A stretch of DNA of 64,000 nt from Bacteroidota bacterium (GTDB lineage Bacteria; Bacteroidota; Bacteroidia; B-17B0; Aurantibacillaceae). The stretch lies in the NCBI GenBank assembly GCA_013298715.1, contig JAAFIQ010000017.1:1-64000 (forward strand), read 5' to 3'. Both the position numbers and the translations under genes were made by a program. The stretch's first letter is position 1, and each line of letters begins with the position of its first letter. The notes beneath the pieces are model-generated. The model saw only the letters and a list, made by a program, of their open reading frames with translations, made no database searches and was not told the DNA's origin. This document shows positions 1 to 64,000 of the stretch, in pieces.

Positions 1-137
1 AACCCCTTGCTGGTCTCTAACAGATTTAAAATGCAAACGACAACTTTTTTCAGTTGGAAACTTCTTACTAAACTCTAATAATGTCATAGCTCAAATATAC
101 TCATTTTAGGTATAATTACGGATATTTAATATTAATT

Positions 138-812
138 ATGAAAAACTTATCAGAGATACAAGTAAGAAGATTAATGCAATCATTAATTGATTGTGCAGAA
201 CCTTTTGTTTACAAAATTTTTAGTGAAAAAAATTACAACAATGATTTTAATGGTGATGGTATTATAAATACTCCTATTGGAGAGGTTCAGTTAAATTATA
301 ATCAAATTCAAAAAATATACAATAAAGATAGAGTTGGTTATTATGGTTTAATAAAACCAACACTTACAAAGCCTCTATTAGTTTTGCCTAGTTGGGATAA
401 AAACAACGTAAAAGCAACAACCTTTATTAAAACATTTATTGATAAAAAAAACAAAAAAATATATTTTTTGTCAATTACACGAAACGCTAACGGCTTACTA
501 AATGTTGTCTCAAATCACAGAAAAAAAGAAGATCAAGTGAAAAGAATATTAGTAAAAGGTTACAAATACAAGTCTTATCAATCGGATAACGTTACAAGTT
601 TGCAGGTTTTAGGCGCAGCCAAATTGCCTAAGCCTTTACTTGTATTTGTTCAAGTTGGCGTACCTTTTACAATAACAAATTTAAAACAAAAAAATAAACC
701 TACAAAAAAAATTAGTTTTAAACAAAACATTAGCGAAAGGCATCAAAACTTAAAAGCTAAAAAAGATGGGACGGACTTATTCCCTGAATTAGCTGGGACA
801 AAAACAATGTAG
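138..812 (+). pseudogene. Polyvalent-protein fragment with a PBECR-like nuclease domain (5' part of a broken gene)
   Basis: The 224-residue reading frame holds one copy of a compact alpha/beta domain (about residues 70-185: KPLLVLPSWDKNNV, then KKIYFLSITR, then VSNHRKKEDQVKRIL). This resembles the phage barnase/EndoU/colicin/RelE-like (PBECR) nuclease domains found in polyvalent proteins of phages and conjugative elements. The tail GTDLFPELAGTK recurs in the next frame at about 1460-1495, where it continues in frame. Here the frame ends at TAG 810-812, while the next domain copy runs on in another frame across the same bases (WDKNNVEATTY, 794-826). I read this as an out-of-frame recombination scar. 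The nuclease assignment is by pattern only; the broken state is directly visible. Confidence 0.55.
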
Positions 813-2268
813 AGGCAACAACTTATATAAAAACGTTTTTGGATAAAAAAAACGACACAATTTACTTTACAACATTTACAAGACAAAAAAAAGGTGAGTT
901 TGAAGTAATATCTAATTTTGCAAGTAAAGAAAATCAAATAAAGGAAATTTTAAAAAGGGGGTATAAAAACAAGCTCTACCAAGAAGGTAGCATTACATCA
1001 GTTTCCCTTCAAGGTTTAAAACTTGCCAAAAATCGTAAACCTCTGCTTGTTTTTATACATATTGGCGTTCCCTTTAAAATAACAAATTTAAAACAAAAAA
1101 ATAAACCTACAAAAAAAATTAGTTTTAAACAAAGTACAGGTAAAGAAATTACACCAAACAAAAATGTTAAAGCCTCAATATCAGAAACGATTAAACAGCT
1201 TGCTAATTTACCTAAATATAAAAAAATTGGCGAAATGGCATTAGGTATGTTTTACAACAAATTTAAAGGTAAAAACATTGAAGATAAAATTGAAGTTGGA
1301 ACCGGTTTAGAAGACAAAATTTTTGGTAAGTTAGATAAAGCCGGATTTGTTGAATATGGAGAGGGTTACGACAAAGAAGCAATTTTAACTGAACAAGGTT
1401 TTAAAATTATTGAAAGTATTAGCGCTAGGCATCAAACCTTAAAAGCAAAAAAATCCGGAACAGATTTATTTCCTGAATTAGCTGGAACAAAAATTATTAA
1501 TGATAAAGGTTTACAATTCATTCAACGATTTGTTGATTTAGATAATACAACAATTAACGATAAAACAATTGAATCCTTTTTAACCGATTTAGCCAATGCG
1601 GTAAAACGTGGTGAAATAAACAAAAAACACCCTTACAAAGATGTTATAAATGATATTAGCCAAAGGCTTTATAAATTGTATCAAAACACAAATTCAGCTT
1701 CTATTTTAATCCATATTAATGATAGAAATAAGTTACTTGAATTAATTGAAAAAGAAAAAAGTGGCTTAGGATTTTTACCAATTGTTGTTGCAGCAGCGGC
1801 TGGAAAAGCAGTTGAATATTTAACACATAAGGGGTTAAGCGGAATTGATGAAGATGTGTTAGATGAATTAGCTAATTTATTTGAAAATCCAAAACCAAAT
1901 AAAGTTGTCAAAGTATCTAAAATATCTAGCGAACTTTTACAAAAAATAAATAAAGCAATAGGTAAAAAAATTAATGTATCTAATTTAATTGTTAGAGGTA
2001 ATGAAGTTATACATATACAAGATTTTCATTCAAAACACAGCGAAAAGCTAAATGACCAAATACCAATTTCAACAGAAAATTTTATATATCACCCTATTGT
2101 TGTATTAAACTTTGATGAAGTCGAGTTTCAACCTAAAGATAATAGAAAAAACAAACTTGATACGCTTTTATTTTATAAGAGAATTGGAAACCATTATTAC
2201 GTTGTGCAAGAAGTTTTAGAAGAAAACAATACGCTTAGATTAAAAACTATGTGGATTAAAAACAAAAA

Positions 2269-2299
2269 AAAACCACTAAAACAAAGTCTTAGTGGTTTT
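2269..2299 (+). repeat. Terminator-shaped hairpin inside the polyvalent reading frame
   Basis: An A-run leads into AAAACCACTAA (2269-2279) pairing perfectly with TTAGTGGTTTT (2289-2299) over 11 bp around a 9-nt loop. The same bases encode KPLKQSLSGF. Similar hairpins encode KPTGLAGF (about 3132-3156) and, on the minus strand, KPTVLVGF (about 16316-16340). Confidence 0.6.
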
Positions 2300-2423
2300 G
2301 TATCTATCTCTCCCGGTGCTGCTATTAATCCTCACGTTAAGGTAGCCCCCCAGTATAAACGCCCTAAACGACTTGTAGATAAAGTAAAATTACAAAAAAA
2401 AATCAAAACACCAAAACCCACTT

Positions 2424-2677
2424 TAAGCGGCATTTTAAGTACCGAACAAATGGCTGGTTTTACTTATAAAGAATTAGCCTTAAACCCATATTACACCAAA
2501 ATATTAGGCAAACCTGCCACAAATTTTGATATGTGCATACATGGTGAACCTGGTTCGGGCAAAACAGTTTTTTTACTAAAGTTAGCTAACTATTTAGCTG
2601 AAAATTTTGGCAAAGTAATTTATATTACAACCGAAGAATTTGGAAGCGCCACACTTACTAAAAAAATTAAAGATTTT
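2424..2677 (+). repeat. Direct repeat, copy 1 (ATPase N-terminal module)
   Basis: About 254 bp matching 3324-3577 with about four mismatches, both copies in the same orientation and frame. The near identity points to a recent duplication or unequal exchange. Confidence 0.9.
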
Positions 2678-3181
2678 GGCATTAATAGCAAAAATCTATT
2701 TTTTACTGATAAGCTCGACAAAGTAAATTTAAGTGATTATAATTTTGCGTTTATAGATTCGGTAAACCATAGTGGTTTAAAACTTGAAGATTATAAGCGT
2801 TTAAGAGAAAAAAGCCCCAATACTGCCGTAATTTTAATCCTTCAAACAACCAAAGCAGGCAACTACAAAGGTGGCAAAGATTGGCCTCATGAAGTTGAAA
2901 TTTGCGCTAGATTATTTAAAAATGAAAAAGGGCAAAGAATGATTGAAATTACAAAAGTTGGTATTTTAGTTAAAAGCGAAAAAGCAAACAAAAAAACAGC
3001 AACGCGTGATAAAATACATCATTTTTGGTCAATTGTTTCTGTAGATGGAAAAAATTATCCGTTTGGATTTTTAGTAATTGAAAAAAATGGAAAGTATATT
3101 TATAATACAACTCTTGTACCTGTTGAAAAAACAATAAAGCCAACTGGTCTAGCTGGCTTTAAGTTTATTAAAGACTTCTGA

Positions 3182-3712
3182 TCTATCCCTAAACTGAAGC
3201 AGTATGCAATTAATAAACTTTCAAAAGTAAAGGTAAAAAATAAAAATGAAATTCCAAAATCACACAAAATTATTGGAACTAAAGTTTTTAAAAAAACTAA
3301 AAAAGGTTTAGAAAAAACTAACCTAAGCGGCATTTTGAGTACCGAACAAATGGCTGGTTTTACTTATAAAGAATTAGCCTTAAACCCATATTATGCCAAA
3401 ATTTTAGGCAAACCTGCCACAAATTTTGATATGTGCATACATGGTGAACCTGGTTCGGGCAAAACAGTTTTTTTACTAAAGTTAGCTAACTATTTAGCTG
3501 AAAATTTTGGCAAAGTAATTTATATTACAACCGAAGAATTTGGAAGCGCCACACTTACTAAAAAAATTAAAGATTTTAGTATAAATATCAAAGTATGCAA
3601 TTTTAATTTCATTACAACTAATATTAGTAAGTTTTTTTCCTACAAAAAACCGTTCAATATTGGCAATAATGTAGTTGTATTTTTCAACCGTTACAATTTT
3701 ATGCTCTTGTAA
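3182..3712 (+). pseudogene. 3' continuation of the polyvalent gene: truncated second copy of the ATPase start
   Basis: This stretch stays in the same frame as the gene before it. It runs SIPKLKQYAINKLSKVKVKN, then a lysine-rich linker, then NLSGILSTEQMAGF and a second Walker A GEPGSGKT. Bases 3324-3577 repeat 2424-2677 with about four differences, at an offset of exactly 900 bp. Homology stops just after KKIKDF at about 3577, where unrelated DNA begins, so Walker B and the rest of the ATPase are missing. It is either a tandem module duplication or a deletion between two elements. It is unlikely to give a working protein. Confidence 0.7.
3324..3577 (+). repeat. Direct repeat, copy 2 (ATPase N-terminal module)
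   Basis: Second copy of 2424-2677, exactly 900 bp downstream. Similarity ends abruptly at about 3577, which marks a recombination or insertion boundary with the DNA that follows. Confidence 0.9.
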
Positions 3713-3814
3713 CTTGCTATCATAAGCATTAAATTGTTTCAATAATTCAATAAATGTTAGGTATATCGGTTTTCTAAAAAAATAACTCGATATTTTTTCG
3801 ACTAGTTTTTTCAT
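3590..3814 (-). pseudogene. Remnant of a tyrosine recombinase N-terminal (SAM-like) region, possible
   Basis: On the minus strand a frame opens with MKKLVEKISSYFFRKPIYLT and continues FIELLKQFNAYDSKLQEHKI, VTVEKYNYIIANIERFF and KLTNISCNEI. The spacing and pattern resemble the arm and core-binding helices of Bacteroidota site-specific integrases. No catalytic domain follows: by about 3590 the frame runs into the antisense of the duplicated ATPase module. I infer a truncated integrase left at an element boundary. Alternatives are an unrelated orphan or a chance frame. Confidence 0.35.
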
Positions 3815-3914
3815 AAAAATTTTTTAAAGTGTTTTTACGGTATAAAACGCTAAGCGTCATTTTTTTTAGACAAATCGCACCAAAACCAATTACAAATACC
3901 CCCTTTTAAAATAC

Positions 3915-4034
3915 AAAAAGAGGCTGTCTCAAAAGTAAAATGAAGTCGCTGAGAATCGCTTAAACGACTTTTGACACAGATAGGTATCCAAATAAAAAGA
4001 GGCTGTTCTCGACTTTTGAGACAGCCTCTTTTTT
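3915..4034. mobile_element. 120-bp MITE-like element related to the neighbouring IS1182-type IS
   Basis: The two ends are a perfect 22-bp inverted repeat (3915-3936 and 4013-4034) containing AGAGGCTGTCTCAAAAGT. The same 18-mer forms the ends of the IS at 4630-6406. A second inner copy of the left end at about 3995-4007 folds with the right end into a compact hairpin. There is no coding potential, which suits a non-autonomous derivative mobilised by an IS1182-type transposase. No target duplication was recognised. Confidence 0.75.
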
Positions 4035-4052
4035 GTTGTTCTAAATTTTTGC

Positions 4053-4074
4053 ATATATATATATATATATATAT
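4053..4074. repeat. (AT)11 microsatellite upstream of a secreted-protein gene
   Basis: Eleven uninterrupted AT units end 16 bp before the ATG at 4091. Such tracts are prone to slippage; here it would lie in the promoter or 5' UTR, so copy-number change could alter expression. Confidence 0.95.
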
Positions 4075-4090
4075 TTACCAAAATTAATTT

Positions 4091-4606
4091 ATGAAAAATT
4101 TACTGTCTTTATTTTTTACGATTTGTGTATTATTTAATTTTGCGCAAACATCAAAACAAAAAATTATTGTAAGAACTACAATTGGCGAATATCAGTCTAC
4201 AGATAGCAGAGGTGTTACTACAACTAAAAGTACAACTCAAATAGATTTTAAAGTAGGAAATTCTGATTTTAAAAATATTGGTAGAAAAGGCAGAGAAATA
4301 GAACCATTTATAATGCAAAACGAAATTGCGTATAAAGAGTTTCAAAACTATTTGAGTTTGAATAAGAAAAAAAACTTACAAATTGGTGTTGCTTGTGCTT
4401 TAGCTGTACCTCTTTTGGTTGGGGGAACGATTGCTATGCTTAACTCAGAGGACGTACCTAACACCAAATTTATTGCTGGGGCAAGTATAGCTGCAGCTTC
4501 ATTTATTCCAATAATGTATCTCAATCTTAAAATACCAAAAACCAGAGAAAAATCAATGGAAGCTTTTTATAAAAGCGTACAACTTTACAATGCAAATTTA
4601 AATTGA
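4091..4606 (+). CDS. Hypothetical exported membrane protein between a MITE and an IS
   Basis: A 171-residue protein with a signal-peptide-like start (MKNLLSLFFTICVLFNFAQT). A polar, beta-prone region rich in Thr, Ser and Lys follows (about 20-90), then two hydrophobic segments (about 98-116 and 127-147) and a short polar tail. I recognise no family. It lies alone in mobile DNA: the MITE and AT tract are just upstream and the IS left end 24 bp downstream. It could be a passenger gene of an adjacent mobile element or a genomic orphan. Function unknown. Confidence 0.6.
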   Translation: MKNLLSLFFTICVLFNFAQTSKQKIIVRTTIGEYQSTDSRGVTTTKSTTQIDFKVGNSDFKNIGRKGREIEPFIMQNEIAYKEFQNYLSLNKKKNLQIGVACALAVPLLVGGTIAMLNSEDVPNTKFIAGASIAAASFIPIMYLNLKIPKTREKSMEAFYKSVQLYNANLN

Positions 4607-4629
4607 AATGAAACCATTCTATTAATTTT

Positions 4630-6406
4630 AAGAGGCTGTCTCAAAAGTGAGATAGCCTTTTTTGTAAAAGCATTTTTTTATAAACAGTGTTCATAAAATT
4701 AAGATTAGATTGTTAAAAACAAAAGGGCGCCCAAGGCGCCACTAATGTTGCAAAGCGTGACCTTTGCTGTGTGATAGTAAATTCAAAAGTAGTATTTAAA
4801 GACTACATAAACAACCAGCCATTATTGCTTCCTCCATCACTAGATGAGTTGATAGAAGTAAACCATCCAGTACGAACAGTAAACTCAGTAATAGATAATA
4901 TTGATTTGAGTGAGTTGCTAAAAGCCTATAAAGGCGGAGGTACTAGCAGTTACCACCCACGTATGTTATTAAAAGTAATGGTGTATTCTTATTTATGTAA
5001 CACTTATAGTAGCCGTAAAATAGAAGAAGGCTTAAAAAGCAATATTCACTTTATGTATTTGGCAGGAATGCAACAGCCCGATCATAATACGATTAATAGA
5101 TTTAGAAGTGAGCGATTAAAAAAAGTACTTAAAACAATATTTGCTCAAGTAGTTGAATTATTAGCCCAAAGCGGGCATTTGAGTTTAAAGGAAATTTACA
5201 CCGATGGCACAAAGATAGAGGCTAATGCCAATCGTTATACCTTTGTATGGGGCAATAGTATCAAGTATAATAAATCAAAAATGGAAGCTCAATTAAAGGA
5301 GCTTTGGGCTTATACAGAAAGCATCGCTAAAGAAGAGTTAAAAGATACAACACTTACTTCTTTTACTGAAATTACACCAGAAGAACTTACTAAAACAGTT
5401 GATAAAATACATGCTGTTTTAAAAGACAAAGCAGAAGTTCCAACTAAAGTAAAACAAAAAGTTAATTACATTAAACGTGAGTGGGCAAAGAATTTAGCTA
5501 AGTATAAAGCTCAAGAAGCTTTGCTTAAAGAGCGCAACAGTTACTCTAAAACTGATACAGACGCAACCTTTATGCGCATGAAGGAAGATCACATGAGAAA
5601 TGGACAATTAAAACCAGCCTATAATTTACAGGTATCTAGTAACAATCAATACATCGTTAATTACAGTCTACATCAAAACCCAACCGATACAAGAACCCTT
5701 CAAACACATATACAATCCTATCAAAAACTATACAATCAAAACCCCGAAAGTATTATAGCAGATGCGGGTTATGGTTCAGAAGAAAACTACACCTTGCTAG
5801 AAAAAGAAAACATAAACGCCTTTGTTAAGTATAGTTATTTTGACAAAGAACAATCCATGCACTTTTTGAGGGATAATTATAAAAGCGATTATTTTGCTCA
5901 CGACAAAGAAACCGACACCCTCTTTTGCCCATCAGGCAAGCCAATGCACACTATTGGAACATACAAACGAAAAAACAAAAGTGGACAAGTTCAGCAGATA
6001 ACCAGTTACAAAGCTGTCAATTGTAATGGCTGCCCGTTAAAAGATAAGTGCTACAAAAGTAAAGGCAATCGCAAAGTAGATATTAATCATACACTCAAAG
6101 ATTATAAAGAAAAAGTAAAACAATTATTAAAAAGTGAACAAGGAATTTATCATCGTAAAAAAAGAGTGTATGATGTAGAGCCTGTGTTTGCTAATATCAA
6201 ACACAATAAAAACTTTAAACGTTTTAATTTAAGAGGCTTACAAAAAGCCGAAATTGAAACAGGTTTAATCGCATTAGCCCATAACTTTAAGAAAATGGCA
6301 GCATAATCCAAGTGGATTATTTTGTCTCTTCGAAAAATCAAAAATTATTTAGCTTATAAACAAATTTTAAACAAAAAAAGAGGCTGCCCTTTTGAGACAG
6401 CCTCTT
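4630..6406 (+). mobile_element. IS1182-family insertion sequence
   Basis: About 1.78 kb with a single transposase gene. Terminal sequences AAGAGGCTGTCTCAAAAG at 4630-4647 and its inverted complement at 6389-6406 are an 18-bp match. Each end also folds on itself: 4634-4658 (AGGCTGTCTC with GAGATAGCCT) and 6380-6405 (AGAGGCTG with CAGCCTCT). These could act as terminators insulating the transposase. I cannot see a clear target-site duplication. It sits just beyond the 3' end of tRNA-Asn. Confidence 0.85.
4771..6306 (+). CDS. IS1182-family transposase
   Basis: A 511-residue DDE transposase that moves the element whose ends lie at 4630 and 6406. The N-terminal DUF772-type DNA-binding part (about 1-130) contains NHPVRTVNSVID and SYHPRMLLKVMVYSYL. 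Candidate catalytic residues are in IYTDGTKIEANANR (Asp near 145), IIADAGYGSEENY (Asp near 331) and YDVEPVFANIKHN (Glu near 469). A Cys cluster (CNGCPLKDKCYKS, about 414-426) is usual in the family. The frame starts with GTG at 4771; no better ATG lies nearby. Length and order are normal and there is no break, so it looks active. Confidence 0.93.
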   Translation: MIVNSKVVFKDYINNQPLLLPPSLDELIEVNHPVRTVNSVIDNIDLSELLKAYKGGGTSSYHPRMLLKVMVYSYLCNTYSSRKIEEGLKSNIHFMYLAGMQQPDHNTINRFRSERLKKVLKTIFAQVVELLAQSGHLSLKEIYTDGTKIEANANRYTFVWGNSIKYNKSKMEAQLKELWAYTESIAKEELKDTTLTSFTEITPEELTKTVDKIHAVLKDKAEVPTKVKQKVNYIKREWAKNLAKYKAQEALLKERNSYSKTDTDATFMRMKEDHMRNGQLKPAYNLQVSSNNQYIVNYSLHQNPTDTRTLQTHIQSYQKLYNQNPESIIADAGYGSEENYTLLEKENINAFVKYSYFDKEQSMHFLRDNYKSDYFAHDKETDTLFCPSGKPMHTIGTYKRKNKSGQVQQITSYKAVNCNGCPLKDKCYKSKGNRKVDINHTLKDYKEKVKQLLKSEQGIYHRKKRVYDVEPVFANIKHNKNFKRFNLRGLQKAEIETGLIALAHNFKKMAA

Positions 6407-6430
6407 CTGCAATCAGCTAAAACATTTATG

Positions 6431-6504
6431 CTCCCTCTCCTGGGCTCGAACCAGGGACCCCGTGATTAACAGTCACGTGCTCTAACCAGCTGAGCTAAGA
6501 AGGA
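6431..6504 (-). tRNA. tRNA-Asn (GTT)
   Basis: Read on the minus strand, the cloverleaf is complete. The seven-base acceptor stem TCCTTCT pairs with AGAGGGA, the D arm begins TAGCTCAGCTGG, the anticodon loop contains CTGTTAAT (anticodon GTT), and the T arm carries GGTTCGAGCCC. The discriminator is G; a full CCA is not encoded. Its 3' end faces the mobile region at 1-6406, a common attachment position for integrative elements. Confidence 0.95.
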
Positions 6505-6586
6505 ATTTTTCTGATTAGGGATGCAAAAATAATATACTTTTTAGAAATAAACAATATATTTACATAAAATTTTAAAAATATTTTAA

Positions 6587-7516
6587 ATGAGCTTATTAGT
6601 TGTTGGTACGGTTGCTTTTGACGCAATTGAAACCCCTTTCGGAAAAACAGATAAAATTGTTGGCGGCGCTGCATCTTACATATCTTTGGCGGCATCTTAT
6701 TTCTATAAAAACATACAACTGGTGTCGGTTGTAGGCGATGATTTTCCTGATACTTTTTTAAACACGCTTAAATCGCAAGGTGTGAAATTAGATGGTTTAC
6801 AAATTAAAAAAGGCGAAAAATCGTTTTTTTGGAGCGGTAAATACCATAACGATTTAAACTCGCGCGATACTCTAGATACACAATTGAACGTGCTTGAAAC
6901 ATTTGACCCAGTTGTTCCAGAAACTAGCAAAAATTGCGAATTTTTAATGTTAGGGAATTTGGTACCAGCTGTGCAACAAAAAGTTATAAAACAATTAACT
7001 TCTCGCCCAAAACTAATTGTATTGGATACCATGAATTTTTGGATGGATATTGCCTTAGACGATCTTAAAGAAACAATTAAAATGATTGATGTGCTAACAA
7101 TTAATGACAGTGAGGCACGCCAATTATCAGGCGAATACAGCTTAGTAAAAGCAGCCCAAAAAATATTAGCCATGGGGCCAACAACTTTGGTTATTAAAAA
7201 AGGTGAACATGGCGCATTATTATTTAATAAAGACGAAGTGTTTTTTGCACCAGCATTGCCACTAGAAGAAGTGTTTGATCCTACCGGAGCTGGAGATAGC
7301 TTTGCTGGCGGCTTTATTGGTTATTTAGCTAAAACACAAGACATTAGTTTTGAGAATATGAAACGCGCCATTATTTTTGGTAGCGCAATGGCTAGCTTCA
7401 CAGTTCAAAAATTTGGAACCGAACGTTTAATTGGCCTAAGTGATGCTGACGTTGAAGCTCGCGTTCAAGAATTCGTTAACCTAGTTCAATTCGATATTGC
7501 TTTAGTAAACAATTAG
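6587..7516 (+). CDS. PfkB-family carbohydrate/nucleoside kinase
   Basis: A 309-residue ribokinase-type kinase that transfers phosphate from ATP to a sugar or nucleoside. The N-terminal substrate motif is VGGAASYISLAASYF (about 25-39) and the C-terminal signature DPTGAGDSFAGGFIGYL (about 231-247) holds the anion hole and catalytic Asp. FGTERLIGLSDADV near the end is typical of the family. The exact substrate cannot be read from sequence. It starts at ATG 6587 and is followed 53 bp later by the PorW-like gene on the same strand, so the two may be co-transcribed. Confidence 0.85.
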   Translation: MSLLVVGTVAFDAIETPFGKTDKIVGGAASYISLAASYFYKNIQLVSVVGDDFPDTFLNTLKSQGVKLDGLQIKKGEKSFFWSGKYHNDLNSRDTLDTQLNVLETFDPVVPETSKNCEFLMLGNLVPAVQQKVIKQLTSRPKLIVLDTMNFWMDIALDDLKETIKMIDVLTINDSEARQLSGEYSLVKAAQKILAMGPTTLVIKKGEHGALLFNKDEVFFAPALPLEEVFDPTGAGDSFAGGFIGYLAKTQDISFENMKRAIIFGSAMASFTVQKFGTERLIGLSDADVEARVQEFVNLVQFDIALVNN

Positions 7517-7569
7517 TACAATATTTTTTTGTATCTTCCGTTATTAAAACCTCATGCCTTGCTTATTAA

Positions 7570-10221
7570 ATGAAGTACTTTAAAGTTTTAGTTGTTTTTT
7601 TATTGGTTGCAGTTATTTATAGCTGCACAACAAGTCGTAACTCCGTTGTTAACCGAACATATCATAACATTACAGCTCGTTTTAATGGTTTGTATTATGC
7701 TGATGAAAGCGTGGGTGATGGCATATACAAAATTGAAAAATCGCACAAAGATAATTTTGATAAATTGTTGCCAATATACATTTACCCAAATTCTGAAAAA
7801 GCAAAAGCCACTTTTCCTGAATTTGATAGAGCAATAAAAAAATCATCGTTTTGTATTCAACGTCACACTATTAAGGACAGTAAAAAAAATGAGGTTGCAA
7901 GCGCTGGTAAATACATTGATAACTGTTGGATTGATATTGGTATTTCATGCTTTTACAAAAAAGAATATTATACTGCGCTTGAAAACCTCGAATATGTTGC
8001 CCGGACTTATACCAAAAGTAAAGATAAGTTTGTTGCAATAATGTGGATGATAAAAATCAACAACGAAATTGGTGCCGTTAGTATATCAGAGCAATACTTG
8101 AGTTTACTAAAAAACGAAAAAAATTTACCCAAGGAGGTTAAAAAGGAGTTACCAATTTTAGAGGCAGATTATTACTCAAGAAAAGGCCTAAACACAGAAT
8201 CATCGTCGCGCTTAATGGGCGTTATCAGAAATAATAATCCTTTTACTGGTATCAATCGCAAAAAAAGAGCCCGTTACAGTTTTATTGTTGCGCAATTACT
8301 TGAAGAGAATAAAGATAATAAGCGTGCGGCTCAATATTATAAAAAAACAATTGCGCTAAAACCGAATTACGATTTGGTTTTTTATAGCAAAATTAAATTA
8401 GCGCGTTTGCTCGATGTAAAAAGAAGTAGTAGTGAAAAAACTAAAAAAGATTTACTCAGAATGAGTAAAGAATTTAAAAATAACGAGTATTACGATGTTA
8501 TTTTTTATACTCTTGGTGAGATTGAAGAGAAAGAAAGAAATCAAGATAAGGCCGAATATTATTATAGAAAATCGGTAAGAACAAGTGTAAACAACCCTCA
8601 GCAAAAGGCGGCTTCATTTTTAAAATTAGGCGAAATTAATTTTGAACAAACACATTACCAGCCCGCAGAAGCCTATTATGACAGTGCTTTGGTAACCTTA
8701 CCAAAAGATCATAATCAATACAACTCTATTTTGGCACGAAAGAAAACATTAGAGGCGTTGGTAAAAGAAATAAATACCATTGCTAAAGAAGATAGCATTC
8801 AACGCATCTCTAAAATGAGTGAGGCAGATTTAAATAAATTTATCGACGAACTAATTATACGCGAAGAACGGATTGAGGCTCAAAAAGAGGCTGAAAAAAA
8901 TAGAGTAACTGATAATGGTTTTGAGTTAGCAAATAACGGATTTGGCCAACCTCAAAATGGCTCAGGGTTAAACCCTTCAACTCAAGGAGCGCTATTTTAT
9001 TTCTATAACCCACAAACTGTTGCATTTGGGATAAATGATTTTCAAAGAAAATGGGGGAATAGACCGTTAGAGGATGATTGGAGGCGATCGAATAAAGCAC
9101 TTTCGGTTGTAGAAAAAACAGAAGAAAACGATACATCAAGTAAAAAAGCAGTGGCAACCACAAAGAAAAAGGACAGAGATTCATACAAGAAAAATTTATT
9201 AAAATCAGATTCTGCAATACGAAAAAGCGACACTAAAATAATTAATGCATTTTACAGCATGGGTAATATCTATAAAGAAGAATTAAATAATACAAAAAAA
9301 GCAGTAGCAGCATTTGAGGAGTTAAATACTAGGTATCCAAAAAACAAATATTTACTAAATACCTATTATATTTTATACCGCACCAATCAGGCTGAAAAAC
9401 GAGAAGATAAAGCCGAGTACTACAAAAATAAAATTTTAACCGAGTTTCCTGAAAGTGAATTCGCCTTATTGCTTAAAAACCCAAATATGGCTGAAGAGTT
9501 AAACGCAAAGAAAAGTGAAGTGGAAAGTTTTTACATACCGGTTTACCAATCCTACATAGGTGGAGATTATACAAAGGCATTACAAGGTGCTGGCGAGGGT
9601 TTAAAAAAATATGGAAAAACTGAATTTTCTCCAAAATTTGAATTTATAAAAGCCTTAAGTTTAGGCAAAATTAAAAGTGTTGATAGTATGGAAACCGGTT
9701 TAAAATTGTTGGTTGCTAACTATCCAAAATCTGAAATAACACCGCAGGCAAACGACATACTTTTAGCAATAAAAAAACAAAAAAATCCAGAATTGTTTGC
9801 ATCTAAAGTTACAACAAAAATAAATTTAAGCGCAAAAGATACCTTCCAAGTCAACCTCGATACAACCCATTATATAATCGCTCAAATACCCGATGACCCT
9901 AAAATAGCCAACGCTTTTAAAAATAGCCTTGATGTGTTTTGTGTGAAAAACTATGCATTAAAATCATTTAACATGTCTACCACACTTTATGGCCAAGCCA
10001 AACAGTTGGTATTGCTTAAAGGCTTTAAAGATGCAAAAGAATCTAAAAAGTTTTACGATGATTTAATGGGTGATAAAGATATGTTTAAAGGAGAGGTTAA
10101 AAAAGAGGTGGTTGAAATATTCCCTATTCTTTATTCCAATTTACCTTACCTATACAAATACAAAAACCTTGAGGCTTATACCCAATTCTATAAAGATTAT
10201 TATAGCGATTTGAAGCCTTAG
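7570..10221 (+). CDS. porW: T9SS periplasmic lipoprotein PorW/SprE-like, TPR protein
   Basis: An 883-residue lipoprotein: signal peptide with lipobox VIYSC (Cys near 19), then many TPR-like helical repeats (about 120-400 and 560-760, for example AAQYYKKTIALKPNYD and AEYYYRKSVRTS). The central motif LFYFYNPQTVAFGINDFQ and WGNRPLEDDWRRSNK (about 476-512) is, as I recall it, a hallmark of the SprE/PorW family. SprE is needed for gliding and type IX secretion in Flavobacterium. Length fits the family. It is not next to the T9SS cluster at 33-46 kb, which is usual for dispersed por genes. Confidence 0.8.
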   Translation: MKYFKVLVVFLLVAVIYSCTTSRNSVVNRTYHNITARFNGLYYADESVGDGIYKIEKSHKDNFDKLLPIYIYPNSEKAKATFPEFDRAIKKSSFCIQRHTIKDSKKNEVASAGKYIDNCWIDIGISCFYKKEYYTALENLEYVARTYTKSKDKFVAIMWMIKINNEIGAVSISEQYLSLLKNEKNLPKEVKKELPILEADYYSRKGLNTESSSRLMGVIRNNNPFTGINRKKRARYSFIVAQLLEENKDNKRAAQYYKKTIALKPNYDLVFYSKIKLARLLDVKRSSSEKTKKDLLRMSKEFKNNEYYDVIFYTLGEIEEKERNQDKAEYYYRKSVRTSVNNPQQKAASFLKLGEINFEQTHYQPAEAYYDSALVTLPKDHNQYNSILARKKTLEALVKEINTIAKEDSIQRISKMSEADLNKFIDELIIREERIEAQKEAEKNRVTDNGFELANNGFGQPQNGSGLNPSTQGALFYFYNPQTVAFGINDFQRKWGNRPLEDDWRRSNKALSVVEKTEENDTSSKKAVATTKKKDRDSYKKNLLKSDSAIRKSDTKIINAFYSMGNIYKEELNNTKKAVAAFEELNTRYPKNKYLLNTYYILYRTNQAEKREDKAEYYKNKILTEFPESEFALLLKNPNMAEELNAKKSEVESFYIPVYQSYIGGDYTKALQGAGEGLKKYGKTEFSPKFEFIKALSLGKIKSVDSMETGLKLLVANYPKSEITPQANDILLAIKKQKNPELFASKVTTKINLSAKDTFQVNLDTTHYIIAQIPDDPKIANAFKNSLDVFCVKNYALKSFNMSTTLYGQAKQLVLLKGFKDAKESKKFYDDLMGDKDMFKGEVKKEVVEIFPILYSNLPYLYKYKNLEAYTQFYKDYYSDLKP

Positions 10222-10441
10222 CTTTTTTTGATAAATACAATTAAAAAAAGTGTTTAAAATTCAAAACAACAACTTTCTTAAAACGCTTAATGTTGAAGAA
10301 GATTTAAAGGAGAGTGCATATTTAAAACAAAAAAGTCTTAAAGCCTTAAAAAAGTAACTAGATGTAACAAATAAGTTCAATCAAGGAGCTGCTCGAAGAC
10401 TCAATGGCGAAAAAATATTACAATTAGCCTTTTAGTTTTAT
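10222..10441. other. Intergenic stretch with small degenerate frames
   Basis: Between converging genes there are only short frames, for example about 35 codons ending at about 10357, and NKFNQGAARRLNGEKILQLAF ending near 10436. They look like leftovers of a decayed gene, but I recognise no family. No convincing terminator was seen. Confidence 0.3.
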
Positions 10442-11059
10442 TCACCGCTTAATAATTTTAAACGCCATGCCCCTACCCTGCTTTTGTATAATAGCTAAGT
10501 TAATCCAACATAATGCCATTTGTTCAAGTAAAGCAAATTTATCGTTTCCTCCAAAATGGTAAACGTTTTCAAAACCAATTTCTTTAGCAAGCTGGGTGGC
10601 AGTGGTTGTAGCCTTTTCGCTGCTTCCTGCTGTAAACATATCTATACCTACATCGTTATAAATTGGGTTTAAAATATTTTCAAATCCGGTAGAGTTAAAA
10701 CATTTTACAACATCACTGCTATTACAATTTGCTAAAATAGCATCGCTTGTATTCGTAAATCCTTCAGGGCGCATGAACACACCATTCATTGTATCTATTA
10801 TAACTTTACCTGATACATCACCCAAACTTTTAGCCGCTTCGTGAGCAAACTGCGCGGGCACTGCAATTACAATCACTTCCGCTTTACTTACTGCTTCAGT
10901 AATGGTATGCGCAATAATATTTTTTGAATAAGCTAATAATTCTTTGCCCTTAAATTCTTGTGTATTTCTAACGCCTAAAAAAACAGCGTGCTCATTATCA
11001 GCGAATCGCTTTGCTAAAGTGCCACCAATGTTTCCTGTTCCTATAATTGCTATGTTCAT
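10442..11059 (-). CDS. NADPH-dependent F420-reductase-like dinucleotide-binding protein
   Basis: A 205-residue Rossmann-fold protein opening with MNIAIIGTGNIGGTLAKRFA, the GxGxxG dinucleotide site at residues 7-12. VIVIAVPAQFAHEAA and VIIDTMNG follow, as in the NADP oxidoreductase, coenzyme-F420-dependent family (ProC-like N-terminal fold). Bacteroidota are not known to make F420, so the cofactor is probably NAD(P)H with another partner. The C-terminus ALLEQMALCWINLAI is helical, as in relatives. It lies downstream of accB-accC on the same strand, 65 bp after accC, so it may be read with them. Confidence 0.75.
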   Translation of the reverse strand: MNIAIIGTGNIGGTLAKRFADNEHAVFLGVRNTQEFKGKELLAYSKNIIAHTITEAVSKAEVIVIAVPAQFAHEAAKSLGDVSGKVIIDTMNGVFMRPEGFTNTSDAILANCNSSDVVKCFNSTGFENILNPIYNDVGIDMFTAGSSEKATTTATQLAKEIGFENVYHFGGNDKFALLEQMALCWINLAIIQKQGRGMAFKIIKR

Positions 11060-11124
11060 GTTTTTTCTTCCGAATATAACAACAATTTTTAAGTGGTTAA
11101 AGGTTAGTAAAATACATTCCCAAA

Positions 11125-12468
11125 CTAAGCGTTCTTAAAATCCCAAGTTTCTAAAAACTTAGTAGTATAATTTCCGGCTTTAAAATCTTCATTTTGCATT
11201 AATTTTAAATGGAATGGTATGGTAGTTTTTACACCCTCAATAACATATTCGCTTAATGCACGGTGCATTTTTGCAATGGCTTCTTCGCGGGTTTGTGCTA
11301 CTGTAATTAATTTACCAACCATGCTATCGTAATTTGGTGGAATGGTATAACCGCTATAAACATGAGAATCTACACGTATTCCATGACCACCTGGCGTGTG
11401 TAAAGTTGTAATTTTACCAGGACTAGGAACAAAGTTCATAAATGGATTTTCTGCATTAATGCGGCACTCGATGGCGTGTAATTGTGGGTAATAATTTTTA
11501 CCACTAATTGGCACACCTGCAGCAACTAAAATTTGTTCACGAATTAAATCGTAATCAATAACTTCTTCTGTAATTGGATGTTCAACTTGAATACGGGTAT
11601 TCATTTCCATAAAGTAGAAGTTACGGTGTTTGTCTACCAAAAATTCCACAGTACCAACACCTTCGTAATTTATAGATAAAGCTGCTTTAACTGCTGCTTC
11701 GCCCATGGCATCACGCAATTCGGGTGTCATAAAAGGGCTCGGTGTTTCTTCCACCAATTTTTGATGACGGCGCTGTATACTACAATCACGCTCGCTCAAG
11801 TGACAAGCCTTACCGTATTGATCTCCAACAATTTGGATTTCAATATGACGTGGTTCTTCAATAAATTTCTCCATATACATGGCTCCATTACCAAAGGCTG
11901 CCTCAGCTTCTTTACTTGCACTTTCAAAATTTGGTTGTAAGTCTTCTTCCTTCCAAATAATACGCATTCCCCTGCCCCCGCCACCTGCTGTAGCTTTGAT
12001 TATTACAGGGTAGCCAATACGAAGCGCATCTTTTTTAGCTTCTTCAATATCTGTAATTAATCCTTCACTACCAGGTACACAAGGTACGCCTGCAGCAATC
12101 ATTGTAGCTTTAGCGTTTGATTTGTCGCCCATTTTATTAATCATATCAGGGCTAGCACCAATAAATTTAATTTTATGTTGGGCACAAATAGCGCTAAACT
12201 TAGCATTTTCACTTAAAAAGCCGTAGCCTGGGTGTATGGCATCGGCATTTGTAATTTCGGCAGCAGCAATAATATTTGCCATGCTTAAGTAACTGTCTTT
12301 ACTTGGCGGTGGACCAATACACACTGCCTCATCGGCAAACTTTACGTGCAAACTATCTTTATCCGCGGTAGAATAAACGGCAACTGTTTTAATTCCCATT
12401 TCTTTACAGGTGCGAATGACGCGCAAAGCAATTTCGCCACGATTGGCTATTAAAATTTTTTTAAACAT
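11125..12468 (-). CDS. accC: Acetyl-CoA carboxylase, biotin carboxylase subunit
   Basis: This enzyme carboxylates the biotin on AccB using ATP and bicarbonate, the first half-reaction of fatty-acid synthesis. Its 447 residues match the family's usual length. It begins [20 protein letters not shown], carries the ATP-grasp glycine loop [10 protein letters not shown] (about 161-170), and the metal/ATP and active-site segment [16 protein letters not shown] (about 288-303). It follows accB by 84 bp on the minus strand, the common accBC arrangement. Confidence 0.97.
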
Positions 12469-12552
12469 CTTTTCTAAATTAAATTAATAAATGTTGAATG
12501 TTGAATTATGATAAATAAAAAATTTACCATTTAAAATTTAACATTTTTAATT

Positions 12553-13050
12553 TTACGCAGGGTCTACCAAAAATAAAGGCTGGTCGTACTCAACTGGCGA
12601 AGCATCGTTTACCAATACTTTCACAATTTTTCCTTTAACATCGCTCTCAATTTCGTTAAACAATTTCATTGCTTCAATTATACAAACTGTTTTGCCAGCA
12701 GTAATATCATCTCCTACGTTTACAAAAGCTGGTTTATCAGGGCCAGCAGAGCGGTAAAATGTACCAATCATTGGCGATTTAATGGTGATGTATTTACTAT
12801 CATCACTGCTTGTATTTGTGGGTGGGGTTGTTGTTTTGTTTTCAGTAGAAGTTGTTGGTGCAGCTGTAACTTGAGCTACAGGTGTTGTAATTACTTGTTG
12901 AGCCACAGGTTGGGTTTGCATAACAACTTGTTGAGTTGCTGTTTTTGGAGTTCTAATTACAATTTTTACTTCTTTGGTTTCTAGTTCAACCTCGCTTACA
13001 CCGCTTTTAGATACAAACTTGATTAAATCTTGAATTTCATTTAATTTCAT
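12553..13050 (-). CDS. accB: Acetyl-CoA carboxylase biotin carboxyl carrier protein
   Basis: The 165-residue carrier that shuttles CO2 between biotin carboxylase and the carboxyltransferase. It has an N-terminal helix, a flexible Thr/Gln/Val/Pro-rich linker (about 38-85) and a C-terminal biotinyl domain. The biotinylation motif is EAMKLFNEIES, with the acceptor Lys near residue 129. It is first in a leftward pair with accC. Confidence 0.95.
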   Translation of the reverse strand: MKLNEIQDLIKFVSKSGVSEVELETKEVKIVIRTPKTATQQVVMQTQPVAQQVITTPVAQVTAAPTTSTENKTTTPPTNTSSDDSKYITIKSPMIGTFYRSAGPDKPAFVNVGDDITAGKTVCIIEAMKLFNEIESDVKGKIVKVLVNDASPVEYDQPLFLVDPA

Positions 13051-13285
13051 TATAAATGTGTTTTTAGTTAGTGTGGTAAAAGTACTAGTAATTTTTATTT
13101 CAAGGCTCTAAATTTTTAATTTTATCAACAATTTTTTGTGTTTTTTGCTAAAAAGGACTGTTTTTTGGTTAAAAATCGACTTTTTTGAGATTAAAATTCA
13201 CTTTCTTGAAAAGCTTAAAACAACACTTAATTATTTTGCAAATCGCTAATAATTACCCGCTTGATTAAAAAAACCCGAACAGGAT

Positions 13286-13798
13286 TTATTTATCCAACCC
13301 AATTTTAATTGCAGGGTAATGCGTTTTAATAAGTTGTAATATGGATTGAATTTCATTGGCATCGCAGTCGAAAGGCCATGGTAAAAAATCAATTTCTACC
13401 GGCTCACTACCAGAAGTTGGTATGTATTCAAGTAATTTATAAGTCATGAGTTTATCCCTAATTTCTAACTCATAAACTTGTTTTACTTCCAACAAATTCA
13501 CCTTAATGGTTTCGTAAACATCATTTGGCTTGTCTGAAATAACTTCGAATAATAACTCATTATTAACTAAGGTTACCTTTATATCTATGTATTTATTCCA
13601 AAAATAATTTCTGATGTTGTAACCATAATAACAACTAATTGCTAGCACTGCCAAAGTTGTAAGTAAATATGAAATTTTAAATTTTGCAAAACAACCATAC
13701 ACGCCAATTCCCAGTACGAATAGGCATAAACATAACCAAAAAACATTGAGTGCAATTTTTCCTTTATTTTTGTGTGTTTTTAGGGTGATACTTTTCAT
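13286..13798 (-). CDS. Hypothetical membrane protein
   Basis: A 170-residue protein with two hydrophobic segments near the N-terminus (ALNVFWLCLCLFVLGIGVYG, about 17-36, and ISYLLTTLAVLAISCYYGYN, about 43-62). A soluble, beta-rich tail follows, with YIPTSGSEPVEIDFLPWPF near 126-144. The shape suggests a small inner-membrane protein with a cytoplasmic PH-like tail. No family was recognised, and nothing in the neighbourhood indicates a role. Confidence 0.55.
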   Translation of the reverse strand: MKSITLKTHKNKGKIALNVFWLCLCLFVLGIGVYGCFAKFKISYLLTTLAVLAISCYYGYNIRNYFWNKYIDIKVTLVNNELLFEVISDKPNDVYETIKVNLLEVKQVYELEIRDKLMTYKLLEYIPTSGSEPVEIDFLPWPFDCDANEIQSILQLIKTHYPAIKIGLDK

Positions 13799-14074
13799 TC
13801 TTTAACCATAAATAGACAGTTCAAAAAAAGAACTATCTACGATTAAGCAAATGTAAGGATTTCCAGAAAAAATCCTTTGTAAGAAATCCTAACAGTTGAT
13901 AAATCCGAGTCTGTCCTGACCTTATGTCGGGAATTACCCGCAATAAGACAGCTAGTACGTATATAACTCTAATTCTATTGTCTAATTGCGGTTTAAAATT
14001 CATTGAAACTCGAATTGTAATTCAAAATTAACTTATATTTTTATAAAATTAATTAATTGCCAACTTCTACTTTT
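13799..14074. other. Intergenic region between divergent membrane-protein genes
   Basis: About 275 bp. AGGATTTCC and a nearby AAATCCT could pair weakly, and CCTGACcttatGTCGGG is a short stem. No strong promoter, RNA gene or repeat was recognised. Confidence 0.3.
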
Positions 14075-14920
14075 ATGAGTAAATATATTTTTTCGAATAA
14101 AATTAATCCACTAAAAACACTTGTTGCATTTTTAGTTGCTATACCTGCTGCCATCCTAATAGGTTTTTTGTATGGAGGTTTAACAAACTGGTGTACCTTC
14201 ATAATTATTGATTTAATTATTTATGCGCTCGTTATTGTTTTGGTAACTGCCTTAGCTAAAGGTATTGTGCGGTTAGGTGCGGTTAGAAATAAAACGCTTA
14301 AATTGTTAGTCAGCATTTTAATTGTTGTATTAACATGGTACTCAGCCTGGTCGTATATTGTAAATAAACACGATTTAATATTAAAAACATTTAATATCGA
14401 AAGAACATTTTCAAAAATTGCGCATTATTTAGATACGCGTTCATTAAGTTTCGGCAAGGCCACTTCTTCATCAGCGATTGATATTGAAGGTGCAGGCTTA
14501 TGGATATTTTATGGCCTTGAAGCTCTTTTGTTCTTGGTTCCTGTGTTAATGGTGTTCGCAATTTCCCGCGACTATTATTGCGAAACTTGTAAAACGTTTA
14601 ACGAAGAAGAAGATTTTTATATAGAGGGACTTAATGAATCAACGCTTCTTGCTTCTGAAAGTGCAGGAAACTTTAATGAAATAACTAATTTTTCGCGTCG
14701 AACTACCGTTCCTTCTAGTACAAGTGAAATCTCAGATTACAGTAAACCTATTTTTAAAATTGAACTAAGTTGGTGTAAAAAATGCAAACAAAATGGTGTA
14801 ATTAATGTGCACAAAGGTGTTTACGAACGTGATAAAAACAGTAAGATTTCATATAACGGTAAACCTATAATAAAAGACACTTTAGTGAGTGATTCAAGCA
14901 TTGCAAAATTAATTGAATAA
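14075..14920 (+). CDS. Hypothetical polytopic membrane protein with a zinc-ribbon-like tail
   Basis: I place the start at ATG 14075, although the frame extends to a TTG at 14057. About 281 residues: four hydrophobic segments (two long ones within residues 10-70, LKLLVSILIVVLTWYSAWSYI, and WIFYGLEALLFLVPVLMVFAI). A soluble tail with CETC and, some 50 residues later, CKKC could bind one metal ion. I recognise no family. A strong terminator follows at 15029-15062. Function unknown. Confidence 0.6.
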   Translation: MSKYIFSNKINPLKTLVAFLVAIPAAILIGFLYGGLTNWCTFIIIDLIIYALVIVLVTALAKGIVRLGAVRNKTLKLLVSILIVVLTWYSAWSYIVNKHDLILKTFNIERTFSKIAHYLDTRSLSFGKATSSSAIDIEGAGLWIFYGLEALLFLVPVLMVFAISRDYYCETCKTFNEEEDFYIEGLNESTLLASESAGNFNEITNFSRRTTVPSSTSEISDYSKPIFKIELSWCKKCKQNGVINVHKGVYERDKNSKISYNGKPIIKDTLVSDSSIAKLIE

Positions 14921-15028
14921 ATTTTGTAAATACTTTACTCTAAAAAAATATATGAACGGGAACACAAAAACGATTAACTAATTTGTTGGAAATTGAACTA
15001 ATTTATTTTAAAAACCTATCAAAAATAA

Positions 15029-15062
15029 AAAACCCGCTAAAAAATGTTTAGCGGGTTTTTGT
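15029..15062 (+). terminator. Intrinsic terminator after the zinc-ribbon membrane protein
   Basis: AACCCGCTAA (15031-15040) pairs with TTAGCGGGTT, followed by TTTTTG. It lies just outside the left attachment repeat, so it belongs to the backbone. Confidence 0.85.
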
Positions 15063-15066
15063 TTAT

Positions 15067-15086
15067 TTGGAGGTCCCGAGCGGATT
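15067..15086. repeat. attL: 20-bp direct repeat of the tRNA-Cys 3' end
   Basis: TTGGAGGTCCCGAGCGGATT, identical to 24088-24107, where it forms the CCA end, acceptor strand and part of the T arm of tRNA-Cys. The identity is exactly 20 bp; flanking bases differ. No tRNA surrounds this copy, as expected for the far end of an element integrated at the tRNA 3' end. Confidence 0.93.
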
Positions 15087-15164
15087 TTTAACAACCTTTG
15101 AAAGCATTGTAAATACTGGTATTTTTAAAAAATGTAAAAAAATAGTGAAGCTAAAGTGAAAAAA

Positions 15165-15578
15165 TTAGTTTATCGTTCTGTTTATTATATCTAATACCTT
15201 TAATTGATTTCCAAGAATAGATTGCTGAACGTATTTGGCAATTTCTTTACAGGCAGAAACCGTCAAATTATCAATACCATCAGATCCAGTTTTTGGATAA
15301 ATTGTAGCCAAATAAATTGAATTTTGAAGAGGCAAAACAACCGTTATACACCTGTAAGAACCACTTTTTCCTTTGTTCATTGTGCTATTCATTATCCTAT
15401 ATTTATTGAGGCTATAAGTACCTTTAGAATTTTGAATTATATCCCTTGTAATATGTAACTCCGCAATACTTTTATCCAAAAAATAATCGCAAACATCTTC
15501 TAAAATACCTGAATAAGAATTATTCTTTTTGAGTTCCAGAATATTTTTTAAAAACCTTTCTGTGCAGTAAACAATCAT
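15165..15578 (-). CDS. RelE/HigB-like toxin candidate, coupled to the upstream gene
   Basis: A 137-residue protein. The C-terminal half reads like a RelE-superfamily fold: KYRIMNSTMNKGKSGSYRCI, then NSIYLATIYPKTGSDGIDNL and a closing helix. This resembles the basic GKSGGxR and IYLLxIYxK segments of HigB/RelE mRNA interferases. The N-terminal 50 residues are longer than in typical members. The ATG overlaps the upstream stop (ATGA, 15575-15578), so translation is probably coupled. It is the last cargo gene before attL. The toxin role is inferred from fold pattern and gene pairing; catalytic residues cannot be assigned with confidence. Confidence 0.5.
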   Translation of the reverse strand: MIVYCTERFLKNILELKKNNSYSGILEDVCDYFLDKSIAELHITRDIIQNSKGTYSLNKYRIMNSTMNKGKSGSYRCITVVLPLQNSIYLATIYPKTGSDGIDNLTVSACKEIAKYVQQSILGNQLKVLDIINRTIN

Positions 15579-16012
15579 TTTTTTGCCGCGGAAAGTGTAG
15601 CAGAAATTACCTCTTGCATTTCAATATCACTATCGAGCTGAATAGAAATATCTCTGTCGTGAAGTAATTCTTTTAAGTAGTTATTTTCTGCCTTAATTGT
15701 GCCGTAAATAGTTTTTACACCTGGATATAAGTCAGATTTTCTAATAAGTATTAATATTTTTGATATATTAGTGGTTACAGATTTTATTCCTTCAGGTGCG
15801 TTTTGCGACTTTTTAAAACCTTCAGAATCTCGCTCCAACTCGAAAGTTAGTCCTAGTAGTAATGATTGAAGTTTTCCTAAGATTTCATTCAATTCATTCA
15901 TTCTATCCAACAAACTGTAAATATCATCTTGCCAAGTATGCTCTCCTTTGTAAATACTCTCGGTTTTTGTTCTAGCTGAATTAATTTTTAAATCTATGGT
16001 TTCGGCACTCAT
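15575..16012 (-). CDS. Hypothetical helical protein, putative partner/antitoxin of the RelE-like gene
   Basis: A 145-residue, mostly helical protein with a coiled-coil-like centre (IYSLLDRMNELNEILGKLQS, about 31-50) and an acidic C-terminal stretch (DRDISIQLDSDIEMQEVISA). I recognise no antitoxin DNA-binding domain or other family. Its stop overlaps the start of the RelE-like gene by 4 bp, the usual order for an antitoxin-toxin pair. It might also be an accessory protein of another kind. Confidence in the gene is fair; in the role, low. Confidence 0.5.
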   Translation of the reverse strand: MSAETIDLKINSARTKTESIYKGEHTWQDDIYSLLDRMNELNEILGKLQSLLLGLTFELERDSEGFKKSQNAPEGIKSVTTNISKILILIRKSDLYPGVKTIYGTIKAENNYLKELLHDRDISIQLDSDIEMQEVISATLSAAKK

Positions 16013-16095
16013 TTCTTAAATTAGATAGTTTTTTAGTAAAGTTATACGCTAAAATCAGTATAAAGTTAGCACTAAAATTAAAATTACTGAAAAAA

Positions 16096-16365
16096 TTAAC
16101 AAATTACAGGTTTTAGAGAAAAGATTAATTTAGAGTACATAATTAAGTGAAAGTTATAAATATTTTGTAATTTTGAATTAGCTACAAGTCGTCTAGGACG
16201 TTTATACTGGGGGGTTACCGTTACGTAAGGATTAATAACAGCACCGGGAGAGATAGCTTGTTTGATAATTGCAAACTGCTTCAGTTTAGGGATAAATGAG
16301 AAGTCTTTATCAAACTTAAAGCCAACTAGAACAGTTGGCTTTTTAATTGTTTTTTTTAATCTCAT
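16096..16365 (-). pseudogene. Internally deleted fragment of the polyvalent protein
   Basis: The 89-residue frame contains KKPTVLVGFKFDKDFSFIPK and then AISPGAVINPYVTVTPQYKR, PRRLV. These match two separate parts of the gene at 794-3181: its C-terminal end (KPTGLAGFKFIKDF) and its central linker (SPGAAINPHV, PQYKRPKRLV). The nuclease and ATPase domains between them are gone. It overlaps the 3' end of the neighbouring 138-residue gene by 23 bp. It shows that both mobile regions share a source family and supplies the sense codon missing at 3179-3181. Confidence 0.75.
16316..16340 (-). terminator. Hairpin at the 3' end of the CxC-motif cargo gene
   Basis: On the minus strand AAAGCCAACT pairs with AGTTGGCTTT over 10 bp around a short loop. 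It begins 3 bp after the stop of the 138-residue gene and could end its transcript, though only a weak U-run follows. The same bases encode KPTVLVGF in the polyvalent fragment. Confidence 0.5.
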
Positions 16366-16759
16366 TTAAATATTCCGATTTATCAAACACAAACTCACCT
16401 AATTTAGCGTAACTCCAATTTCTATGATTATTTTCAAAATTGCGCCAAATAACCGCTTTTTCAGTTTCTAAAATCTCGACTTCAAAGTTCCAACAATCCA
16501 CAACATTACAATTACAAATCATCAAAACTGACTTCATGTAATCTTCATCTCCTTTATTATAACGTGTAAGCTCGGTTAAAATTTCGCCGTTAGCAACATA
16601 AGCACCAACATTGTTGATTTCATTAATAGCCTCCTTTAGTTCAATTTGTTTAACTCTATCAAATAAACGAAAGCCATCAATGTAAATTTCAAACCTTTTA
16701 GAGGTTGAATGAGTGGTGCTATCCGTAAATTCAGTTTCTTTTAATTTAAGGGTATTCAT
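16343..16759 (-). CDS. Hypothetical cargo protein with a CNCNVVDCW motif
   Basis: A 138-residue soluble protein. The order IYIDGFRLFDRV, GAYVANGEILTEL, SVLMICNCNVVDCWNFEVEI, VIWRNFENNHRNW and LGEFVFDKSEYL gives a compact alpha/beta fold with three close Cys residues (about 82, 84 and 89), which might bind metal. It recalls an uncharacterised family with a CxCxxxGCW core that I have seen in other bacteria, but I cannot name it. It sits alone between the candidate origin and the polyvalent fragment, in the cargo position of the element. Confidence 0.6.
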   Translation of the reverse strand: MNTLKLKETEFTDSTTHSTSKRFEIYIDGFRLFDRVKQIELKEAINEINNVGAYVANGEILTELTRYNKGDEDYMKSVLMICNCNVVDCWNFEVEILETEKAVIWRNFENNHRNWSYAKLGEFVFDKSEYLNEIKKNN

Positions 16760-16837
16760 ATTGAATTGTTTTTTTGTAAAATTATTAAGTTTTAAGAGAT
16801 TATTTATGATAAAAATTTAAGCAAAGTTACCTACTAT

Positions 16838-17000
16838 ACTTACTACCTTACTACTTTTTTATTTTTTATGCTCTGTATCTCAATGGAAGTAAGTTTAGTA
16901 ACTTGTAGTAACTTGTTTTTTTTTATCTTACTACTACTTACTACACTTACTTCTAGGGGCTTGTATAGCTTTTTTTTTCTAAAATAGTAAGGTAGTAAGT
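16838..17000. other. Iteron-rich interrupted palindrome, candidate replication origin of the element
   Basis: Outer arms ACTTACTACCTTACTA (16838-16853) and TAGTAAGGTAGTAAGT (16985-17000) are a perfect 16-bp inverted repeat. Nested inside are GAAGTAAGT with repeated TAGTAACTTG (about 16886-16916) and TTACTACTACTTACTACACT followed by TACTTC (about 16928-16952). The two repeat sets face each other across a T-rich centre. It lies directly 3' of the primase-helicase gene and its terminator. In SaPIs the origin has the same position and form: short repeats in two sets around an AT-rich core. The structure is seen; the function is inferred. Confidence 0.6.
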
Positions 17001-17052
17001 GAATTTTGAATTTCAATATCACCAAAAGTGAATAAATAGCAACTTAAACTAA

Positions 17053-17075
17053 TAAAAAAACCTACTTAACGTAGG
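17053..17075 (-). terminator. Intrinsic terminator of the primase-helicase gene
   Basis: On the minus strand CCTAC-GTTAA-GTAGG is followed by seven T. It starts 2 bp after the stop codon at 17077 and separates the replication genes from the downstream cargo. Confidence 0.75.
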
Positions 17076-17076
17076 C

Positions 17077-19173
17077 TTAATTTTGATTATCGTTATTATT
17101 GAACCAATATTCAGGCTTATATTTTAAATAGTATCCTTTAATTGGAATATTATCTTTTTTCTCTTGAGTTCTTGAAAAACCTAAAACATTTAAGGCCTTT
17201 CCAATATTAACAACATTATTTAATTTTTCTGATGGATATTTTTGAGCTAAAATTATTTTAATCTCTGTTGCAGTTTTAAAATAATTACCCATTTCATCTT
17301 TTTGACTTGGTAAAAAAATGTTTTGTATTAACTCTTGTTCAATTGTTACTATTCTATGACTTTCATTCACTCTTTCGTTTTCCTGTATCTCTGCTGGGGT
17401 TAACTCAAATTTAAACCCATTTTTAAATAAAAAATACGCCTGTTTCCAAACATTATCAATGTCTATTTCTGTTTTATAATTGAAGTTTAGTTTCTCTGTT
17501 AATTCAAAACATAACCAACGTACCGAACCTGTATCATCACTTAGAAACTCTGTATTATTTGTACTTCCAATAATATTTGCGCGCCTGATTAAATTAACTT
17601 CTCTCGCTCCATAAGGTAAACGTCCTTTAAAAACATCTTTACTCATTATGGATTTTAAGGCATTTATTTCTGACCTGTTTAATGTGGCTAATTCATCCAT
17701 ATTAATAAAAAAATTAGTACACATTGCAATTAAACTATCCTTATCGGTATTAATATTTTCAGCAATATAATTTTTTAAAAGTGGAGGCGTTAGCCACCTT
17801 AAAAACGTTGTTTTACCGCTATTTTGTTGGTTGTGAACTAATATAAACGCTTGTTTATTTACAACATTATTTAAACTACAAGCAATACAACGTACAAGCA
17901 TTTTTTTGAATTGAACTTCAAATCTTGGTTTATCTTTTACAGGTATATATTGACAAAGATTTAAGATGTAATCGGGTTCGCTTTCCTTATAGGTTGGTAA
18001 ATTCTCAAAGTAATCTACGAAAGGGTTAAACTCTTTTACAAAATCACTCCCTAAACAAGATTTTAGTTTATTGAGTGAAAATTCAACGAAATTTTTTTGA
18101 AGCTCTCTGTAAATATTGTTCTCATTTAATTGCTTAAATTCTGCATTCGGTTCATTTTTGGCTCTTATTTCAATTTTGTTAGCCACAATATTATTTCTTA
18201 TATCGTAACGCTCTGAAATAAAATTTTCTACTTTTTCAAAGGTTGATTGATTTTTGCTTATAGTTGGATTTATGGTTTCGGATTTAACTACCTTAACTTC
18301 GCTCGGTTTAATTTCCGGGCGTTCGCCTCTAATTATTAAATCTGCTAAATCTTCGCTTTCTTTGGCTGTATCAAAAGCAACTGTTTTGTAATTAATTCCG
18401 TAATCAGTTAACTTTTTTAAGGTACTGTTTTCTTTGCCGGCTTTGTCGTTATCACCAACATAATAAACCTCACGTTGCAACAATACTTGTACTTTATCAA
18501 CTGTTAAACCATTACTGCCACTTGTTGCCAACCAATTAAATTGTGGATAAAAAAAACTGCTAATAATAGCTGTTTTTTCAGATTCACATAAACAAGATAT
18601 TTTATTTTCTTGAATTAAATGTTCGCCATACAAACACGTTTTATATTTTTGATTTGTTGGTGCTTTTAGATAAAAAGGAAAGGTGTTTCTATTTCGCTTA
18701 CAGTCATTTCCGTTACCAATAATGTCAAAACGAAGCATTTTAATATTTAAGGCTTTTCCAGTTATATCTTGAAACACAAATGCGGTATTTCCTCTCTCGT
18801 CTGCACCTACATTCCATCGCTTTAAATGTTCCTCTGTTATCTTTAGTTTTTCTGAACAAAATTTATGAAAGTTAGAATCATTATTTTTCAATACATCGAG
18901 CTGTTTTTCATTTGGATAAATGGTTTGTTTTTCGGGTAAATTATTACCTTTTAAACCTAAATTATCATTAACAAGTTTGTATATCTCTCGTTTAATTTCA
19001 TTAGGTTGTTTGTGTGGTACGTTTTTGTAATCACAACTATTCACGTGATCGCAAACACCATAATCTCTGGGCAGATGACTATAATACCTAAAACAATTCG
19101 TTTGTTTACATTTTGGACAATTGCCTTTTTTCTGTGGATGCTGTTCTAACTCGAACATAAATTTCTTTTTCAT
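17077..19173 (-). CDS. Primase-helicase: zinc ribbon, TOPRIM-like and VapE-type ATPase
   Basis: A 698-residue replication protein. The N-terminus has a zinc-ribbon-like cluster (CPKC at 19-22, further Cys at about 27, 41 and 47). A DUF6371/TOPRIM-like region follows with CESEKTAI (about 196-203) and YYVGDNDKAGKE (about 238-249). The C-terminal half is a virulence-associated-protein-E-type ATPase with Walker A HNQQNSGKTTFLRW (about 443-456) and Walker B FFINMDELATL (about 487-497). It ends in a winged-helix-like segment. Such fusions start autonomous replication of phages and satellites; here the candidate origin lies immediately downstream. Confidence 0.8.
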   Translation of the reverse strand: MKKKFMFELEQHPQKKGNCPKCKQTNCFRYYSHLPRDYGVCDHVNSCDYKNVPHKQPNEIKREIYKLVNDNLGLKGNNLPEKQTIYPNEKQLDVLKNNDSNFHKFCSEKLKITEEHLKRWNVGADERGNTAFVFQDITGKALNIKMLRFDIIGNGNDCKRNRNTFPFYLKAPTNQKYKTCLYGEHLIQENKISCLCESEKTAIISSFFYPQFNWLATSGSNGLTVDKVQVLLQREVYYVGDNDKAGKENSTLKKLTDYGINYKTVAFDTAKESEDLADLIIRGERPEIKPSEVKVVKSETINPTISKNQSTFEKVENFISERYDIRNNIVANKIEIRAKNEPNAEFKQLNENNIYRELQKNFVEFSLNKLKSCLGSDFVKEFNPFVDYFENLPTYKESEPDYILNLCQYIPVKDKPRFEVQFKKMLVRCIACSLNNVVNKQAFILVHNQQNSGKTTFLRWLTPPLLKNYIAENINTDKDSLIAMCTNFFINMDELATLNRSEINALKSIMSKDVFKGRLPYGAREVNLIRRANIIGSTNNTEFLSDDTGSVRWLCFELTEKLNFNYKTEIDIDNVWKQAYFLFKNGFKFELTPAEIQENERVNESHRIVTIEQELIQNIFLPSQKDEMGNYFKTATEIKIILAQKYPSEKLNNVVNIGKALNVLGFSRTQEKKDNIPIKGYYLKYKPEYWFNNNDNQN

Positions 19174-19356
19174 TTTTGTTGTTAATTTTTAAATTTTGCT
19201 TCATTATTTTCGAGTTTAGTTTTTTATATGCGTTAAGTTTTTAATGTTTTACTCAATTTAGAGTTCTAATTCTTTGCATAAATTATTTGTTTTTATAAGT
19301 TTCTAATTTGGATTTAGATTAAATTCTACTTTAATTTTTTTAGGTGCTTTTTCAAT
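19174..19356. other. Spacer between the second recombinase and the primase
   Basis: AT-rich 183 bp with no frame of note; it presumably holds the primase promoter. No clear -7 box was recognised. Confidence 0.3.
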
Positions 19357-20718
19357 TTATGAACAGTTTATAAAACTATGGACATAAAGAATACTTCTTA
19401 GAGTTGTGGTCTCTCGTTCCATTCTATTCAAATCATTAGCCCAACATTGGTAAAATGTGTAGTAATTTTGGGTTAAGTCATTAATCATAATGTAGTAATA
19501 CAAATGGTTTTTAATCTGTTTTTCCTGTTCAAACATTTGCATAAGTTCGTTATACGTTGGCTTTTCTCCATCACTTTTATTTAAAATTTTTGAATATGAA
19601 AAATCTTGCATTTCTCGCTGTACTTTCCTTGTACTAACATCTGCATAATGGTTTTGAGTAGTTTTTATGCTTGAGTGTCTAAGCATTTTACTAACCGTTT
19701 CTATTGATATATTTTCGGTATTGTTTAACACAACCATAGCAAAAGTTTTGCGCCCGCAATGTGTTTTCATTAATTCACGTTTTATGTTGCAGAATTTTCC
19801 TACCTGCTTTAAAATGGAATTATAGTAAGCGTTAGATACGACTGGTATTGCTGAATCATAACTTACTAATTTTATTGGTATCGTATTAAGATTAACAAGT
19901 TTGTATTTATCTACAATTTTTTTGGCTTCATCTGTATAAGGAATAACGCATTCTGCTTGATTTTTTCCTCTGCTTATTTTAATCCATTCTTTGCCATTTT
20001 CAATATAAATTTTATCTGATTTAAAATTTACCAAATCAATGTAAGACAAGCCTGTAAAGCATTGGAATAAGAAACAATCACGTACAATGTCATAAATTTT
20101 ATTATCGCCAAAATCAAAATCTTTTACCTTTTTAATTTCTTCAGGTGTTAGCGCATTTGCGCTCTTAACATTTTTGCGTTTTGGTTTTATTAATCTTACT
20201 AGATTTGAACCGTGATAAAGCTCTCTTGAAATAGCATAATCAATAACTTTAGCTAAATGGTCTATATGCCTTACTGCGTGGTTGTGTTGAACCTTTTTAA
20301 TGTTACGCAAATGATAATAATACCTATCAACAAATTCGTGTTTAATCCTGCTTATGTAGGTTTCTTGAAGTTGATTTGCTTGTAAAAAATCTTTAAAATT
20401 TTGAAAGATAAATTTATACTTTGAGAATGTACGTTCACTTATTTCACTAGGAACTTTCGTTTCAAAATAAGGCATAAACTCTTCATAAATTGAGAGAATA
20501 CTAATAATATCTTTATCAATCTTTCTCTCTTTAGTAAGTTGTTTGCAGAGGAATGTGTTTTTATCTTCGTTTTGTTGCAACATTCCAATTAATTTTTGAT
20601 TAATTTGATTAAGCTCTGCTACTTTATTCGCTATAATCTGAATAGAGTTGCAAACTGCTTTGAGGTCTGTATTTATATCGTTTATACTTGCTGTAAAAAT
20701 TTTGTCTATTGTTTCCAT
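19357..20718 (-). CDS. Tyrosine recombinase with a coiled-coil N-terminal extension
   Basis: A 453-residue site-specific recombinase. The first 80 or so residues form an unusual coiled-coil extension (VCNSIQIIANKVAELNQINQ). A SAM-like core-binding domain follows (about 95-190) and then the catalytic domain. HCGRKTFAMV (about 319-328) and LRHSSIKTTQNHY (about 344-356) give HxxR, the second His and the nucleophilic Tyr. The first catalytic Arg is replaced (CFTGLSYIDL, Ser near 221), a change I know from many Bacteroidota integrases. It is the second recombinase in the element. The palindrome at 20750-20769 lies just upstream of its start. It may act on internal sites, or be the remnant of a nested element. 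Confidence 0.85.
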   Translation of the reverse strand: METIDKIFTASINDINTDLKAVCNSIQIIANKVAELNQINQKLIGMLQQNEDKNTFLCKQLTKERKIDKDIISILSIYEEFMPYFETKVPSEISERTFSKYKFIFQNFKDFLQANQLQETYISRIKHEFVDRYYYHLRNIKKVQHNHAVRHIDHLAKVIDYAISRELYHGSNLVRLIKPKRKNVKSANALTPEEIKKVKDFDFGDNKIYDIVRDCFLFQCFTGLSYIDLVNFKSDKIYIENGKEWIKISRGKNQAECVIPYTDEAKKIVDKYKLVNLNTIPIKLVSYDSAIPVVSNAYYNSILKQVGKFCNIKRELMKTHCGRKTFAMVVLNNTENISIETVSKMLRHSSIKTTQNHYADVSTRKVQREMQDFSYSKILNKSDGEKPTYNELMQMFEQEKQIKNHLYYYIMINDLTQNYYTFYQCWANDLNRMERETTTLRSILYVHSFINCS

Positions 20719-20749
20719 TTTTTGTTTTTAAATGGCGCTTGCAAGTTTG

Positions 20750-20769
20750 TTGCAACAATATTGTTGCAA
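20750..20769. repeat. Palindromic site 1, TTGCAACAA-TA-TTGTTGCAA
   Basis: A perfect 20-bp palindrome 31 bp upstream of the second recombinase start. Two close relatives lie at 22492-22513 and 22654-22673. It could be an operator or a recombinase core site. Confidence 0.85.
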
Positions 20770-20797
20770 TTGCATTAAGTTGTAAAAACTTATTTTG

Positions 20798-20915
20798 TAT
20801 ATTTGCAGCGCTGGGTTAATAGTTTTTTTTAATTTGGTTTCTAATTAAATCTTTTGCTTTGACTGGTATTCATTGCAAACCCTTTCAAAAAGCCCTCAAA
20901 ATTTGAGGGCTTTTT
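20798..20915 (+). ncRNA. Candidate short RNA of the element (promoter box to hairpin)
   Basis: TATATTTG at 20798-20805 matches the Bacteroidota -7 box. About 105 bp downstream a strong hairpin follows: AAAAAGCCCTCAAA (20887-20900) with TTTGAGGGCTTTTT (20902-20915), then a T-rich run. A transcript here would be antisense to the 3' end of the 91-residue gene. No good -33 box was found at the proper spacing, and the hairpin may simply be a bidirectional terminator. Confidence 0.3.
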
Positions 20916-21116
20916 GTTTTGTTCAATTCTGAACTTAAACTGTTTTACCCTTAATTCTGTTCCGCTTACTAATATTTCATTTGTTATTAAAATGGCTCTC
21001 TTAAAGTCATTTAATGTAAGGCAAACCTCTTGTGTTAAAACTTCATTTAGCTTTTTGTAAAAGCCTTGCTTAGATAGGTATTGCGTTCTGTTTTTGTTTC
21101 TTAGTGTATAAATCAT
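20841..21116 (-). CDS. Hypothetical small protein of the element
   Basis: A 91-residue basic protein (MIYTLRNKNRTQYLSKQGFY, then LTQEVCLTLNDFKRAILITN). I recognise no family. A strong symmetric hairpin (20887-20915) lies within its last third (encoding FEGFLKGF), so the true end of the message may precede the stop. It lies downstream of the excisionase-like gene on the same strand and is probably part of the early leftward operon. Confidence 0.5.
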   Translation of the reverse strand: MIYTLRNKNRTQYLSKQGFYKKLNEVLTQEVCLTLNDFKRAILITNEILVSGTELRVKQFKFRIEQNKKPSNFEGFLKGFAMNTSQSKRFN

Positions 21117-21206
21117 ACGTTGTTATTTTTAAATTATTTATTGCTGTTTGAAGGAAGGTTTAGGGTTGTTTTGCTTGGTTGTTGTAGTTTATTTGTTACC
21201 TGCATA

Positions 21207-21458
21207 CTAGATTTTGTTTTTTCTTTGGTTAATAAATTTGTTTAATTCAGTTTCGGCAATTTTTTTGCACCTGCGCCCTTTTGCTAATAGGTTGCCTTTA
21301 CGTATGTGGTCATTTACGCCACCTGCGCCTATGCCAAGCATTTGCGCTACTTGTTTTACCGTGTAGTAGGTTTCGTTTTGTTTGCCTCCTACAATTGTTT
21401 TTAGCTCCTTTACTTCTGCTTCAAGGTTTGCTAGCCGTTGTTGCTCTGTCTCGTTCAT
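21207..21458 (-). CDS. Excisionase-like helix-turn-helix protein
   Basis: An 83-residue protein with a short N-terminal coiled coil (LANLEAEVKELKTIV) and a MerR/HTH_17-type domain (YYTVKQVAQMLGIGAGGVND, then HIRKGNLLAKGRR). Small proteins of this kind direct excision or regulate early genes in integrative elements. It follows the 70-residue XRE gene by 12 bp on the same strand, so both are likely co-transcribed leftward from the divergent control region. Confidence 0.75.
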   Translation of the reverse strand: MNETEQQRLANLEAEVKELKTIVGGKQNETYYTVKQVAQMLGIGAGGVNDHIRKGNLLAKGRRCKKIAETELNKFINQRKNKI

Positions 21459-21470
21459 AACAGTTTTTTA

Positions 21471-21683
21471 TTAATTAATAAAATCTTTAATATCGACTTT
21501 GAAATAATTGCAAATAGATTTTACTTCGTCAATAGTTGGTTTAATCTTGTCTTTGCAGATCATTCCAAATCTTTTTTGATTTATCCCAATTTCCTTATAA
21601 AAAGACTTACTTGTTTTAAAGGTGAATCCACCACATTTATCAACTATGTTCAAAAAAATGGATTTTGATTGTGTTTGTGCCAT
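21471..21683 (-). CDS. Small XRE/Cro-like regulator
   Basis: A 70-residue protein with a Cro/C1-type helix-turn-helix: SKSFYKEIGINQKRFGMICK, then KPTIDEVKSICNYFKVDIKD. It is divergent from the 206-residue repressor-like gene with 116 bp between them. The layout resembles a lysogeny-type switch in which the two regulators compete at shared operators. The regulator class is clear; the switch role is inferred. Confidence 0.7.
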   Translation of the reverse strand: MAQTQSKSIFLNIVDKCGGFTFKTSKSFYKEIGINQKRFGMICKDKIKPTIDEVKSICNYFKVDIKDFIN

Positions 21684-21715
21684 ATTATTTTTTTATATTT
21701 GTTACTATTCTTTTA

Positions 21716-21755
21716 AAATATATACAATTAGACACAAATATATACAATTGTATAT
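21716..21755. promoter_or_regulatory. Candidate operators of the divergent regulator pair
   Basis: ATATACAATTGTATAT (21740-21755) is a perfect 16-bp palindrome. The 14-mer AAATATATACAATT occurs at 21716-21729 and again at 21737-21750, and a looser match (ACACAAATTATATAC) follows at about 21761-21775. Repeats 21 bp apart between divergent HTH genes fit repressor binding on one face of the helix. Confidence 0.55.
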
Positions 21756-21799
21756 AAAAAACACAAATTATATACGTAAAAAAAATTATATAGCTGAAT

Positions 21800-22420
21800 A
21801 TGAGAGCATTAAATTTAAGCGATGGGAAAAAAGTTATAGAAAAAATAAATGAAATTAACAGAAAGAATAATTTCAATATTAAGGATATTGCGAAAAAATT
21901 AGAAATTAAAGAAAGTAAGCTTAGGGAGGAAATGCTAAAAATTGAAAAAAATTTGCTCTCTGAACAAGAAGTTGATATTTGGCTAAGAAGAATTGCGTTT
22001 ATAACAAAAACTGACTTAAAGGAATTTATTGAAACCAAAGATGATGAGGGCCATAATGTTGTTTATTTGATTGAAGATAAAGTCAAGTCTTTACTAAAAG
22101 AGAATGATATGAAATTTTCAGAATTATGCGAAAAGATTGGATTTACCTACGCAGGACTTCATAGAACTTTTACAAATAATTCTTTAACTGTTGAAACATT
22201 GAATAAAATTTCCAAAACTTTAAATGTCAATATCAGTTACTTTTTTGAAAATGATATTATTGAACGCTTAACAGAGGAAATAGCAAAACACCCACAAAAT
22301 CCCGATTTAAAGAGCTTTTTAATGGGTTTTAGTAGAGATGTAAGTAAAGGTTTACCAGTTGAAAAAGCGGCGCTTAAAAACATTAACCCCGAGGCTTATA
22401 ATCATCAATTAAGAGGGTAG
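21800..22420 (+). CDS. Repressor-like protein with two helix-turn-helix regions
   Basis: A 206-residue protein. The first helical unit is about 10-45 (IKDIAKKLEIKESKLREEML) and the second, clearer XRE domain about 95-150 (VKSLLKENDMKFSELCEKIG, then YAGLHRTFTNNSLTVETLNK). The C-terminus (LKSFLMGFSRDVSKGLPVEK) lacks an obvious peptidase or LexA-like domain, so induction would not be by self-cleavage. It may instead be relieved by a protein partner, as in some satellites. It is the only long plus-strand gene of the element. Confidence 0.7.
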   Translation: MRALNLSDGKKVIEKINEINRKNNFNIKDIAKKLEIKESKLREEMLKIEKNLLSEQEVDIWLRRIAFITKTDLKEFIETKDDEGHNVVYLIEDKVKSLLKENDMKFSELCEKIGFTYAGLHRTFTNNSLTVETLNKISKTLNVNISYFFENDIIERLTEEIAKHPQNPDLKSFLMGFSRDVSKGLPVEKAALKNINPEAYNHQLRG

Positions 22421-22491
22421 GTCTGAAGAAATTTAACCTTAATTATTACAAAATAAACCTTAATTTATACTTAACCTCCACATCAACAAAA

Positions 22492-22513
22492 ATTGCAACA
22501 ATGTTGTTGCAAT
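22492..22513. repeat. Palindromic site 2, 10-bp arms around TG
   Basis: ATTGCAACAA, TG, TTGTTGCAAT: a perfect 22-bp inverted repeat of the same family as 20750-20769. It lies downstream of the repressor gene. Confidence 0.85.
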
Positions 22514-22653
22514 ATATTTAATTTCACTTAAACTTTACACTAAAAAACACTAAATAAATATGCTTTTTAGTGCTTTTTTTGCAATTTACAACCGCTAATA
22601 AAACAAGTGCAACAAACCACCAAAACCCTTTATTAGCAATGGTTTTAGCTATG

Positions 22654-22673
22654 TTGCAACAAGGTTGTTGCAT
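22654..22673. repeat. Palindromic site 3, TTGCAACAA-GG-TTGTTGCAT
   Basis: Eight-bp perfect arms (TGCAACAA and TTGTTGCA) around GG, near the 3' end of the integrase gene. It has the same motif and spacing as sites 1 and 2. Confidence 0.8.
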
Positions 22674-22749
22674 AACCAAAAAAATCGCCTTTTTTACGTT
22701 GCAATTAACTGCAAAAATTCACAAAAATACTGTTGCAACAAGCCCAATG

Positions 22750-23958
22750 TTAAGTTAAAAAACTAGCGTTGTTTACAATATCGTTAAAAACAGTATTAAT
22801 ATTTAATTTAGCATACACATCCGTTTGTTTACTGGTAGTATGCCCTAAAATTGATTGTACAAGTTCCCTTCTTACGCCTTTATTTAGCATTAAGGTAGCA
22901 AATGTGTGCCTAGAGCTGTGCATTGTAATTTTAGCGATTATGTTTAAGTACTGTGCTATTTCTTTTAAATTTCTATTACACGTTTGGTTGCAAGGTGTTT
23001 TTAAATTAGGTATTTCGCTTTGCAAATCAAAATTTATTAGGTTATAAGCCTTGCCATTACTGGGTAAAGGTATTTGCGATAATTTATTGCTTTTCCTAGC
23101 CACAATTTCAATATAAGTCGCTTGAGTATTGTTGACTGTGGTTTGAACAATGTTTTTTAAACAAAATTTTTCAATATCGCTATGTCTTAATCCTGTATAA
23201 CAACCAAATAAAAACGACTTTAAGGTTAAATAGTGTTTATGCGTTTTTTTTAATGTGTTGTAGTAATTTTCTAACTGACTTAATTGTTCTTGGCCAAGCC
23301 TACTTTTGTTCTCTATCCGAGCAACTTTAATTTTAAAAGTTGCAAACGGATTTGCCGATACTAGTCCTTTAGCTAAGGCTATGTTATAAAATTTACGAAT
23401 AAATTTTAAACTGTTTGTGTAGCCCCCATTACCATTTTTAAGGGTTTGTAGCATAAACTCACTATAATTAGCTAAAAACGTTTCGTTTATATCATTAATT
23501 AAAAGCCCTTGTCGATACCTATTCAATTTATTCAATTGGTCTTTATTCTTTTTAATAGTGCCAGGCGCAAACTCACTTTTTTTAACCTGTAGTTCAATTT
23601 CATTCAAAACAAACTCGTAAAACGTTAGTTTATCTGTTTTTTTAGGTTTATCGTAAAACTGTTCTTTAAATTCTTTTGTTGTGATATCCTGTTTGTTAGA
23701 TACGGCTTTAAGAATTATTTCGTTAGCCTTGTTGTAGTAGTTATCAATAATAGAATTCTTATAGATATAGTCAGATACTTTCCTACTTACTTTATTGGTT
23801 TTAACGTCAAACATAGTAGGCAAGCAACTAATTTTAGTGCTTAAACTAACTTTTTTACCTTGAATATGTATTTGTATATAAAATACACATTCACCATTTG
23901 TTTTGGGTTGGTCTTGCCTGTAAATAATACGAGGCTGATTGTAATTATACTGCTTCAT
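22750..23958 (-). CDS. Tyrosine integrase of the tRNA-Cys element
   Basis: A 402-residue Bacteroidota-type integrase: arm-binding N-terminus (about 1-100), SAM-like core-binding domain (about 110-205) and a catalytic domain with all expected residues. These are the Arg in CYTGLRHSDI (about 254), HSSRHTFATLML (HxxR, about 345-348) and LGHTTSKQTDVY (His about 371, Tyr about 380). Its start lies 130 bp from the attR repeat in tRNA-Cys, the normal place for the enzyme that inserts the element there. The protein looks intact. Confidence 0.93.
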   Translation of the reverse strand: MKQYNYNQPRIIYRQDQPKTNGECVFYIQIHIQGKKVSLSTKISCLPTMFDVKTNKVSRKVSDYIYKNSIIDNYYNKANEIILKAVSNKQDITTKEFKEQFYDKPKKTDKLTFYEFVLNEIELQVKKSEFAPGTIKKNKDQLNKLNRYRQGLLINDINETFLANYSEFMLQTLKNGNGGYTNSLKFIRKFYNIALAKGLVSANPFATFKIKVARIENKSRLGQEQLSQLENYYNTLKKTHKHYLTLKSFLFGCYTGLRHSDIEKFCLKNIVQTTVNNTQATYIEIVARKSNKLSQIPLPSNGKAYNLINFDLQSEIPNLKTPCNQTCNRNLKEIAQYLNIIAKITMHSSRHTFATLMLNKGVRRELVQSILGHTTSKQTDVYAKLNINTVFNDIVNNASFLT

Positions 23959-24087
23959 AAAAGTGAAATTTTAGTGAAGCAAGCAACAAATTTTACACTA
24001 ATTTTAACATTTTGTAAAATAAGGCTACCTTCAAAAAGCCTTATTTTACTGATGTTACGAACCAAGCATAAGTTACAATTAAGTAAC

Positions 24088-24107
24088 TTGGAGGTCCCGA
24101 GCGGATT
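24088..24107. repeat. attR: 20-bp repeat within the tRNA-Cys 3' end
   Basis: TTGGAGGTCCCGAGCGGATT, identical to 15067-15086. On the minus strand it covers the T-arm edge, acceptor strand, discriminator and CCA. Integration therefore leaves the tRNA gene intact. Confidence 0.93.
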
Positions 24108-24162
24108 CGAACCGCTGTAGGAGCTTTTGCAGAGCTCAGCCTAGCCACTCGGCCACAGGACC
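24089..24162 (-). tRNA. tRNA-Cys (GCA), element attachment site
   Basis: On the minus strand GGTCCTG pairs with CGGGACC, the anticodon stem GAGCT/AGCTC encloses CTGCAAA (anticodon GCA), and the T arm carries GGTTCGAATCC. The discriminator is T and CCA is encoded (24089-24091 on the plus strand reads TGG). Its 3' end is the right attachment site of the 9-kb element. Confidence 0.96.
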
Positions 24163-24255
24163 ATTTGTTTTTAAGAATTCAAAACAACAAAACTGTTAAT
24201 TAATCATCCTAAAAGAGTTGGTAAATTTACGTTTTTTTTTGAATTGTAAATGATT

Positions 24256-25323
24256 TTATCCAAAATAAATTGCGCCACCAACATTATTTTTAGTTGCGCC
24301 CGTTACACTTTTCAGTGAATTAATCTCGCCACGATGTCTTAAATAGGCTAAAAAACCAAAAATAATTGCTTCTTTGTATGCAATTATTTCAGAATCTGGT
24401 ATCACTAATTTACAATTCGTTAAATTAGAAATACTACTGATTAAATACTTATTAAATGCGCCTCCACCAGTAATTAAAACACTTTTTAGTTGTAAGCGAT
24501 TTAATTCTTTGGCTATCACTTCAGCAATGTGCGCTGTAACTGTAGCGAGTAGTTTTTTTACTCGTTTATCATCATCAATAAACACTTTAAACTCCTTATC
24601 AAACCACTCTTTACCTAAACTTTTTGCACCTGTTTTTTTATAAAATTTAAGATTATTTAATTTCGCCAGCACTACTTTATCAACCGCGCTAGTTGCAGCA
24701 ATTTTACCATCTCGGTCGTAAGGCAAACTTAATTTTTCTGCCAAATAGTTTAAAGCCATATTGGCAACACAAATATCGTAAGCAATAACCCTTTTATTTT
24801 TCGTAAACGAAATATTTGCAATGCCACCAATATTTAGGCAAGCCTCGCTTTTACCAAACAATAACTTATCACCTATTGGTACTAATGGCGCACCTTGTCC
24901 TTTTAAAGCAACATCTAAGCTTCTAAAATCGCATACGGTTGAAATGCCTGTAATGGCAGAAATAGTAGCCCCACAACCAATTTGGGTAGTAAACCCGTTT
25001 TCTGGTTGATGAAAAACTGTATGTCCATGACTGCCAATAAAATCAGGCTTTTTATTATATATTTTTAAAAAATCATTAATTTCAATACCAATAAACCTTC
25101 CATACTCAGCGTGTAGCTTAAAATAATTTTCTGCACTCAGCTTTACAGCATTTTCTAACTTGTTTTTCCAAATTTTAGAGTAAGGAATTGTTGCACTCCT
25201 AACAAGTTTAAAAGAATAATTTCCTTCATTAAAATCAAACTTACATAAAGCTAAGTCTAATCCATCTAATGAGGTACCGCTCATAACTCCTAACACCAAC
25301 TTTTTATTTGAAACTTTTGTCAA
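24256..25323 (-). CDS. anmK: Anhydro-N-acetylmuramic acid kinase
   Basis: A 355-residue enzyme that opens and phosphorylates 1,6-anhydro-MurNAc to MurNAc-6-P in cell-wall recycling. The hallmark GVMSGTSLDGLDLALCKF is at about residues 12-29. Later GSHGHTVFHQPENGFTTQIG, LNIGGIANIS and LITGGGAFN are family ATPase-fold motifs. The first start in this frame is TTG (25323); no upstream ATG exists, so TTG or a nearby alternative is used. It is divergent from the acyl-CoA dehydrogenase gene. Confidence 0.93.
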   Translation of the reverse strand: MTKVSNKKLVLGVMSGTSLDGLDLALCKFDFNEGNYSFKLVRSATIPYSKIWKNKLENAVKLSAENYFKLHAEYGRFIGIEINDFLKIYNKKPDFIGSHGHTVFHQPENGFTTQIGCGATISAITGISTVCDFRSLDVALKGQGAPLVPIGDKLLFGKSEACLNIGGIANISFTKNKRVIAYDICVANMALNYLAEKLSLPYDRDGKIAATSAVDKVVLAKLNNLKFYKKTGAKSLGKEWFDKEFKVFIDDDKRVKKLLATVTAHIAEVIAKELNRLQLKSVLITGGGAFNKYLISSISNLTNCKLVIPDSEIIAYKEAIIFGFLAYLRHRGEINSLKSVTGATKNNVGGAIYFG

Positions 25324-25352
25324 TTTTTCTTTAAAATTTAATTGTAAAATAA

Positions 25353-25384
25353 ATTGTTTTAAACGCCATTAGCCACTATATTTG
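25353..25384 (+). promoter_or_regulatory. Bacteroidota-type promoter of the acyl-CoA dehydrogenase gene
   Basis: ATTG at 25353-25356 (-33-like), 20 bp, then TATATTTG at 25377-25384, a full TAnnTTTG -7 box. Transcription would begin near 25390, leaving a 5' UTR of about 33 nt before ATG 25424. Confidence 0.55.
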
Positions 25385-25423
25385 CAAGGTTACAAAAATA
25401 GTATTAATCTAAAAATTAAATTT

Positions 25424-26563
25424 ATGCACTTTGATCTTACCGAAGAACACTTAATGATTCAAAAAGCAGCACGCGAGTTTGCCCAAAATGAATTAAAACC
25501 CGGAGTAATTGAGCGCGATGAGCACCAAACGTTTCCGGCAGAACAAGTAAAGAAAATGGCCGAGCTTGGTTTTATGGGAATGATGGTAGATCCTAAATAC
25601 GGCGGTGGCGGCATGGACACCATTAGCTATGTTTTGGCAATGGAAGAAATTAGCAAAGTAGATGCAAGCTGTAGTGTGATAATGAGTGTAAATAATAGTT
25701 TGGTTTGCTGGGGAATTGAAACTTTTGGTACAGAAGAACAAAAACAAAAATACTTAGTGCCTTTAGCCAAAGGCGAAATAATTGGTGGTTTCTGTTTAAG
25801 CGAACCAGAAGCAGGAAGTGATGCGACATCACAAAAAACTACTGCTATTGATAAAGGTGACCACTACTTATTAAACGGTACAAAAAACTGGATTACAAAC
25901 GGAAACAGCGCCAGTGTATTTTTAGTGATGGCTCAAACGAATGTTGAGGCAGGGCATAAAGGTATTAACTGCCTTATTGTTGAAAAAGGAATGCCAGGAT
26001 TTGAGGTAGGGCCTAAAGAAAATAAAATGGGTATTAGAGGCAGTGATACACACAGTTTGATGTTTACTGATGTAAAAGTGCCAAAAGAAAACCGTATTGG
26101 CGAAGATGGATTTGGTTTTAAATTTGCAATGAAAACCTTAAGCGGTGGCAGAATTGGAATTGCTTCTCAAGCTTTAGGAATTGCAAGCGGAGCCTACGAA
26201 TTAGCACTACAATATAGCAAAGAGCGCAAGGCATTTGGAAAAGAAATAAGTAAACACCAAGCTATTCAGTTTAAACTAGCTGATATGGCAACACGTATTG
26301 AAGCAGCACGTATGCTGATTTACAAAAGCGCTTGGCTAAAAGATAACCACTTGCCTTTAGATAAAGAAAGTGCAATGGCCAAGGTATTTGCTAGTGAAAC
26401 AGCCATGTGGGTAACTACTGAAGCAGTACAAGTTCATGGCGGATATGGATTCGTGAAAGAGTACCATGTTGAACGCTTAATGCGCGACGCAAAAATTACT
26501 CAAATTTATGAAGGAACAAGCGAAGTACAGCGAATAGTAATTTCGCGTGCCGTGTTAGCATAA
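25424..26563 (+). CDS. Acyl-CoA dehydrogenase
   Basis: A flavoprotein that oxidises acyl-CoA to enoyl-CoA in beta-oxidation or amino-acid breakdown. I use ATG 25424 (MHFDLTEEHLMIQKAAREFA), giving 379 residues, the standard length; the frame is open further up to TTG 25382, which would overlap the promoter. Signatures are GGFCLSEPEAGSDATS (FAD/substrate contact) and the C-terminal QIYEGTSEVQRIVISR with the catalytic-base Glu. It looks most like short-chain or butyryl-CoA types, but chain length cannot be read from sequence alone. Confidence 0.92.
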   Translation: MHFDLTEEHLMIQKAAREFAQNELKPGVIERDEHQTFPAEQVKKMAELGFMGMMVDPKYGGGGMDTISYVLAMEEISKVDASCSVIMSVNNSLVCWGIETFGTEEQKQKYLVPLAKGEIIGGFCLSEPEAGSDATSQKTTAIDKGDHYLLNGTKNWITNGNSASVFLVMAQTNVEAGHKGINCLIVEKGMPGFEVGPKENKMGIRGSDTHSLMFTDVKVPKENRIGEDGFGFKFAMKTLSGGRIGIASQALGIASGAYELALQYSKERKAFGKEISKHQAIQFKLADMATRIEAARMLIYKSAWLKDNHLPLDKESAMAKVFASETAMWVTTEAVQVHGGYGFVKEYHVERLMRDAKITQIYEGTSEVQRIVISRAVLA

Positions 26564-26580
26564 ATAAAAAATTAAGTCAA

Positions 26581-26610
26581 AAAACTGCATTTTTCGATGC
26601 AGTTTTTTTT
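26581..26610 (+). terminator. Intrinsic terminator after the acyl-CoA dehydrogenase gene
   Basis: AAAACTGCAT, a six-base loop, ATGCAGTTTT and a run of T. It starts 17 bp after the stop codon. Confidence 0.9.
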
Positions 26611-26683
26611 ATGACTTCAGTTTTACAACTAAAATAAGTATTTCATTATTCGCCTTAATTTTTTACATTTAGATTTTAATTCT

Positions 26684-27637
26684 ATGAGCAAAAAAATATT
26701 AGCTAACGACGGTATTGATGAACAAGGAAAATCACTTTTAGAAAAAGCTGGTTTTACTGTAATAACAGAAAAAGTTAATCAAGAAAATTTAATTGAAGAA
26801 ATTAATAAACAAAATTATTCAGCCCTCACTGTTAGAAGCGCTACTAAGGTTCGTAAAGATATTATTGATGCCTGCCCTAACTTAAAAGTTATTGCTCGTG
26901 GTGGTGTTGGCATGGATAATATTGATGTTGAGTATGCAAAACAACAAGGAAAACTAGTAATTAACACACCTGCCGCATCGAGCAACTCAGTTGCAGAATT
27001 AGTGTTTGCGCATTTATTTAATGCTGTGCGCTTTTTATACGACAGTAACCGCCAAATGCCCTCAAATGGCGAAAATAAATTTGAAGAGCTAAAAAAGAAA
27101 TACGCCAAAGGTGTTGAGTTGCGGGGTAAAACCATGGGAATTGTTGGCTTTGGAAGAATTGGCCAATATGTTGCAAAGATGGCTTTAGGTTTAGGGATGG
27201 AAGTTGTAGCATTTGATCCTTTTGTTACAGATGCCACTATTGAACTCGAAATTGCAGGGTTAAAAGAACCAGTAAAAGTTCAAATAAAAACTATTGGTAT
27301 GGATAAAGTTATTATGCAAGCAGATTTTATAACCTTTCATGTGCCTGGAGGAAAACTAATTAGCAAGCACGAAATTGCTGCAATGAAAAAAGGCGTTATC
27401 CTTATTAATAGCGCCCGTGGCGGAGTTATTAATGAAGATGATTTACTAGAAGGATTAAACAGTGGCAAGATTTCTCACGCCTGTTTAGATGTTTTTGAAA
27501 ACGAACCTCGACCAAGTGTAGCTATTTTAAATCACCCAAAAATAAGCTTAACGCCCCATATTGGAGCTGCCACCAATGAAGCACAAGAAAGAATAGGAAT
27601 TGAATTAGCTGAAAAACTAATCGAAAATTTAAACTAA
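26684..27637 (+). CDS. serA: D-2-hydroxyacid dehydrogenase, probable 3-phosphoglycerate dehydrogenase
   Basis: A 317-residue NAD-dependent dehydrogenase, probably oxidising 3-phosphoglycerate at the start of serine synthesis. The NAD-binding motif is MGIVGFGRIGQYVAK (about 152-166). Catalytic parts are LINSARGGVINEDDLL (Arg), the Glu in CLDVFENEPRP, and HIGAATNEAQER (His). It lacks the C-terminal ACT domain, so it is the short form. It is followed after 9 bp by a DUF1015 gene, a pairing I know from Bacteroidota, often with serC nearby. Confidence 0.85.
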   Translation: MSKKILANDGIDEQGKSLLEKAGFTVITEKVNQENLIEEINKQNYSALTVRSATKVRKDIIDACPNLKVIARGGVGMDNIDVEYAKQQGKLVINTPAASSNSVAELVFAHLFNAVRFLYDSNRQMPSNGENKFEELKKKYAKGVELRGKTMGIVGFGRIGQYVAKMALGLGMEVVAFDPFVTDATIELEIAGLKEPVKVQIKTIGMDKVIMQADFITFHVPGGKLISKHEIAAMKKGVILINSARGGVINEDDLLEGLNSGKISHACLDVFENEPRPSVAILNHPKISLTPHIGAATNEAQERIGIELAEKLIENLN

Positions 27638-27646
27638 TTTTTCTTT

Positions 27647-28906
27647 ATGGCCAAGGTAATTCCGTTTAAGGCAATACGACCAACAATAGATAAGGTTCAT
27701 CTTGTGGCATCGAGAAGTGTAGATGGCTATAATACACCCGAATTAAAAGATAAACTAGCCTCTAACCCCTACTCTTTTTTGCATGTTATTAATCCTGACT
27801 TTGAAGATGGAAATAAAACAAAACCGGGCAGCAAAGAGCGACTTCAAAAAGTAAAACAACGTTTCAAAAAATTTGTGAAAGAAAAAGTCTTTTTACAAGA
27901 CGAACAAGCTTATTATTATTTGTACCGCCAAATTAAAGAAGGAAACACGTATGTTGGTATTATTGCCTGCACCAGTATTGACGATTATTTAAACGGTGTT
28001 ATTAAAATACACGAACAAACAATTACGCAACGCGAAGAAAAACTAAAAGACTATTTAGAAGTTTGTGAATTTAATGCAGAACCAGTTTTATTTTCGTATC
28101 CTAATGATGCGGAAATTGACTCTCTTTGCGAAGATGTGCTTGCTTACAGACCTGAATACGATTTTACTAATACAGACAAAGTCCGTCACAGCCTTTGGGT
28201 AATAAATAAAAGTAAATCCATAAAATTATTACAAGAACGTTTCGAGAAAATTCCAAATATTTATATTGCCGATGGCCATCATCGCTCTGCTTCATCAGCC
28301 CTACTTGGGAAATTAAGAAGTAAAAACAATCCAAATCAAACTGGCAAAGAGGCCTATAATTATTATTTGGGTGTGTTTTTTCCAGAATCGCAATTGAAAA
28401 TTTACGACTATAACAGAATAGTAAAAGATTTAAACGGATTAAAAATCGAAGACTTATTAAAGCAACTCAACAAATCATTTGAAATAAAAAAAATAAATCA
28501 AAAAATATACAAACCTACAAAGCTACATGAAATAAGCATGTACATAGCAGGCACTTGGTTTTCGTTACAAACTAAACCTAATGTATATAATAGTTCTGAT
28601 CCTGTTGGTAGCCTCGATGCGCAAATACTAACCGAACAAATTTTATCGCCTCTACTCAACATTCACGATCTAAAGGTGGATAAACGCATTGGTTTTATAC
28701 CTGGGGTAAAAGGACCAGAAGCCTTAAAGAAAAGTGTGGATGAAGGAAAAGCGGCAGTAGCATTCGGTTTATATCCTGTAACAATGCAGCACCTAAAATG
28801 GATTGCCGATACCAACAATATTATGCCTCCAAAAAGCACGTGGGTTGAGCCCAAAATGCGCAGCGGATTGCTTGTTTACAGCATACAAGAAGAAGGTTCA
28901 GTTTAA
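27647..28906 (+). CDS. DUF1015 family protein
   Basis: A 419-residue protein of the DUF1015 family. Landmarks are KVIPFKAIRPTIDKVHLVAS near the start, YYYLYRQIKEGNTYVGIIAC, IYIADGHHRSASSALLGKLR (about 206-225) and KRIGFIPGVKGPEALKKSVD (about 346-365). The family is widespread but its biochemical role is not settled. Its 9-bp spacing from serA suggests co-transcription and a link to serine metabolism. No transmembrane segment or signal peptide is seen. Confidence 0.88.
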   Translation: MAKVIPFKAIRPTIDKVHLVASRSVDGYNTPELKDKLASNPYSFLHVINPDFEDGNKTKPGSKERLQKVKQRFKKFVKEKVFLQDEQAYYYLYRQIKEGNTYVGIIACTSIDDYLNGVIKIHEQTITQREEKLKDYLEVCEFNAEPVLFSYPNDAEIDSLCEDVLAYRPEYDFTNTDKVRHSLWVINKSKSIKLLQERFEKIPNIYIADGHHRSASSALLGKLRSKNNPNQTGKEAYNYYLGVFFPESQLKIYDYNRIVKDLNGLKIEDLLKQLNKSFEIKKINQKIYKPTKLHEISMYIAGTWFSLQTKPNVYNSSDPVGSLDAQILTEQILSPLLNIHDLKVDKRIGFIPGVKGPEALKKSVDEGKAAVAFGLYPVTMQHLKWIADTNNIMPPKSTWVEPKMRSGLLVYSIQEEGSV

Positions 28907-28954
28907 AAATCTATCCTGCGATAATAATTCTAAACTAAACCTTCTACCTCTATT

Positions 28955-30745
28955 TTATTCTTTTATAAGTTTAATAACTTGCTCATTAGAATCAATTACT
29001 GATTTAATGAAATAAACACCATTTGAAAAATTACTCAAGTTAATCGTATTTTTTCCTTCTGTTAAAATTTCTTCAAAAACAATTTTCCCAACAATATTTG
29101 TGATTTTAATCGAAGCAGACTTTGCTAACTCAATAGTGAATAAACCATTACTTGGATTTGGATATACAATAATATTGGCTGAGGCACGCGATGCAACGTT
29201 TTTAATATTTGTACACGGAGAAACAGCTTGCGTAATTGTTGTAAAATTACTGCAACCATTTGCATTGCTTCCATTCACTGTATAAGTTGTAGTTACTGTT
29301 GGAGAAACTGCTATAACGGCAGTATTAGCATTCGTATTCCAAGTATATGTAGTAGCGCCACTGGCTGTTAGGCTCGCGGTTAAACCAGTGCATAACAAAG
29401 TATTATTAGTTGCCGCATTAATTGTTGGTAAAGTATTAACTGTAATGGTACTGTTTACTGCTGGTGATACACAGCCATTTGTACCAGTTCCTGTAACAGA
29501 AAATGTTGAACTTGATGTAGGATTAACAACATTGTTTCCCCCTTGATAAGTGTATGTACTTGCACCACTAGCCGTTATTGTAAAAGTTTGTCCTTGGCAA
29601 ATACTACCGCTATTAACACTTACAATTGGAGATGGATTTACAGTAATTGTTCTTGTAACATTAACATAAGGTAAGTTACAGCCAACCTGTGTAGTTAAAA
29701 GTGTATAAATGGTTGTTGCAGTTGGCGTAACAACTATTGAAGCGCCTGCGGCACCATTTGGTATCCAAGAATAAGTTAACCCACTGGTTGAATTAGAGGC
29801 TGTCAAACTCACATTACTTGCGGAACAAACAACTGTATTACTAGCAGCTATGCTTGATATTGTGGTAGGCAAATTGTAAGTATAAGTTGGCGCTGGGGTG
29901 ATTGTTGATTTAGTAAAGTACCACAAATCAGGATAACCATAATGAAAATTGGTTAAAATTAGGTTTGGGTAAGTTGTAGATAAACAACTGTTACAATAGC
30001 GCATATCGCCATAAGTCATGTGCTGCCCAATTTGCGACGATGATCCAAAATAATACCCATCAGTTGCGCCTTGGTAAAGCGATAAAATATATTGTGTTCC
30101 ATTTGTTAACCAAAGTGGATTTGGTAAAGCCCCATAGTTGTACTGAGCCGGTGCACCAGTTACAGTAAATTGCGTTAAAAGTGCTTGTGTGGTAAAATCA
30201 AACAAAGTAACAGCACGCGGTGTACCATTTGGTTCACGCTTACCAAAATGAGTTACTAATAAATCTTCGGTTGGGGTAAAACGAAACCCACGTTGAGAAT
30301 TTGTTGCGCCGCCTGAACCTCCGCTTGCAACACTATCTGTTGCTGAGTGTGGACCAACAAATACGCCTGGTATTGAACTTACAGGCGTAACAGTTCCATT
30401 ACCATGAAACATAAAAAAGGTACGTGTACCATTTGCAGGAATAGTGTCAATTTTTATCCAAATATTAGTTGTAGGTGTATTAATTCCACTTTCAATCCAA
30501 TAATTGTACAGCGTTGTGCCAGTACAATTTTTACCAAAACGAATGTCTTCGCCATTAGACAACATTTGATTTACTGCAATTAAAGTTTGAGTGTTAATTG
30601 TAATTTTTAATTGGTAATTAACCGCTAATGCTGTTGATGTGTTTGATACTGTAATTCTTTTTGCAAATGACCAACCTGCTGGCTGAGCAATAGCAAATAT
30701 TGAGGCAAACATTGTAACGCTAAAAATAAGTAAACTTTTTTTCAT
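28955..30745 (-). CDS. Secreted T9SS cargo with DUF2341 and Ig-like repeats (type A sorting)
   Basis: A 596-residue protein. Signal peptide (about 1-20), then a DUF2341-type domain (AKRITVSNTS to RTFFMFHGN, about 28-115). A beta-rich region follows (FRFTPTEDLLVTHFGKREPN, about 150-275), then three Ig-like repeats of about 75 residues beginning near 290 (VVCSASNVSLTAS, SICQGQTFTITAS, LLCTGLTASLTAS). The C-terminal type A sorting domain contains VYPNPSNGLFTIEL and IVGKIVF. It would be exported across the inner membrane by Sec, across the outer membrane by the T9SS, and then anchored or released. Ligand unknown. Confidence 0.88.
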   Translation of the reverse strand: MKKSLLIFSVTMFASIFAIAQPAGWSFAKRITVSNTSTALAVNYQLKITINTQTLIAVNQMLSNGEDIRFGKNCTGTTLYNYWIESGINTPTTNIWIKIDTIPANGTRTFFMFHGNGTVTPVSSIPGVFVGPHSATDSVASGGSGGATNSQRGFRFTPTEDLLVTHFGKREPNGTPRAVTLFDFTTQALLTQFTVTGAPAQYNYGALPNPLWLTNGTQYILSLYQGATDGYYFGSSSQIGQHMTYGDMRYCNSCLSTTYPNLILTNFHYGYPDLWYFTKSTITPAPTYTYNLPTTISSIAASNTVVCSASNVSLTASNSTSGLTYSWIPNGAAGASIVVTPTATTIYTLLTTQVGCNLPYVNVTRTITVNPSPIVSVNSGSICQGQTFTITASGASTYTYQGGNNVVNPTSSSTFSVTGTGTNGCVSPAVNSTITVNTLPTINAATNNTLLCTGLTASLTASGATTYTWNTNANTAVIAVSPTVTTTYTVNGSNANGCSNFTTITQAVSPCTNIKNVASRASANIIVYPNPSNGLFTIELAKSASIKITNIVGKIVFEEILTEGKNTINLSNFSNGVYFIKSVIDSNEQVIKLIKE

Positions 30746-30766
30746 GGTATATATTTTAATTTGTTT

Positions 30767-31021
30767 TTATCTTTTTGTTTTCGCTTGTTGTTCTTTTAAT
30801 TGTTTTAACTGTGCTTTTTCTTTTAGCAATTCATCCTGCGGAAAAGAAGGATCAGTTACATCAACAGCAATCTTTTTTTCAAGTTGCGTAATTTTTTCTG
30901 TTGGGGATAACTCTTTCTCAGTTTTCACGGTTGATTGAACATTTACTTTTTGTTTTGGATTTTCTTGAGAATAACCCAGGCACGAAAAAATTAAGCCCGC
31001 TTGTAATAAAATTAATTTCAT
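30767..31021 (-). CDS. Small exported lysine/glutamate-rich protein
   Basis: 84 residues: signal-like start MKLILLQAGLIFSCLGYSQE, then a charged, helical region (SPTEKITQLEKKIAVDVTDP, then KEKAQLKQLKEQQAKTKR). No family recognised. It lies 21 bp upstream of the T9SS cargo gene on the same strand and may share its message. It could be a small periplasmic or lipoprotein-like helper. Confidence 0.5.
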   Translation of the reverse strand: MKLILLQAGLIFSCLGYSQENPKQKVNVQSTVKTEKELSPTEKITQLEKKIAVDVTDPSFPQDELLKEKAQLKQLKEQQAKTKR

Positions 31022-31198
31022 GGTAATAAGTTTTTTTAATTATTAAAGATAAGAAAAAAATAGCTTGAATTGCAATTAATGGATTTAAATTGAATAAAAT
31101 TTTTCAGTCGACAAAAAAATTAATTTAACTCTAATTAAAATTAAAAACGCATCTGTTAGCTCAAGGCTTAAACATTTGAAAAACAACTCCAAATATAA

Positions 31199-31570
31199 AA
31201 CAAGTCTGTAAGCCGGGTTCTGTTTCGTTAGCGCCAATGCGTAACTATCTATCATTTATCTTGTCAACCTACCCATTGCAGCTTTTAACCTAAGTTAAAA
31301 TAAAACGGGCCGCCTTAATTACTGCAACCTATTTGGTTTTTCAACACCCGAGGTTTACCAAACCCTAATATTACTATTACGGCTTGTGAGCTCTTACCTC
31401 ACATTTTCACTATCACCAAAAAACAAATGCTTTAAGGCTACCTGGTTTCTGTGGCACTTTCTGTAACATAACTTTTTGCGCTATGTTCCCACCCTCATCG
31501 GGTGGCGGGTTGCCCTGTGTTGCCCGGACTTTCCTCTGCAAACTAAATTGCAGCGATAGAACAACTTGTA
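31199..31570 (-). ncRNA. rnpB: RNase P RNA (type A)
   Basis: The catalytic RNA that trims tRNA 5' ends. On the minus strand the 5' part carries GAGGAAAGTCCGGGC, the 3' part ACAGAACCCGGCTTACAGAC, and the ends pair (ACAAGT with ACTTGT). The length of about 370 nt is normal. Ends are approximate to a few bases. Confidence 0.95.
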
Positions 31571-31651
31571 AAACAAAGGTATTAAAATAATTGGAAAATA
31601 CACTGCTTCAGAATTGTTTAGTAATTGTAACTTTACAAAAACGAATTTTTA

Positions 31652-32533
31652 ATGAGTGTAAATCACAAAGCAGGTTTTGTAAATATTATTGGATGCCCTA
31701 ACGTAGGAAAATCTACCTTAATGAATGCCTTGGTTGGCGAGCGTTTAAGCATAATTACTTCTAAAGCTCAAACCACACGCCATCGCATAATGGGCATTGT
31801 GAGTGATGAACATTCGCAAATTGTGTTTAGTGATACGCCGGGCATTATTAAACCGCTTTACAAATTGCAAGAAAAAATGATGCAATTTGTAATCACTGCT
31901 TTAAGCGATGCCGATTTATTTTTATTGATTACTGATATTTTTGAAGATATTAAACTTGAAGAGTCTTATTTAACCAAACTTCAAAAAACACAAACACCCA
32001 TTTTAATTTTAGTTAATAAAATGGATATAGCAACACCAGAAAAATTAGAAGCAAAGATTAATGAATGGAAGGAGCGTTTGCCTCTTGCTGAAATCCTTCC
32101 TATATCTGCCCTACATAAATTTAATTTAGAAAAAGTAATGCAACGCATTATTGAATTATTGCCTGTAGGTAATGCTTTTTATGATAAAAATGAATATACA
32201 GATAAGCCCGAACGCTTTTTCGTTTGCGAAATTATTCGCGAAAAAATACTAATGAATTATCAAAAAGAGATTCCATATAGTGTTGAAGTTGTGGTAAACA
32301 GTTTTAAAGAAGAAGAAAAAATTATTAAAATACAAGCCGATATTTTAGTGGAGCGTGATAGCCAAAAAGGAATCATAATAGGAAATAAAGGCGCAGCTCT
32401 AAAAAAAGTTGGCACACAAGCCCGCGTTGATTTGGAAAAGTTTTTTGCCAAACAAATTTATTTAGAACTGTTTGTAAAAGTAGATAAAGATTGGCGTAGC
32501 AACGATAGGCGCCTTGGGGCTTTTGGTTACTAA
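31652..32533 (+). CDS. era: GTPase Era
   Basis: A 293-residue ribosome-assembly GTPase that binds 16S rRNA near its 3' end. The G domain has GCPNVGKSTLMNALVG (G1), TTRHRIMGI (G2), DTPGI (G3) and NKMD (G4). The C-terminal KH domain is marked by IIIGNKGAALKKVGTQAR. Length and order are standard. It is followed by a terminator shared with the converging phaB-like gene. Confidence 0.96.
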   Translation: MSVNHKAGFVNIIGCPNVGKSTLMNALVGERLSIITSKAQTTRHRIMGIVSDEHSQIVFSDTPGIIKPLYKLQEKMMQFVITALSDADLFLLITDIFEDIKLEESYLTKLQKTQTPILILVNKMDIATPEKLEAKINEWKERLPLAEILPISALHKFNLEKVMQRIIELLPVGNAFYDKNEYTDKPERFFVCEIIREKILMNYQKEIPYSVEVVVNSFKEEEKIIKIQADILVERDSQKGIIIGNKGAALKKVGTQARVDLEKFFAKQIYLELFVKVDKDWRSNDRRLGAFGY

Positions 32534-32554
32534 TGATTAGAATATTTTTTGCAC

Positions 32555-32588
32555 AAAAAAAGCAAGCCTATCCAGGTTTGCTTTTTTT
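32555..32588. terminator. Bidirectional terminator between era and the phaB-like gene
   Basis: AAAAAAAGCAAGCCT and AGGTTTGCTTTTTTT form a stem of about 14 bp around ATCC, with A and T runs on each side. Confidence 0.85.
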
Positions 32589-32607
32589 ATTCAGAATATT
32601 TTTTTTA

Positions 32608-33354
32608 TTAGTAAACGTGCTGCCCACCATTAATGCTATAATTAGCACCAGTAATAAAACTTGTTTCTTCACTTGCTAAAAAGCTCACTAGGTGTGCTAC
32701 TTCGTGTGTGCCCCCTAGCCTACCCATTGGTACTTGTGCTACAATTTGAGTTAATACTTTTTCCGGAACTGCCATAACCATATCCGTACCAATATACCCT
32801 GGAGAAATAGTGTTTACTGTGATTCCGTATTTTGCAACTTCCATTGCCAAACTTTTTGTAAAACCATGCATACCAGCTTTTGCAGCGCTATAGTTGGTTT
32901 GTCCAAATTGTCCTCTTTGTCCGTTAACAGAAGATATATTAATTATTCGTCCAAATTTTCTTTCAATCATGCCGTTTAATAATTGGTGCGTACAATTGAA
33001 TACCGAATTCAAATTCGTGTTAATTACAGCATGCCAGTCTTCTACCTTCATGTTTACCAATCTGCCATCACGTGTAATACCTGCATTATTTACCAAAGTA
33101 TCAATAGTACCAACTTTAGTTTCAATTTCCTTTAGCATTCTGCCAGTATCTTCGTATGAAGAAACATCTCCTTTAAACAAATCAATATGAAAACCTTCAT
33201 CGTTCATTTGTTTTGTCCATTTTTCAGCTTTCTCTGGTGTGATGTAATTTCCAACTACTTTAAAGCCATCCTTTAACAAGGTTTTACACATAGCGGTTCC
33301 TAATCCTCCAGTAGCGCCTGTTACTAATACAATTCGTTTGTTTGATTTGTCCAT
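32608..33354 (-). CDS. phaB: Short-chain dehydrogenase, acetoacetyl-CoA reductase (PhaB)-like
   Basis: A 248-residue SDR. The NADP loop is TGATGGLGTAM (about 13-23), then NNAGITRDGRL, the catalytic Ser in INISSVNGQRGQFGQTNYSA with Tyr-x-x-x-Lys in YSAAK, and the end SINGGQHVY. The SSVNGQxGQFGQTNYS stretch and the NGGQH end resemble PhaB more than FabG. It may reduce acetoacetyl-CoA for polyhydroxyalkanoate or related metabolism, but no phaA or phaC is in view. It lies 12 bp after the PorE-like gene on the same strand. Confidence 0.75.
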   Translation of the reverse strand: MDKSNKRIVLVTGATGGLGTAMCKTLLKDGFKVVGNYITPEKAEKWTKQMNDEGFHIDLFKGDVSSYEDTGRMLKEIETKVGTIDTLVNNAGITRDGRLVNMKVEDWHAVINTNLNSVFNCTHQLLNGMIERKFGRIINISSVNGQRGQFGQTNYSAAKAGMHGFTKSLAMEVAKYGITVNTISPGYIGTDMVMAVPEKVLTQIVAQVPMGRLGGTHEVAHLVSFLASEETSFITGANYSINGGQHVY

Positions 33355-33366
33355 AGGTTAAATTTA

Positions 33367-35475
33367 TTATTGGGTTTTATTAATAATATTAATTTTTGAT
33401 TCGCCAATTACTTTAAACGCAGTACGCCTATTTTTTTGATGCGCTGATTCAAACTCTTCGCTTTTTGGAACCATTTTATTTATTTCAGCTTCTGGTATTA
33501 TTGGTTTTGTTTCACCGTACCCTGTGGCTATAATTCTATCTTTTTTAATTCCTTTACTTATCATATAATCTACACAACTTTGCGCGCGACCTTGCGATAG
33601 TTTTAAGTTGTAAGCGTCATTTCCGCGTGCATCGGTATGTGAGCTTAATTCAATTTTTAAATTGTCATTGATTTCTAAAATTTTTATGATTTTATCCAAA
33701 ACTTCCATTGATTTTGGACGCAATGTATACTTATTAAAATCATACTCAACTCCTTCAATCTCTATATCTCCTTCAGGAATTTTACCTAATTCAAAATCGC
33801 GGGTAAATAATTCACTTTCTGTTTTTCCTTTTGTTGCCACCTCATTTGCCTTTCCAAAGTACCCATTTTTTTGGGCTTTTAAAAAGTATTCCATATTTGG
33901 CTTTAATGGGGTTGTATAATAGCCATTATCATCTGTAATTAAAAAGAAAGGCTTATCACCATCATGCACATCCTTTACTGTAACTAAAGCTCCAGGAATA
34001 GGATTTCCTGTCTGCTCATCTGTTACTAATCCTTCTAAGGTAAATTTAATTGGTTCATTAATAAATTCGTAAATTTTATAACAATGTCCACTTGGGCAAT
34101 CTATTCTATCACTTGCAAAAAAACCACGAGTTCCTAGGCGGTCCATAATAAAATAAGCATCGTCTTTACTTGAATTAACTGGTGTATTTAAATTTTTAGG
34201 TAAGGCGTAAACACTATCCTCAACATTTAAGCTCGATTTAAAAATATCGTAACCGCCTAATCCATTCCAACCATTACTACTAAAATAAAGTGTGTTACTT
34301 ATTGCGTGCATGTAGGGCGATATTTCGTCGCCGCTTGTGTTAATATTTGTTCCTAAATTTTGAGCCTCTCCAATCATTCCATTCTCATTAATTGGTGCCA
34401 TCCACAAATCAAAGCCACCTTTTCCGCCAGGTCTGTTACTCGAGAAAAATAATTTGGTTCCATCAAAACTTACATAAGGTTGCTGCGATTTATAACCCGG
34501 CACATTAATATTTGTTCCAATCTTCATTGCCTCATAAAACTTACCATTATTGGTGCGCGCCATATATATAAAGGCTTCATTTCTATTAACATCGCTCCAA
34601 CGCGTAAAAAGCATAACTTCATCTGGTGTAAAAACGCCTGCGCCTTCGTGTAGAGAGGTATTTACAGGGCGACCAAAATTTGTTGGGCGTTGCCAAATTG
34701 TATCTTCTAAAGTTGTTTGGTATAAATCACAAAAATAGCGCGAATCTTGTTTTTCAGGATCGGTTACTACACCGCCTTTACGCGCGCTTGTAAAAATAAT
34801 TTTGTTGTTGCTTAAATAATACATTGGTGCAAAACTGGTTGTTCCCTTATTAAATACTAAGGTGTCCATTAGTTTAATTTTAATAAGCTTTCTGCCTTGC
34901 AAGGTATCTAATGCAAAATAACACGAGGATTGTTTTTTTGCCGACATTTTCATTAAAGAATCTGTACCATTATTTTCTTGTACATAGGTTTCTAAAACTT
35001 GAAGCGCTTCTTGATACTTTTTTAAATTCATTAAAGAAATAGCGTAGTAATACGGGGCATCAGGATAAACCTTTCTATCTACACATTTTTTATATTGAGG
35101 TGCAGCGTGCGAATAATCAGAGTTGAGGCGATAGCTCTGTGCCAATCTGTATAAAACAAAATCAAACTTGCTTGAGTTTACAATTTTTTCTTTTACGTTA
35201 TTAATGCTATCTTTTTGTTTAGTAATTTTAAGTTCAGGCACTTTAAACAACGATTTCATTTTTAAATTCACAAGCTGTGCCTCATAAGGAATTACGTAAC
35301 TCCGCAGAACTGTTGTGTCATCTAAAACTTTGGCGTAAAAAACTGCAGCAGTTGCATAGTCTTTTTTTGCGAAGGCATTGTCGGCGGTTTCTAACCACAA
35401 TTTTTTTGATTGAGCAAAACAGCTCAATGCAACAAATAATAAAAGGAATTGGGAAATAATTTTTTTATTAAGCAT
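33367..35475 (-). CDS. PorE-like OmpA-family protein (TPR, PD40 propeller, CRD, OmpA)
   Basis: 702 residues: signal peptide (about 1-21), TPR-like repeats (about 25-170), a PD40-type propeller (about 215-450; KIIFTSARKGG, KLFFSSNRPGGKGGFDLW, TLYFSSNGWNGLGGYDIF), a carboxypeptidase-regulatory-like domain (LEGLVTDEQTGNPIPGALVT, about 480-560) and a C-terminal OmpA peptidoglycan-binding domain (IELSSHTDARGNDAYNLKLS). This order matches PorE, which ties the T9SS to peptidoglycan. Bacteroidota often carry several paralogues, so it could serve only the adjacent adhesin/PorP pairs. Confidence 0.8.
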   Translation of the reverse strand: MLNKKIISQFLLLFVALSCFAQSKKLWLETADNAFAKKDYATAAVFYAKVLDDTTVLRSYVIPYEAQLVNLKMKSLFKVPELKITKQKDSINNVKEKIVNSSKFDFVLYRLAQSYRLNSDYSHAAPQYKKCVDRKVYPDAPYYYAISLMNLKKYQEALQVLETYVQENNGTDSLMKMSAKKQSSCYFALDTLQGRKLIKIKLMDTLVFNKGTTSFAPMYYLSNNKIIFTSARKGGVVTDPEKQDSRYFCDLYQTTLEDTIWQRPTNFGRPVNTSLHEGAGVFTPDEVMLFTRWSDVNRNEAFIYMARTNNGKFYEAMKIGTNINVPGYKSQQPYVSFDGTKLFFSSNRPGGKGGFDLWMAPINENGMIGEAQNLGTNINTSGDEISPYMHAISNTLYFSSNGWNGLGGYDIFKSSLNVEDSVYALPKNLNTPVNSSKDDAYFIMDRLGTRGFFASDRIDCPSGHCYKIYEFINEPIKFTLEGLVTDEQTGNPIPGALVTVKDVHDGDKPFFLITDDNGYYTTPLKPNMEYFLKAQKNGYFGKANEVATKGKTESELFTRDFELGKIPEGDIEIEGVEYDFNKYTLRPKSMEVLDKIIKILEINDNLKIELSSHTDARGNDAYNLKLSQGRAQSCVDYMISKGIKKDRIIATGYGETKPIIPEAEINKMVPKSEEFESAHQKNRRTAFKVIGESKINIINKTQ

Positions 35476-35484
35476 AAATACAAT

Positions 35485-36486
35485 TTACAGTCTTGGACAA
35501 TTTTTTACTTCTTGGGTTTTACCTTTTTTACCAAGATAGGTAAACGATATCTCGAAGGCTCCTCTGGTTTTAGAGGTATTTTTAAGCGTACTAATATTTA
35601 TATCGTATCCAACTTTAGCAATATAGTTATCTTTTCGTATACCTACATTAAAAATACTAGCATCGTTAGGACGAACAATTACACCAGCTAATGCGTAAAA
35701 CTTCTCTCCTTTAAAATAATAACCTGCGTCTACCGCAATGGTTTGCTGAATAATATTTTTTTGATTATAAATTAATAATTTAGGAATAAGGTAAAACAAT
35801 TCGCTTACATTTAAGCGCACACCGCCATGCGCATAAAAACGCATTGGCAATTGGTTACTACTTCCAAAAAAAGTTTCTTTTGGCGTTGTTAAATTAAATG
35901 CACTTAATCCAAAAAATGGATTGATGCGTGATTGCTGTTTGCCATAATAATACAAAGCGCCAAAATTTACAACTTCTTGGAATTGTGCTTGACGGTTGAA
36001 ATTTTCGTTACTACTAATGCCTTTATTAAAAGAACCTCCTCCTTCTGTTACATACTGATTATCGAAAGTGAATACTTGGTACTCTATTCTTTTTTCTGTG
36101 AAACCTGCCTGCAAACCTAAAGATAAATTGTGGTAAGCACTCTTATCTAAAGGAATAGCATAAGCTGCCGAACCTAATAATTGAAACACGTTATAATTCC
36201 CAAACCCGGCGCGCATATTGCTTATTTGCCCACCAAAGCCCCACTTGCCTTTTGGCATATCAAAACTGGCAAGCCCAGTGGTAAATGGTTTAAAAGCTAC
36301 GGCATTCCACTGATTGCGGTAATGCATGTGGGCACGCATTTTCCCATCCACCAAACCTGTCATCGCCGGATTTAAGAAGATAGGCGCTGCATCGTACAAA
36401 CTTAGGTGAAAATCTTGAGCCTCGCCAAGCAGAGAGATTCCGAGCATCAAGAGTAAAATATATTTTTTTATTTTCATATTATTCAA
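35485..36486 (-). CDS. PorP/SprF-family T9SS outer-membrane protein
   Basis: A 333-residue beta-barrel protein with signal peptide (about 1-22). The family opening is DFHLSLYDAAPIFLNPAMTG, followed by NQWNAVAFKPFTTGLASFDM and many alternating amphipathic strands. PorP/SprF proteins help secrete or anchor a specific T9SS type B partner. Here it directly follows, by 1 bp, the 1279-residue adhesin. A second, diverged paralogue lies at 40311-41321. Confidence 0.9.
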   Translation of the reverse strand: MNNMKIKKYILLLMLGISLLGEAQDFHLSLYDAAPIFLNPAMTGLVDGKMRAHMHYRNQWNAVAFKPFTTGLASFDMPKGKWGFGGQISNMRAGFGNYNVFQLLGSAAYAIPLDKSAYHNLSLGLQAGFTEKRIEYQVFTFDNQYVTEGGGSFNKGISSNENFNRQAQFQEVVNFGALYYYGKQQSRINPFFGLSAFNLTTPKETFFGSSNQLPMRFYAHGGVRLNVSELFYLIPKLLIYNQKNIIQQTIAVDAGYYFKGEKFYALAGVIVRPNDASIFNVGIRKDNYIAKVGYDINISTLKNTSKTRGAFEISFTYLGKKGKTQEVKNCPRL

Positions 36487-36487
36487 A

Positions 36488-39400
36488 CTATCTAATTAAT
36501 GTAATGTCTCCATTCTTTTTAACCTGTCGGTTATTATACATATCTACCACCAAAGTCCAAACATAAACCCCAACAGGCTGAGCAACTCCATTTTTTGTAC
36601 CATCCCAGCCTACTTTTTGATCTTCCGTTTCAAAAACTAATTCACCCCAGTTATTGTAAACTCTGAATATCATTTTCTCAAACGGACCACCTTTTACAAA
36701 GAGCTTATCATTGTTACTATCACTATTTGGCGTAAATGCAGTTGGTACTTGAGGTAGTAAATTTACCTCAATGCGCTTACTGGTAGTATCTCTACATCCT
36801 TTATCATCCGTAATCTGAAGAGTTATAACATAACTTCCCGGATTCAAATAGGTATTTTGTGGTGCATTTCCTGTGCCTGAATTTTCATCGCCGAATGACC
36901 AAAACCAATTTGTAATTTGACCACTAGGAGTAGAAAAATCTGAAAAATAAACTGGTTCTTGGGCAACTGAAGGGTTATTTGTCATACCAAATTCAGCGTT
37001 TGGTTTTACAGCAACGTTAACCTGTTTAACCATACTAGCCGTGCAAGATTTATTAGAAGTAGCAACTAACGTAACGTTGTATGTTTTAGGCTCGTTATAA
37101 ATTTGAATCGGATTTTTAATTGTTCCTAATGGTGATGCATCGTTAAAATCCCACGACCAAGCAATGATATTTCCTGGAGTTACTAATGATAAATCGGTAA
37201 ATTTGGTTTCATTACCAGAACAAGCATTTGTAAAAGTAAAATCAACAACTGGTAATGGATTTATTATTATACGTCGGCTAACGGTGTCTGAACATCTCAC
37301 ACTTAAACTGTTGGTACCTGAAACCGTTAAGGTAATTACATAACTTCCTATGTTGGGGAATGTTACTAAAGGATTTTCTGTAATGGAAACACTTGGAGTA
37401 TTGGCACCAAAATTCCAATTGTAGGTTAAATTACTTGTTCCGTTTGCCTGCGAACCGTTAGCAAAAAAAACAGGGGCATCCTTACACAATATTTGAGCTG
37501 GTGCAAAGGCAGCCTTTGGGGAATCAACGAAAATGGCTGTAAATGAGGCGGTTTTGGCAGGACAACCTTGGTTATTAGTTGAAGCGAGTGTTAAAATAAC
37601 GCTTCCATTTGCTACATCTCCAGGACTTGGAATATAAGCACCCGTTAACGCAGTATTAGTTGGTGTAAACGCACCCGTGCCCGTAGAGCTCCAAGAACCA
37701 CTATTTGTGTAACCGGATACTGTACCTGTTAAAGCAATATTAGCATTTCGGCAAACTGACGAGTTGTTGGAATTTACAGTAACCAGTGGCGCTTTTAATA
37801 TTGAAACTTGAACGGTATTTGATTTTGAAGGACATAAACCAGGGGTAGAACTCAGCTGAAAAATAATACTACCATTTAATGTATCGTTTTGAGTTAATGT
37901 ATAAGATGCGCTAGAAGGCGGTATTGGTGCAAATGCGCCACCAGTGCCAGGAACAGCACTCCATGAGCCTGAGGTAGCTGCACCAGTTACTGTGCCGTTT
38001 AATACAACTGCGCCAGCACTAGCACAAACAGTGAAGTTATTTGGCACTAAAACAGTAGGCTCTTGCGTTAGGTTTATAGAAACAATTTGGTTCACCGCAG
38101 CACAATTATTTCCGCTTAAAAGACTTGCTGTTAAAGTAATAATTGACATCGTATAATCACTGCTACTGAATGAGTAGGTTGGGCTTACGGTTTGATTAGT
38201 TGGAAAAAAGATACCTGTTCCATTTGAGTTCCAAGTGGGTAATAATGTACTACCACTAACACTGGCGGTAAGTGTAATGGCAGCTTGATTTGTACACGCA
38301 TTAACGTTACTTGCCGCTATAACAGGAGGATTAGTGAAACCAATTGTAAAACTTTGTGAAACATTAGTGCAACCCGTTAATGGCGCTTGACTGGTGAGTG
38401 TTAAACTAATAAGCCCAGCAGACACATCGGCTACAGAAGGTGTGTAAGAAGTTATAGGACCGGGAGGTCCAATAGCACCGTTACCCCCAGACCATATAGC
38501 GCTAGAGGCATTTAAAACTGTCCCTGTTAAAACAACTGGGGCAAGATTATTAGTACAAATTGGAGCAACCGAATTAGTAATAACTACCTGCGGTGCTTTA
38601 TTTATAAATACTTTGATGTACGCTGAATCTTCTTTACAACTACCCAAGGATTTTAACATGAAGCGAATGGAATCTAAATTAGCTTGTGTATTAATAAAAA
38701 ATGGGATGGAGACAGTACCTAAGGTTGAGGTTGGTACTCCGAAAGTTCCTGAATTTGCTGTTATTGCTGTCCAGCTACCTGTAATAGCCCCATTAGAAAC
38801 AGTACCCGTGAGCATAACAGAAGGCGTTGTTGAGCATATCGTTTGCGTAGGAATTGTTTGAACAATTGGTTTTCTCACAAAAGAAGACATGTAATGAAAT
38901 AAACCGCCTGTTGAACCGCCACCGTCTAAAATACCTAAAGCAAAAACATCCACCGTGTTTCTAATGGTATACGTATCAATTGGCGCCAAGGTTAAGCTAG
39001 CAAGCGATAATTGAGCGCCAGAATAGAGTGTTCCTGTTCCTGGAACAAGGGTAAAATTGCTGGGAGATATTGGTATTGTTAGTGTGCCTGTGGAACTCCC
39101 TATAGCAAAAGCGTTTGTAGCAGAGGTAGTGCAAACAACGTTCAAGTAAAAATTTTGATTTGTATTTCTCGAAAAGGCTACAAGTTGTGAACCTGCACAA
39201 TCTAAAGGAGGAATAATGGCTTCTCCTAATTCGCAGCCAGTACCAGTTGCATGCAAGCAATAAACTGGCTTTGAAGCATCAATATAAGTTAAATTTTGGT
39301 TGGTTTTATAATAATAGGTTTCACCTTTATTAATATATGCGGTAGTTGTTCCAGCTGCATCAACAATTGATAAATAAGTGAAATTTTGTGTACCAACAAT

Positions 39401-40327
39401 ATAAGCACCTTGATATTCTGCCGCATTCATAAAACCTCTGTTTAAAATATAACGGTTACCAATAACATCTGTTGGTACTATTTGGTCGCCCATCAAATCA
39501 AAGCAACCCGTAACACCACGCACTGAATCATCTGCCACAGTAACCGAAATTGGTTTGTCGGAAGTAACAATAGTCCCCGATAAATTATTTCCTGGTGCTG
39601 AGGTTAGAGTAGTTAGATTTTCTATTGTATAAACACTTCCATAACTTGGTAATAAAACACTATAGGTTACCCCTGCTAAATGCCCAACCACATTTGTTTT
39701 AGGCGTAATCCATACAACGGTGTTAGGTTTACTCGCCACAATATTAATTTGTTGTTTTGGTTGAGTATTAATTCCATCGCCATTCAAATCGCCTAAGGTT
39801 TGGTTGTTCCATTTAGTTTGAAACGGACATATAAACTCCGTCCCCAAACCATTTTGTCCTTTTAATGAGAACGTTTCTGGGTTTAAAAAACCTGTTACAG
39901 TTGGGAAATTTGTTCCTCTCGTAATGACATCATAAACTACAGTAATGTTTGCGTTAGGAGTAGTAGAAGATATGTAAAGACCGTAAGGTAATACCGTGTT
40001 TGCAGGCCTTGATTCTAAAGAATCGAAGCCAAAATTTGTAGAAGATGCAAGTTTATCTCTCCAAAATTTATAATCGAACGTTGAATTAGCCGGAATATTT
40101 ATTGTCGTGTCGTACCTATTGGGTGCAATTGCAGAAGGTTGTCGTAACCTAACGGTGGTCGGTGTTCCAAATGTTGAAATATGAACAACATAATCGTCTT
40201 TCCAATGATGATCAGGTGTAACCCAAGGTGCAGCAAACCAAAAGGCAGTATCTATTTGTGCTAAAGAAACAGTTACTTTAAAAAAAGTAAACACAAGCAG
40301 TAAATAAAATTTATTTCTTCTCTTCAT
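36488..40327 (-). CDS. Giant T9SS type B adhesin with IgGFc-binding-like head, Ig repeats and PKD domains
   Basis: 1279 residues with a signal peptide. An IgGFc-binding-like N-terminal domain (about 24-470; DTAFWFAAPWVTPDHHWKDD, later LGEAIIPPLDCAGSQLVAFS), then about five 90-residue repeats with a Cys and SGSW-type cores (about 490-960). Three PKD domains follow (YNWNFGANTPSV, WSWDFNDASP, WFWSFGDEN). The C-terminal gliding-motility-associated sorting domain has PTAFTPNSDSNNDKLFVKGG and FRVYNNWGELVFET. Predicted to be exported through the T9SS with the adjacent PorP/SprF protein. Its start overlaps the upstream porP/sprF gene by 17 bp. Confidence 0.9.
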   Translation of the reverse strand: MKRRNKFYLLLVFTFFKVTVSLAQIDTAFWFAAPWVTPDHHWKDDYVVHISTFGTPTTVRLRQPSAIAPNRYDTTINIPANSTFDYKFWRDKLASSTNFGFDSLESRPANTVLPYGLYISSTTPNANITVVYDVITRGTNFPTVTGFLNPETFSLKGQNGLGTEFICPFQTKWNNQTLGDLNGDGINTQPKQQINIVASKPNTVVWITPKTNVVGHLAGVTYSVLLPSYGSVYTIENLTTLTSAPGNNLSGTIVTSDKPISVTVADDSVRGVTGCFDLMGDQIVPTDVIGNRYILNRGFMNAAEYQGAYIVGTQNFTYLSIVDAAGTTTAYINKGETYYYKTNQNLTYIDASKPVYCLHATGTGCELGEAIIPPLDCAGSQLVAFSRNTNQNFYLNVVCTTSATNAFAIGSSTGTLTIPISPSNFTLVPGTGTLYSGAQLSLASLTLAPIDTYTIRNTVDVFALGILDGGGSTGGLFHYMSSFVRKPIVQTIPTQTICSTTPSVMLTGTVSNGAITGSWTAITANSGTFGVPTSTLGTVSIPFFINTQANLDSIRFMLKSLGSCKEDSAYIKVFINKAPQVVITNSVAPICTNNLAPVVLTGTVLNASSAIWSGGNGAIGPPGPITSYTPSVADVSAGLISLTLTSQAPLTGCTNVSQSFTIGFTNPPVIAASNVNACTNQAAITLTASVSGSTLLPTWNSNGTGIFFPTNQTVSPTYSFSSSDYTMSIITLTASLLSGNNCAAVNQIVSINLTQEPTVLVPNNFTVCASAGAVVLNGTVTGAATSGSWSAVPGTGGAFAPIPPSSASYTLTQNDTLNGSIIFQLSSTPGLCPSKSNTVQVSILKAPLVTVNSNNSSVCRNANIALTGTVSGYTNSGSWSSTGTGAFTPTNTALTGAYIPSPGDVANGSVILTLASTNNQGCPAKTASFTAIFVDSPKAAFAPAQILCKDAPVFFANGSQANGTSNLTYNWNFGANTPSVSITENPLVTFPNIGSYVITLTVSGTNSLSVRCSDTVSRRIIINPLPVVDFTFTNACSGNETKFTDLSLVTPGNIIAWSWDFNDASPLGTIKNPIQIYNEPKTYNVTLVATSNKSCTASMVKQVNVAVKPNAEFGMTNNPSVAQEPVYFSDFSTPSGQITNWFWSFGDENSGTGNAPQNTYLNPGSYVITLQITDDKGCRDTTSKRIEVNLLPQVPTAFTPNSDSNNDKLFVKGGPFEKMIFRVYNNWGELVFETEDQKVGWDGTKNGVAQPVGVYVWTLVVDMYNNRQVKKNGDITLIR

Positions 40328-41321
40328 TATCTTTCTTTTTATTTTTTAAATTAGTTTTAAGTGAATTGTCAATTGTATTAAATTCATTCTCATCTGCATC
40401 ATTAACTGTATCGCTAACTGTCTTGCGTTTCTTGGCACTTTTGCTGTATTTCAGCATAATTTCGTGCGAACCGCTTGAATATTTTTGCAGGGCAGTTGTT
40501 GCATAGTCATAAGAATAAGCAATAGTAAATTGTTTGCTAATACACGTTCCAATAATTAAACTTGCTGTTGATTTGTGACGGTAAGCCCCAGCCAACCAAA
40601 CTAATTCTTTGTAGGTTAATTTCAGATTTCCCTCTAACTGAGTAGGTGAAGGAGCGTTAAATCTTACCAACGCCGATGGTTGAAGCACCCATTCTTTTTT
40701 CTTTTTATCTAAAGTAATATTATAACCAGAACTAATGTAAGAGTGCGGCGTAAGTTTTCCTACTGAATTGTTCCAATTAATTTTTGAGCTTGCAAATTGC
40801 AAACTGCTTATACTTAAAAAGAATTTATTGCTGTATAAATAAGCACCAGCATTTGCATCAAAAGCATTTGCGTTTAAGATGTTACTTCTTAAAAATGGGT
40901 CATCTAAATCCGTTGGGTAAGGCTTGGCGTCATATATTTTAACGTTATACTGCGAACCTCCAACAGATAGACCAAAACCTAAATTTACTTTTTTGGTAAG
41001 TTTAACATGATATGAATAACCTGCATAAAGTAGCGTACGCTGAAGTAGTCCTAACCTGTCATTCATCACAATCCCGCTTACCGCCATATTGGGTCTCTTT
41101 TTAAAAGTTCCATATCCTGTGGCAAAAGCAGTACGTGGTGCGTCGCTAAAACCTGCCCATTGCTGACGATAATTTAAAGAATATTCTTGCCCTTTAAAAA
41201 CACCCGCATAAGCAGGGTTATATAAATATTGATTATTAATGAAATTAGTAAATAAGGTTTGCTGTTGCCCAAAAAACAAAATTGGAATAAACAAAACGTA
41301 TATGTATAAGATTTTTTTCAT
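40311..41321 (-). CDS. PorP/SprF-family T9SS outer-membrane protein
   Basis: A 336-residue paralogue of the protein at 35485-36486: signal peptide (about 1-18), then TLFTNFINNQYLYNPAYAGV and YSLNYRQQWAGFSDAPRTAF, followed by barrel strands. A lysine-rich, disordered C-terminal tail (about 290-336) is unusual and absent from its paralogue. It lies between two adhesin genes, 4 bp after one and overlapping the next by 17 bp. The most likely partner is the 1526-residue protein upstream. Confidence 0.9.
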   Translation of the reverse strand: MKKILYIYVLFIPILFFGQQQTLFTNFINNQYLYNPAYAGVFKGQEYSLNYRQQWAGFSDAPRTAFATGYGTFKKRPNMAVSGIVMNDRLGLLQRTLLYAGYSYHVKLTKKVNLGFGLSVGGSQYNVKIYDAKPYPTDLDDPFLRSNILNANAFDANAGAYLYSNKFFLSISSLQFASSKINWNNSVGKLTPHSYISSGYNITLDKKKKEWVLQPSALVRFNAPSPTQLEGNLKLTYKELVWLAGAYRHKSTASLIIGTCISKQFTIAYSYDYATTALQKYSSGSHEIMLKYSKSAKKRKTVSDTVNDADENEFNTIDNSLKTNLKNKKKDNEEKK

Positions 41322-41325
41322 AGAA

Positions 41326-44300
41326 TTATTTTAATAATGTTACAGAGCCTTTAAATATTTTATTTTCTTTATTGGCTTCATTTAATTTAATAATATAAAA
41401 ATAGGCACCAACTGGCAAAGGCGTTCCTTTGTAACTGCCATCCCATGCGTTAGAATAACCCTTACTAAAATAAATTTGCTCACCTAGCCTATTGTATATT
41501 TCAATCTCAGCATCTGGATAAAAAACGTTAATAAAATCTAAGCGCCAAATATCATTTTTGCCATCGTTATTTGGAGAAATTATATTAGGAATAAGTTGTG
41601 CAATTTCTTCTGCAACATTATTTATAGTAATAGTTTTAGAAATACTACTCAAACATCCAAACTGATCTGTAATTGTTAAACTCACAGTATACGTGCCATT
41701 AGCTGTGTAAGTTGTTTGCGGATTTTGAATTTGACTTCCGGCTCCGTTACCAAAGTCCCATACCCAGCTAATAGCCGCTGTACTTGAATCTGCAAAACCT
41801 ACATTACTAATTAAACTTGGTTGAGTATTAACGAAGGCATAAAATTGTGCTCTTGGTCGTGGTGTAATATTTACCGATTTTGTAATAGAAGATACACAAT
41901 TATTAGTTGAGGTTACAATATGCGTTATATTATACACTCCTTGATTAGGGAAAATAATGGAAGTATCTTTAGCAAAAGATAACCCAAAGCCGCCAAAATC
42001 CCAATAATAGCCACTTGGAGCTATACCACTTGTGCTTGCTATTGTTGACTGATCGGTAAAAGAAATTAACTGTGCCGAACCGCTGCACGAACGACCAACT
42101 GTGAAACTTGCATTTGGTAGCGCATACACAGTATTCAGACGTCTAATTGTATCATAGCAACCAAAATTATTGTTCACCACCAGTTGTGTTGTATACGTTG
42201 CAGCATTGGAATAAGTATAGGTTGGGTTTTGAGAGAAAGATGTAGTTCCATCACTAAAGTTCCATTGCCAGTTAGTAAGTGCACCTTGACCGCCAGTATT
42301 AACCGTTAAATCAGTAAAATTGGTTTGTTGATTTAAACATACAGAGCTTACAGTAAAATTTGCGGTTGGTTTATCTCTAAAATCAATACGTATTTGATCG
42401 TTTACACTGTTGCAATTGGCGTTATTAGTTGTACTGAAGCTTAAGACTACAAAACCTGCTGCTGCCTCTGCTGGTGAAGCAATATAAGTTGGCGTTAAAG
42501 AGGTATTCGTATTTGTAAAGGTTCCGGCACCACCAAACCATGCACCTGAGTTAGTTACAGTTCCACTAATTGATGCGGCTAAAGCAATTTGTGGATTATT
42601 TTTACACGAATTCAAATCAGGTCCTAAATTAACCGAGGCAGGTTGCGTAAAAACAACATTTACACTGTCCATAACCTTTCTACATTCTTGGTTATTGGTA
42701 CTAGATAATTTTAGTTTTACGGTCCCTGCCAAAATATCTGCCGCACTTGGAATGTAATTATTTACTAATGAATTATTATTTGGTATAAATACTCCTGAAC
42801 CAAACGTTTGCCAAGAGCCAGTATTAGTAGTTGTTCCAGAAACTACACCAGATAAAAACACATTTGGATTATTTGAACACCTTATAATTGGATTGATAGT
42901 ACTTGCTTTAACTAGTGGGGCTTTTTTCATTATTATTCTAAAGGTATCTATTACTGGATTACAACCTGCAACACCAGTGCTTGTGAGTATAAGTTTGATT
43001 TTACTTAGGGCCGTATCTGTATTGGAGAGATTATATACACTATTGAGCAAATTATTACTTGGTGTAAACGTTCCGTTAGCAGGAGCCACGGCATTCCATA
43101 TACCTAAACTATTTGTGCTTATAACATTTCCGGCAAGCTGTACCGTTGGATTATTACTGCAAACAAATTGGGTACTACCTGCATTTACTAACGGTGGTTG
43201 TTTCACATACAATTTAAGAGTATCTGATTTAGAAGGACAAATACCTGTGCTGGTTAAAACAAATTTAATAACACCGCCAACAGTTGCTGGTGTGGTTTGA
43301 GGCACAGGCTTTAAAATTGTATCAAGTAAGGCAGGTGTATAAATATTATTTGTGTAAGTGGTATTTGGAAAACTTAAAGCTCCAAAACCACCATGCGTCC
43401 AGATGGCAGTATTTGGTCCGCCACCAACCACGCCATTTAGAGTGAAGCTTGAGTTCCCACAAATTGTTGCAGTTGGAACCACATTCGCCTTTGCAAAAGC
43501 TGTTACATTAAAAGAGCTTAGATGAGAAAAAGCATTACCACTTGCAATATTCTTGTTTTCAATATTTAATCCAAAAATATCTTTTTCGTTTGCAAGTATA
43601 CAGTTAGAACCTGCCGGGATTTGAGTGGTGTTGTAGTAAATTCTTGCAGCTACAAAATCATTTGCTGAACCTGGAACAATTGTGAAGTTTGAAGGACTTA
43701 TGTTTGTGGAAACATTATTTACTGCTAAAGTAAAAGTGCTTTGGTAACCATTACGTGTGTAAATATTCAAAAAAAGTGAATCGCTAAAATTACGAGTAAA
43801 GTTAGTGGTGTAATTTCCTGCACAGTATGCTGGGGCTATTTGAGACCCACCTAGTTTGCAGCCATTTCCATTTAAACTAAACAAGTAAACAGGAATATCA
43901 GAATTTACGTAGCTTATAGCATTACCTTGAGGATTAAAGCTAAACGTTTCTTGACTGTTGAGGTTGGTGTTTACAGTAGTTGTTCCTGATGTAATTGTTA
44001 CATTGGCGCCGTTTAAGTAGGATAATACATAAAACGTTGTATTGGCAGAAGCATCATTTGTTAAAACATAATTTTTCCCAATACTTGTTAAGTTAGTTAA
44101 TTGGTCGGCATAAAAAGAAGGACAATTGGTTGTAGTTTGAATTCCGCCACTAGCGGTCATTGCAATTTTTTTATCTGCTGCTACTAGAGAGCCTGCTAGC
44201 TCTGAAACACCAGTAGAAAAAGTATTACCGTAAACGTGTTCTAAAATATTTGCGGTAAATAAATTCGTATTATTTCCAGTATTTATTGCAAAACTACCAC

Positions 44301-45906
44301 TGTTATAATGTGAAGTTACAATATCCGTAATCCCATCTCCATCAAAATCGCCATTAATAGCAGACGTTGCAAAAGGCTTAATAGGGCCATTAAAAGTGCC
44401 AGGGGCAACAAGGGTTCCTGTTCCTAAAAAAACTGTCATTGAACTTGAAAGAAAATTAGTTACAGCTACATCAGGATTGGCATCCGCATTAAAAAAACCA
44501 ACTGTAAGCCCTGAAACTTGATTTCCTGGAACACCAAAAGAATTAGCCAAGGTAAATGTAATTGGGCTGTTTGTTCCGGTTCCGGCACTTAAGATAGTCA
44601 TATTCCCACCAGCATTTGCAGTTATAATATCTAAGCGCAAATCACCATTCATGTCTGCTAACTCAAGATTTATAGGATTGTTGCCACCAGTTGTTGCGTA
44701 ATTAATAGCAGTGGTAAAAGATCCAATTGGCGCTACACCGCGAAGGATGGACACGTTATTTGAGTTACGGTTAGAAACTGCTAGATCCATAAAACCATCG
44801 CTGTTGAAGTCAGTTATTGCAACGTCGGAAGGGTTTACACCTACTGTGTGCTGACTTAAAAAAGTAAACGCCCCTGCACCATTTCCTGTATATACTTGAA
44901 CCACGTTAGAAGCCGCAGTAACAACAACTAAATCTCTATTTAAATCGCCATTTATATCCTGAATCGCTACAGAAACAGGTTGATTTACAGAAGTGGTAAC
45001 GTTAGTAACAGGGGTAAAAAAACCATTTCCAGAGCCTAAATAAACTGAAACAAAATTTGAATTTTGATTCGGAATTAATAAATCCAAATTCCCATCGTTA
45101 TTAACGTCGGCGGTAGCTCCTTTTCTTGGATTAAGGCCAAGAGTGTAGCTTGAAGTTTCATTAAAAGTACCATTACCATCATTAATTTGAATGAACACTC
45201 TGTTGAGTACATCGTCAATCACAGCAATATCAAGGCGTGTATCATTATTAAAATCTCCTTTTATTAATGAACGTGGATTTCCAAAAGCCTTACTGAGTTC
45301 TCTTCCAGAAAAAGTTTGACCTTGGTTTAAAACTTTTACAAACGTATTATTTTTTGCTCTTGGTCCAATTAAATTACCTTTAGGTGTCATAACGACCGTG
45401 GTTAAACCAGGCTCAGTTGCAACAAAATCAAAAGCGGTATTACCAGTTACTGTGCCAGTATTTAATACATTAAAATTCGTTGAATAAGGTAGATAAAAAT
45501 CAGTACCAAGTCCAGCAATTCTTCCTTTAAGCCCTATTGTTTCTTGTCCAACGTTAGAGGCCAATACAAAATTTGCTGAAATATTGCTGGTTGAACGAAT
45601 GTAAATTCCTCTATTCTCTGTTGTATTGGCTAGTGAGTTAGTAATTAAAGAAAGTGAAGCTGTAACATTAATCAAAGTTGAAGTATTTGCAGGCAAATTA
45701 ATTGTAAATGTTAAACCAGCGCCATTTGCAGGTTGAACGGCAATAATTGTTGCAGGCGAGGCGTAGGTAATGAATTGAAAACCTGCGGTAGTAGTGCCAA
45801 TTGCATTTGGAACCTTAGGCGCAACAAACCAAAAACTGGTGTCAATTTGTGCAAAAAACCTAAATCCTGAAAGGAATAAAATCAGAAAAAGTAAACGTTT
45901 AGTCAT
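41326..45906 (-). CDS. Giant T9SS type B adhesin: IgGFc-like domain split by an FG-GAP propeller, Ig and PKD repeats
   Basis: 1526 residues with a signal peptide (about 1-19). The first half of an IgGFc-binding-like domain (about 20-200) is interrupted by seven FG-GAP/VCBS repeats (about 205-550; GDFNNDTRLDIAV, ADVNNDGNLDLLI, QDINGDLNRDLVV, TDFNSDGFMDLAV, ADMNGDLRLDIIT, FFNADANPDVAV, GDFDGDGITDIVT). The second half then resumes (about 555-830). Four Ig-like repeats (about 835-1205), three PKD domains (NWQWNFSDGT, YYWDFGGF, WVWDFGNGAG) and a type B sorting domain (PNIISPNNDGKNDIWRLDFI) follow. It is first in the leftward surface cluster. Confidence 0.9.
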   Translation of the reverse strand: MTKRLLFLILFLSGFRFFAQIDTSFWFVAPKVPNAIGTTTAGFQFITYASPATIIAVQPANGAGLTFTINLPANTSTLINVTASLSLITNSLANTTENRGIYIRSTSNISANFVLASNVGQETIGLKGRIAGLGTDFYLPYSTNFNVLNTGTVTGNTAFDFVATEPGLTTVVMTPKGNLIGPRAKNNTFVKVLNQGQTFSGRELSKAFGNPRSLIKGDFNNDTRLDIAVIDDVLNRVFIQINDGNGTFNETSSYTLGLNPRKGATADVNNDGNLDLLIPNQNSNFVSVYLGSGNGFFTPVTNVTTSVNQPVSVAIQDINGDLNRDLVVVTAASNVVQVYTGNGAGAFTFLSQHTVGVNPSDVAITDFNSDGFMDLAVSNRNSNNVSILRGVAPIGSFTTAINYATTGGNNPINLELADMNGDLRLDIITANAGGNMTILSAGTGTNSPITFTLANSFGVPGNQVSGLTVGFFNADANPDVAVTNFLSSSMTVFLGTGTLVAPGTFNGPIKPFATSAINGDFDGDGITDIVTSHYNSGSFAINTGNNTNLFTANILEHVYGNTFSTGVSELAGSLVAADKKIAMTASGGIQTTTNCPSFYADQLTNLTSIGKNYVLTNDASANTTFYVLSYLNGANVTITSGTTTVNTNLNSQETFSFNPQGNAISYVNSDIPVYLFSLNGNGCKLGGSQIAPAYCAGNYTTNFTRNFSDSLFLNIYTRNGYQSTFTLAVNNVSTNISPSNFTIVPGSANDFVAARIYYNTTQIPAGSNCILANEKDIFGLNIENKNIASGNAFSHLSSFNVTAFAKANVVPTATICGNSSFTLNGVVGGGPNTAIWTHGGFGALSFPNTTYTNNIYTPALLDTILKPVPQTTPATVGGVIKFVLTSTGICPSKSDTLKLYVKQPPLVNAGSTQFVCSNNPTVQLAGNVISTNSLGIWNAVAPANGTFTPSNNLLNSVYNLSNTDTALSKIKLILTSTGVAGCNPVIDTFRIIMKKAPLVKASTINPIIRCSNNPNVFLSGVVSGTTTNTGSWQTFGSGVFIPNNNSLVNNYIPSAADILAGTVKLKLSSTNNQECRKVMDSVNVVFTQPASVNLGPDLNSCKNNPQIALAASISGTVTNSGAWFGGAGTFTNTNTSLTPTYIASPAEAAAGFVVLSFSTTNNANCNSVNDQIRIDFRDKPTANFTVSSVCLNQQTNFTDLTVNTGGQGALTNWQWNFSDGTTSFSQNPTYTYSNAATYTTQLVVNNNFGCYDTIRRLNTVYALPNASFTVGRSCSGSAQLISFTDQSTIASTSGIAPSGYYWDFGGFGLSFAKDTSIIFPNQGVYNITHIVTSTNNCVSSITKSVNITPRPRAQFYAFVNTQPSLISNVGFADSSTAAISWVWDFGNGAGSQIQNPQTTYTANGTYTVSLTITDQFGCLSSISKTITINNVAEEIAQLIPNIISPNNDGKNDIWRLDFINVFYPDAEIEIYNRLGEQIYFSKGYSNAWDGSYKGTPLPVGAYFYIIKLNEANKENKIFKGSVTLLK

Positions 45907-46048
45907 AAATATCTTCGGCGAACGTTAAAATTCGCCACACGAATATAAAAATTTTTTTAATATTTTATGTTTTTTAACAATAAAATAATAAACAATTCTT
46001 GGGTATTAAAAATTGAACTACTTAAAATAGCTAACTTGCAAACATAAA

Positions 46049-46960
46049 ATGCAAATAAACAGAGCTTTAATTGAACCTTATAAAAACCTTGAATTGCTTG
46101 CAAAACAAGTTGTAGAAGGTTTTATAACAGGCATGCATAAAAGTCCGTTTCATGGATTTAGCGTTGAGTTTGCAGAGCATAGGCTTTATAATAAGGGAGA
46201 AAGCATTAAGCATATTGATTGGAAATTATTTGCACGTACTGAAAAGCTTTTCATAAAACGCTACGAGGAAGAAACCAATTTGCGTTGCCAAATTGTTATT
46301 GATACCTCAAGCAGTATGTTGTTTCCTAAAGAAAGTAAGGAAAACAAACTTAGTTTTAGTATTTACGCAGCTGCCGCTTTATGCGAATTACTAAAACAAC
46401 AACGCGATGCTTACGGGCTTACTCTTTTTAACGAAACGATTGAGCAGCACCTTGGCGCTAAAGGTAATCCGGCACATTTTCAACTTGTTTTTAACCAACT
46501 TAGCAATTTATTAGAAAACAAAAAAGAAAACCTTAATTCCAACCCAGCTTTGGCATTAAACCAAATAGCAGAAGTTGTGCATCAACGTTCTTTGATTATA
46601 ATTTTTAGCGATATGTTTGATAGTAGCCCAAATGAAGAAAAATTGTATTCGGCACTTCAACATTTAAAGTACAAGAAGCACGAGGTGGTTTTATTTCATG
46701 TTACAGATAAAAGCAAAGAAATAAATTTTGAGTTTGATAATAAGCCTTACCATTTTATTGATATTGAAACGGGCGAAGAACTAAAATTAAATCCAACACA
46801 AATAAAAGAAAAATACACCCAAGAATTAATTACCTACGTTGAAAAAATAAAAACTAAATGTGGGCAATTTAATATTGATTTTGTTGAAGCAGATATAAAT
46901 GAAGGTTTTGACACAATCCTTAGAACCTATATTGCTAAACGTACATTGATGATTAGGTAA
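46049..46960 (+). CDS. DUF58 domain protein with vWA-like fold
   Basis: 303 residues. The DUF58 signature lies at about 60-85 (IKHIDWKLFARTEKLFIKRY), followed by a vWA-like part with a MIDAS-type start (VIDTSSSMLFPKES, about 93-106) and IIIFSDMFD (about 190). Members usually sit with a MoxR AAA+ ATPase and act in respiration-, stress- or assembly-related modules (BatA-type in Bacteroidota). No moxR is in view, so the partner must lie elsewhere. It is divergent from the adhesin cluster and starts at ATG 46049. Confidence 0.85.
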   Translation: MQINRALIEPYKNLELLAKQVVEGFITGMHKSPFHGFSVEFAEHRLYNKGESIKHIDWKLFARTEKLFIKRYEEETNLRCQIVIDTSSSMLFPKESKENKLSFSIYAAAALCELLKQQRDAYGLTLFNETIEQHLGAKGNPAHFQLVFNQLSNLLENKKENLNSNPALALNQIAEVVHQRSLIIIFSDMFDSSPNEEKLYSALQHLKYKKHEVVLFHVTDKSKEINFEFDNKPYHFIDIETGEELKLNPTQIKEKYTQELITYVEKIKTKCGQFNIDFVEADINEGFDTILRTYIAKRTLMIR

Positions 46961-46963
46961 TTT

Positions 46964-46989
46964 CTCCAGAAAATTTTAGTTGTCTGGAG
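46964..46989 (+). terminator. Weak hairpin after the DUF58 gene
   Basis: CTCCAGA and TCTGGAG pair across a 12-nt loop, 4 bp after the stop. No clear T-run follows, so its action as a terminator is doubtful. Confidence 0.35.
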
Positions 46990-47084
46990 CAAAATCAAAT
47001 TACATCACTTAACAAATTAATTACATTGATTTATAAACACATCTCAATGATTTTATTACCTTTAATCTCTTATTACAATAAAAA

Positions 47085-48512
47085 ATGAATCATTTTAATA
47101 GAACCAAAATTGTTGCTACAATGGGTCCAGCAACGGAAGATATAAACGTGCTTGAAGGAATGTTTAACGAAGGACTTGATATTTGCCGTATTAACTTTAG
47201 TCATGGTGATTATGAGGCTGTTTTAAATAACGTAAAGAACATCAGAGAACTTAATAAAAAATTGAACCGCCATGTAGGTATTTTAGCCGATTTACAAGGA
47301 CCAAAACTACGTATTGGTGTAGTAAAGGATAACAAAGCAAATTTAGAACAAGGCAAACAAATTATAATTACAACCAAAGAATGCGAAGGCGACGAGAGCC
47401 GGGTTTACATTACTTACCCGCAATTTCCGCAAGATGTAAAAGTAGGAGAAACCGTTTTAATTGACGATGGGAAACTGCATTTAAAAGTATTAAGCACAAA
47501 CAATAAAGATGAAGTATTGTGCGAAATTTTGATTGGCGGAGTTTTGTCTTCAAAAAAAGGAGTAAACTTGCCAAACACCAAAATATCTTTGCCATGCTTA
47601 ACAGTAAAAGATATTCGAGATTTAGAATTTGCTTTAGAACAAGATTTTGATTGGATAGGTTTATCGTTTGTGCGAAGCGTAACTGATGTTGTTGAACTAA
47701 AAGAAATTATTAGGCACCGAAATAAGCGAGCCAAAGTAATAGCTAAAATTGAAAAACCCGAGGCCATAAAAGAAATTGATAACATTATTGATGTAACTGA
47801 TGGAATAATGGTTGCTCGCGGTGATTTAGGAGTTGAATTACCAATGGAGCAAGTGCCCTTATTGCAAAAAATGATTGTGCAGAAATGTGTGCAAATTGGT
47901 AAACCAGTTATTATTGCCACACAAATGATGGAGAGTATGATTACCAGCTATACCCCTACTCGTGCCGAAGTAAACGACGTTGCTAATGCTGTGATGGATG
48001 GCGCCGACGCTGTAATGTTAAGCGCAGAAACTAGTGTAGGTAAATACCCTGTAAAGGTAATTGAAATGATGCGACGCATAATTACCCAGGTTGAAGAGTT
48101 AGATGCGATTTATTACAAAGAACACACGCCGCAAACAAAAACTATTACTTATATAACCGATAGTATATGTTACAACGCTTGCTCATTAGCACACCACGCC
48201 AACGCACAAGCTATAATAAGTATGACTAATAGTGGCTACACTGCCTTTAAATTAAGTAGCCACAGACCCAAAGCACATATTTTTATTTTTACAGATAACG
48301 AATCATTGCTTACAACATTGAGCTTAATTTGGGGCATACGCGGGTTTTATTACAACAAATACGAAAGTACAGACGAAACCATAAACGATTTAAAAAAGTT
48401 TATAAAAGACGAAGGTTTTGTAAAAGACGATGATTTGGTTATTAACATTGCCAGTATGCCGATGAAAGAAAAAGGCAGAACCAATATGATGAAGTTGAGT
48501 TATATACAGTAA
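47085..48512 (+). CDS. pyk: Pyruvate kinase
   Basis: 475 residues; makes pyruvate and ATP from phosphoenolpyruvate. Motifs: TKIVATMGPATEDINVLEGM and RINFSHGDYE at the N-terminus, LADLQGPKLRIG, the metal/active-site region VIAKIEKPEAI with MVARGDLGVELP, and ATQMMESM. The C-terminal allosteric domain is present (about 350-475). Intact and of standard length. Confidence 0.96.
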   Translation: MNHFNRTKIVATMGPATEDINVLEGMFNEGLDICRINFSHGDYEAVLNNVKNIRELNKKLNRHVGILADLQGPKLRIGVVKDNKANLEQGKQIIITTKECEGDESRVYITYPQFPQDVKVGETVLIDDGKLHLKVLSTNNKDEVLCEILIGGVLSSKKGVNLPNTKISLPCLTVKDIRDLEFALEQDFDWIGLSFVRSVTDVVELKEIIRHRNKRAKVIAKIEKPEAIKEIDNIIDVTDGIMVARGDLGVELPMEQVPLLQKMIVQKCVQIGKPVIIATQMMESMITSYTPTRAEVNDVANAVMDGADAVMLSAETSVGKYPVKVIEMMRRIITQVEELDAIYYKEHTPQTKTITYITDSICYNACSLAHHANAQAIISMTNSGYTAFKLSSHRPKAHIFIFTDNESLLTTLSLIWGIRGFYYNKYESTDETINDLKKFIKDEGFVKDDDLVINIASMPMKEKGRTNMMKLSYIQ

Positions 48513-48719
48513 TACTAAGTTAATTTATTTAGTAATTAGATTAAATTAGAATGAATAATTTTTTATGCAAATATTGGATTACCTTTTTAGAACCCTTAAC
48601 TGCTAATAAAATCAGAGTCTATTACTAATTTAAATAATTAATTCCTATTCCTAAGACCGCAATTTCATCCATAAAACCAAGACTTAATTTATATCTCGTT
48701 TAAAGGTGATAAAAAATTT
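48513..48719. other. Intergenic region between the 3' ends of pyk and gmk
   Basis: About 207 bp of AT-rich DNA. No terminator of convincing strength, RNA or repeat was seen. Confidence 0.4.
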
Positions 48720-49295
48720 CTACCTCTTTCTCAAAAAATTTAAAACTACTTCTTCGGCCTTTTTGCAGGCTTCTTCTAAAACTTCGTTTATTATAAACAC
48801 ATCAAATAATTCTGCTGTTTTTAATTCTTTCTCGGCTTTGGCAATTCTTCTTACAATACTTTCTGGGCTATCAGTTTGACGCAAACGTAAACGCTCTTCT
48901 AAAATTTTTATACTTGGTGGCATCACAAAAATGGCTAGGGCATCGCCTTTAAATTGGCTTTTTAAATTTAAACCACCTTCTACATCAATATCAAAAATCA
49001 CAGCTTTACCAGTTTTCCAAATACGTTCTACCTCGCTTTTTAAGGTGCCATAATGTGTGCCTGCATAAACTTCTTCCCATTCTAAAAACTCCTTGTTTTC
49101 AACACGCTGCCTAAATTCATCTGCACTAAAATAAAAGTAATCCTTACCATTTTCTTCAATCCCTCTTTTGGCACGGCTGGTGGCCGAAATTGAAAAATCT
49201 ATTTTATCTGGAAATTGTTTTAGTAAATGCCTAACAATGGTTGTTTTACCGGAACCCGATGGAGCTGAAAAAATTATAAGTTTGCCACCTTTCAT
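48720..49295 (-). CDS. gmk: Guanylate kinase
   Basis: Phosphorylates GMP to GDP. I take ATG 49295 (MKGGKLIIFSAPSGSGKTTI), giving 191 residues; the frame extends to TTG 49301. P-loop SAPSGSGKTT is at about 9-18, GMP-binding parts are SRAKRGIEENGKDYFYFS and EWEEVYAGTHYGT. TATATTTG (49306-49299 on the minus strand) ends only 3 nt before the ATG, so the message may be nearly leaderless. It follows the glycosyltransferase gene by 16 bp. Confidence 0.95.
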   Translation of the reverse strand: MKGGKLIIFSAPSGSGKTTIVRHLLKQFPDKIDFSISATSRAKRGIEENGKDYFYFSADEFRQRVENKEFLEWEEVYAGTHYGTLKSEVERIWKTGKAVIFDIDVEGGLNLKSQFKGDALAIFVMPPSIKILEERLRLRQTDSPESIVRRIAKAEKELKTAELFDVFIINEVLEEACKKAEEVVLNFLRKR

Positions 49296-49311
49296 TTGCA
49301 AATATACAATT

Positions 49312-50055
49312 TTAAAAGAATTGTACGATTTTTCGGAGCGGTTTTAAATAAAGGGTAAACCAGAATGGTTTGCATTGATTTAGTTCCCAAGCTTTTCTGT
49401 CTTCTAAATTAGCGTTAATTCTATTTTTTAGGGTAATGTTACTTTTACCTCCAACACGCATTTTTACGGTAAATTTATTTAGATAACTTAATTTAATTTT
49501 TTGTTTATGTATAAAACGCAACATTAATTCGTAATCTGCAGCTGTTTTTAAATGCATATTAAACCCACCGTATTTAGCATAACAATCCTTTTTTACAAAA
49601 AATGTTGGATGTGGAGGCATCCATCCCCATTTAAAGGCATTTAGTGTGTAGTTTCCGCTTTTCCATTTACGTGTAATTTTATTTGTATTATCTTTTTCAA
49701 CATAATACAAATTTGCATAAACCGCATCAGCATTGGTTTTTGTAAACACACTTACATAATCTTGAATCACATTGTTATCAATAAAAAAATCGTCAGAATG
49801 TATTAAACCTATTACATCACCCGTAGCTATTGCTATTCCTTTGTTTAAGGCATCGTACAAACCGTTATCTTTTTCTGAAACAATTTTTGAAATACTGTTT
49901 TTGTATTTATCTATAATGGATAGGGTTTTATCGCTAGATAATCCATCAATGATAATGTACTCAATGTTTTTATAGGTTTGGTTGAGAACTGATTGAATTG
50001 TATTTTCAATAGTTTGCTCAGAATTATACGTGATTGTGATAATGGAAACTTTCAT
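49312..50055 (-). CDS. Family 2 glycosyltransferase
   Basis: 247 residues with a GT-A fold. It opens VSIITITYNSEQTIENTIQS and VLNQTY, and carries SEKDNGLYDALNKGIAIATG and the metal-binding IHSDDFF (about 87-93). A second conserved segment is WGWMPPHPTFFVKKDCYAKY with AADYELMLRF. It probably adds a sugar to a surface polysaccharide or lipid-linked glycan. Three bp separate it from the gmhB-like gene upstream, placing it in the heptose cluster. Confidence 0.88.
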   Translation of the reverse strand: MKVSIITITYNSEQTIENTIQSVLNQTYKNIEYIIIDGLSSDKTLSIIDKYKNSISKIVSEKDNGLYDALNKGIAIATGDVIGLIHSDDFFIDNNVIQDYVSVFTKTNADAVYANLYYVEKDNTNKITRKWKSGNYTLNAFKWGWMPPHPTFFVKKDCYAKYGGFNMHLKTAADYELMLRFIHKQKIKLSYLNKFTVKMRVGGKSNITLKNRINANLEDRKAWELNQCKPFWFTLYLKPLRKIVQFF

Positions 50056-50058
50056 GAA

Positions 50059-50601
50059 TTATAATGCCAAACTAAATTTGTAAAGTGAAGAAAAGGTTAC
50101 ATCTATCAATTCATTTTTTATATTTTCTGAATTAATGTAAACCGTTTTCATACCTGCATTTCTGCCAAACGCCATATCGCTTAGGCTATCTCCTACAATA
50201 ATACTTTTTGAGAAATCTATTTGAGGAAAATCTTGTTGTGCCTGCTTTGCCATGCCAATTCCTGGTTTACGGGTAGGATGATTTTCGTTTGCCAAGTAAG
50301 GCGAGTAATAAACTTTATCAATTTTTCCACCTAAATAAGAAATTTCATAATTCATGTTTTTATGAATAAGTTCTAAATCTTCAACGCGATATAGGCCTTT
50401 GCCAATTCCCTGCTGATTGGTAACAACAACTAAAATTCCGAATTTTGAATTTAGTAATGGCACTGCTTTTGTTACGTTTTCAATAAATTCAAATTCTATC
50501 CAATGCTTTACATAATCATTGTCTAACTTTTTATTAATTACACCATCACGGTCTAAAAACAACGTCCAGTTTTTATCAATATTCAAATCTTTTAAAATCA
50601 T
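50059..50601 (-). CDS. gmhB: D-glycero-D-manno-heptose bisphosphate phosphatase (GmhB-like)
   Basis: 180 residues of the HAD-IIIA type. The nucleophile motif LFLDRDGVINKKLDNDYV (about 16-33), VVTNQQGIGKGLY (motif II) and IIVGDSLSDMAFGRNAGM (motif III/IV) are all present. It removes one phosphate from heptose-1,7-bisphosphate in ADP- or GDP-heptose synthesis. Its start overlaps the end of the nucleotidyltransferase gene by 26 bp, indicating tight coupling. Confidence 0.85.
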   Translation of the reverse strand: MILKDLNIDKNWTLFLDRDGVINKKLDNDYVKHWIEFEFIENVTKAVPLLNSKFGILVVVTNQQGIGKGLYRVEDLELIHKNMNYEISYLGGKIDKVYYSPYLANENHPTRKPGIGMAKQAQQDFPQIDFSKSIIVGDSLSDMAFGRNAGMKTVYINSENIKNELIDVTFSSLYKFSLAL

Positions 50602-51295
50602 ATTGTGCTTTTAAATAATCCTCCGGAATTCCTATATCTATAAAGTAGCCATCATTAATAAAACCTGCAATGTTAATGGTATTAAAATGGCTTTCAAAAA
50701 TATCTTTTTCTATAGAAAAATTTGTTAAACCTTCTGACAAGTTAAAAAATGTACTCTTGTTTAAAATATATACACCGCCGTTAATTATACCTTCGGCGGT
50801 TGTTCCGGTTTTTTCTTTAAATGTTGTTATTATATTTTTAAATGTGGTAATGGTTCCATACCTTCCAGCATTATCAACCTTTCTAAGTGCTAACGCAAAT
50901 TGTGCTTTTGATTGAGCCTTTGCATCTAAATAATTTTTATAAAATTTTGTGAGGTTGATATTAAAATAAGAATCGCCGTTTAACACAATGCACTCTTTAC
51001 TTTCGCTTTTTGAAAATGCGTGTTTAATACCTCCACCTGTTCCGAGAGGGTTTTCTTCGTGCGCGTATAATACCTTAATTCCTAAGTATTCATTTTTAAA
51101 ATAATTTTCGATAACATTGGCCAAATGCCCGGTAGAAAGTATAACTTGCTTAAACCCATAATGCTTTAAATATAAAAATTGGTAATGCAAAAAAGGGAAA
51201 TCATTTATTGGTGCCATAGGTTTTGGCACATTGTTTAGTACTTGTTTTAACCGGGTTCCAAAGCCGCCGGCAAGAATTATTGCAGTAGTTATCAT
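50576..51295 (-). CDS. hddC: Sugar-phosphate nucleotidyltransferase (HddC-like)
   Basis: 239 residues. The nucleotide-binding start is IILAGGFGTRLKQVLNNVPK, followed by KPMAPINDFPFLHYQF, NPLGTGGGIKHAF and VLNGDSYFNI. This matches the D-glycero-D-manno-heptose-1-phosphate guanylyltransferase group, and the gmhA and gmhB neighbours support that reading over other NDP-sugar pyrophosphorylases. It directly abuts the SpoIIE-type gene. Confidence 0.8.
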   Translation of the reverse strand: MITTAIILAGGFGTRLKQVLNNVPKPMAPINDFPFLHYQFLYLKHYGFKQVILSTGHLANVIENYFKNEYLGIKVLYAHEENPLGTGGGIKHAFSKSESKECIVLNGDSYFNINLTKFYKNYLDAKAQSKAQFALALRKVDNAGRYGTITTFKNIITTFKEKTGTTAEGIINGGVYILNKSTFFNLSEGLTNFSIEKDIFESHFNTINIAGFINDGYFIDIGIPEDYLKAQYDFKRFEY

Positions 51296-53293
51296 TTATA
51301 TTTTAAATCCTAAAACAGTTACATCATCGGTTTGCTCGAATTTGCCTTTCCATTCATAAAAATCGTTTAGTAAATTATCGGCTTGTTCGTGCAGCGGTAA
51401 AGCGTTATATTTTATATAAAGTTCATTTAATTTACTTTGTTTAAATTTTTTTCCGTTTTGGTTATTATTCTTCTTGACATCTCCACCAAACTGGTCGCTA
51501 AAACCATCGGTATTCAAATAAAAGATGGAATTCTGCGTAAAATTAATCACTTTATTTGTAAACTTAACTTCATCCACTATTACTGAACTTGAAATAGCTA
51601 GCCTATCTCCTTTAAAGGTCTCGAAAGAATTATTTTCTAATTTATACAAATCTGTGCGTGCGCCTGAGAAAGTAATTTGCCGTTTTTGTTTATCAATAAA
51701 ACACAATCCCATATCAGCGCCATCGTTAATACGTTTTTTAGATCCTTGGTAAAGATTACTGTTTAGTGTTGAACAAAGTTCTTTTAAAATTTCGGCAGGA
51801 TTGTTATTAAATTGGTTAGATTTAATAATGCTTTTTAAATTTGAATGAATAAAAACGCTTAACATAGCTCCAGGAACCCCGTGCCCAGTGCAATCTACAA
51901 CGGCTATACAAACCAAATCATTCTGTTGTTCGATAAAATAAAAATCGCCACTTACAATATCTTTTGGTTTATATATAACAAAAGATTGACTAACGTAGTT
52001 TTTAAACATGCTAGCAGATGGGATAATTGCTTGCTGAATGTGTTTAGAATAATTAATACTATCTATAATGTCTTTATTTTTATTTTCGATAATATCTTTT
52101 TGAAAATTAATTTCGGTATTTTGGGTTTGCAATAACTGGTTAGCCTTTTTATTTTTTTTAATTTGTTGGAGCAGTAAAAAGGTAAAGAATAAAAACACAA
52201 AAATTGAAATAATAAATATTAGAATTAAATAATTTTTTGATTTTATTCTGCTTTGTGATGCTTCAAGTTCTGTATTTTTTAATTTTAATTCTGCATCACG
52301 TTGTTTATTTTCAAATCGTTTTTCGAGCTCTGAAATTGATTTTGTTTTTTGATCGTTAAAAAGAGAATCGTTCAGCTTAATGAATTGTTTATAATAGTCA
52401 ACTGCAAGGTTTGGCTCTCCAAGTTTTTCATACTGTTTAGCCAAATCTAAAGCATTCTGTCGGATATTATCTGAGGCTTGCCTTTCTTTGTTAATTGAGA
52501 TTGCCTCTTTTAATAATGAAATTGAGCCAATGTGATTTCCTCTTTCGCTTTCAATGTATGAGAGACTTCCTAAGACCATTGCAATCCCGTATTTGTTATC
52601 AATGGTTTTAAATAGTTGTAGTGCTTGTGTGTAATAATCTTTTGCTTTTAAAAAGTTCTTTTGTCCTAAATAGGCCTCTGCAATAACAGTATAGCCCGAA
52701 CCAATATATTCTGGATTATTTATTTTTTTAAAATACTTAATCGATACTTCCATGTAGTCAATTGCTTTACTAAATTCTTTTTTTAAGATAAAAATATTTG
52801 CTAAGCCAAGTCCAGATACGGCTTCTAACGATTCTAAATTATGTTGTTTACTTATATTGTTAGATTCTAAATAATTTATGTATGCCTTATTTGTATCATT
52901 CATTCCAATATAAACATTACCAAGGCTATTGTAACAATTAGCAACGGTGTAGAATTTTTTTAATTCTTTATTTAATGGAATTGCTTCTAAAATACATTTT
53001 ATAGCTAAATCGTAATTTCCGGCGGTGGTATAAATAGCCCCACGCGTTAACATTATTCGTGCAATGCCACTTTTATATTTAAGTTTATTTGCCAAAATAG
53101 TTGCACTATCTATAAATTGCAGCGCTTTTTCGATGTTATTGTATTGGTAAGAATCTGAAATCTGGATGAACAATTCAACTTGAGCAGTATCCTTTTTGTT
53201 ACTCAGCGCTTTTAACAAACTATCAATCTTTCGTTGCTGACCAAATAGCAGACAAGGAAAAAATATTAAAACTATTAACTTAGAGAGGCTCAA
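51296..53293 (-). CDS. TPR-containing SpoIIE-family PP2C phosphatase
   Basis: 665 residues: signal peptide (about 1-18), TPR units (about 40-320; YDLAIKCILEAIPLNKELKK, FLKAKDYYTQALQLFKTIDN), one transmembrane helix (about 349-373; ILIFIISIFVFLFFTFLLL), a coiled coil and a SpoIIE-type phosphatase domain (about 430-665; KPKDIVSGDFYFI, VVDCTGHGVPGAMLSVF). The class usually acts in partner-switching or stress signalling by dephosphorylating anti-anti-sigma-type proteins. Its place inside a heptose cluster is unusual; it may be carried passively or tie surface synthesis to a signal. Confidence 0.88.
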   Translation of the reverse strand: MSLSKLIVLIFFPCLLFGQQRKIDSLLKALSNKKDTAQVELFIQISDSYQYNNIEKALQFIDSATILANKLKYKSGIARIMLTRGAIYTTAGNYDLAIKCILEAIPLNKELKKFYTVANCYNSLGNVYIGMNDTNKAYINYLESNNISKQHNLESLEAVSGLGLANIFILKKEFSKAIDYMEVSIKYFKKINNPEYIGSGYTVIAEAYLGQKNFLKAKDYYTQALQLFKTIDNKYGIAMVLGSLSYIESERGNHIGSISLLKEAISINKERQASDNIRQNALDLAKQYEKLGEPNLAVDYYKQFIKLNDSLFNDQKTKSISELEKRFENKQRDAELKLKNTELEASQSRIKSKNYLILIFIISIFVFLFFTFLLLQQIKKNKKANQLLQTQNTEINFQKDIIENKNKDIIDSINYSKHIQQAIIPSASMFKNYVSQSFVIYKPKDIVSGDFYFIEQQNDLVCIAVVDCTGHGVPGAMLSVFIHSNLKSIIKSNQFNNNPAEILKELCSTLNSNLYQGSKKRINDGADMGLCFIDKQKRQITFSGARTDLYKLENNSFETFKGDRLAISSSVIVDEVKFTNKVINFTQNSIFYLNTDGFSDQFGGDVKKNNNQNGKKFKQSKLNELYIKYNALPLHEQADNLLNDFYEWKGKFEQTDDVTVLGFKI

Positions 53294-53296
53294 GGA

Positions 53297-53878
53297 CTAT
53301 TTTTTAGGGAACAAATTAATCTCTACTAATTCACAAATAGTATGCCCTAAAAGCATGTGGCACTCCTGAATTCGAGGAGTATCAGTACTAGGAATATTTA
53401 TTAAATAATTACTTACATCCCTCATTTTACCACCTGTTTCACCAGTAAATGCGAAGGTTGTAACACCTAAATTATTTGCCTCTGCTATTGCATTTAAAAC
53501 ATTTGGGCTGTTTCCGCTGGTACTTAATCCAATTAACACATCGCCTTTGTTACACATTGCTTTTACTAAACGACTATAAATAACATCGTAGCTGTAATCA
53601 TTTGCTACAGCTGTTGTATAGCTGGTGTTTACATGGAGGGCTTCACTATATAATGGCGGTCTGTCGTAATAAAATCGGCCACTTAACTCAGCTGACAAAT
53701 GTTGTGCATCTGCGGCGCTACCGCCATTACCGCACCAAACAACTTTCCCTTTGTTTTTATAACATGTAATGATTGTGTTCACACAGATTTCAAGAGTAGT
53801 TAAAATTTCTGTATTAGAAAGTAAATCTGTTTTTAGTTGAATAGAGCTATTAACTTTTGATTTTATAAAATCTATCAT
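53297..53878 (-). CDS. gmhA: Sedoheptulose-7-phosphate isomerase
   Basis: 193 residues with a SIS fold. WCGNGGSAADAQHLSAELSG (about 49-68), GLSTSGNSPNVLNAIAEA and the C-terminal RIQECHMLLGHTICELVE are GmhA hallmarks. It catalyses the first step from sedoheptulose-7-P to heptose-7-P for surface polysaccharide or LPS core. It is first in the leftward cluster. The heptose kinase gene is not in view. Confidence 0.9.
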   Translation of the reverse strand: MIDFIKSKVNSSIQLKTDLLSNTEILTTLEICVNTIITCYKNKGKVVWCGNGGSAADAQHLSAELSGRFYYDRPPLYSEALHVNTSYTTAVANDYSYDVIYSRLVKAMCNKGDVLIGLSTSGNSPNVLNAIAEANNLGVTTFAFTGETGGKMRDVSNYLINIPSTDTPRIQECHMLLGHTICELVEINLFPKK

Positions 53879-54051
53879 GGCATAAAATTAACTTAATTAT
53901 TAAGATATTCGGATACAAAGTTTATATTTCATAACTTAAAATAATTTTAAAAATAGTATGTTTGTTTTATGAAATTGTTACCCTTAATCACCTTCCACAA
54001 TTTGTTTATTTCGGAAAATTATTTTAAGTATCAATCAAAAAAATAAAATCT

Positions 54052-54759
54052 ATGAATGTTGAAACTTGCTTTACCCCTCAGGGCTATCCACTTTTTCATA
54101 AACCGAATGCAATTGTGGTTGTGATAGATATTTTAAGAGCTACATCGGCAATAACCACAGCCTTTTATAATGGGGTTGCAAAAATGATTCCTGTAGCAAA
54201 TTTGGACGACGCAAAAAAGTACAAGGAGCAAGGCTTTATGGTGGCCGCCGAGAGAAATGGCGAAATTGTTGAAGGGTATGATTTAGGCAATAGTCCGTTT
54301 GGTTATATGAATTCTAAAGTAAAAAACCAAACTATTGTAATTACTACAACCAATGGAACACAAGCCATAGAAGCTGCTAAAATTGCTGACCAAGTAATTA
54401 TTGGAAGTTTTTTAAATATGGATGTGATAACTAAACACTTAAAAAACGAAAATAAAGACATTATTTTTTTATGTGCAGGCTGGAAAAATAAATTTAATTT
54501 GGAAGACACCCTTTTTGCAGGCGCCTTGGCCGAAAGTTTAGTTTTAAAGTATGGTTCCGATACGGTTTGTGATTCTACATTGGCTGCAATTGAGTTATAT
54601 AAAAATGCGAAGCATAATTTGTATGAGTTTTTAGGACGATCTTCTCACCGCAATAGGCTTGCAAAATTGGATTTAGAAAGGGACATTAAATATTGCCTTA
54701 CGCCTAATCAATGTCCGGTAATTCCAACACTTAAAGAAAATTTTTTAATAAAACTTTAA
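54052..54759 (+). CDS. comB: 2-phosphosulfolactate phosphatase family protein
   Basis: 235 residues of the ComB family: VVVIDILRATSAITTAFYNG, VAAERNGEIVEGYDLGNSPF, TTTNGTQAIEAAKIADQVII and FLCAGWKNKFNLEDTLFAG. In methanogens ComB serves coenzyme M synthesis; bacterial members may act in sulfolactate metabolism or have another phosphatase role. It stands alone on the plus strand, upstream of the triplicated hairpin region. Start at ATG 54052. Confidence 0.85.
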   Translation: MNVETCFTPQGYPLFHKPNAIVVVIDILRATSAITTAFYNGVAKMIPVANLDDAKKYKEQGFMVAAERNGEIVEGYDLGNSPFGYMNSKVKNQTIVITTTNGTQAIEAAKIADQVIIGSFLNMDVITKHLKNENKDIIFLCAGWKNKFNLEDTLFAGALAESLVLKYGSDTVCDSTLAAIELYKNAKHNLYEFLGRSSHRNRLAKLDLERDIKYCLTPNQCPVIPTLKENFLIKL

Positions 54760-54798
54760 TTTTTTTAAACCTTTTCAAAAAAACATTGTTTTATTAGT

Positions 54799-54875
54799 AA
54801 AAGAAAGCTACTCATAAAAAGCGTTATAATTTTTTTCATGGGGATGTTTAATTTTCACGCTGAGTAGTTTTCTTT
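54799..54875 (+). ncRNA. Tandem hairpin element, unit 1 (candidate novel RNA)
   Basis: AAAAGAAAGCTACTC (54799-54813) pairs with GAGTAGTTTTCTTT (54862-54875), and the inner GCGT (54821-54824) pairs with ACGC (54857-54860). Together they enclose a 30-nt loop with CATGGGGATGTTTAATTTT that is identical in units 2 and 3. A T-rich run follows. Strand is uncertain because the stem is symmetric; plus is preferred because the T-run and the loop ORF read that way. Confidence 0.6.
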
Positions 54876-54995
54876 CCTTTTTAAAACTGGTTTTGCTTAA
54901 GAGTTTAGAAGGCTTTGTTTTCGTTCATTCACACAATTATTTTAAAAAATTTATAAAAAGTTTAAACTTTTTAAAATAATGATTGTTATAATACT

Positions 54996-55070
54996 AAAGG
55001 AAATTACTCTTTAAGGCGTAATAATTTTTTTCATGGGGATGTTTAATTTTCACGCTGAGTAGTTTCCTTT
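54996..55070 (+). ncRNA. Tandem hairpin element, unit 2 (candidate novel RNA)
   Basis: AAAGGAAATTACTC (54996-55009) pairs with GAGTAGTTTCCTTT (55057-55070); inner GCGT pairs with ACGC. Relative to unit 1 the outer stem has an A:T to G:C exchange on both strands (AAAGAAA/TTTCTTT to AAAGGAA/TTCCTTT), while the loop is unchanged. Spacing from unit 1 is 197 bp. Confidence 0.6.
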
Positions 55071-55173
55071 ATCTTTTCTAATTCCAAATTTTTTATGAAT
55101 TTTATCCAAACAGAGTAAAAAATTATCTGAAAAAAATTTCTAAACTTTTTTAAAACAGTGTTGTTTTATATTT

Positions 55174-55247
55174 AAAGAAAGCTATTCGGCGATAAGTAAT
55201 AATTTTTTTCATGGGGATGTTTAATTTTTACTCTGAATAGCTTTCTT
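55174..55247 (+). ncRNA. Tandem hairpin element, unit 3 (candidate novel RNA)
   Basis: AAAGAAAGCTATTC (55174-55187) pairs with GAATAGCTTTCTT (55235-55247). ACTC:GAGT of the other units has become ATTC:GAAT, and the inner stem GCGT:ACGC has become AGT:ACT, so both stems changed in a compensatory way. The 30-nt loop is again identical. Spacing from unit 2 is 178 bp. Confidence 0.6.
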
Positions 55248-55288
55248 AATTTTCTTATGGTACTGTTTTGTTTTTGTAAAGTTTAATC

Positions 55289-55328
55289 AAAAAGCCCCGA
55301 ATTTAGTTTACTAAAATTCGGGGCTTTT
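55289..55328. terminator. Terminator of infC (bidirectional)
   Basis: AAAAGCCCCGAATTT pairs with AAATTCGGGGCTTTT around a short loop, 24 bp beyond the infC stop. A and T runs on both sides suit transcripts from either direction. Confidence 0.88.
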
Positions 55329-55351
55329 GGTTTTTATTTAATTGCTTATTA

Positions 55352-56005
55352 CTAAGTCTTGGGTTTTTTAGGCCCAATAATCATTTGCATTTTTTTACCT
55401 TCTAACAATGGCAATTGCTCGGCTTTACCAAATTCTTCTAACTCATTAGCAAAACGGAGTAATAAAATCTCACCTTGTTCTTTAAATACAATCTCTCTTC
55501 CTCTAAAAAAAACGTAGGCTTTTACTTTGCAACCTTCTTGCAAAAACTTAATTGCATGATTTTTTTTAAAATTAAAATCGTGATCATCTGTATGTGGACC
55601 AAAACGTATATCCTTAATTACAACTTTACTTGCTTTGGCTTTTACTTCTTTAGCTTTCTTTTTTTGTTCGTATAAAAACTTACCATAATCAACAATTTTG
55701 CAAACTGGCGGGTCAACGTTTGGTGCAATCTCTACTAAATCTAAACCTAATTCTCTAGCTACTTCTAAGGCCTTGGCTACGGTATAAACCCCTGGTTCCA
55801 ATCCTTCGCCTACAACACGTACTTGTTTAGCATAAATTTTTTCGTTTATGCGGTGCTGTTCTTCTTTTACACCGGGGCGTTTAAAACCCGCTTTTAATCC
55901 GCGAGGTTGTTTAAACACTGGTTTTTGTTCGCCTGGTTTTACAGGACCTGTATTGGTGTTTGATGTTGGCTTAGGGCCGTTGAATGGTTTTTTAAAGTGA
56001 TTGAT
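55352..56005 (-). CDS. infC: Translation initiation factor IF-3, ATC start
   Basis: IF-3 keeps ribosomal subunits apart and proofreads the start codon. The first AUG/GUG-type start (GTG 55918) gives 188 residues, but the frame is open upstream with no ATG up to ATC 56005, which sits 4 nt after a perfect GGAGGT. I therefore call the ATC start (217 residues, N-terminal extension [16 protein letters not shown]). A non-canonical start is the classic self-regulation device of infC. Core motifs: [40 protein letters not shown] and the C-terminal domain [20 protein letters not shown]. It follows thrS by 26 bp. Confidence 0.9.
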
Positions 56006-56015
56006 AGTTACCTCC
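56006..56015 (-). promoter_or_regulatory. Strong Shine-Dalgarno site fixing the infC start
   Basis: On the minus strand GGAGGT, AACT, then ATC. Such a site is striking in a genome where most genes lack one, and it decides the start codon. Confidence 0.8.
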
Positions 56016-56031
56016 GTTTTTAAATTAATAA

Positions 56032-57972
56032 TTAATTGTTTTTAAAGTCGTTTTTAATTGTTTCGTTTACAAATTTAATAAATTCATCAATACCAAATAC
56101 ACCCACATCTCCTTTTCCGTGTTGGCGAACAGCAACTTTTTTCTCCGCTTCTTCTTTTTCTCCAACCACAAGCATTAAAGAAATTTTTTTAACTTCGTTA
56201 TCGCGTATTTTTTTACCAATTTTTTCGTTGCGCTCATCCACAAATCCTCTGATATCATGTTCAGCCAACTCGTTTTTAATTTGTTGTGCATAGTCATTGT
56301 ATTTTTCACTGATAGGTAAAATTGCAAACTGATCGGGTGTTAACCAAAGTGGGAAATTTCCTCCACAATGCTCAATTAGCACAGCAATAAAACGCTCCAA
56401 ACTACCAAACGGCGCGCGATGAATCATTACAGGGCGGTGTTTTTGATTATCGCTTCCAGTATATTCTAATTGAAAACGCTCTGGTAAATTATAATCAACT
56501 TGAATTGTTCCTAACTGCCATTTCCTTCCAAGCGCATCTTTCACCATAAAATCTAATTTAGGGCCGTAAAAGGCAGCTTCACCCAATTCAGTTACAGTTT
56601 TTAACCCTTTTTCGGCAGCGCTTTCAATAATTGCTTGTTCGGCAATTTTCCAATTTTCATCGGTACCAATATATTTTGTTTTGTTATCTGGGTCGCGCAA
56701 ACTAATTTGAGCGGTGTAATCTTTAAATCCTAGGGCATTAAAAACATGCAACACCAAATCAATAACTTTACAAAACTCTTCTTTTACTTGATCTGGTCGG
56801 CAAAATAAATGCGCGTCATCTTGTGTAAAGCCACGCACCCTAGTTAAGCCGTGCAATTCGCCGTGTTGTTCGTATCGGTACACAGTACCAAATTCTGCCA
56901 AACGCACTGGTAAATCTTTATACGATTTTGGAGATGCTTTGTAAATTTCGCAGTGGTGCGGGCAATTCATTGGTTTTAAATAAAACTCTTCCCCTTCATG
57001 CGGTGTTTTTATTGGTTGAAAAGAATCAGCGCCGTATTTTTCGTAGTGACCACTGCACACGTACAATTCTTTTTGCGCAATGTGTGGCGTTACAACTGGC
57101 AAATAACCTGCTTTTTGTTGTGCCTTACGCATAAATTGTTCTAACTTATCGCGCAATGCAGCTCCTTTAGGAAGCCATAATGGCAAGCCCATACCTACTT
57201 TTTCGCTAAAGGTAAATAGTTCTAATTCTTTACCAAGCTTGCGATGGTCACGCTTTTTAGCTTCTTCTAATAATGTTAAATAATCTTTAAGTTCTTTATC
57301 CTTAGGAAAAGAAATACCGTAAATACGTGTTAATTGTTTATTTTTTTCATCGCCACGCCAATATGCACCAGCAACACGGAGTAATTTTACAGCTTTAACG
57401 AAACCAGTGTTTGGTATATGCGGCCCACGGCATAAATCGGTAAAATTTCCTTGAGTATAAAAAGTAATTGAACCGTCGTTTAAACCATCTATTAACTCTA
57501 GTTTATAAGGGTCATTTTTTTCGGTAAAATATTTTATAGCATCGGCTTTACTTACTTCTTGGCGCTTGTATTCACTTTTTGCGGCAGCCAATTCCATCAT
57601 CCTTTTTTCTACCGCTTCAACTTCATCTATAGAAAAAGTTTTATCTCCAAAGTCAATATCATAGTAAAAACCATTTTCAACCGCAGGGCCAATAGCAAAT
57701 TTACTACCAGGATACAAGGCTTCAAGCGCTTCGGCCATTAAATGCGCTGTGCTATGCCAAAAAGTTTGTTTGCCGTCATCATCGTTCCAAGTTAGTAATT
57801 GTAAGGTACAATCTTCTGTAATTGAACGGCTGCTGTCCCAAACTTGTCCGTTTACTTTTGCAGCTAAAACATTTCTTGCTAAACCTTCGCTAATACTTAA
57901 AGCGATTTGGTGGGAGTTGGTTCCCTTTTCGTATTCACGAACAGAACCATCGGGTAAAGTTATTTTTATCAT
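56032..57972 (-). CDS. thrS: Threonyl-tRNA synthetase
   Basis: 646 residues: N-terminal TGS domain (about 1-60), editing domain with [14 protein letters not shown] (about 73-86) and the distal Cys/His parts, class II catalytic core with [20 protein letters not shown] and [18 protein letters not shown], and the C-terminal anticodon-binding domain. It is complete and starts at ATG 57972. TATATTTG on the minus strand (58016-58009) is a likely -7 box. A small hairpin CCTAC/GTAGG lies in the leader. infC follows directly. Confidence 0.96.
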
Positions 57973-58008
57973 ATAATTTATCCTACTTACGAGTGTAGGT
58001 TAGGTTTG

Positions 58009-58016
58009 CAAATATA
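58009..58016 (-). promoter_or_regulatory. -7 box of the thrS-infC operon
   Basis: TATATTTG on the minus strand, a full TAnnTTTG match 36 nt before the thrS ATG. No good -33 box was recognised. Confidence 0.45.
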
Positions 58017-58153
58017 AAAAAATAAATTGTTTGTGTGTGCGAAGTTATTATCTCCAATAAGAAGTTGGTCAACACTTTTTATATCTTCGACAGATAGTCG
58101 TGTTGTATTGGAAGTGGATATTCGTTTTCTTACCATTAAACCATAATTTTAAC

Positions 58154-58161
58154 TAGTTTTG
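58154..58161 (+). promoter_or_regulatory. -7 box close to the mtaB start codon
   Basis: TAGTTTTG matches TAnnTTTG and ends 4 nt before ATG 58166, implying a message with almost no leader. Confidence 0.4.
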
Positions 58162-58165
58162 TGGT

Positions 58166-59512
58166 ATGATTACTGAACAAAAATCTGTTGCGTTTCATAC
58201 GCTTGGTTGTAAGCTTAATTTTTCTGAAACAAGTACCATTGCTCGCCTTTTTTATGAGAAAGGGTTTCAAAAAAAGCAGTTTACTGAGGCAGCAGATGTT
58301 TATGTAATTAATACATGTAGCGTTACCGAAAATGCCGACAAGGAATGTAAATCAATTGTAAAATCGGCACTAACCCTAAACCCTGATGCCTTTATTGCTG
58401 TAGTTGGCTGTTATGCTCAATTAAAACCTGAAGAGATTGCTCGTATTGAAGGTGTGGATGTGGTTTTAGGTGCTACAGAAAAATTTAAACTTTTAAATTA
58501 TATTAATCTATCGCAAAAAAACACACATGCATTAATTCATAATTGCGAAATAGCAGAAGCCGATTTTTTTGTTGATTCTTTCAGCGTTGGGGACAGAACA
58601 CGTTCTTTCTTAAAAGTACAAGATGGTTGCGATTATAGTTGTACCTTTTGCACTATACCATTGGCAAGGGGTAAAAGTAGAAGCGACACTATTGAAAATG
58701 TAATTAATAACGCTAATAAAATTGCAGATTTAGGGGTTAAGGAAATTGTGCTAACTGGCGTAAACATTGGCGATTTTGGGCATGGCCAATTTTTAGATTC
58801 TGAAAAAAAGAAACATAAACATTTTAATTTTTTAGATTTAATTACAGAGTTAGATAAAGTTGATAAAGTTAAACGCTTTAGAATTTCATCAATAGAACCA
58901 AATTTATTGAAAGATGAAATAATTGAATTTGTTGCTAACTCCAAGAAATTTGCTCCACATTTTCATATTCCTTTACAAAGCGGAAGCAATCAATTATTGG
59001 GATTAATGAAACGTAGGTATAAGAAAGAATTGTATAGTGATAGGATTTCAAAAATTAAACAGCTAATGCCTAATTGTTGTATTGGGGTTGATGTAATTGT
59101 AGGTTTTCCAGGCGAAACAGAAGAGTTATTTTTAGAAACTTATAATTTTTTAAATGAATTGCCAATTTCTTACTTGCATGTTTTTACCTATAGTGAAAGA
59201 GATAACACCGAAGCAATTGCTTTGCCAGGAAGCGTTCCTATAAATATTAGAAAGCAACGTAACAAAATGTTACGTGTTTTATCCGCAAAAAAAATAAGAG
59301 CCTTTTATCAGTCTCAACTCGAAAAAACTGCAAGTGTTATTTTTGAGAACGAAAATAAAAATGGAACAATTTTTGGTTTTACTGAAAACTACGTGAAAGT
59401 TGGTGCTCCATACTCTGATGAATTATGCAATCAACTGACTAAAGTTAAACTGGTTTCATTTGATGAAGAAGGCACACTAAAAGCAGAGTTAGTAAAAGAA
59501 CCCGTTAATTAG
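58166..59512 (+). CDS. mtaB: tRNA t6A37 methylthiotransferase
   Basis: 448 residues; a radical-SAM enzyme that adds a methylthio group to t6A37 in tRNAs reading ANN codons. The N-terminal domain has the three cluster Cys in HTLGCKLNFSET, INTCSVTE and VVGCYAQL. The radical-SAM motif is CDYSCTFCTIPLARGKSRS (about 155-173). The order matches MtaB rather than MiaB or RimO. A C-terminal TRAM-like part is shortened. Confidence 0.92.
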   Translation: MITEQKSVAFHTLGCKLNFSETSTIARLFYEKGFQKKQFTEAADVYVINTCSVTENADKECKSIVKSALTLNPDAFIAVVGCYAQLKPEEIARIEGVDVVLGATEKFKLLNYINLSQKNTHALIHNCEIAEADFFVDSFSVGDRTRSFLKVQDGCDYSCTFCTIPLARGKSRSDTIENVINNANKIADLGVKEIVLTGVNIGDFGHGQFLDSEKKKHKHFNFLDLITELDKVDKVKRFRISSIEPNLLKDEIIEFVANSKKFAPHFHIPLQSGSNQLLGLMKRRYKKELYSDRISKIKQLMPNCCIGVDVIVGFPGETEELFLETYNFLNELPISYLHVFTYSERDNTEAIALPGSVPINIRKQRNKMLRVLSAKKIRAFYQSQLEKTASVIFENENKNGTIFGFTENYVKVGAPYSDELCNQLTKVKLVSFDEEGTLKAELVKEPVN

Positions 59513-59793
59513 GGTTCACTCAAAAACGCAAATTTGCCAATTAAAAGGAGATTTGAGGGTTAAATCCATTTTTATATGCAAAGTTTTTTAAACTCTTTTG
59601 CGAAAATCCTTACAGATAAAAATAGGGTTTTCTTTGCGTTTTTGGCTTGATAAAAATTAACTGACTCGTCGTTAGCCCTGCTTGCCGCAGGCAGGTCAGC
59701 TCGAAGTATTTCTATACACCTTCACTTCGCTGCCCGTGCCCGCCGTAGGCAGGTCGATTCAGTTAATTTTTATACATTTTGAGTGAAACCTAA
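59513..59793. repeat. Nested inverted-repeat intergenic element
   Basis: The outer arms AGGGTTCACTCAAAA (near 59511-59525) and TTTTGAGTGAAACCT (near 59776-59790) are inverted with one mismatch. Inside are CAAAAACGCAAA (near 59520) with TTTGCGTTTTTG (near 59633), and ATAAAAATTAACTGA (near 59649) with TCAGTTAATTTTTAT (near 59759). The centre holds GC-rich palindromes (CCTGCTTGCCGCAGGCAGG and CCCGCCGTAGGCAGG) of a kind repeated across many Bacteroidota genomes. It has no coding potential; it may be a REP-like element or a terminator complex between converging genes. Confidence 0.7.
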
Positions 59794-62094
59794 TTAATCA
59801 ATACTTTTTTTATTAAAAATAATATACCCAAAATGGAAAAAAACTGAAATTGGTGTAGGGTTTTTATCATAATAGTTTAAGCCAATACTAATTGGACCAA
59901 CAGGGGTTGTATATACAACGGTAGCGTTCCCTAAAAGGTATTGATTTAACAGAGGTATTGAATATTTAGATCCTCCTGATTCGGTTTTTAGGATAGAATT
60001 AATTGGCTGAAAGAGATAGGCCTCAAAACGAATATCGAAATTTTTAAAAGGTGTTGTTACCGTTTTAAAACCACCTGAAACGTATTGATGCGCCCTATAA
60101 TCTTCTATAAAAATTGTTTGTGTTTCGGGCATTGGGTTAAATGCTGGAGCAGATAAAATAGAGGCCTGATAATTTCTAAAAAATCCCTGCGATGAATACA
60201 CGCCTTCGGCAAAAACACCAAGTTTAAACCACTTAAAGGTTCGAATATATTGCTCGAAAGTGAATTTTAATTGAAGCCAGTTTGGATGCGGTCGATTTAT
60301 TTCAACCACAGTATCGCTGCTTGTGTTTCCTGGATAGTAGCTCTCAAAACCAGTTAAAAATCGGGCACGCGCGTTAAGGTACATTCCTTCAGTGGCGTAC
60401 ATTTTACGGTTTAAAGTATTAATGTTATAATTCGCTTGGCCATACCAATAATCAAAATAGGTTTTATCGGTAGTATCCAACTTGGAGAATTGATCGTTTT
60501 GATAATAAAAATTACTCCACTCGGTAAAACCACCTGCCATATTGAATTGCGAAATGTTGCCAACAGGGATTCCAACTTTTAGTTCAGCGTATTTATCTTC
60601 CTGAACCAAATAAGCAGGGCGTTGTAAGTTATAAAACAAGGCGCTACTACTAAAATAATCCCAGCGACTAAAACATGCGTTAGGTTCAATAAAAAACGGC
60701 AATCTACCAGGGAAGTCAAACCTTACTCTTGCAAAAGATCCAGTATGGAGTTTTCCTAAATAACCGTTGGCATAAGTACTTATGCCAATTTTGCCAAGAT
60801 AATTGTACTGAATTCCAAGAAAGGCCTCGCTTACAGGTTTATTGGATATGATAGCCCCTACATCAATATAGAATGGCTTTTCTGTTTTCCCAGTTAGTTT
60901 TAATTTATAATTCCCGGATACAGAATCAAGGATAGCAACTGGAAAAAGTGTTCGCACTTTATCATCACTTAACAACTTAAAATAGCGTTTCTTTAAATAG
61001 TGTAATGGAAAAGGCTTGTTCCTAAAAAACAAACTACGTTTAATAAAATTTGATTGATTAGTAGTAAAACCAATAATTTCTATTTTATCAAATATAATTT
61101 TTTCTGGTGTATTTTGTTGCCTAATTTTTTTTCGCTTAGCTTGCAACTCCTCTTGCGTAATTAGGTTTGCAACTTGCTTTTTAATAGTTGCTAATTGCCT
61201 TATAGTTGATGCATATCCACTATCAATCAAACGTTGTGCGTTTTCAAAGTTAAACAAACTTACATCGCTCCAAGGCTCTATTAAAACGCCGTTTTCGCCT
61301 ATTGGTTTAAAGTTTGCTTTGTTTGTAAGTAAATTTCTTAGTTGTAAATATAAATCGTCTTCATCTGGTGCAGTGCTTGGTTCGGCTACGTTACAGCCAA
61401 TTATATAATCTGGTTTAAACTCCTCCATCATTACATCTGTTGGGAAATTATTATAAAGACCGCCATCGAATAACAACTTACCATCTATTGAAATTGGGCG
61501 CAAATAAAAGGGATAACTCATACTAGCCCTAACAGCCGATGGTAAATCGCCGCTTCTAAAAACTACCGATTTTTTATCTTCAATATCAGATGCTACACAT
61601 CTAAATGGAATCATTAAACTATCAAAGTTACTTTTACTAGTGTTAGAGATTCCTGTAAAAACCTCCATTAAATAATAATCAATAGGAATGGAATTAATTA
61701 AATTGGTGGGTAAATTTTTTAAATATGGATTTTTAAGATTTAACTTAATTGGTACTAATGCTGCATAATCCTCTCGCTTTTTAAGCAAATAGTTATACTT
61801 TGCAGGTAAATCACCTTTAGTTACATTTTTAAAAAATTCTGCTTTTACAATTTGTTCAATTTCTTTCGGAGAATAACCAGCGGCATAGTATGCCCCTATT
61901 AAGCTACCAATCGAAGTTCCAGCAATATAATTGATTGGTACATTATTATCCTCTAACGCTTTAAGCACACCAATATGTACCAAGCCACTTGCCCCACCGC
62001 CGCTTAATACCAAACCAACTTTTTGAGCTTTGATTTTAAATTGCGCCAGAAATAAGAACAAAAAAAGCAGAAAATATCTTGCTATAACAGTCAA
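59794..62094 (-). CDS. Patatin-like phospholipase with POTRA and outer-membrane barrel (type Vd-like)
   Basis: 766 residues: signal peptide (about 1-23), then a patatin domain (about 25-320) with oxyanion loop SGGGASGLVHIG, nucleophile elbow GTSIGSL and DGGLYNNFP (Ser-Asp dyad). A POTRA-like domain (about 345-410; IIFDKIEIIGFTTNQSNFIK) and a BamA/surface-antigen-like barrel (about 420-766; ending GPISIGLNYYDKNPTPISVF) follow. The order matches type Vd autotransporters such as PlpD, in which the barrel carries a lipase to the surface. All catalytic parts are present. Confidence 0.9.
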   Translation of the reverse strand: MTVIARYFLLFLFLFLAQFKIKAQKVGLVLSGGGASGLVHIGVLKALEDNNVPINYIAGTSIGSLIGAYYAAGYSPKEIEQIVKAEFFKNVTKGDLPAKYNYLLKKREDYAALVPIKLNLKNPYLKNLPTNLINSIPIDYYLMEVFTGISNTSKSNFDSLMIPFRCVASDIEDKKSVVFRSGDLPSAVRASMSYPFYLRPISIDGKLLFDGGLYNNFPTDVMMEEFKPDYIIGCNVAEPSTAPDEDDLYLQLRNLLTNKANFKPIGENGVLIEPWSDVSLFNFENAQRLIDSGYASTIRQLATIKKQVANLITQEELQAKRKKIRQQNTPEKIIFDKIEIIGFTTNQSNFIKRSLFFRNKPFPLHYLKKRYFKLLSDDKVRTLFPVAILDSVSGNYKLKLTGKTEKPFYIDVGAIISNKPVSEAFLGIQYNYLGKIGISTYANGYLGKLHTGSFARVRFDFPGRLPFFIEPNACFSRWDYFSSSALFYNLQRPAYLVQEDKYAELKVGIPVGNISQFNMAGGFTEWSNFYYQNDQFSKLDTTDKTYFDYWYGQANYNINTLNRKMYATEGMYLNARARFLTGFESYYPGNTSSDTVVEINRPHPNWLQLKFTFEQYIRTFKWFKLGVFAEGVYSSQGFFRNYQASILSAPAFNPMPETQTIFIEDYRAHQYVSGGFKTVTTPFKNFDIRFEAYLFQPINSILKTESGGSKYSIPLLNQYLLGNATVVYTTPVGPISIGLNYYDKNPTPISVFFHFGYIIFNKKSID

Positions 62095-62198
62095 TTTTAA
62101 CTTGGTCTTTAATATTTTAAACTTAGGCTAAAATAAGTAATTAATTACTTATTTCTAAAGATATTAATTATATTCGCTTACTTAAATTTAAAGGGCAA

Positions 62199-63278
62199 GT
62201 GCTAAAATTTATTCTTAAAAAGATTGGGTATGGTGTTATGGTACTTTTTGGAGTTCTTACTACCATCTTTTTTTTATTTAACGTTCTACCCGGCGACCCT
62301 GCCACAGTAATTCTTGGACAGCGCGCAACCAAAGAGTCGGTGGAAGCTATACATAAAGATTTAGGAACCGACAAACCTATTACCGTACAATACTTTTTTT
62401 ACCTAAATGATTTATCGCCTATAAGCTTTCACAATCACAAAGATGATAACAATTTATGGTACTTAAACCCTAAAAAGTATAGTTGGACCCCAATAGCTAC
62501 CATTGGCGAGAGCAATGTAATGGTTTTAAAAATTCCTTATTTAAGACAGAGCTATATTACAAAAAGAAATGTTTCTGAAATTATAATTGATACTTTACCA
62601 GAAACTGCAGTATTAGCGTTCACATCAATTGTAATTGCTAGTATAATAGGTATTTTTTTAGGTATTGTTACCGCAATAAAAAAGAATACATGGTTGGATA
62701 AAAGTGTTTTTACATTAGCCACAATTTTTGGAATGAGTGCGCCGTCTTATCTGTCAGGCTTGGTAATTATGTGGTTGTTTGGTTATATTTTGTCGGATTA
62801 TACAGGTTTAGACCCCTCGGGGAGTTTAATTTATGTAGATGAGTGGGATGGAGAAATAATCAAATTAAAAAACCTTATTTTACCGGCAATTACACTTGGA
62901 CTGAGACCATTAAGCATTGTTATCCAACTAACAAGAAGTTCTTTTTTGGATGTTTTATCACAAGACTACATACGAACTGCTAAGGCCAAAGGATTAAGTA
63001 CTACAAAAATAATTATTAAACATGCTCTAAAAAATGCGCTAAACCCTGTGGTAACAGCAATTTCTGGTTGGTTTGCTGGCTTAATGGCAGGCGCGGTGTT
63101 TGTAGAAAAAGTATTTGATTGGAAAGGAATTGGTAACCAAGTGGTAGATGCTTTGAGTAAAAATGATTTGCCTGTTGTAATGGGAGCCACCTTAATTTTT
63201 GCAACCATATTTGTTTTGATAAACATTATAGTTGATATTGTTTACGGTATTTTAGACCCACGTGTTCGATTAAAATAA
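62199..63278 (+). CDS. ABC transporter permease, oligopeptide/dipeptide type (DppB-like)
   Basis: 359 residues. The N-terminal helix and loop KKIGYGVMVLFGVLTTIFFL and LPGDPATVILGQRATKESVE are typical DppB/OppB openings. Five more helices follow, with the EAA-type coupling loop DYIRTAKAKGLSTTKIIIKH. It has a longer periplasmic loop (about 65-120) than the enterobacterial forms. The start is GTG 62199; no ATG fits. Partner genes (DppC, ATPases, binding protein) are not in view, and tpiA follows after 4 bp. Confidence 0.85.
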   Translation: MLKFILKKIGYGVMVLFGVLTTIFFLFNVLPGDPATVILGQRATKESVEAIHKDLGTDKPITVQYFFYLNDLSPISFHNHKDDNNLWYLNPKKYSWTPIATIGESNVMVLKIPYLRQSYITKRNVSEIIIDTLPETAVLAFTSIVIASIIGIFLGIVTAIKKNTWLDKSVFTLATIFGMSAPSYLSGLVIMWLFGYILSDYTGLDPSGSLIYVDEWDGEIIKLKNLILPAITLGLRPLSIVIQLTRSSFLDVLSQDYIRTAKAKGLSTTKIIIKHALKNALNPVVTAISGWFAGLMAGAVFVEKVFDWKGIGNQVVDALSKNDLPVVMGATLIFATIFVLINIIVDIVYGILDPRVRLK

Positions 63279-63282
63279 GCTA

Positions 63283-64000
63283 ATGAGTAGAAAAAAAATA
63301 GTAGCTGGTAATTGGAAAATGAATTCTACCTTGAAAGAAGCCAAAGATTTGGTTTCGGCAATAGTAAAAAACAAACCATTAAATCAGAAATCAACTTGCA
63401 TAATTTTTCCTCCATTTGTTTATTTGCCTGAATTAATAAAGCTATTTGGTAAAGAAATTTCATTTGGAGCGCAAAACTGTAGCTCTTTCAAAAAAGGTGC
63501 TTATACAGGTGAAGTAAGCGCTGAAATGCTGGCAGATATTTGTTGTGAGTATGTATTAATTGGTCATAGCGAACGAAGATCTTATTTTAATGAAACTAGC
63601 GAACAACTAATTGATAAAATTAAATTGGCATTACAACATAAATTAAAGGTTATTTTTTGTTTTGGAGAATTACTTAAAGATAGAGAAGCCAACACCCAAT
63701 TTAATGTTGTTGAAGAACAATTGCTTAGTGTTTTAAAAAAGTTAAATGAAAAAGAGCTTAAACAGATAACCCTAGCTTACGAACCTGTTTGGGCAATTGG
63801 TACTGGACTTACTGCTACACCAAATCAAGCAGAGGAGATGCATTTCTTTATAAGAACTAGCCTACAAAATAATTTTGGTGCTGAATACGCAAACAGTGTT
63901 CAAATTTTATATGGCGGAAGTTGTAACGCAACAAATGCAGAGGAATTATTCTCTTGCCCAAATGTTGATGGAGGGCTAATAGGCGGGGCCAGTTTAAAGG
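63283..64000 (+). CDS. tpiA: Triosephosphate isomerase, cut off by the window end
   Basis: 239 codons are present from ATG 63283 (MSRKKIVAGNWKMNSTLKEA). It interconverts dihydroxyacetone phosphate and glyceraldehyde-3-phosphate. The catalytic Lys is in GNWKMN, the His in LIGHSERRSYF (about 95-105), the Glu in LAYEPVWAIGTG (about 164-175), and the phosphate-binding loops are ILYGGSCNATN and GLIGGASLK. About 10-15 residues are missing beyond 64000. Confidence 0.96.
   Translation, partial: MSRKKIVAGNWKMNSTLKEAKDLVSAIVKNKPLNQKSTCIIFPPFVYLPELIKLFGKEISFGAQNCSSFKKGAYTGEVSAEMLADICCEYVLIGHSERRSYFNETSEQLIDKIKLALQHKLKVIFCFGELLKDREANTQFNVVEEQLLSVLKKLNEKELKQITLAYEPVWAIGTGLTATPNQAEEMHFFIRTSLQNNFGAEYANSVQILYGGSCNATNAEELFSCPNVDGGLIGGASLK

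Follow-up and report, generated by a model that had tools for sequence, protein, structure and literature searches.

The interval between comB and infC in the window (the whole stretch of DNA that was analysed, 64,000 nucleotides of a Bacteroidota contig) contains three copies of a 121-nt repeat, each of which folds into a long hairpin around an identical 30-nt loop, and the core of this loop is also found on differing stems in two further genomes of the same family. The hairpins very probably represent a real small-RNA family, one that is unlisted in Rfam, is narrow in its distribution and shows an unusually clear-cut division between a fixed loop and differing stems. Read as its reverse complement, the loop core gives AAACATCCCCATGAAAAAA, which has the form of an 'ATG AAA AAA' translation start, and the three units are tentatively read, at somewhat less than an even chance, as paralogous sRNAs in tandem that would use this loop to pair with the starts of messages. 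In Bacteroidota only a small number of base-pairing sRNAs are understood.

The three copies are located in register at 54760-54880, 54955-55075 and 55133-55253, with start-to-start distances of 195 and 178, and all of them contain the 30-mer ATAATTTTTTTCATGGGGATGTTTAATTTT (Table 1). When the 4.0 Mb genome of the window (G000) was searched with CATGGGGATGTTTAATTTT, allowing up to two mismatches, three places were found, all at this locus.

Table 1. Features of the comB-infC interval and its neighbours (positions in the window)
Feature	Position	Strand	Details
Unit 1 hairpin	54800-54875	+	outer stem 54800-54813 with 54862-54875; inner stem 54821-54824 with 54857-54860; -22.9 kcal/mol, z -5.43
Unit 2 hairpin	54996-55070	+	outer stem 54996-55009 with 55057-55070; -24.1 kcal/mol, z -5.29
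Unit 3 hairpin	55174-55248	+	outer stem 55174-55187 with 55235-55248, outermost pair broken; -24 kcal/mol, z -4.87
Invariant 30-nt loop, copy 1	54826-54855	+	core common to G023 and G036; core is the complement of the translation start AAACATCCCCATGAAAAAA
Invariant 30-nt loop, copy 2	55021-55050	+	sequence identity
Invariant 30-nt loop, copy 3	55199-55228	+	sequence identity
A/T-rich repeated segment 5' of unit 1, possible promoter	54760-54799	+	within 121-nt repeat
A/T-rich repeated segment 5' of unit 2, possible promoter	54955-54995	+	within repeat
A/T-rich repeated segment 5' of unit 3, possible promoter	55133-55173	+	within repeat
comB-like gene (2-phosphosulpholactate phosphatase), upstream neighbour	54052-54759	+	Pfam PF04029
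infC (translation initiation factor IF-3), convergent neighbour	55352-55918	-	Pfam PF05198/PF00707

Each unit forms an outer stem of 14 pairs and an inner stem of 4 pairs around the 30-mer, and for each unit none of 200 dinucleotide shuffles folded as well. In the ungapped 121-nt register the loop columns are invariant in 30 of 30 cases compared with 34 of 91 elsewhere (Fisher p about 1e-10, a value that serves as a guide only, since the columns depend on one another and unit 1 is off by one base over a portion of its 5' arm). Across the 14 outer and 4 inner pairs of the three units 96.3% of the stem cells pair, and double-sided changes are seen in 4 of the 18 stem pairs (alignment columns 9/76, 12/73, 16/69 and 27/64), which points to pairing; when the arms were slid by -3 to +3 as a control, 43-50% of the cells paired and no double-sided changes were found. 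The covariation statistics are modest for a set of three sequences: the observed share of paired cells, the double-sided changes and the covariation score were reached by 13 of 500 shuffles, and the observed number of pair types by 105 of 500. The folding models leave the core less paired than the remainder of each hairpin (mean unpaired 0.57-0.65 vs 0.27-0.40), with the CAU and AUG of the loop mostly paired. The first-pass annotation had described three tandem hairpins with a fixed 30-nt loop, and this is confirmed by the register, the identical 30-mer, the fold z-scores and the slid-arm control; the paired stem changes that it reported between units are also present as claimed, except that unit 3 has one broken pair in each helix.

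The exact 19-nt core TTTTTTCATGGGGATGTTT occurs in six hairpins, three in the window, two in genome G023 (contig C51, 139 nt apart) and one in genome G036 (contig C57), and these are the only exact core matches from a search that allowed up to two mismatches. A wide conservation of the hairpin was not supported, the exact core being carried by 3 of 87 genomes of the family. The three hairpins of the relatives fold with z-scores of -3.17, -3.99 and -4.60 (0 of 200 shuffles as good), and across species the stems do not evidently align, as judged by inspection and not by a formal test, while the core is identical. The earlier claim of a structured RNA with a fixed loop is supported by the folding and the double-sided changes in the window and more strongly by these three additional hairpins, and a loop that is kept on a stem that differs makes the functional residues unusually plain.

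Broader searches gave many matches but no further member. With an E-value limit of 0.1, BLAST with the whole unit had hits in 46 of 60 genomes, the majority of them short and A/T-rich, and among the loci read no genome held up besides G023 and G036. A sequence-only model (R1), with a limit of 0.05, hit 35 of the 40 genus genomes, mostly weakly, and no further hairpin of the kind was found among 20 of its weaker matches; nor did any of the inexact core places that were inspected (genus and class loci and 20 model hits) resemble the hairpin. A class-wide search with one mismatch allowed gave matches in 47 of 395 genomes, and a sample of 28 of these places comprised 13 instances of the sequence WxFHGDVFD, which we take to be an LpxH-type motif, 10 starts of ORFs (at least 60 aa) on the other strand and 5 that were neither. 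The exact 20-mer was found 29 times on 28 stretches in a collection of 84,980 species, with 15 matches in WxFHGDVFD, 6 at such ORF starts and 8 others, three of the latter being the hairpins in JAFDYB010000054.1 and JADBXZ010000025.1, from the MAGs behind G023 and G036. None of the remaining stretches carries this hairpin according to stem score and inspection by eye, and two of them carry a different one (see below).

The preferred reading, sRNAs that pair with translation starts, may be put as follows. Three tandem gene copies on the + strand would each give an RNA of ~75-90 nt consisting of one long hairpin, whose outer stem and U-rich 3' flank would serve as an intrinsic terminator. The functional part would be the fixed loop, U6-CAUGGGGAUG-UUU, partly opened by a stem of indifferent sequence, and this loop would act in trans by pairing around the start codon (CAUCCCC-AUG-AAAAAA), so that ribosome loading is blocked; more copies would mean a higher dose. 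Transcription of the units, its termination and repression by the loop are predictions from sequence, as are the candidate targets, the best of which in the window genome are the genes for DoxX and a CarbopepD_reg_2 protein. Bacteroidota are described as generally being without Shine-Dalgarno sequences (PMC3155529, PMC6847099), and Bacteroides as being without classical RNA chaperones (PMC11697453).

When the window genome was searched for CATCCCCATGAAA with at most one mismatch, four places outside the loops were found, compared with two for a reversed-pattern control. Two of the four start ORFs, of 146 and 278 aa and 1.9 kb apart, which encode DoxX and the CarbopepD_reg_2 protein, while the other two are not gene starts; the DoxX start, with a match of 17 nt, is the sole exact occurrence outside the loops. 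The start-codon matches expected by chance number 0.1-0.2 by a rough estimate. With predicted duplex energies of -27.1 and -23.3 kcal/mol these two rank first among 62 ORF starts, whose mean is -10.3 (sd 3.9) when the two are counted in, the set being ORFs of at least 100 aa in the window and in the stretch around DoxX (L162), some of which are not real genes. DoxX is the last gene of a bufferin-type operon (L162:4780-7300; G000:C1 308779-311299, - strand), which consists of a Cys-rich precursor-like ORF with repeated CGEKK motifs (no Pfam family), MNIO (MbnB_TglH_ChrH), DUF2063 and DoxX, a gene set of the type described in PMC12452194. Having the start-codon candidates in one genome permits a direct test.

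However, several results speak against these targets. Among 20 DoxX places in 18 genomes, CATCCCC was found near the start in one (two of the 20 gave no recognisable ORF start, and the start of L178 looks misplaced), and in G023 and G036 none of eight off-loop sites with up to one mismatch starts an ORF of more than 30 aa. The sequence CATCCCCAT is not enriched in the three carrier genomes: it was found 36 times, a figure that includes the 6 loops, and its reversed control 33 times. Of its 30 off-loop places 25 were read, and besides DoxX one in G000 (L259) sits 22 nt upstream of the ATG that opens a 77-aa ORF; no starts were seen in G023 (2 of 2 places read) or G036 (13 of 18 read); a target conserved across the three carrier genomes was not found. 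Nor is a position at an ORF start special in itself, as 10 of the 28 places in the class-wide sample have it, near matches falling often at ORF starts because ATGAAAAAA is a common start. This control means that the start position adds little, and what remains in favour of the model is the exact 17-nt match and the closeness of the two sites. It lowered our confidence in the pairing model slightly and that in the cis/trans module discussed below by a trace, and slightly raised the protein-binding and terminator readings. The suggestion that the loop pairs with ribosome-binding regions hence found weak support in the window genome, at DoxX and CarbopepD_reg_2, and was weakened by the class-wide control. 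Either the targets turn over fast or the loop does other work, such as protein binding.

The latter possibility, that the loop is bound by an RNA-binding protein or the ribosome and that the copies titrate the binder as a decoy, is less probable than the pairing model but deserves serious consideration. Every position of the core is fixed, the U-run included, several copies are present as in sponges, and neither G023 nor G036 showed a start-codon target; proteins are, moreover, well able to recognise U-runs and G-rich loops. The hairpins of CsrB/RsmY present a GGA-containing loop and are similar to those of the window in this respect. CsrA, the best-known such system, is however absent from all six genomes searched (the window genome and five relatives; PF02599 0/6, with a working control positive in 3 of 14 named genomes), which sets the units apart from CsrB/RsmY-type sponges and led to the rejection of a CsrA sponge; no candidate protein came out of this search, which covered CsrA. 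If the loop does bind a protein, it points to an RNA-binding regulator yet to be identified.

The strand and the ends of the RNA bear on both the pairing model and a third explanation, in which the units belong to the upstream genes, as elaborate terminators or as parts of their 3' UTRs, and have no role in trans. In the ten bases past each of the six hairpins, 42 of 60 are T on the + strand compared with 23 of 60 on the other, and the units of the window have an A-rich 5' arm and a T-rich 3' arm. The T-rich tails suggest a + strand RNA that is ended by the hairpin itself, as in terminator-ended sRNAs. A standard terminator scan reported none at the units, but it accepts loops of 3-8 only and is therefore blind to these hairpins. 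A plain terminator would likewise show a stem with T-rich sequence after it on the + strand, and the units are located 3' of comB in the window, of an ORF with a LysR-type HTH in G036 and of the 3-HAO gene in G023. An invariant loop of 19-30 nt and two to three copies are on the other hand unneeded for termination, the upstream genes differ and the first unit in G023 begins more than 300 nt past the gene, and we consider this explanation unlikely.

Tandem sibling sRNAs are adjacent related copies, each with a transcript of its own; adjacent related copies are present in both G000 and G023, and separate transcripts would be predicted from them. The segments upstream of the window units, proposed by the first-pass annotation as separate promoters, are indeed repeated over ~40 nt before each unit, but that they act as such is only a possibility; a scan confined to sigma-70-type promoters gave 2 sites, no more than in shuffles (mean 3.1). 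An 11-nt sequence, AACGTTCTTTA, is found ahead of both the G036 hairpin (L082 near 6485-6497) and the first hairpin of G023 (L083 near 8608-8620) and may be a shared upstream signal; it was not seen 5' of the window units.

A possible counterpart in cis was seen in Flavobacterium beibuense and F. rakeshii (L127 and L136), where the start codon of a 123-aa lipoprotein-like ORF (MKKIIP...CSSS) pairs without mismatch over about 14 bp, as an inverted repeat, with the leader of the same ORF; the leader sequence involved is CATGGGGATGTTT, which has the letters of the window loop, here in cis. One could consider a start-codon-blocking module, in which an anti-start loop of ~19 nt is selected and the hairpin is freely replaced, acting in trans on ATGAAAAAA-type starts here and in cis in the two Flavobacterium, though we regard this as unlikely. 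In genome G015 two similar gene starts on two contigs (L142 and L143; by eye MKKIFILI...) each have TATCCCCATG upstream, and the two are probably related secreted-protein genes.

The gene settings differ between the carriers. In G036 the hairpin is flanked by gmk at one end and by comB together with a 92-aa ORF at the other, and in G023 both hairpins lie between the 3-HAO gene and prs; with differing neighbour genes in the three carriers, the element is tied to no single gene. Within 700 bases 3' of comB in 38 genomes, with 3 mismatches allowed, the core was found only in G000 and G036, and no hairpin with this loop follows comB elsewhere among them. These settings could suggest a repeat or mobile element acting as DNA (a palindromic repeat or recombinase site) instead of RNA: the element of G036 occupies a comB-gmk gap that in its sister G014 is 106 bases long and holds neither hairpin nor HTH ORF, and the carriers are scattered on a comB tree, where they form no clade and need three changes, though many forks of that tree are unsupported (38 of 40 genomes, leaving out G032 and G011, whose comB match was partial). 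Recent movement would however bring the stems along, and here the stems do not evidently align between species while the core is identical. The double-sided changes indicate pairing, the loop occurs at only three places in the window genome even with two mismatches, no exact core was found in viral contigs and plasmid or phage matches cover at most 36% of a unit. A DNA-level origin is accordingly improbable, and an intergenic repeat of the usual palindromic or mobile sort, with many near-identical copies and conserved stems, was rejected, as there are three copies at one locus and stems that differ between species. The 92-aa ORF beside the hairpin of G036 (L082:6135-6413) has a LysR-type HTH domain only, and a link between the two was also discarded, the ORF having no match in G000 or G023 at E 1e-8.

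Least probable is a translated short ORF, a leader peptide beginning MGMF on the + strand, where ATGGGGATGTTT opens in all six hairpins, or MKK on the - strand, where ATGAAA is likewise found in all six, since the - strand peptides have between 3 and 24 residues and hardly resemble one another after MKK, and since the identity also takes in synonymous positions as well as the U-run that precedes the ATG.

Taken as base-pairing sRNAs, the hairpin RNAs would have their closest functional parallels in FopS and, more generally, in sibling sRNAs encoded in tandem. FopS of Bacteroides is described as a group of 14 paralogues with bands of about 65 and 70 nt that bind next to start codons (PMC11697453). 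The likeness to FopS/GibS lies in the phylum, the short length, paralogues with a shared core and action at start codons, which for the hairpins is proposed; the difference, from a comparison by description only, is that FopS has 14 members and pairs via its 5' end, whereas the hairpins are few, in tandem and have their core in the loop (PMC11697453). OmrA/OmrB, PrrF1/PrrF2 and AbcR1/2 are similarly adjacent related sRNA genes but from other phyla, and OmrA/OmrB are described as sharing their ends and not a hairpin loop (PMC4211561). The multicopy LhrC1-5 of Listeria are reported to bind mRNA by redundant sites and to impede translation (PMC4132741). The LhrC sites are CU-rich, whereas the window loop is U-rich and contains GGGG.

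No published description of this hairpin element was found among the top-ranked results of literature searches. Against Rfam 15, of which Flavo-1 is one of the families, no hairpin matched above the curated cut-off, the window giving only RNase P and two tRNAs, in agreement with the first-pass annotation, which recognised no known family. There were 15 sub-threshold Rfam matches at 54700-55400, none of them convincing, and most fell on a strong inverted repeat at 55285-55333, which has 20-nt arms that are 90% complementary, contains CCCCGAATTT and, situated between the hairpins and the convergent infC, is a probable terminator.
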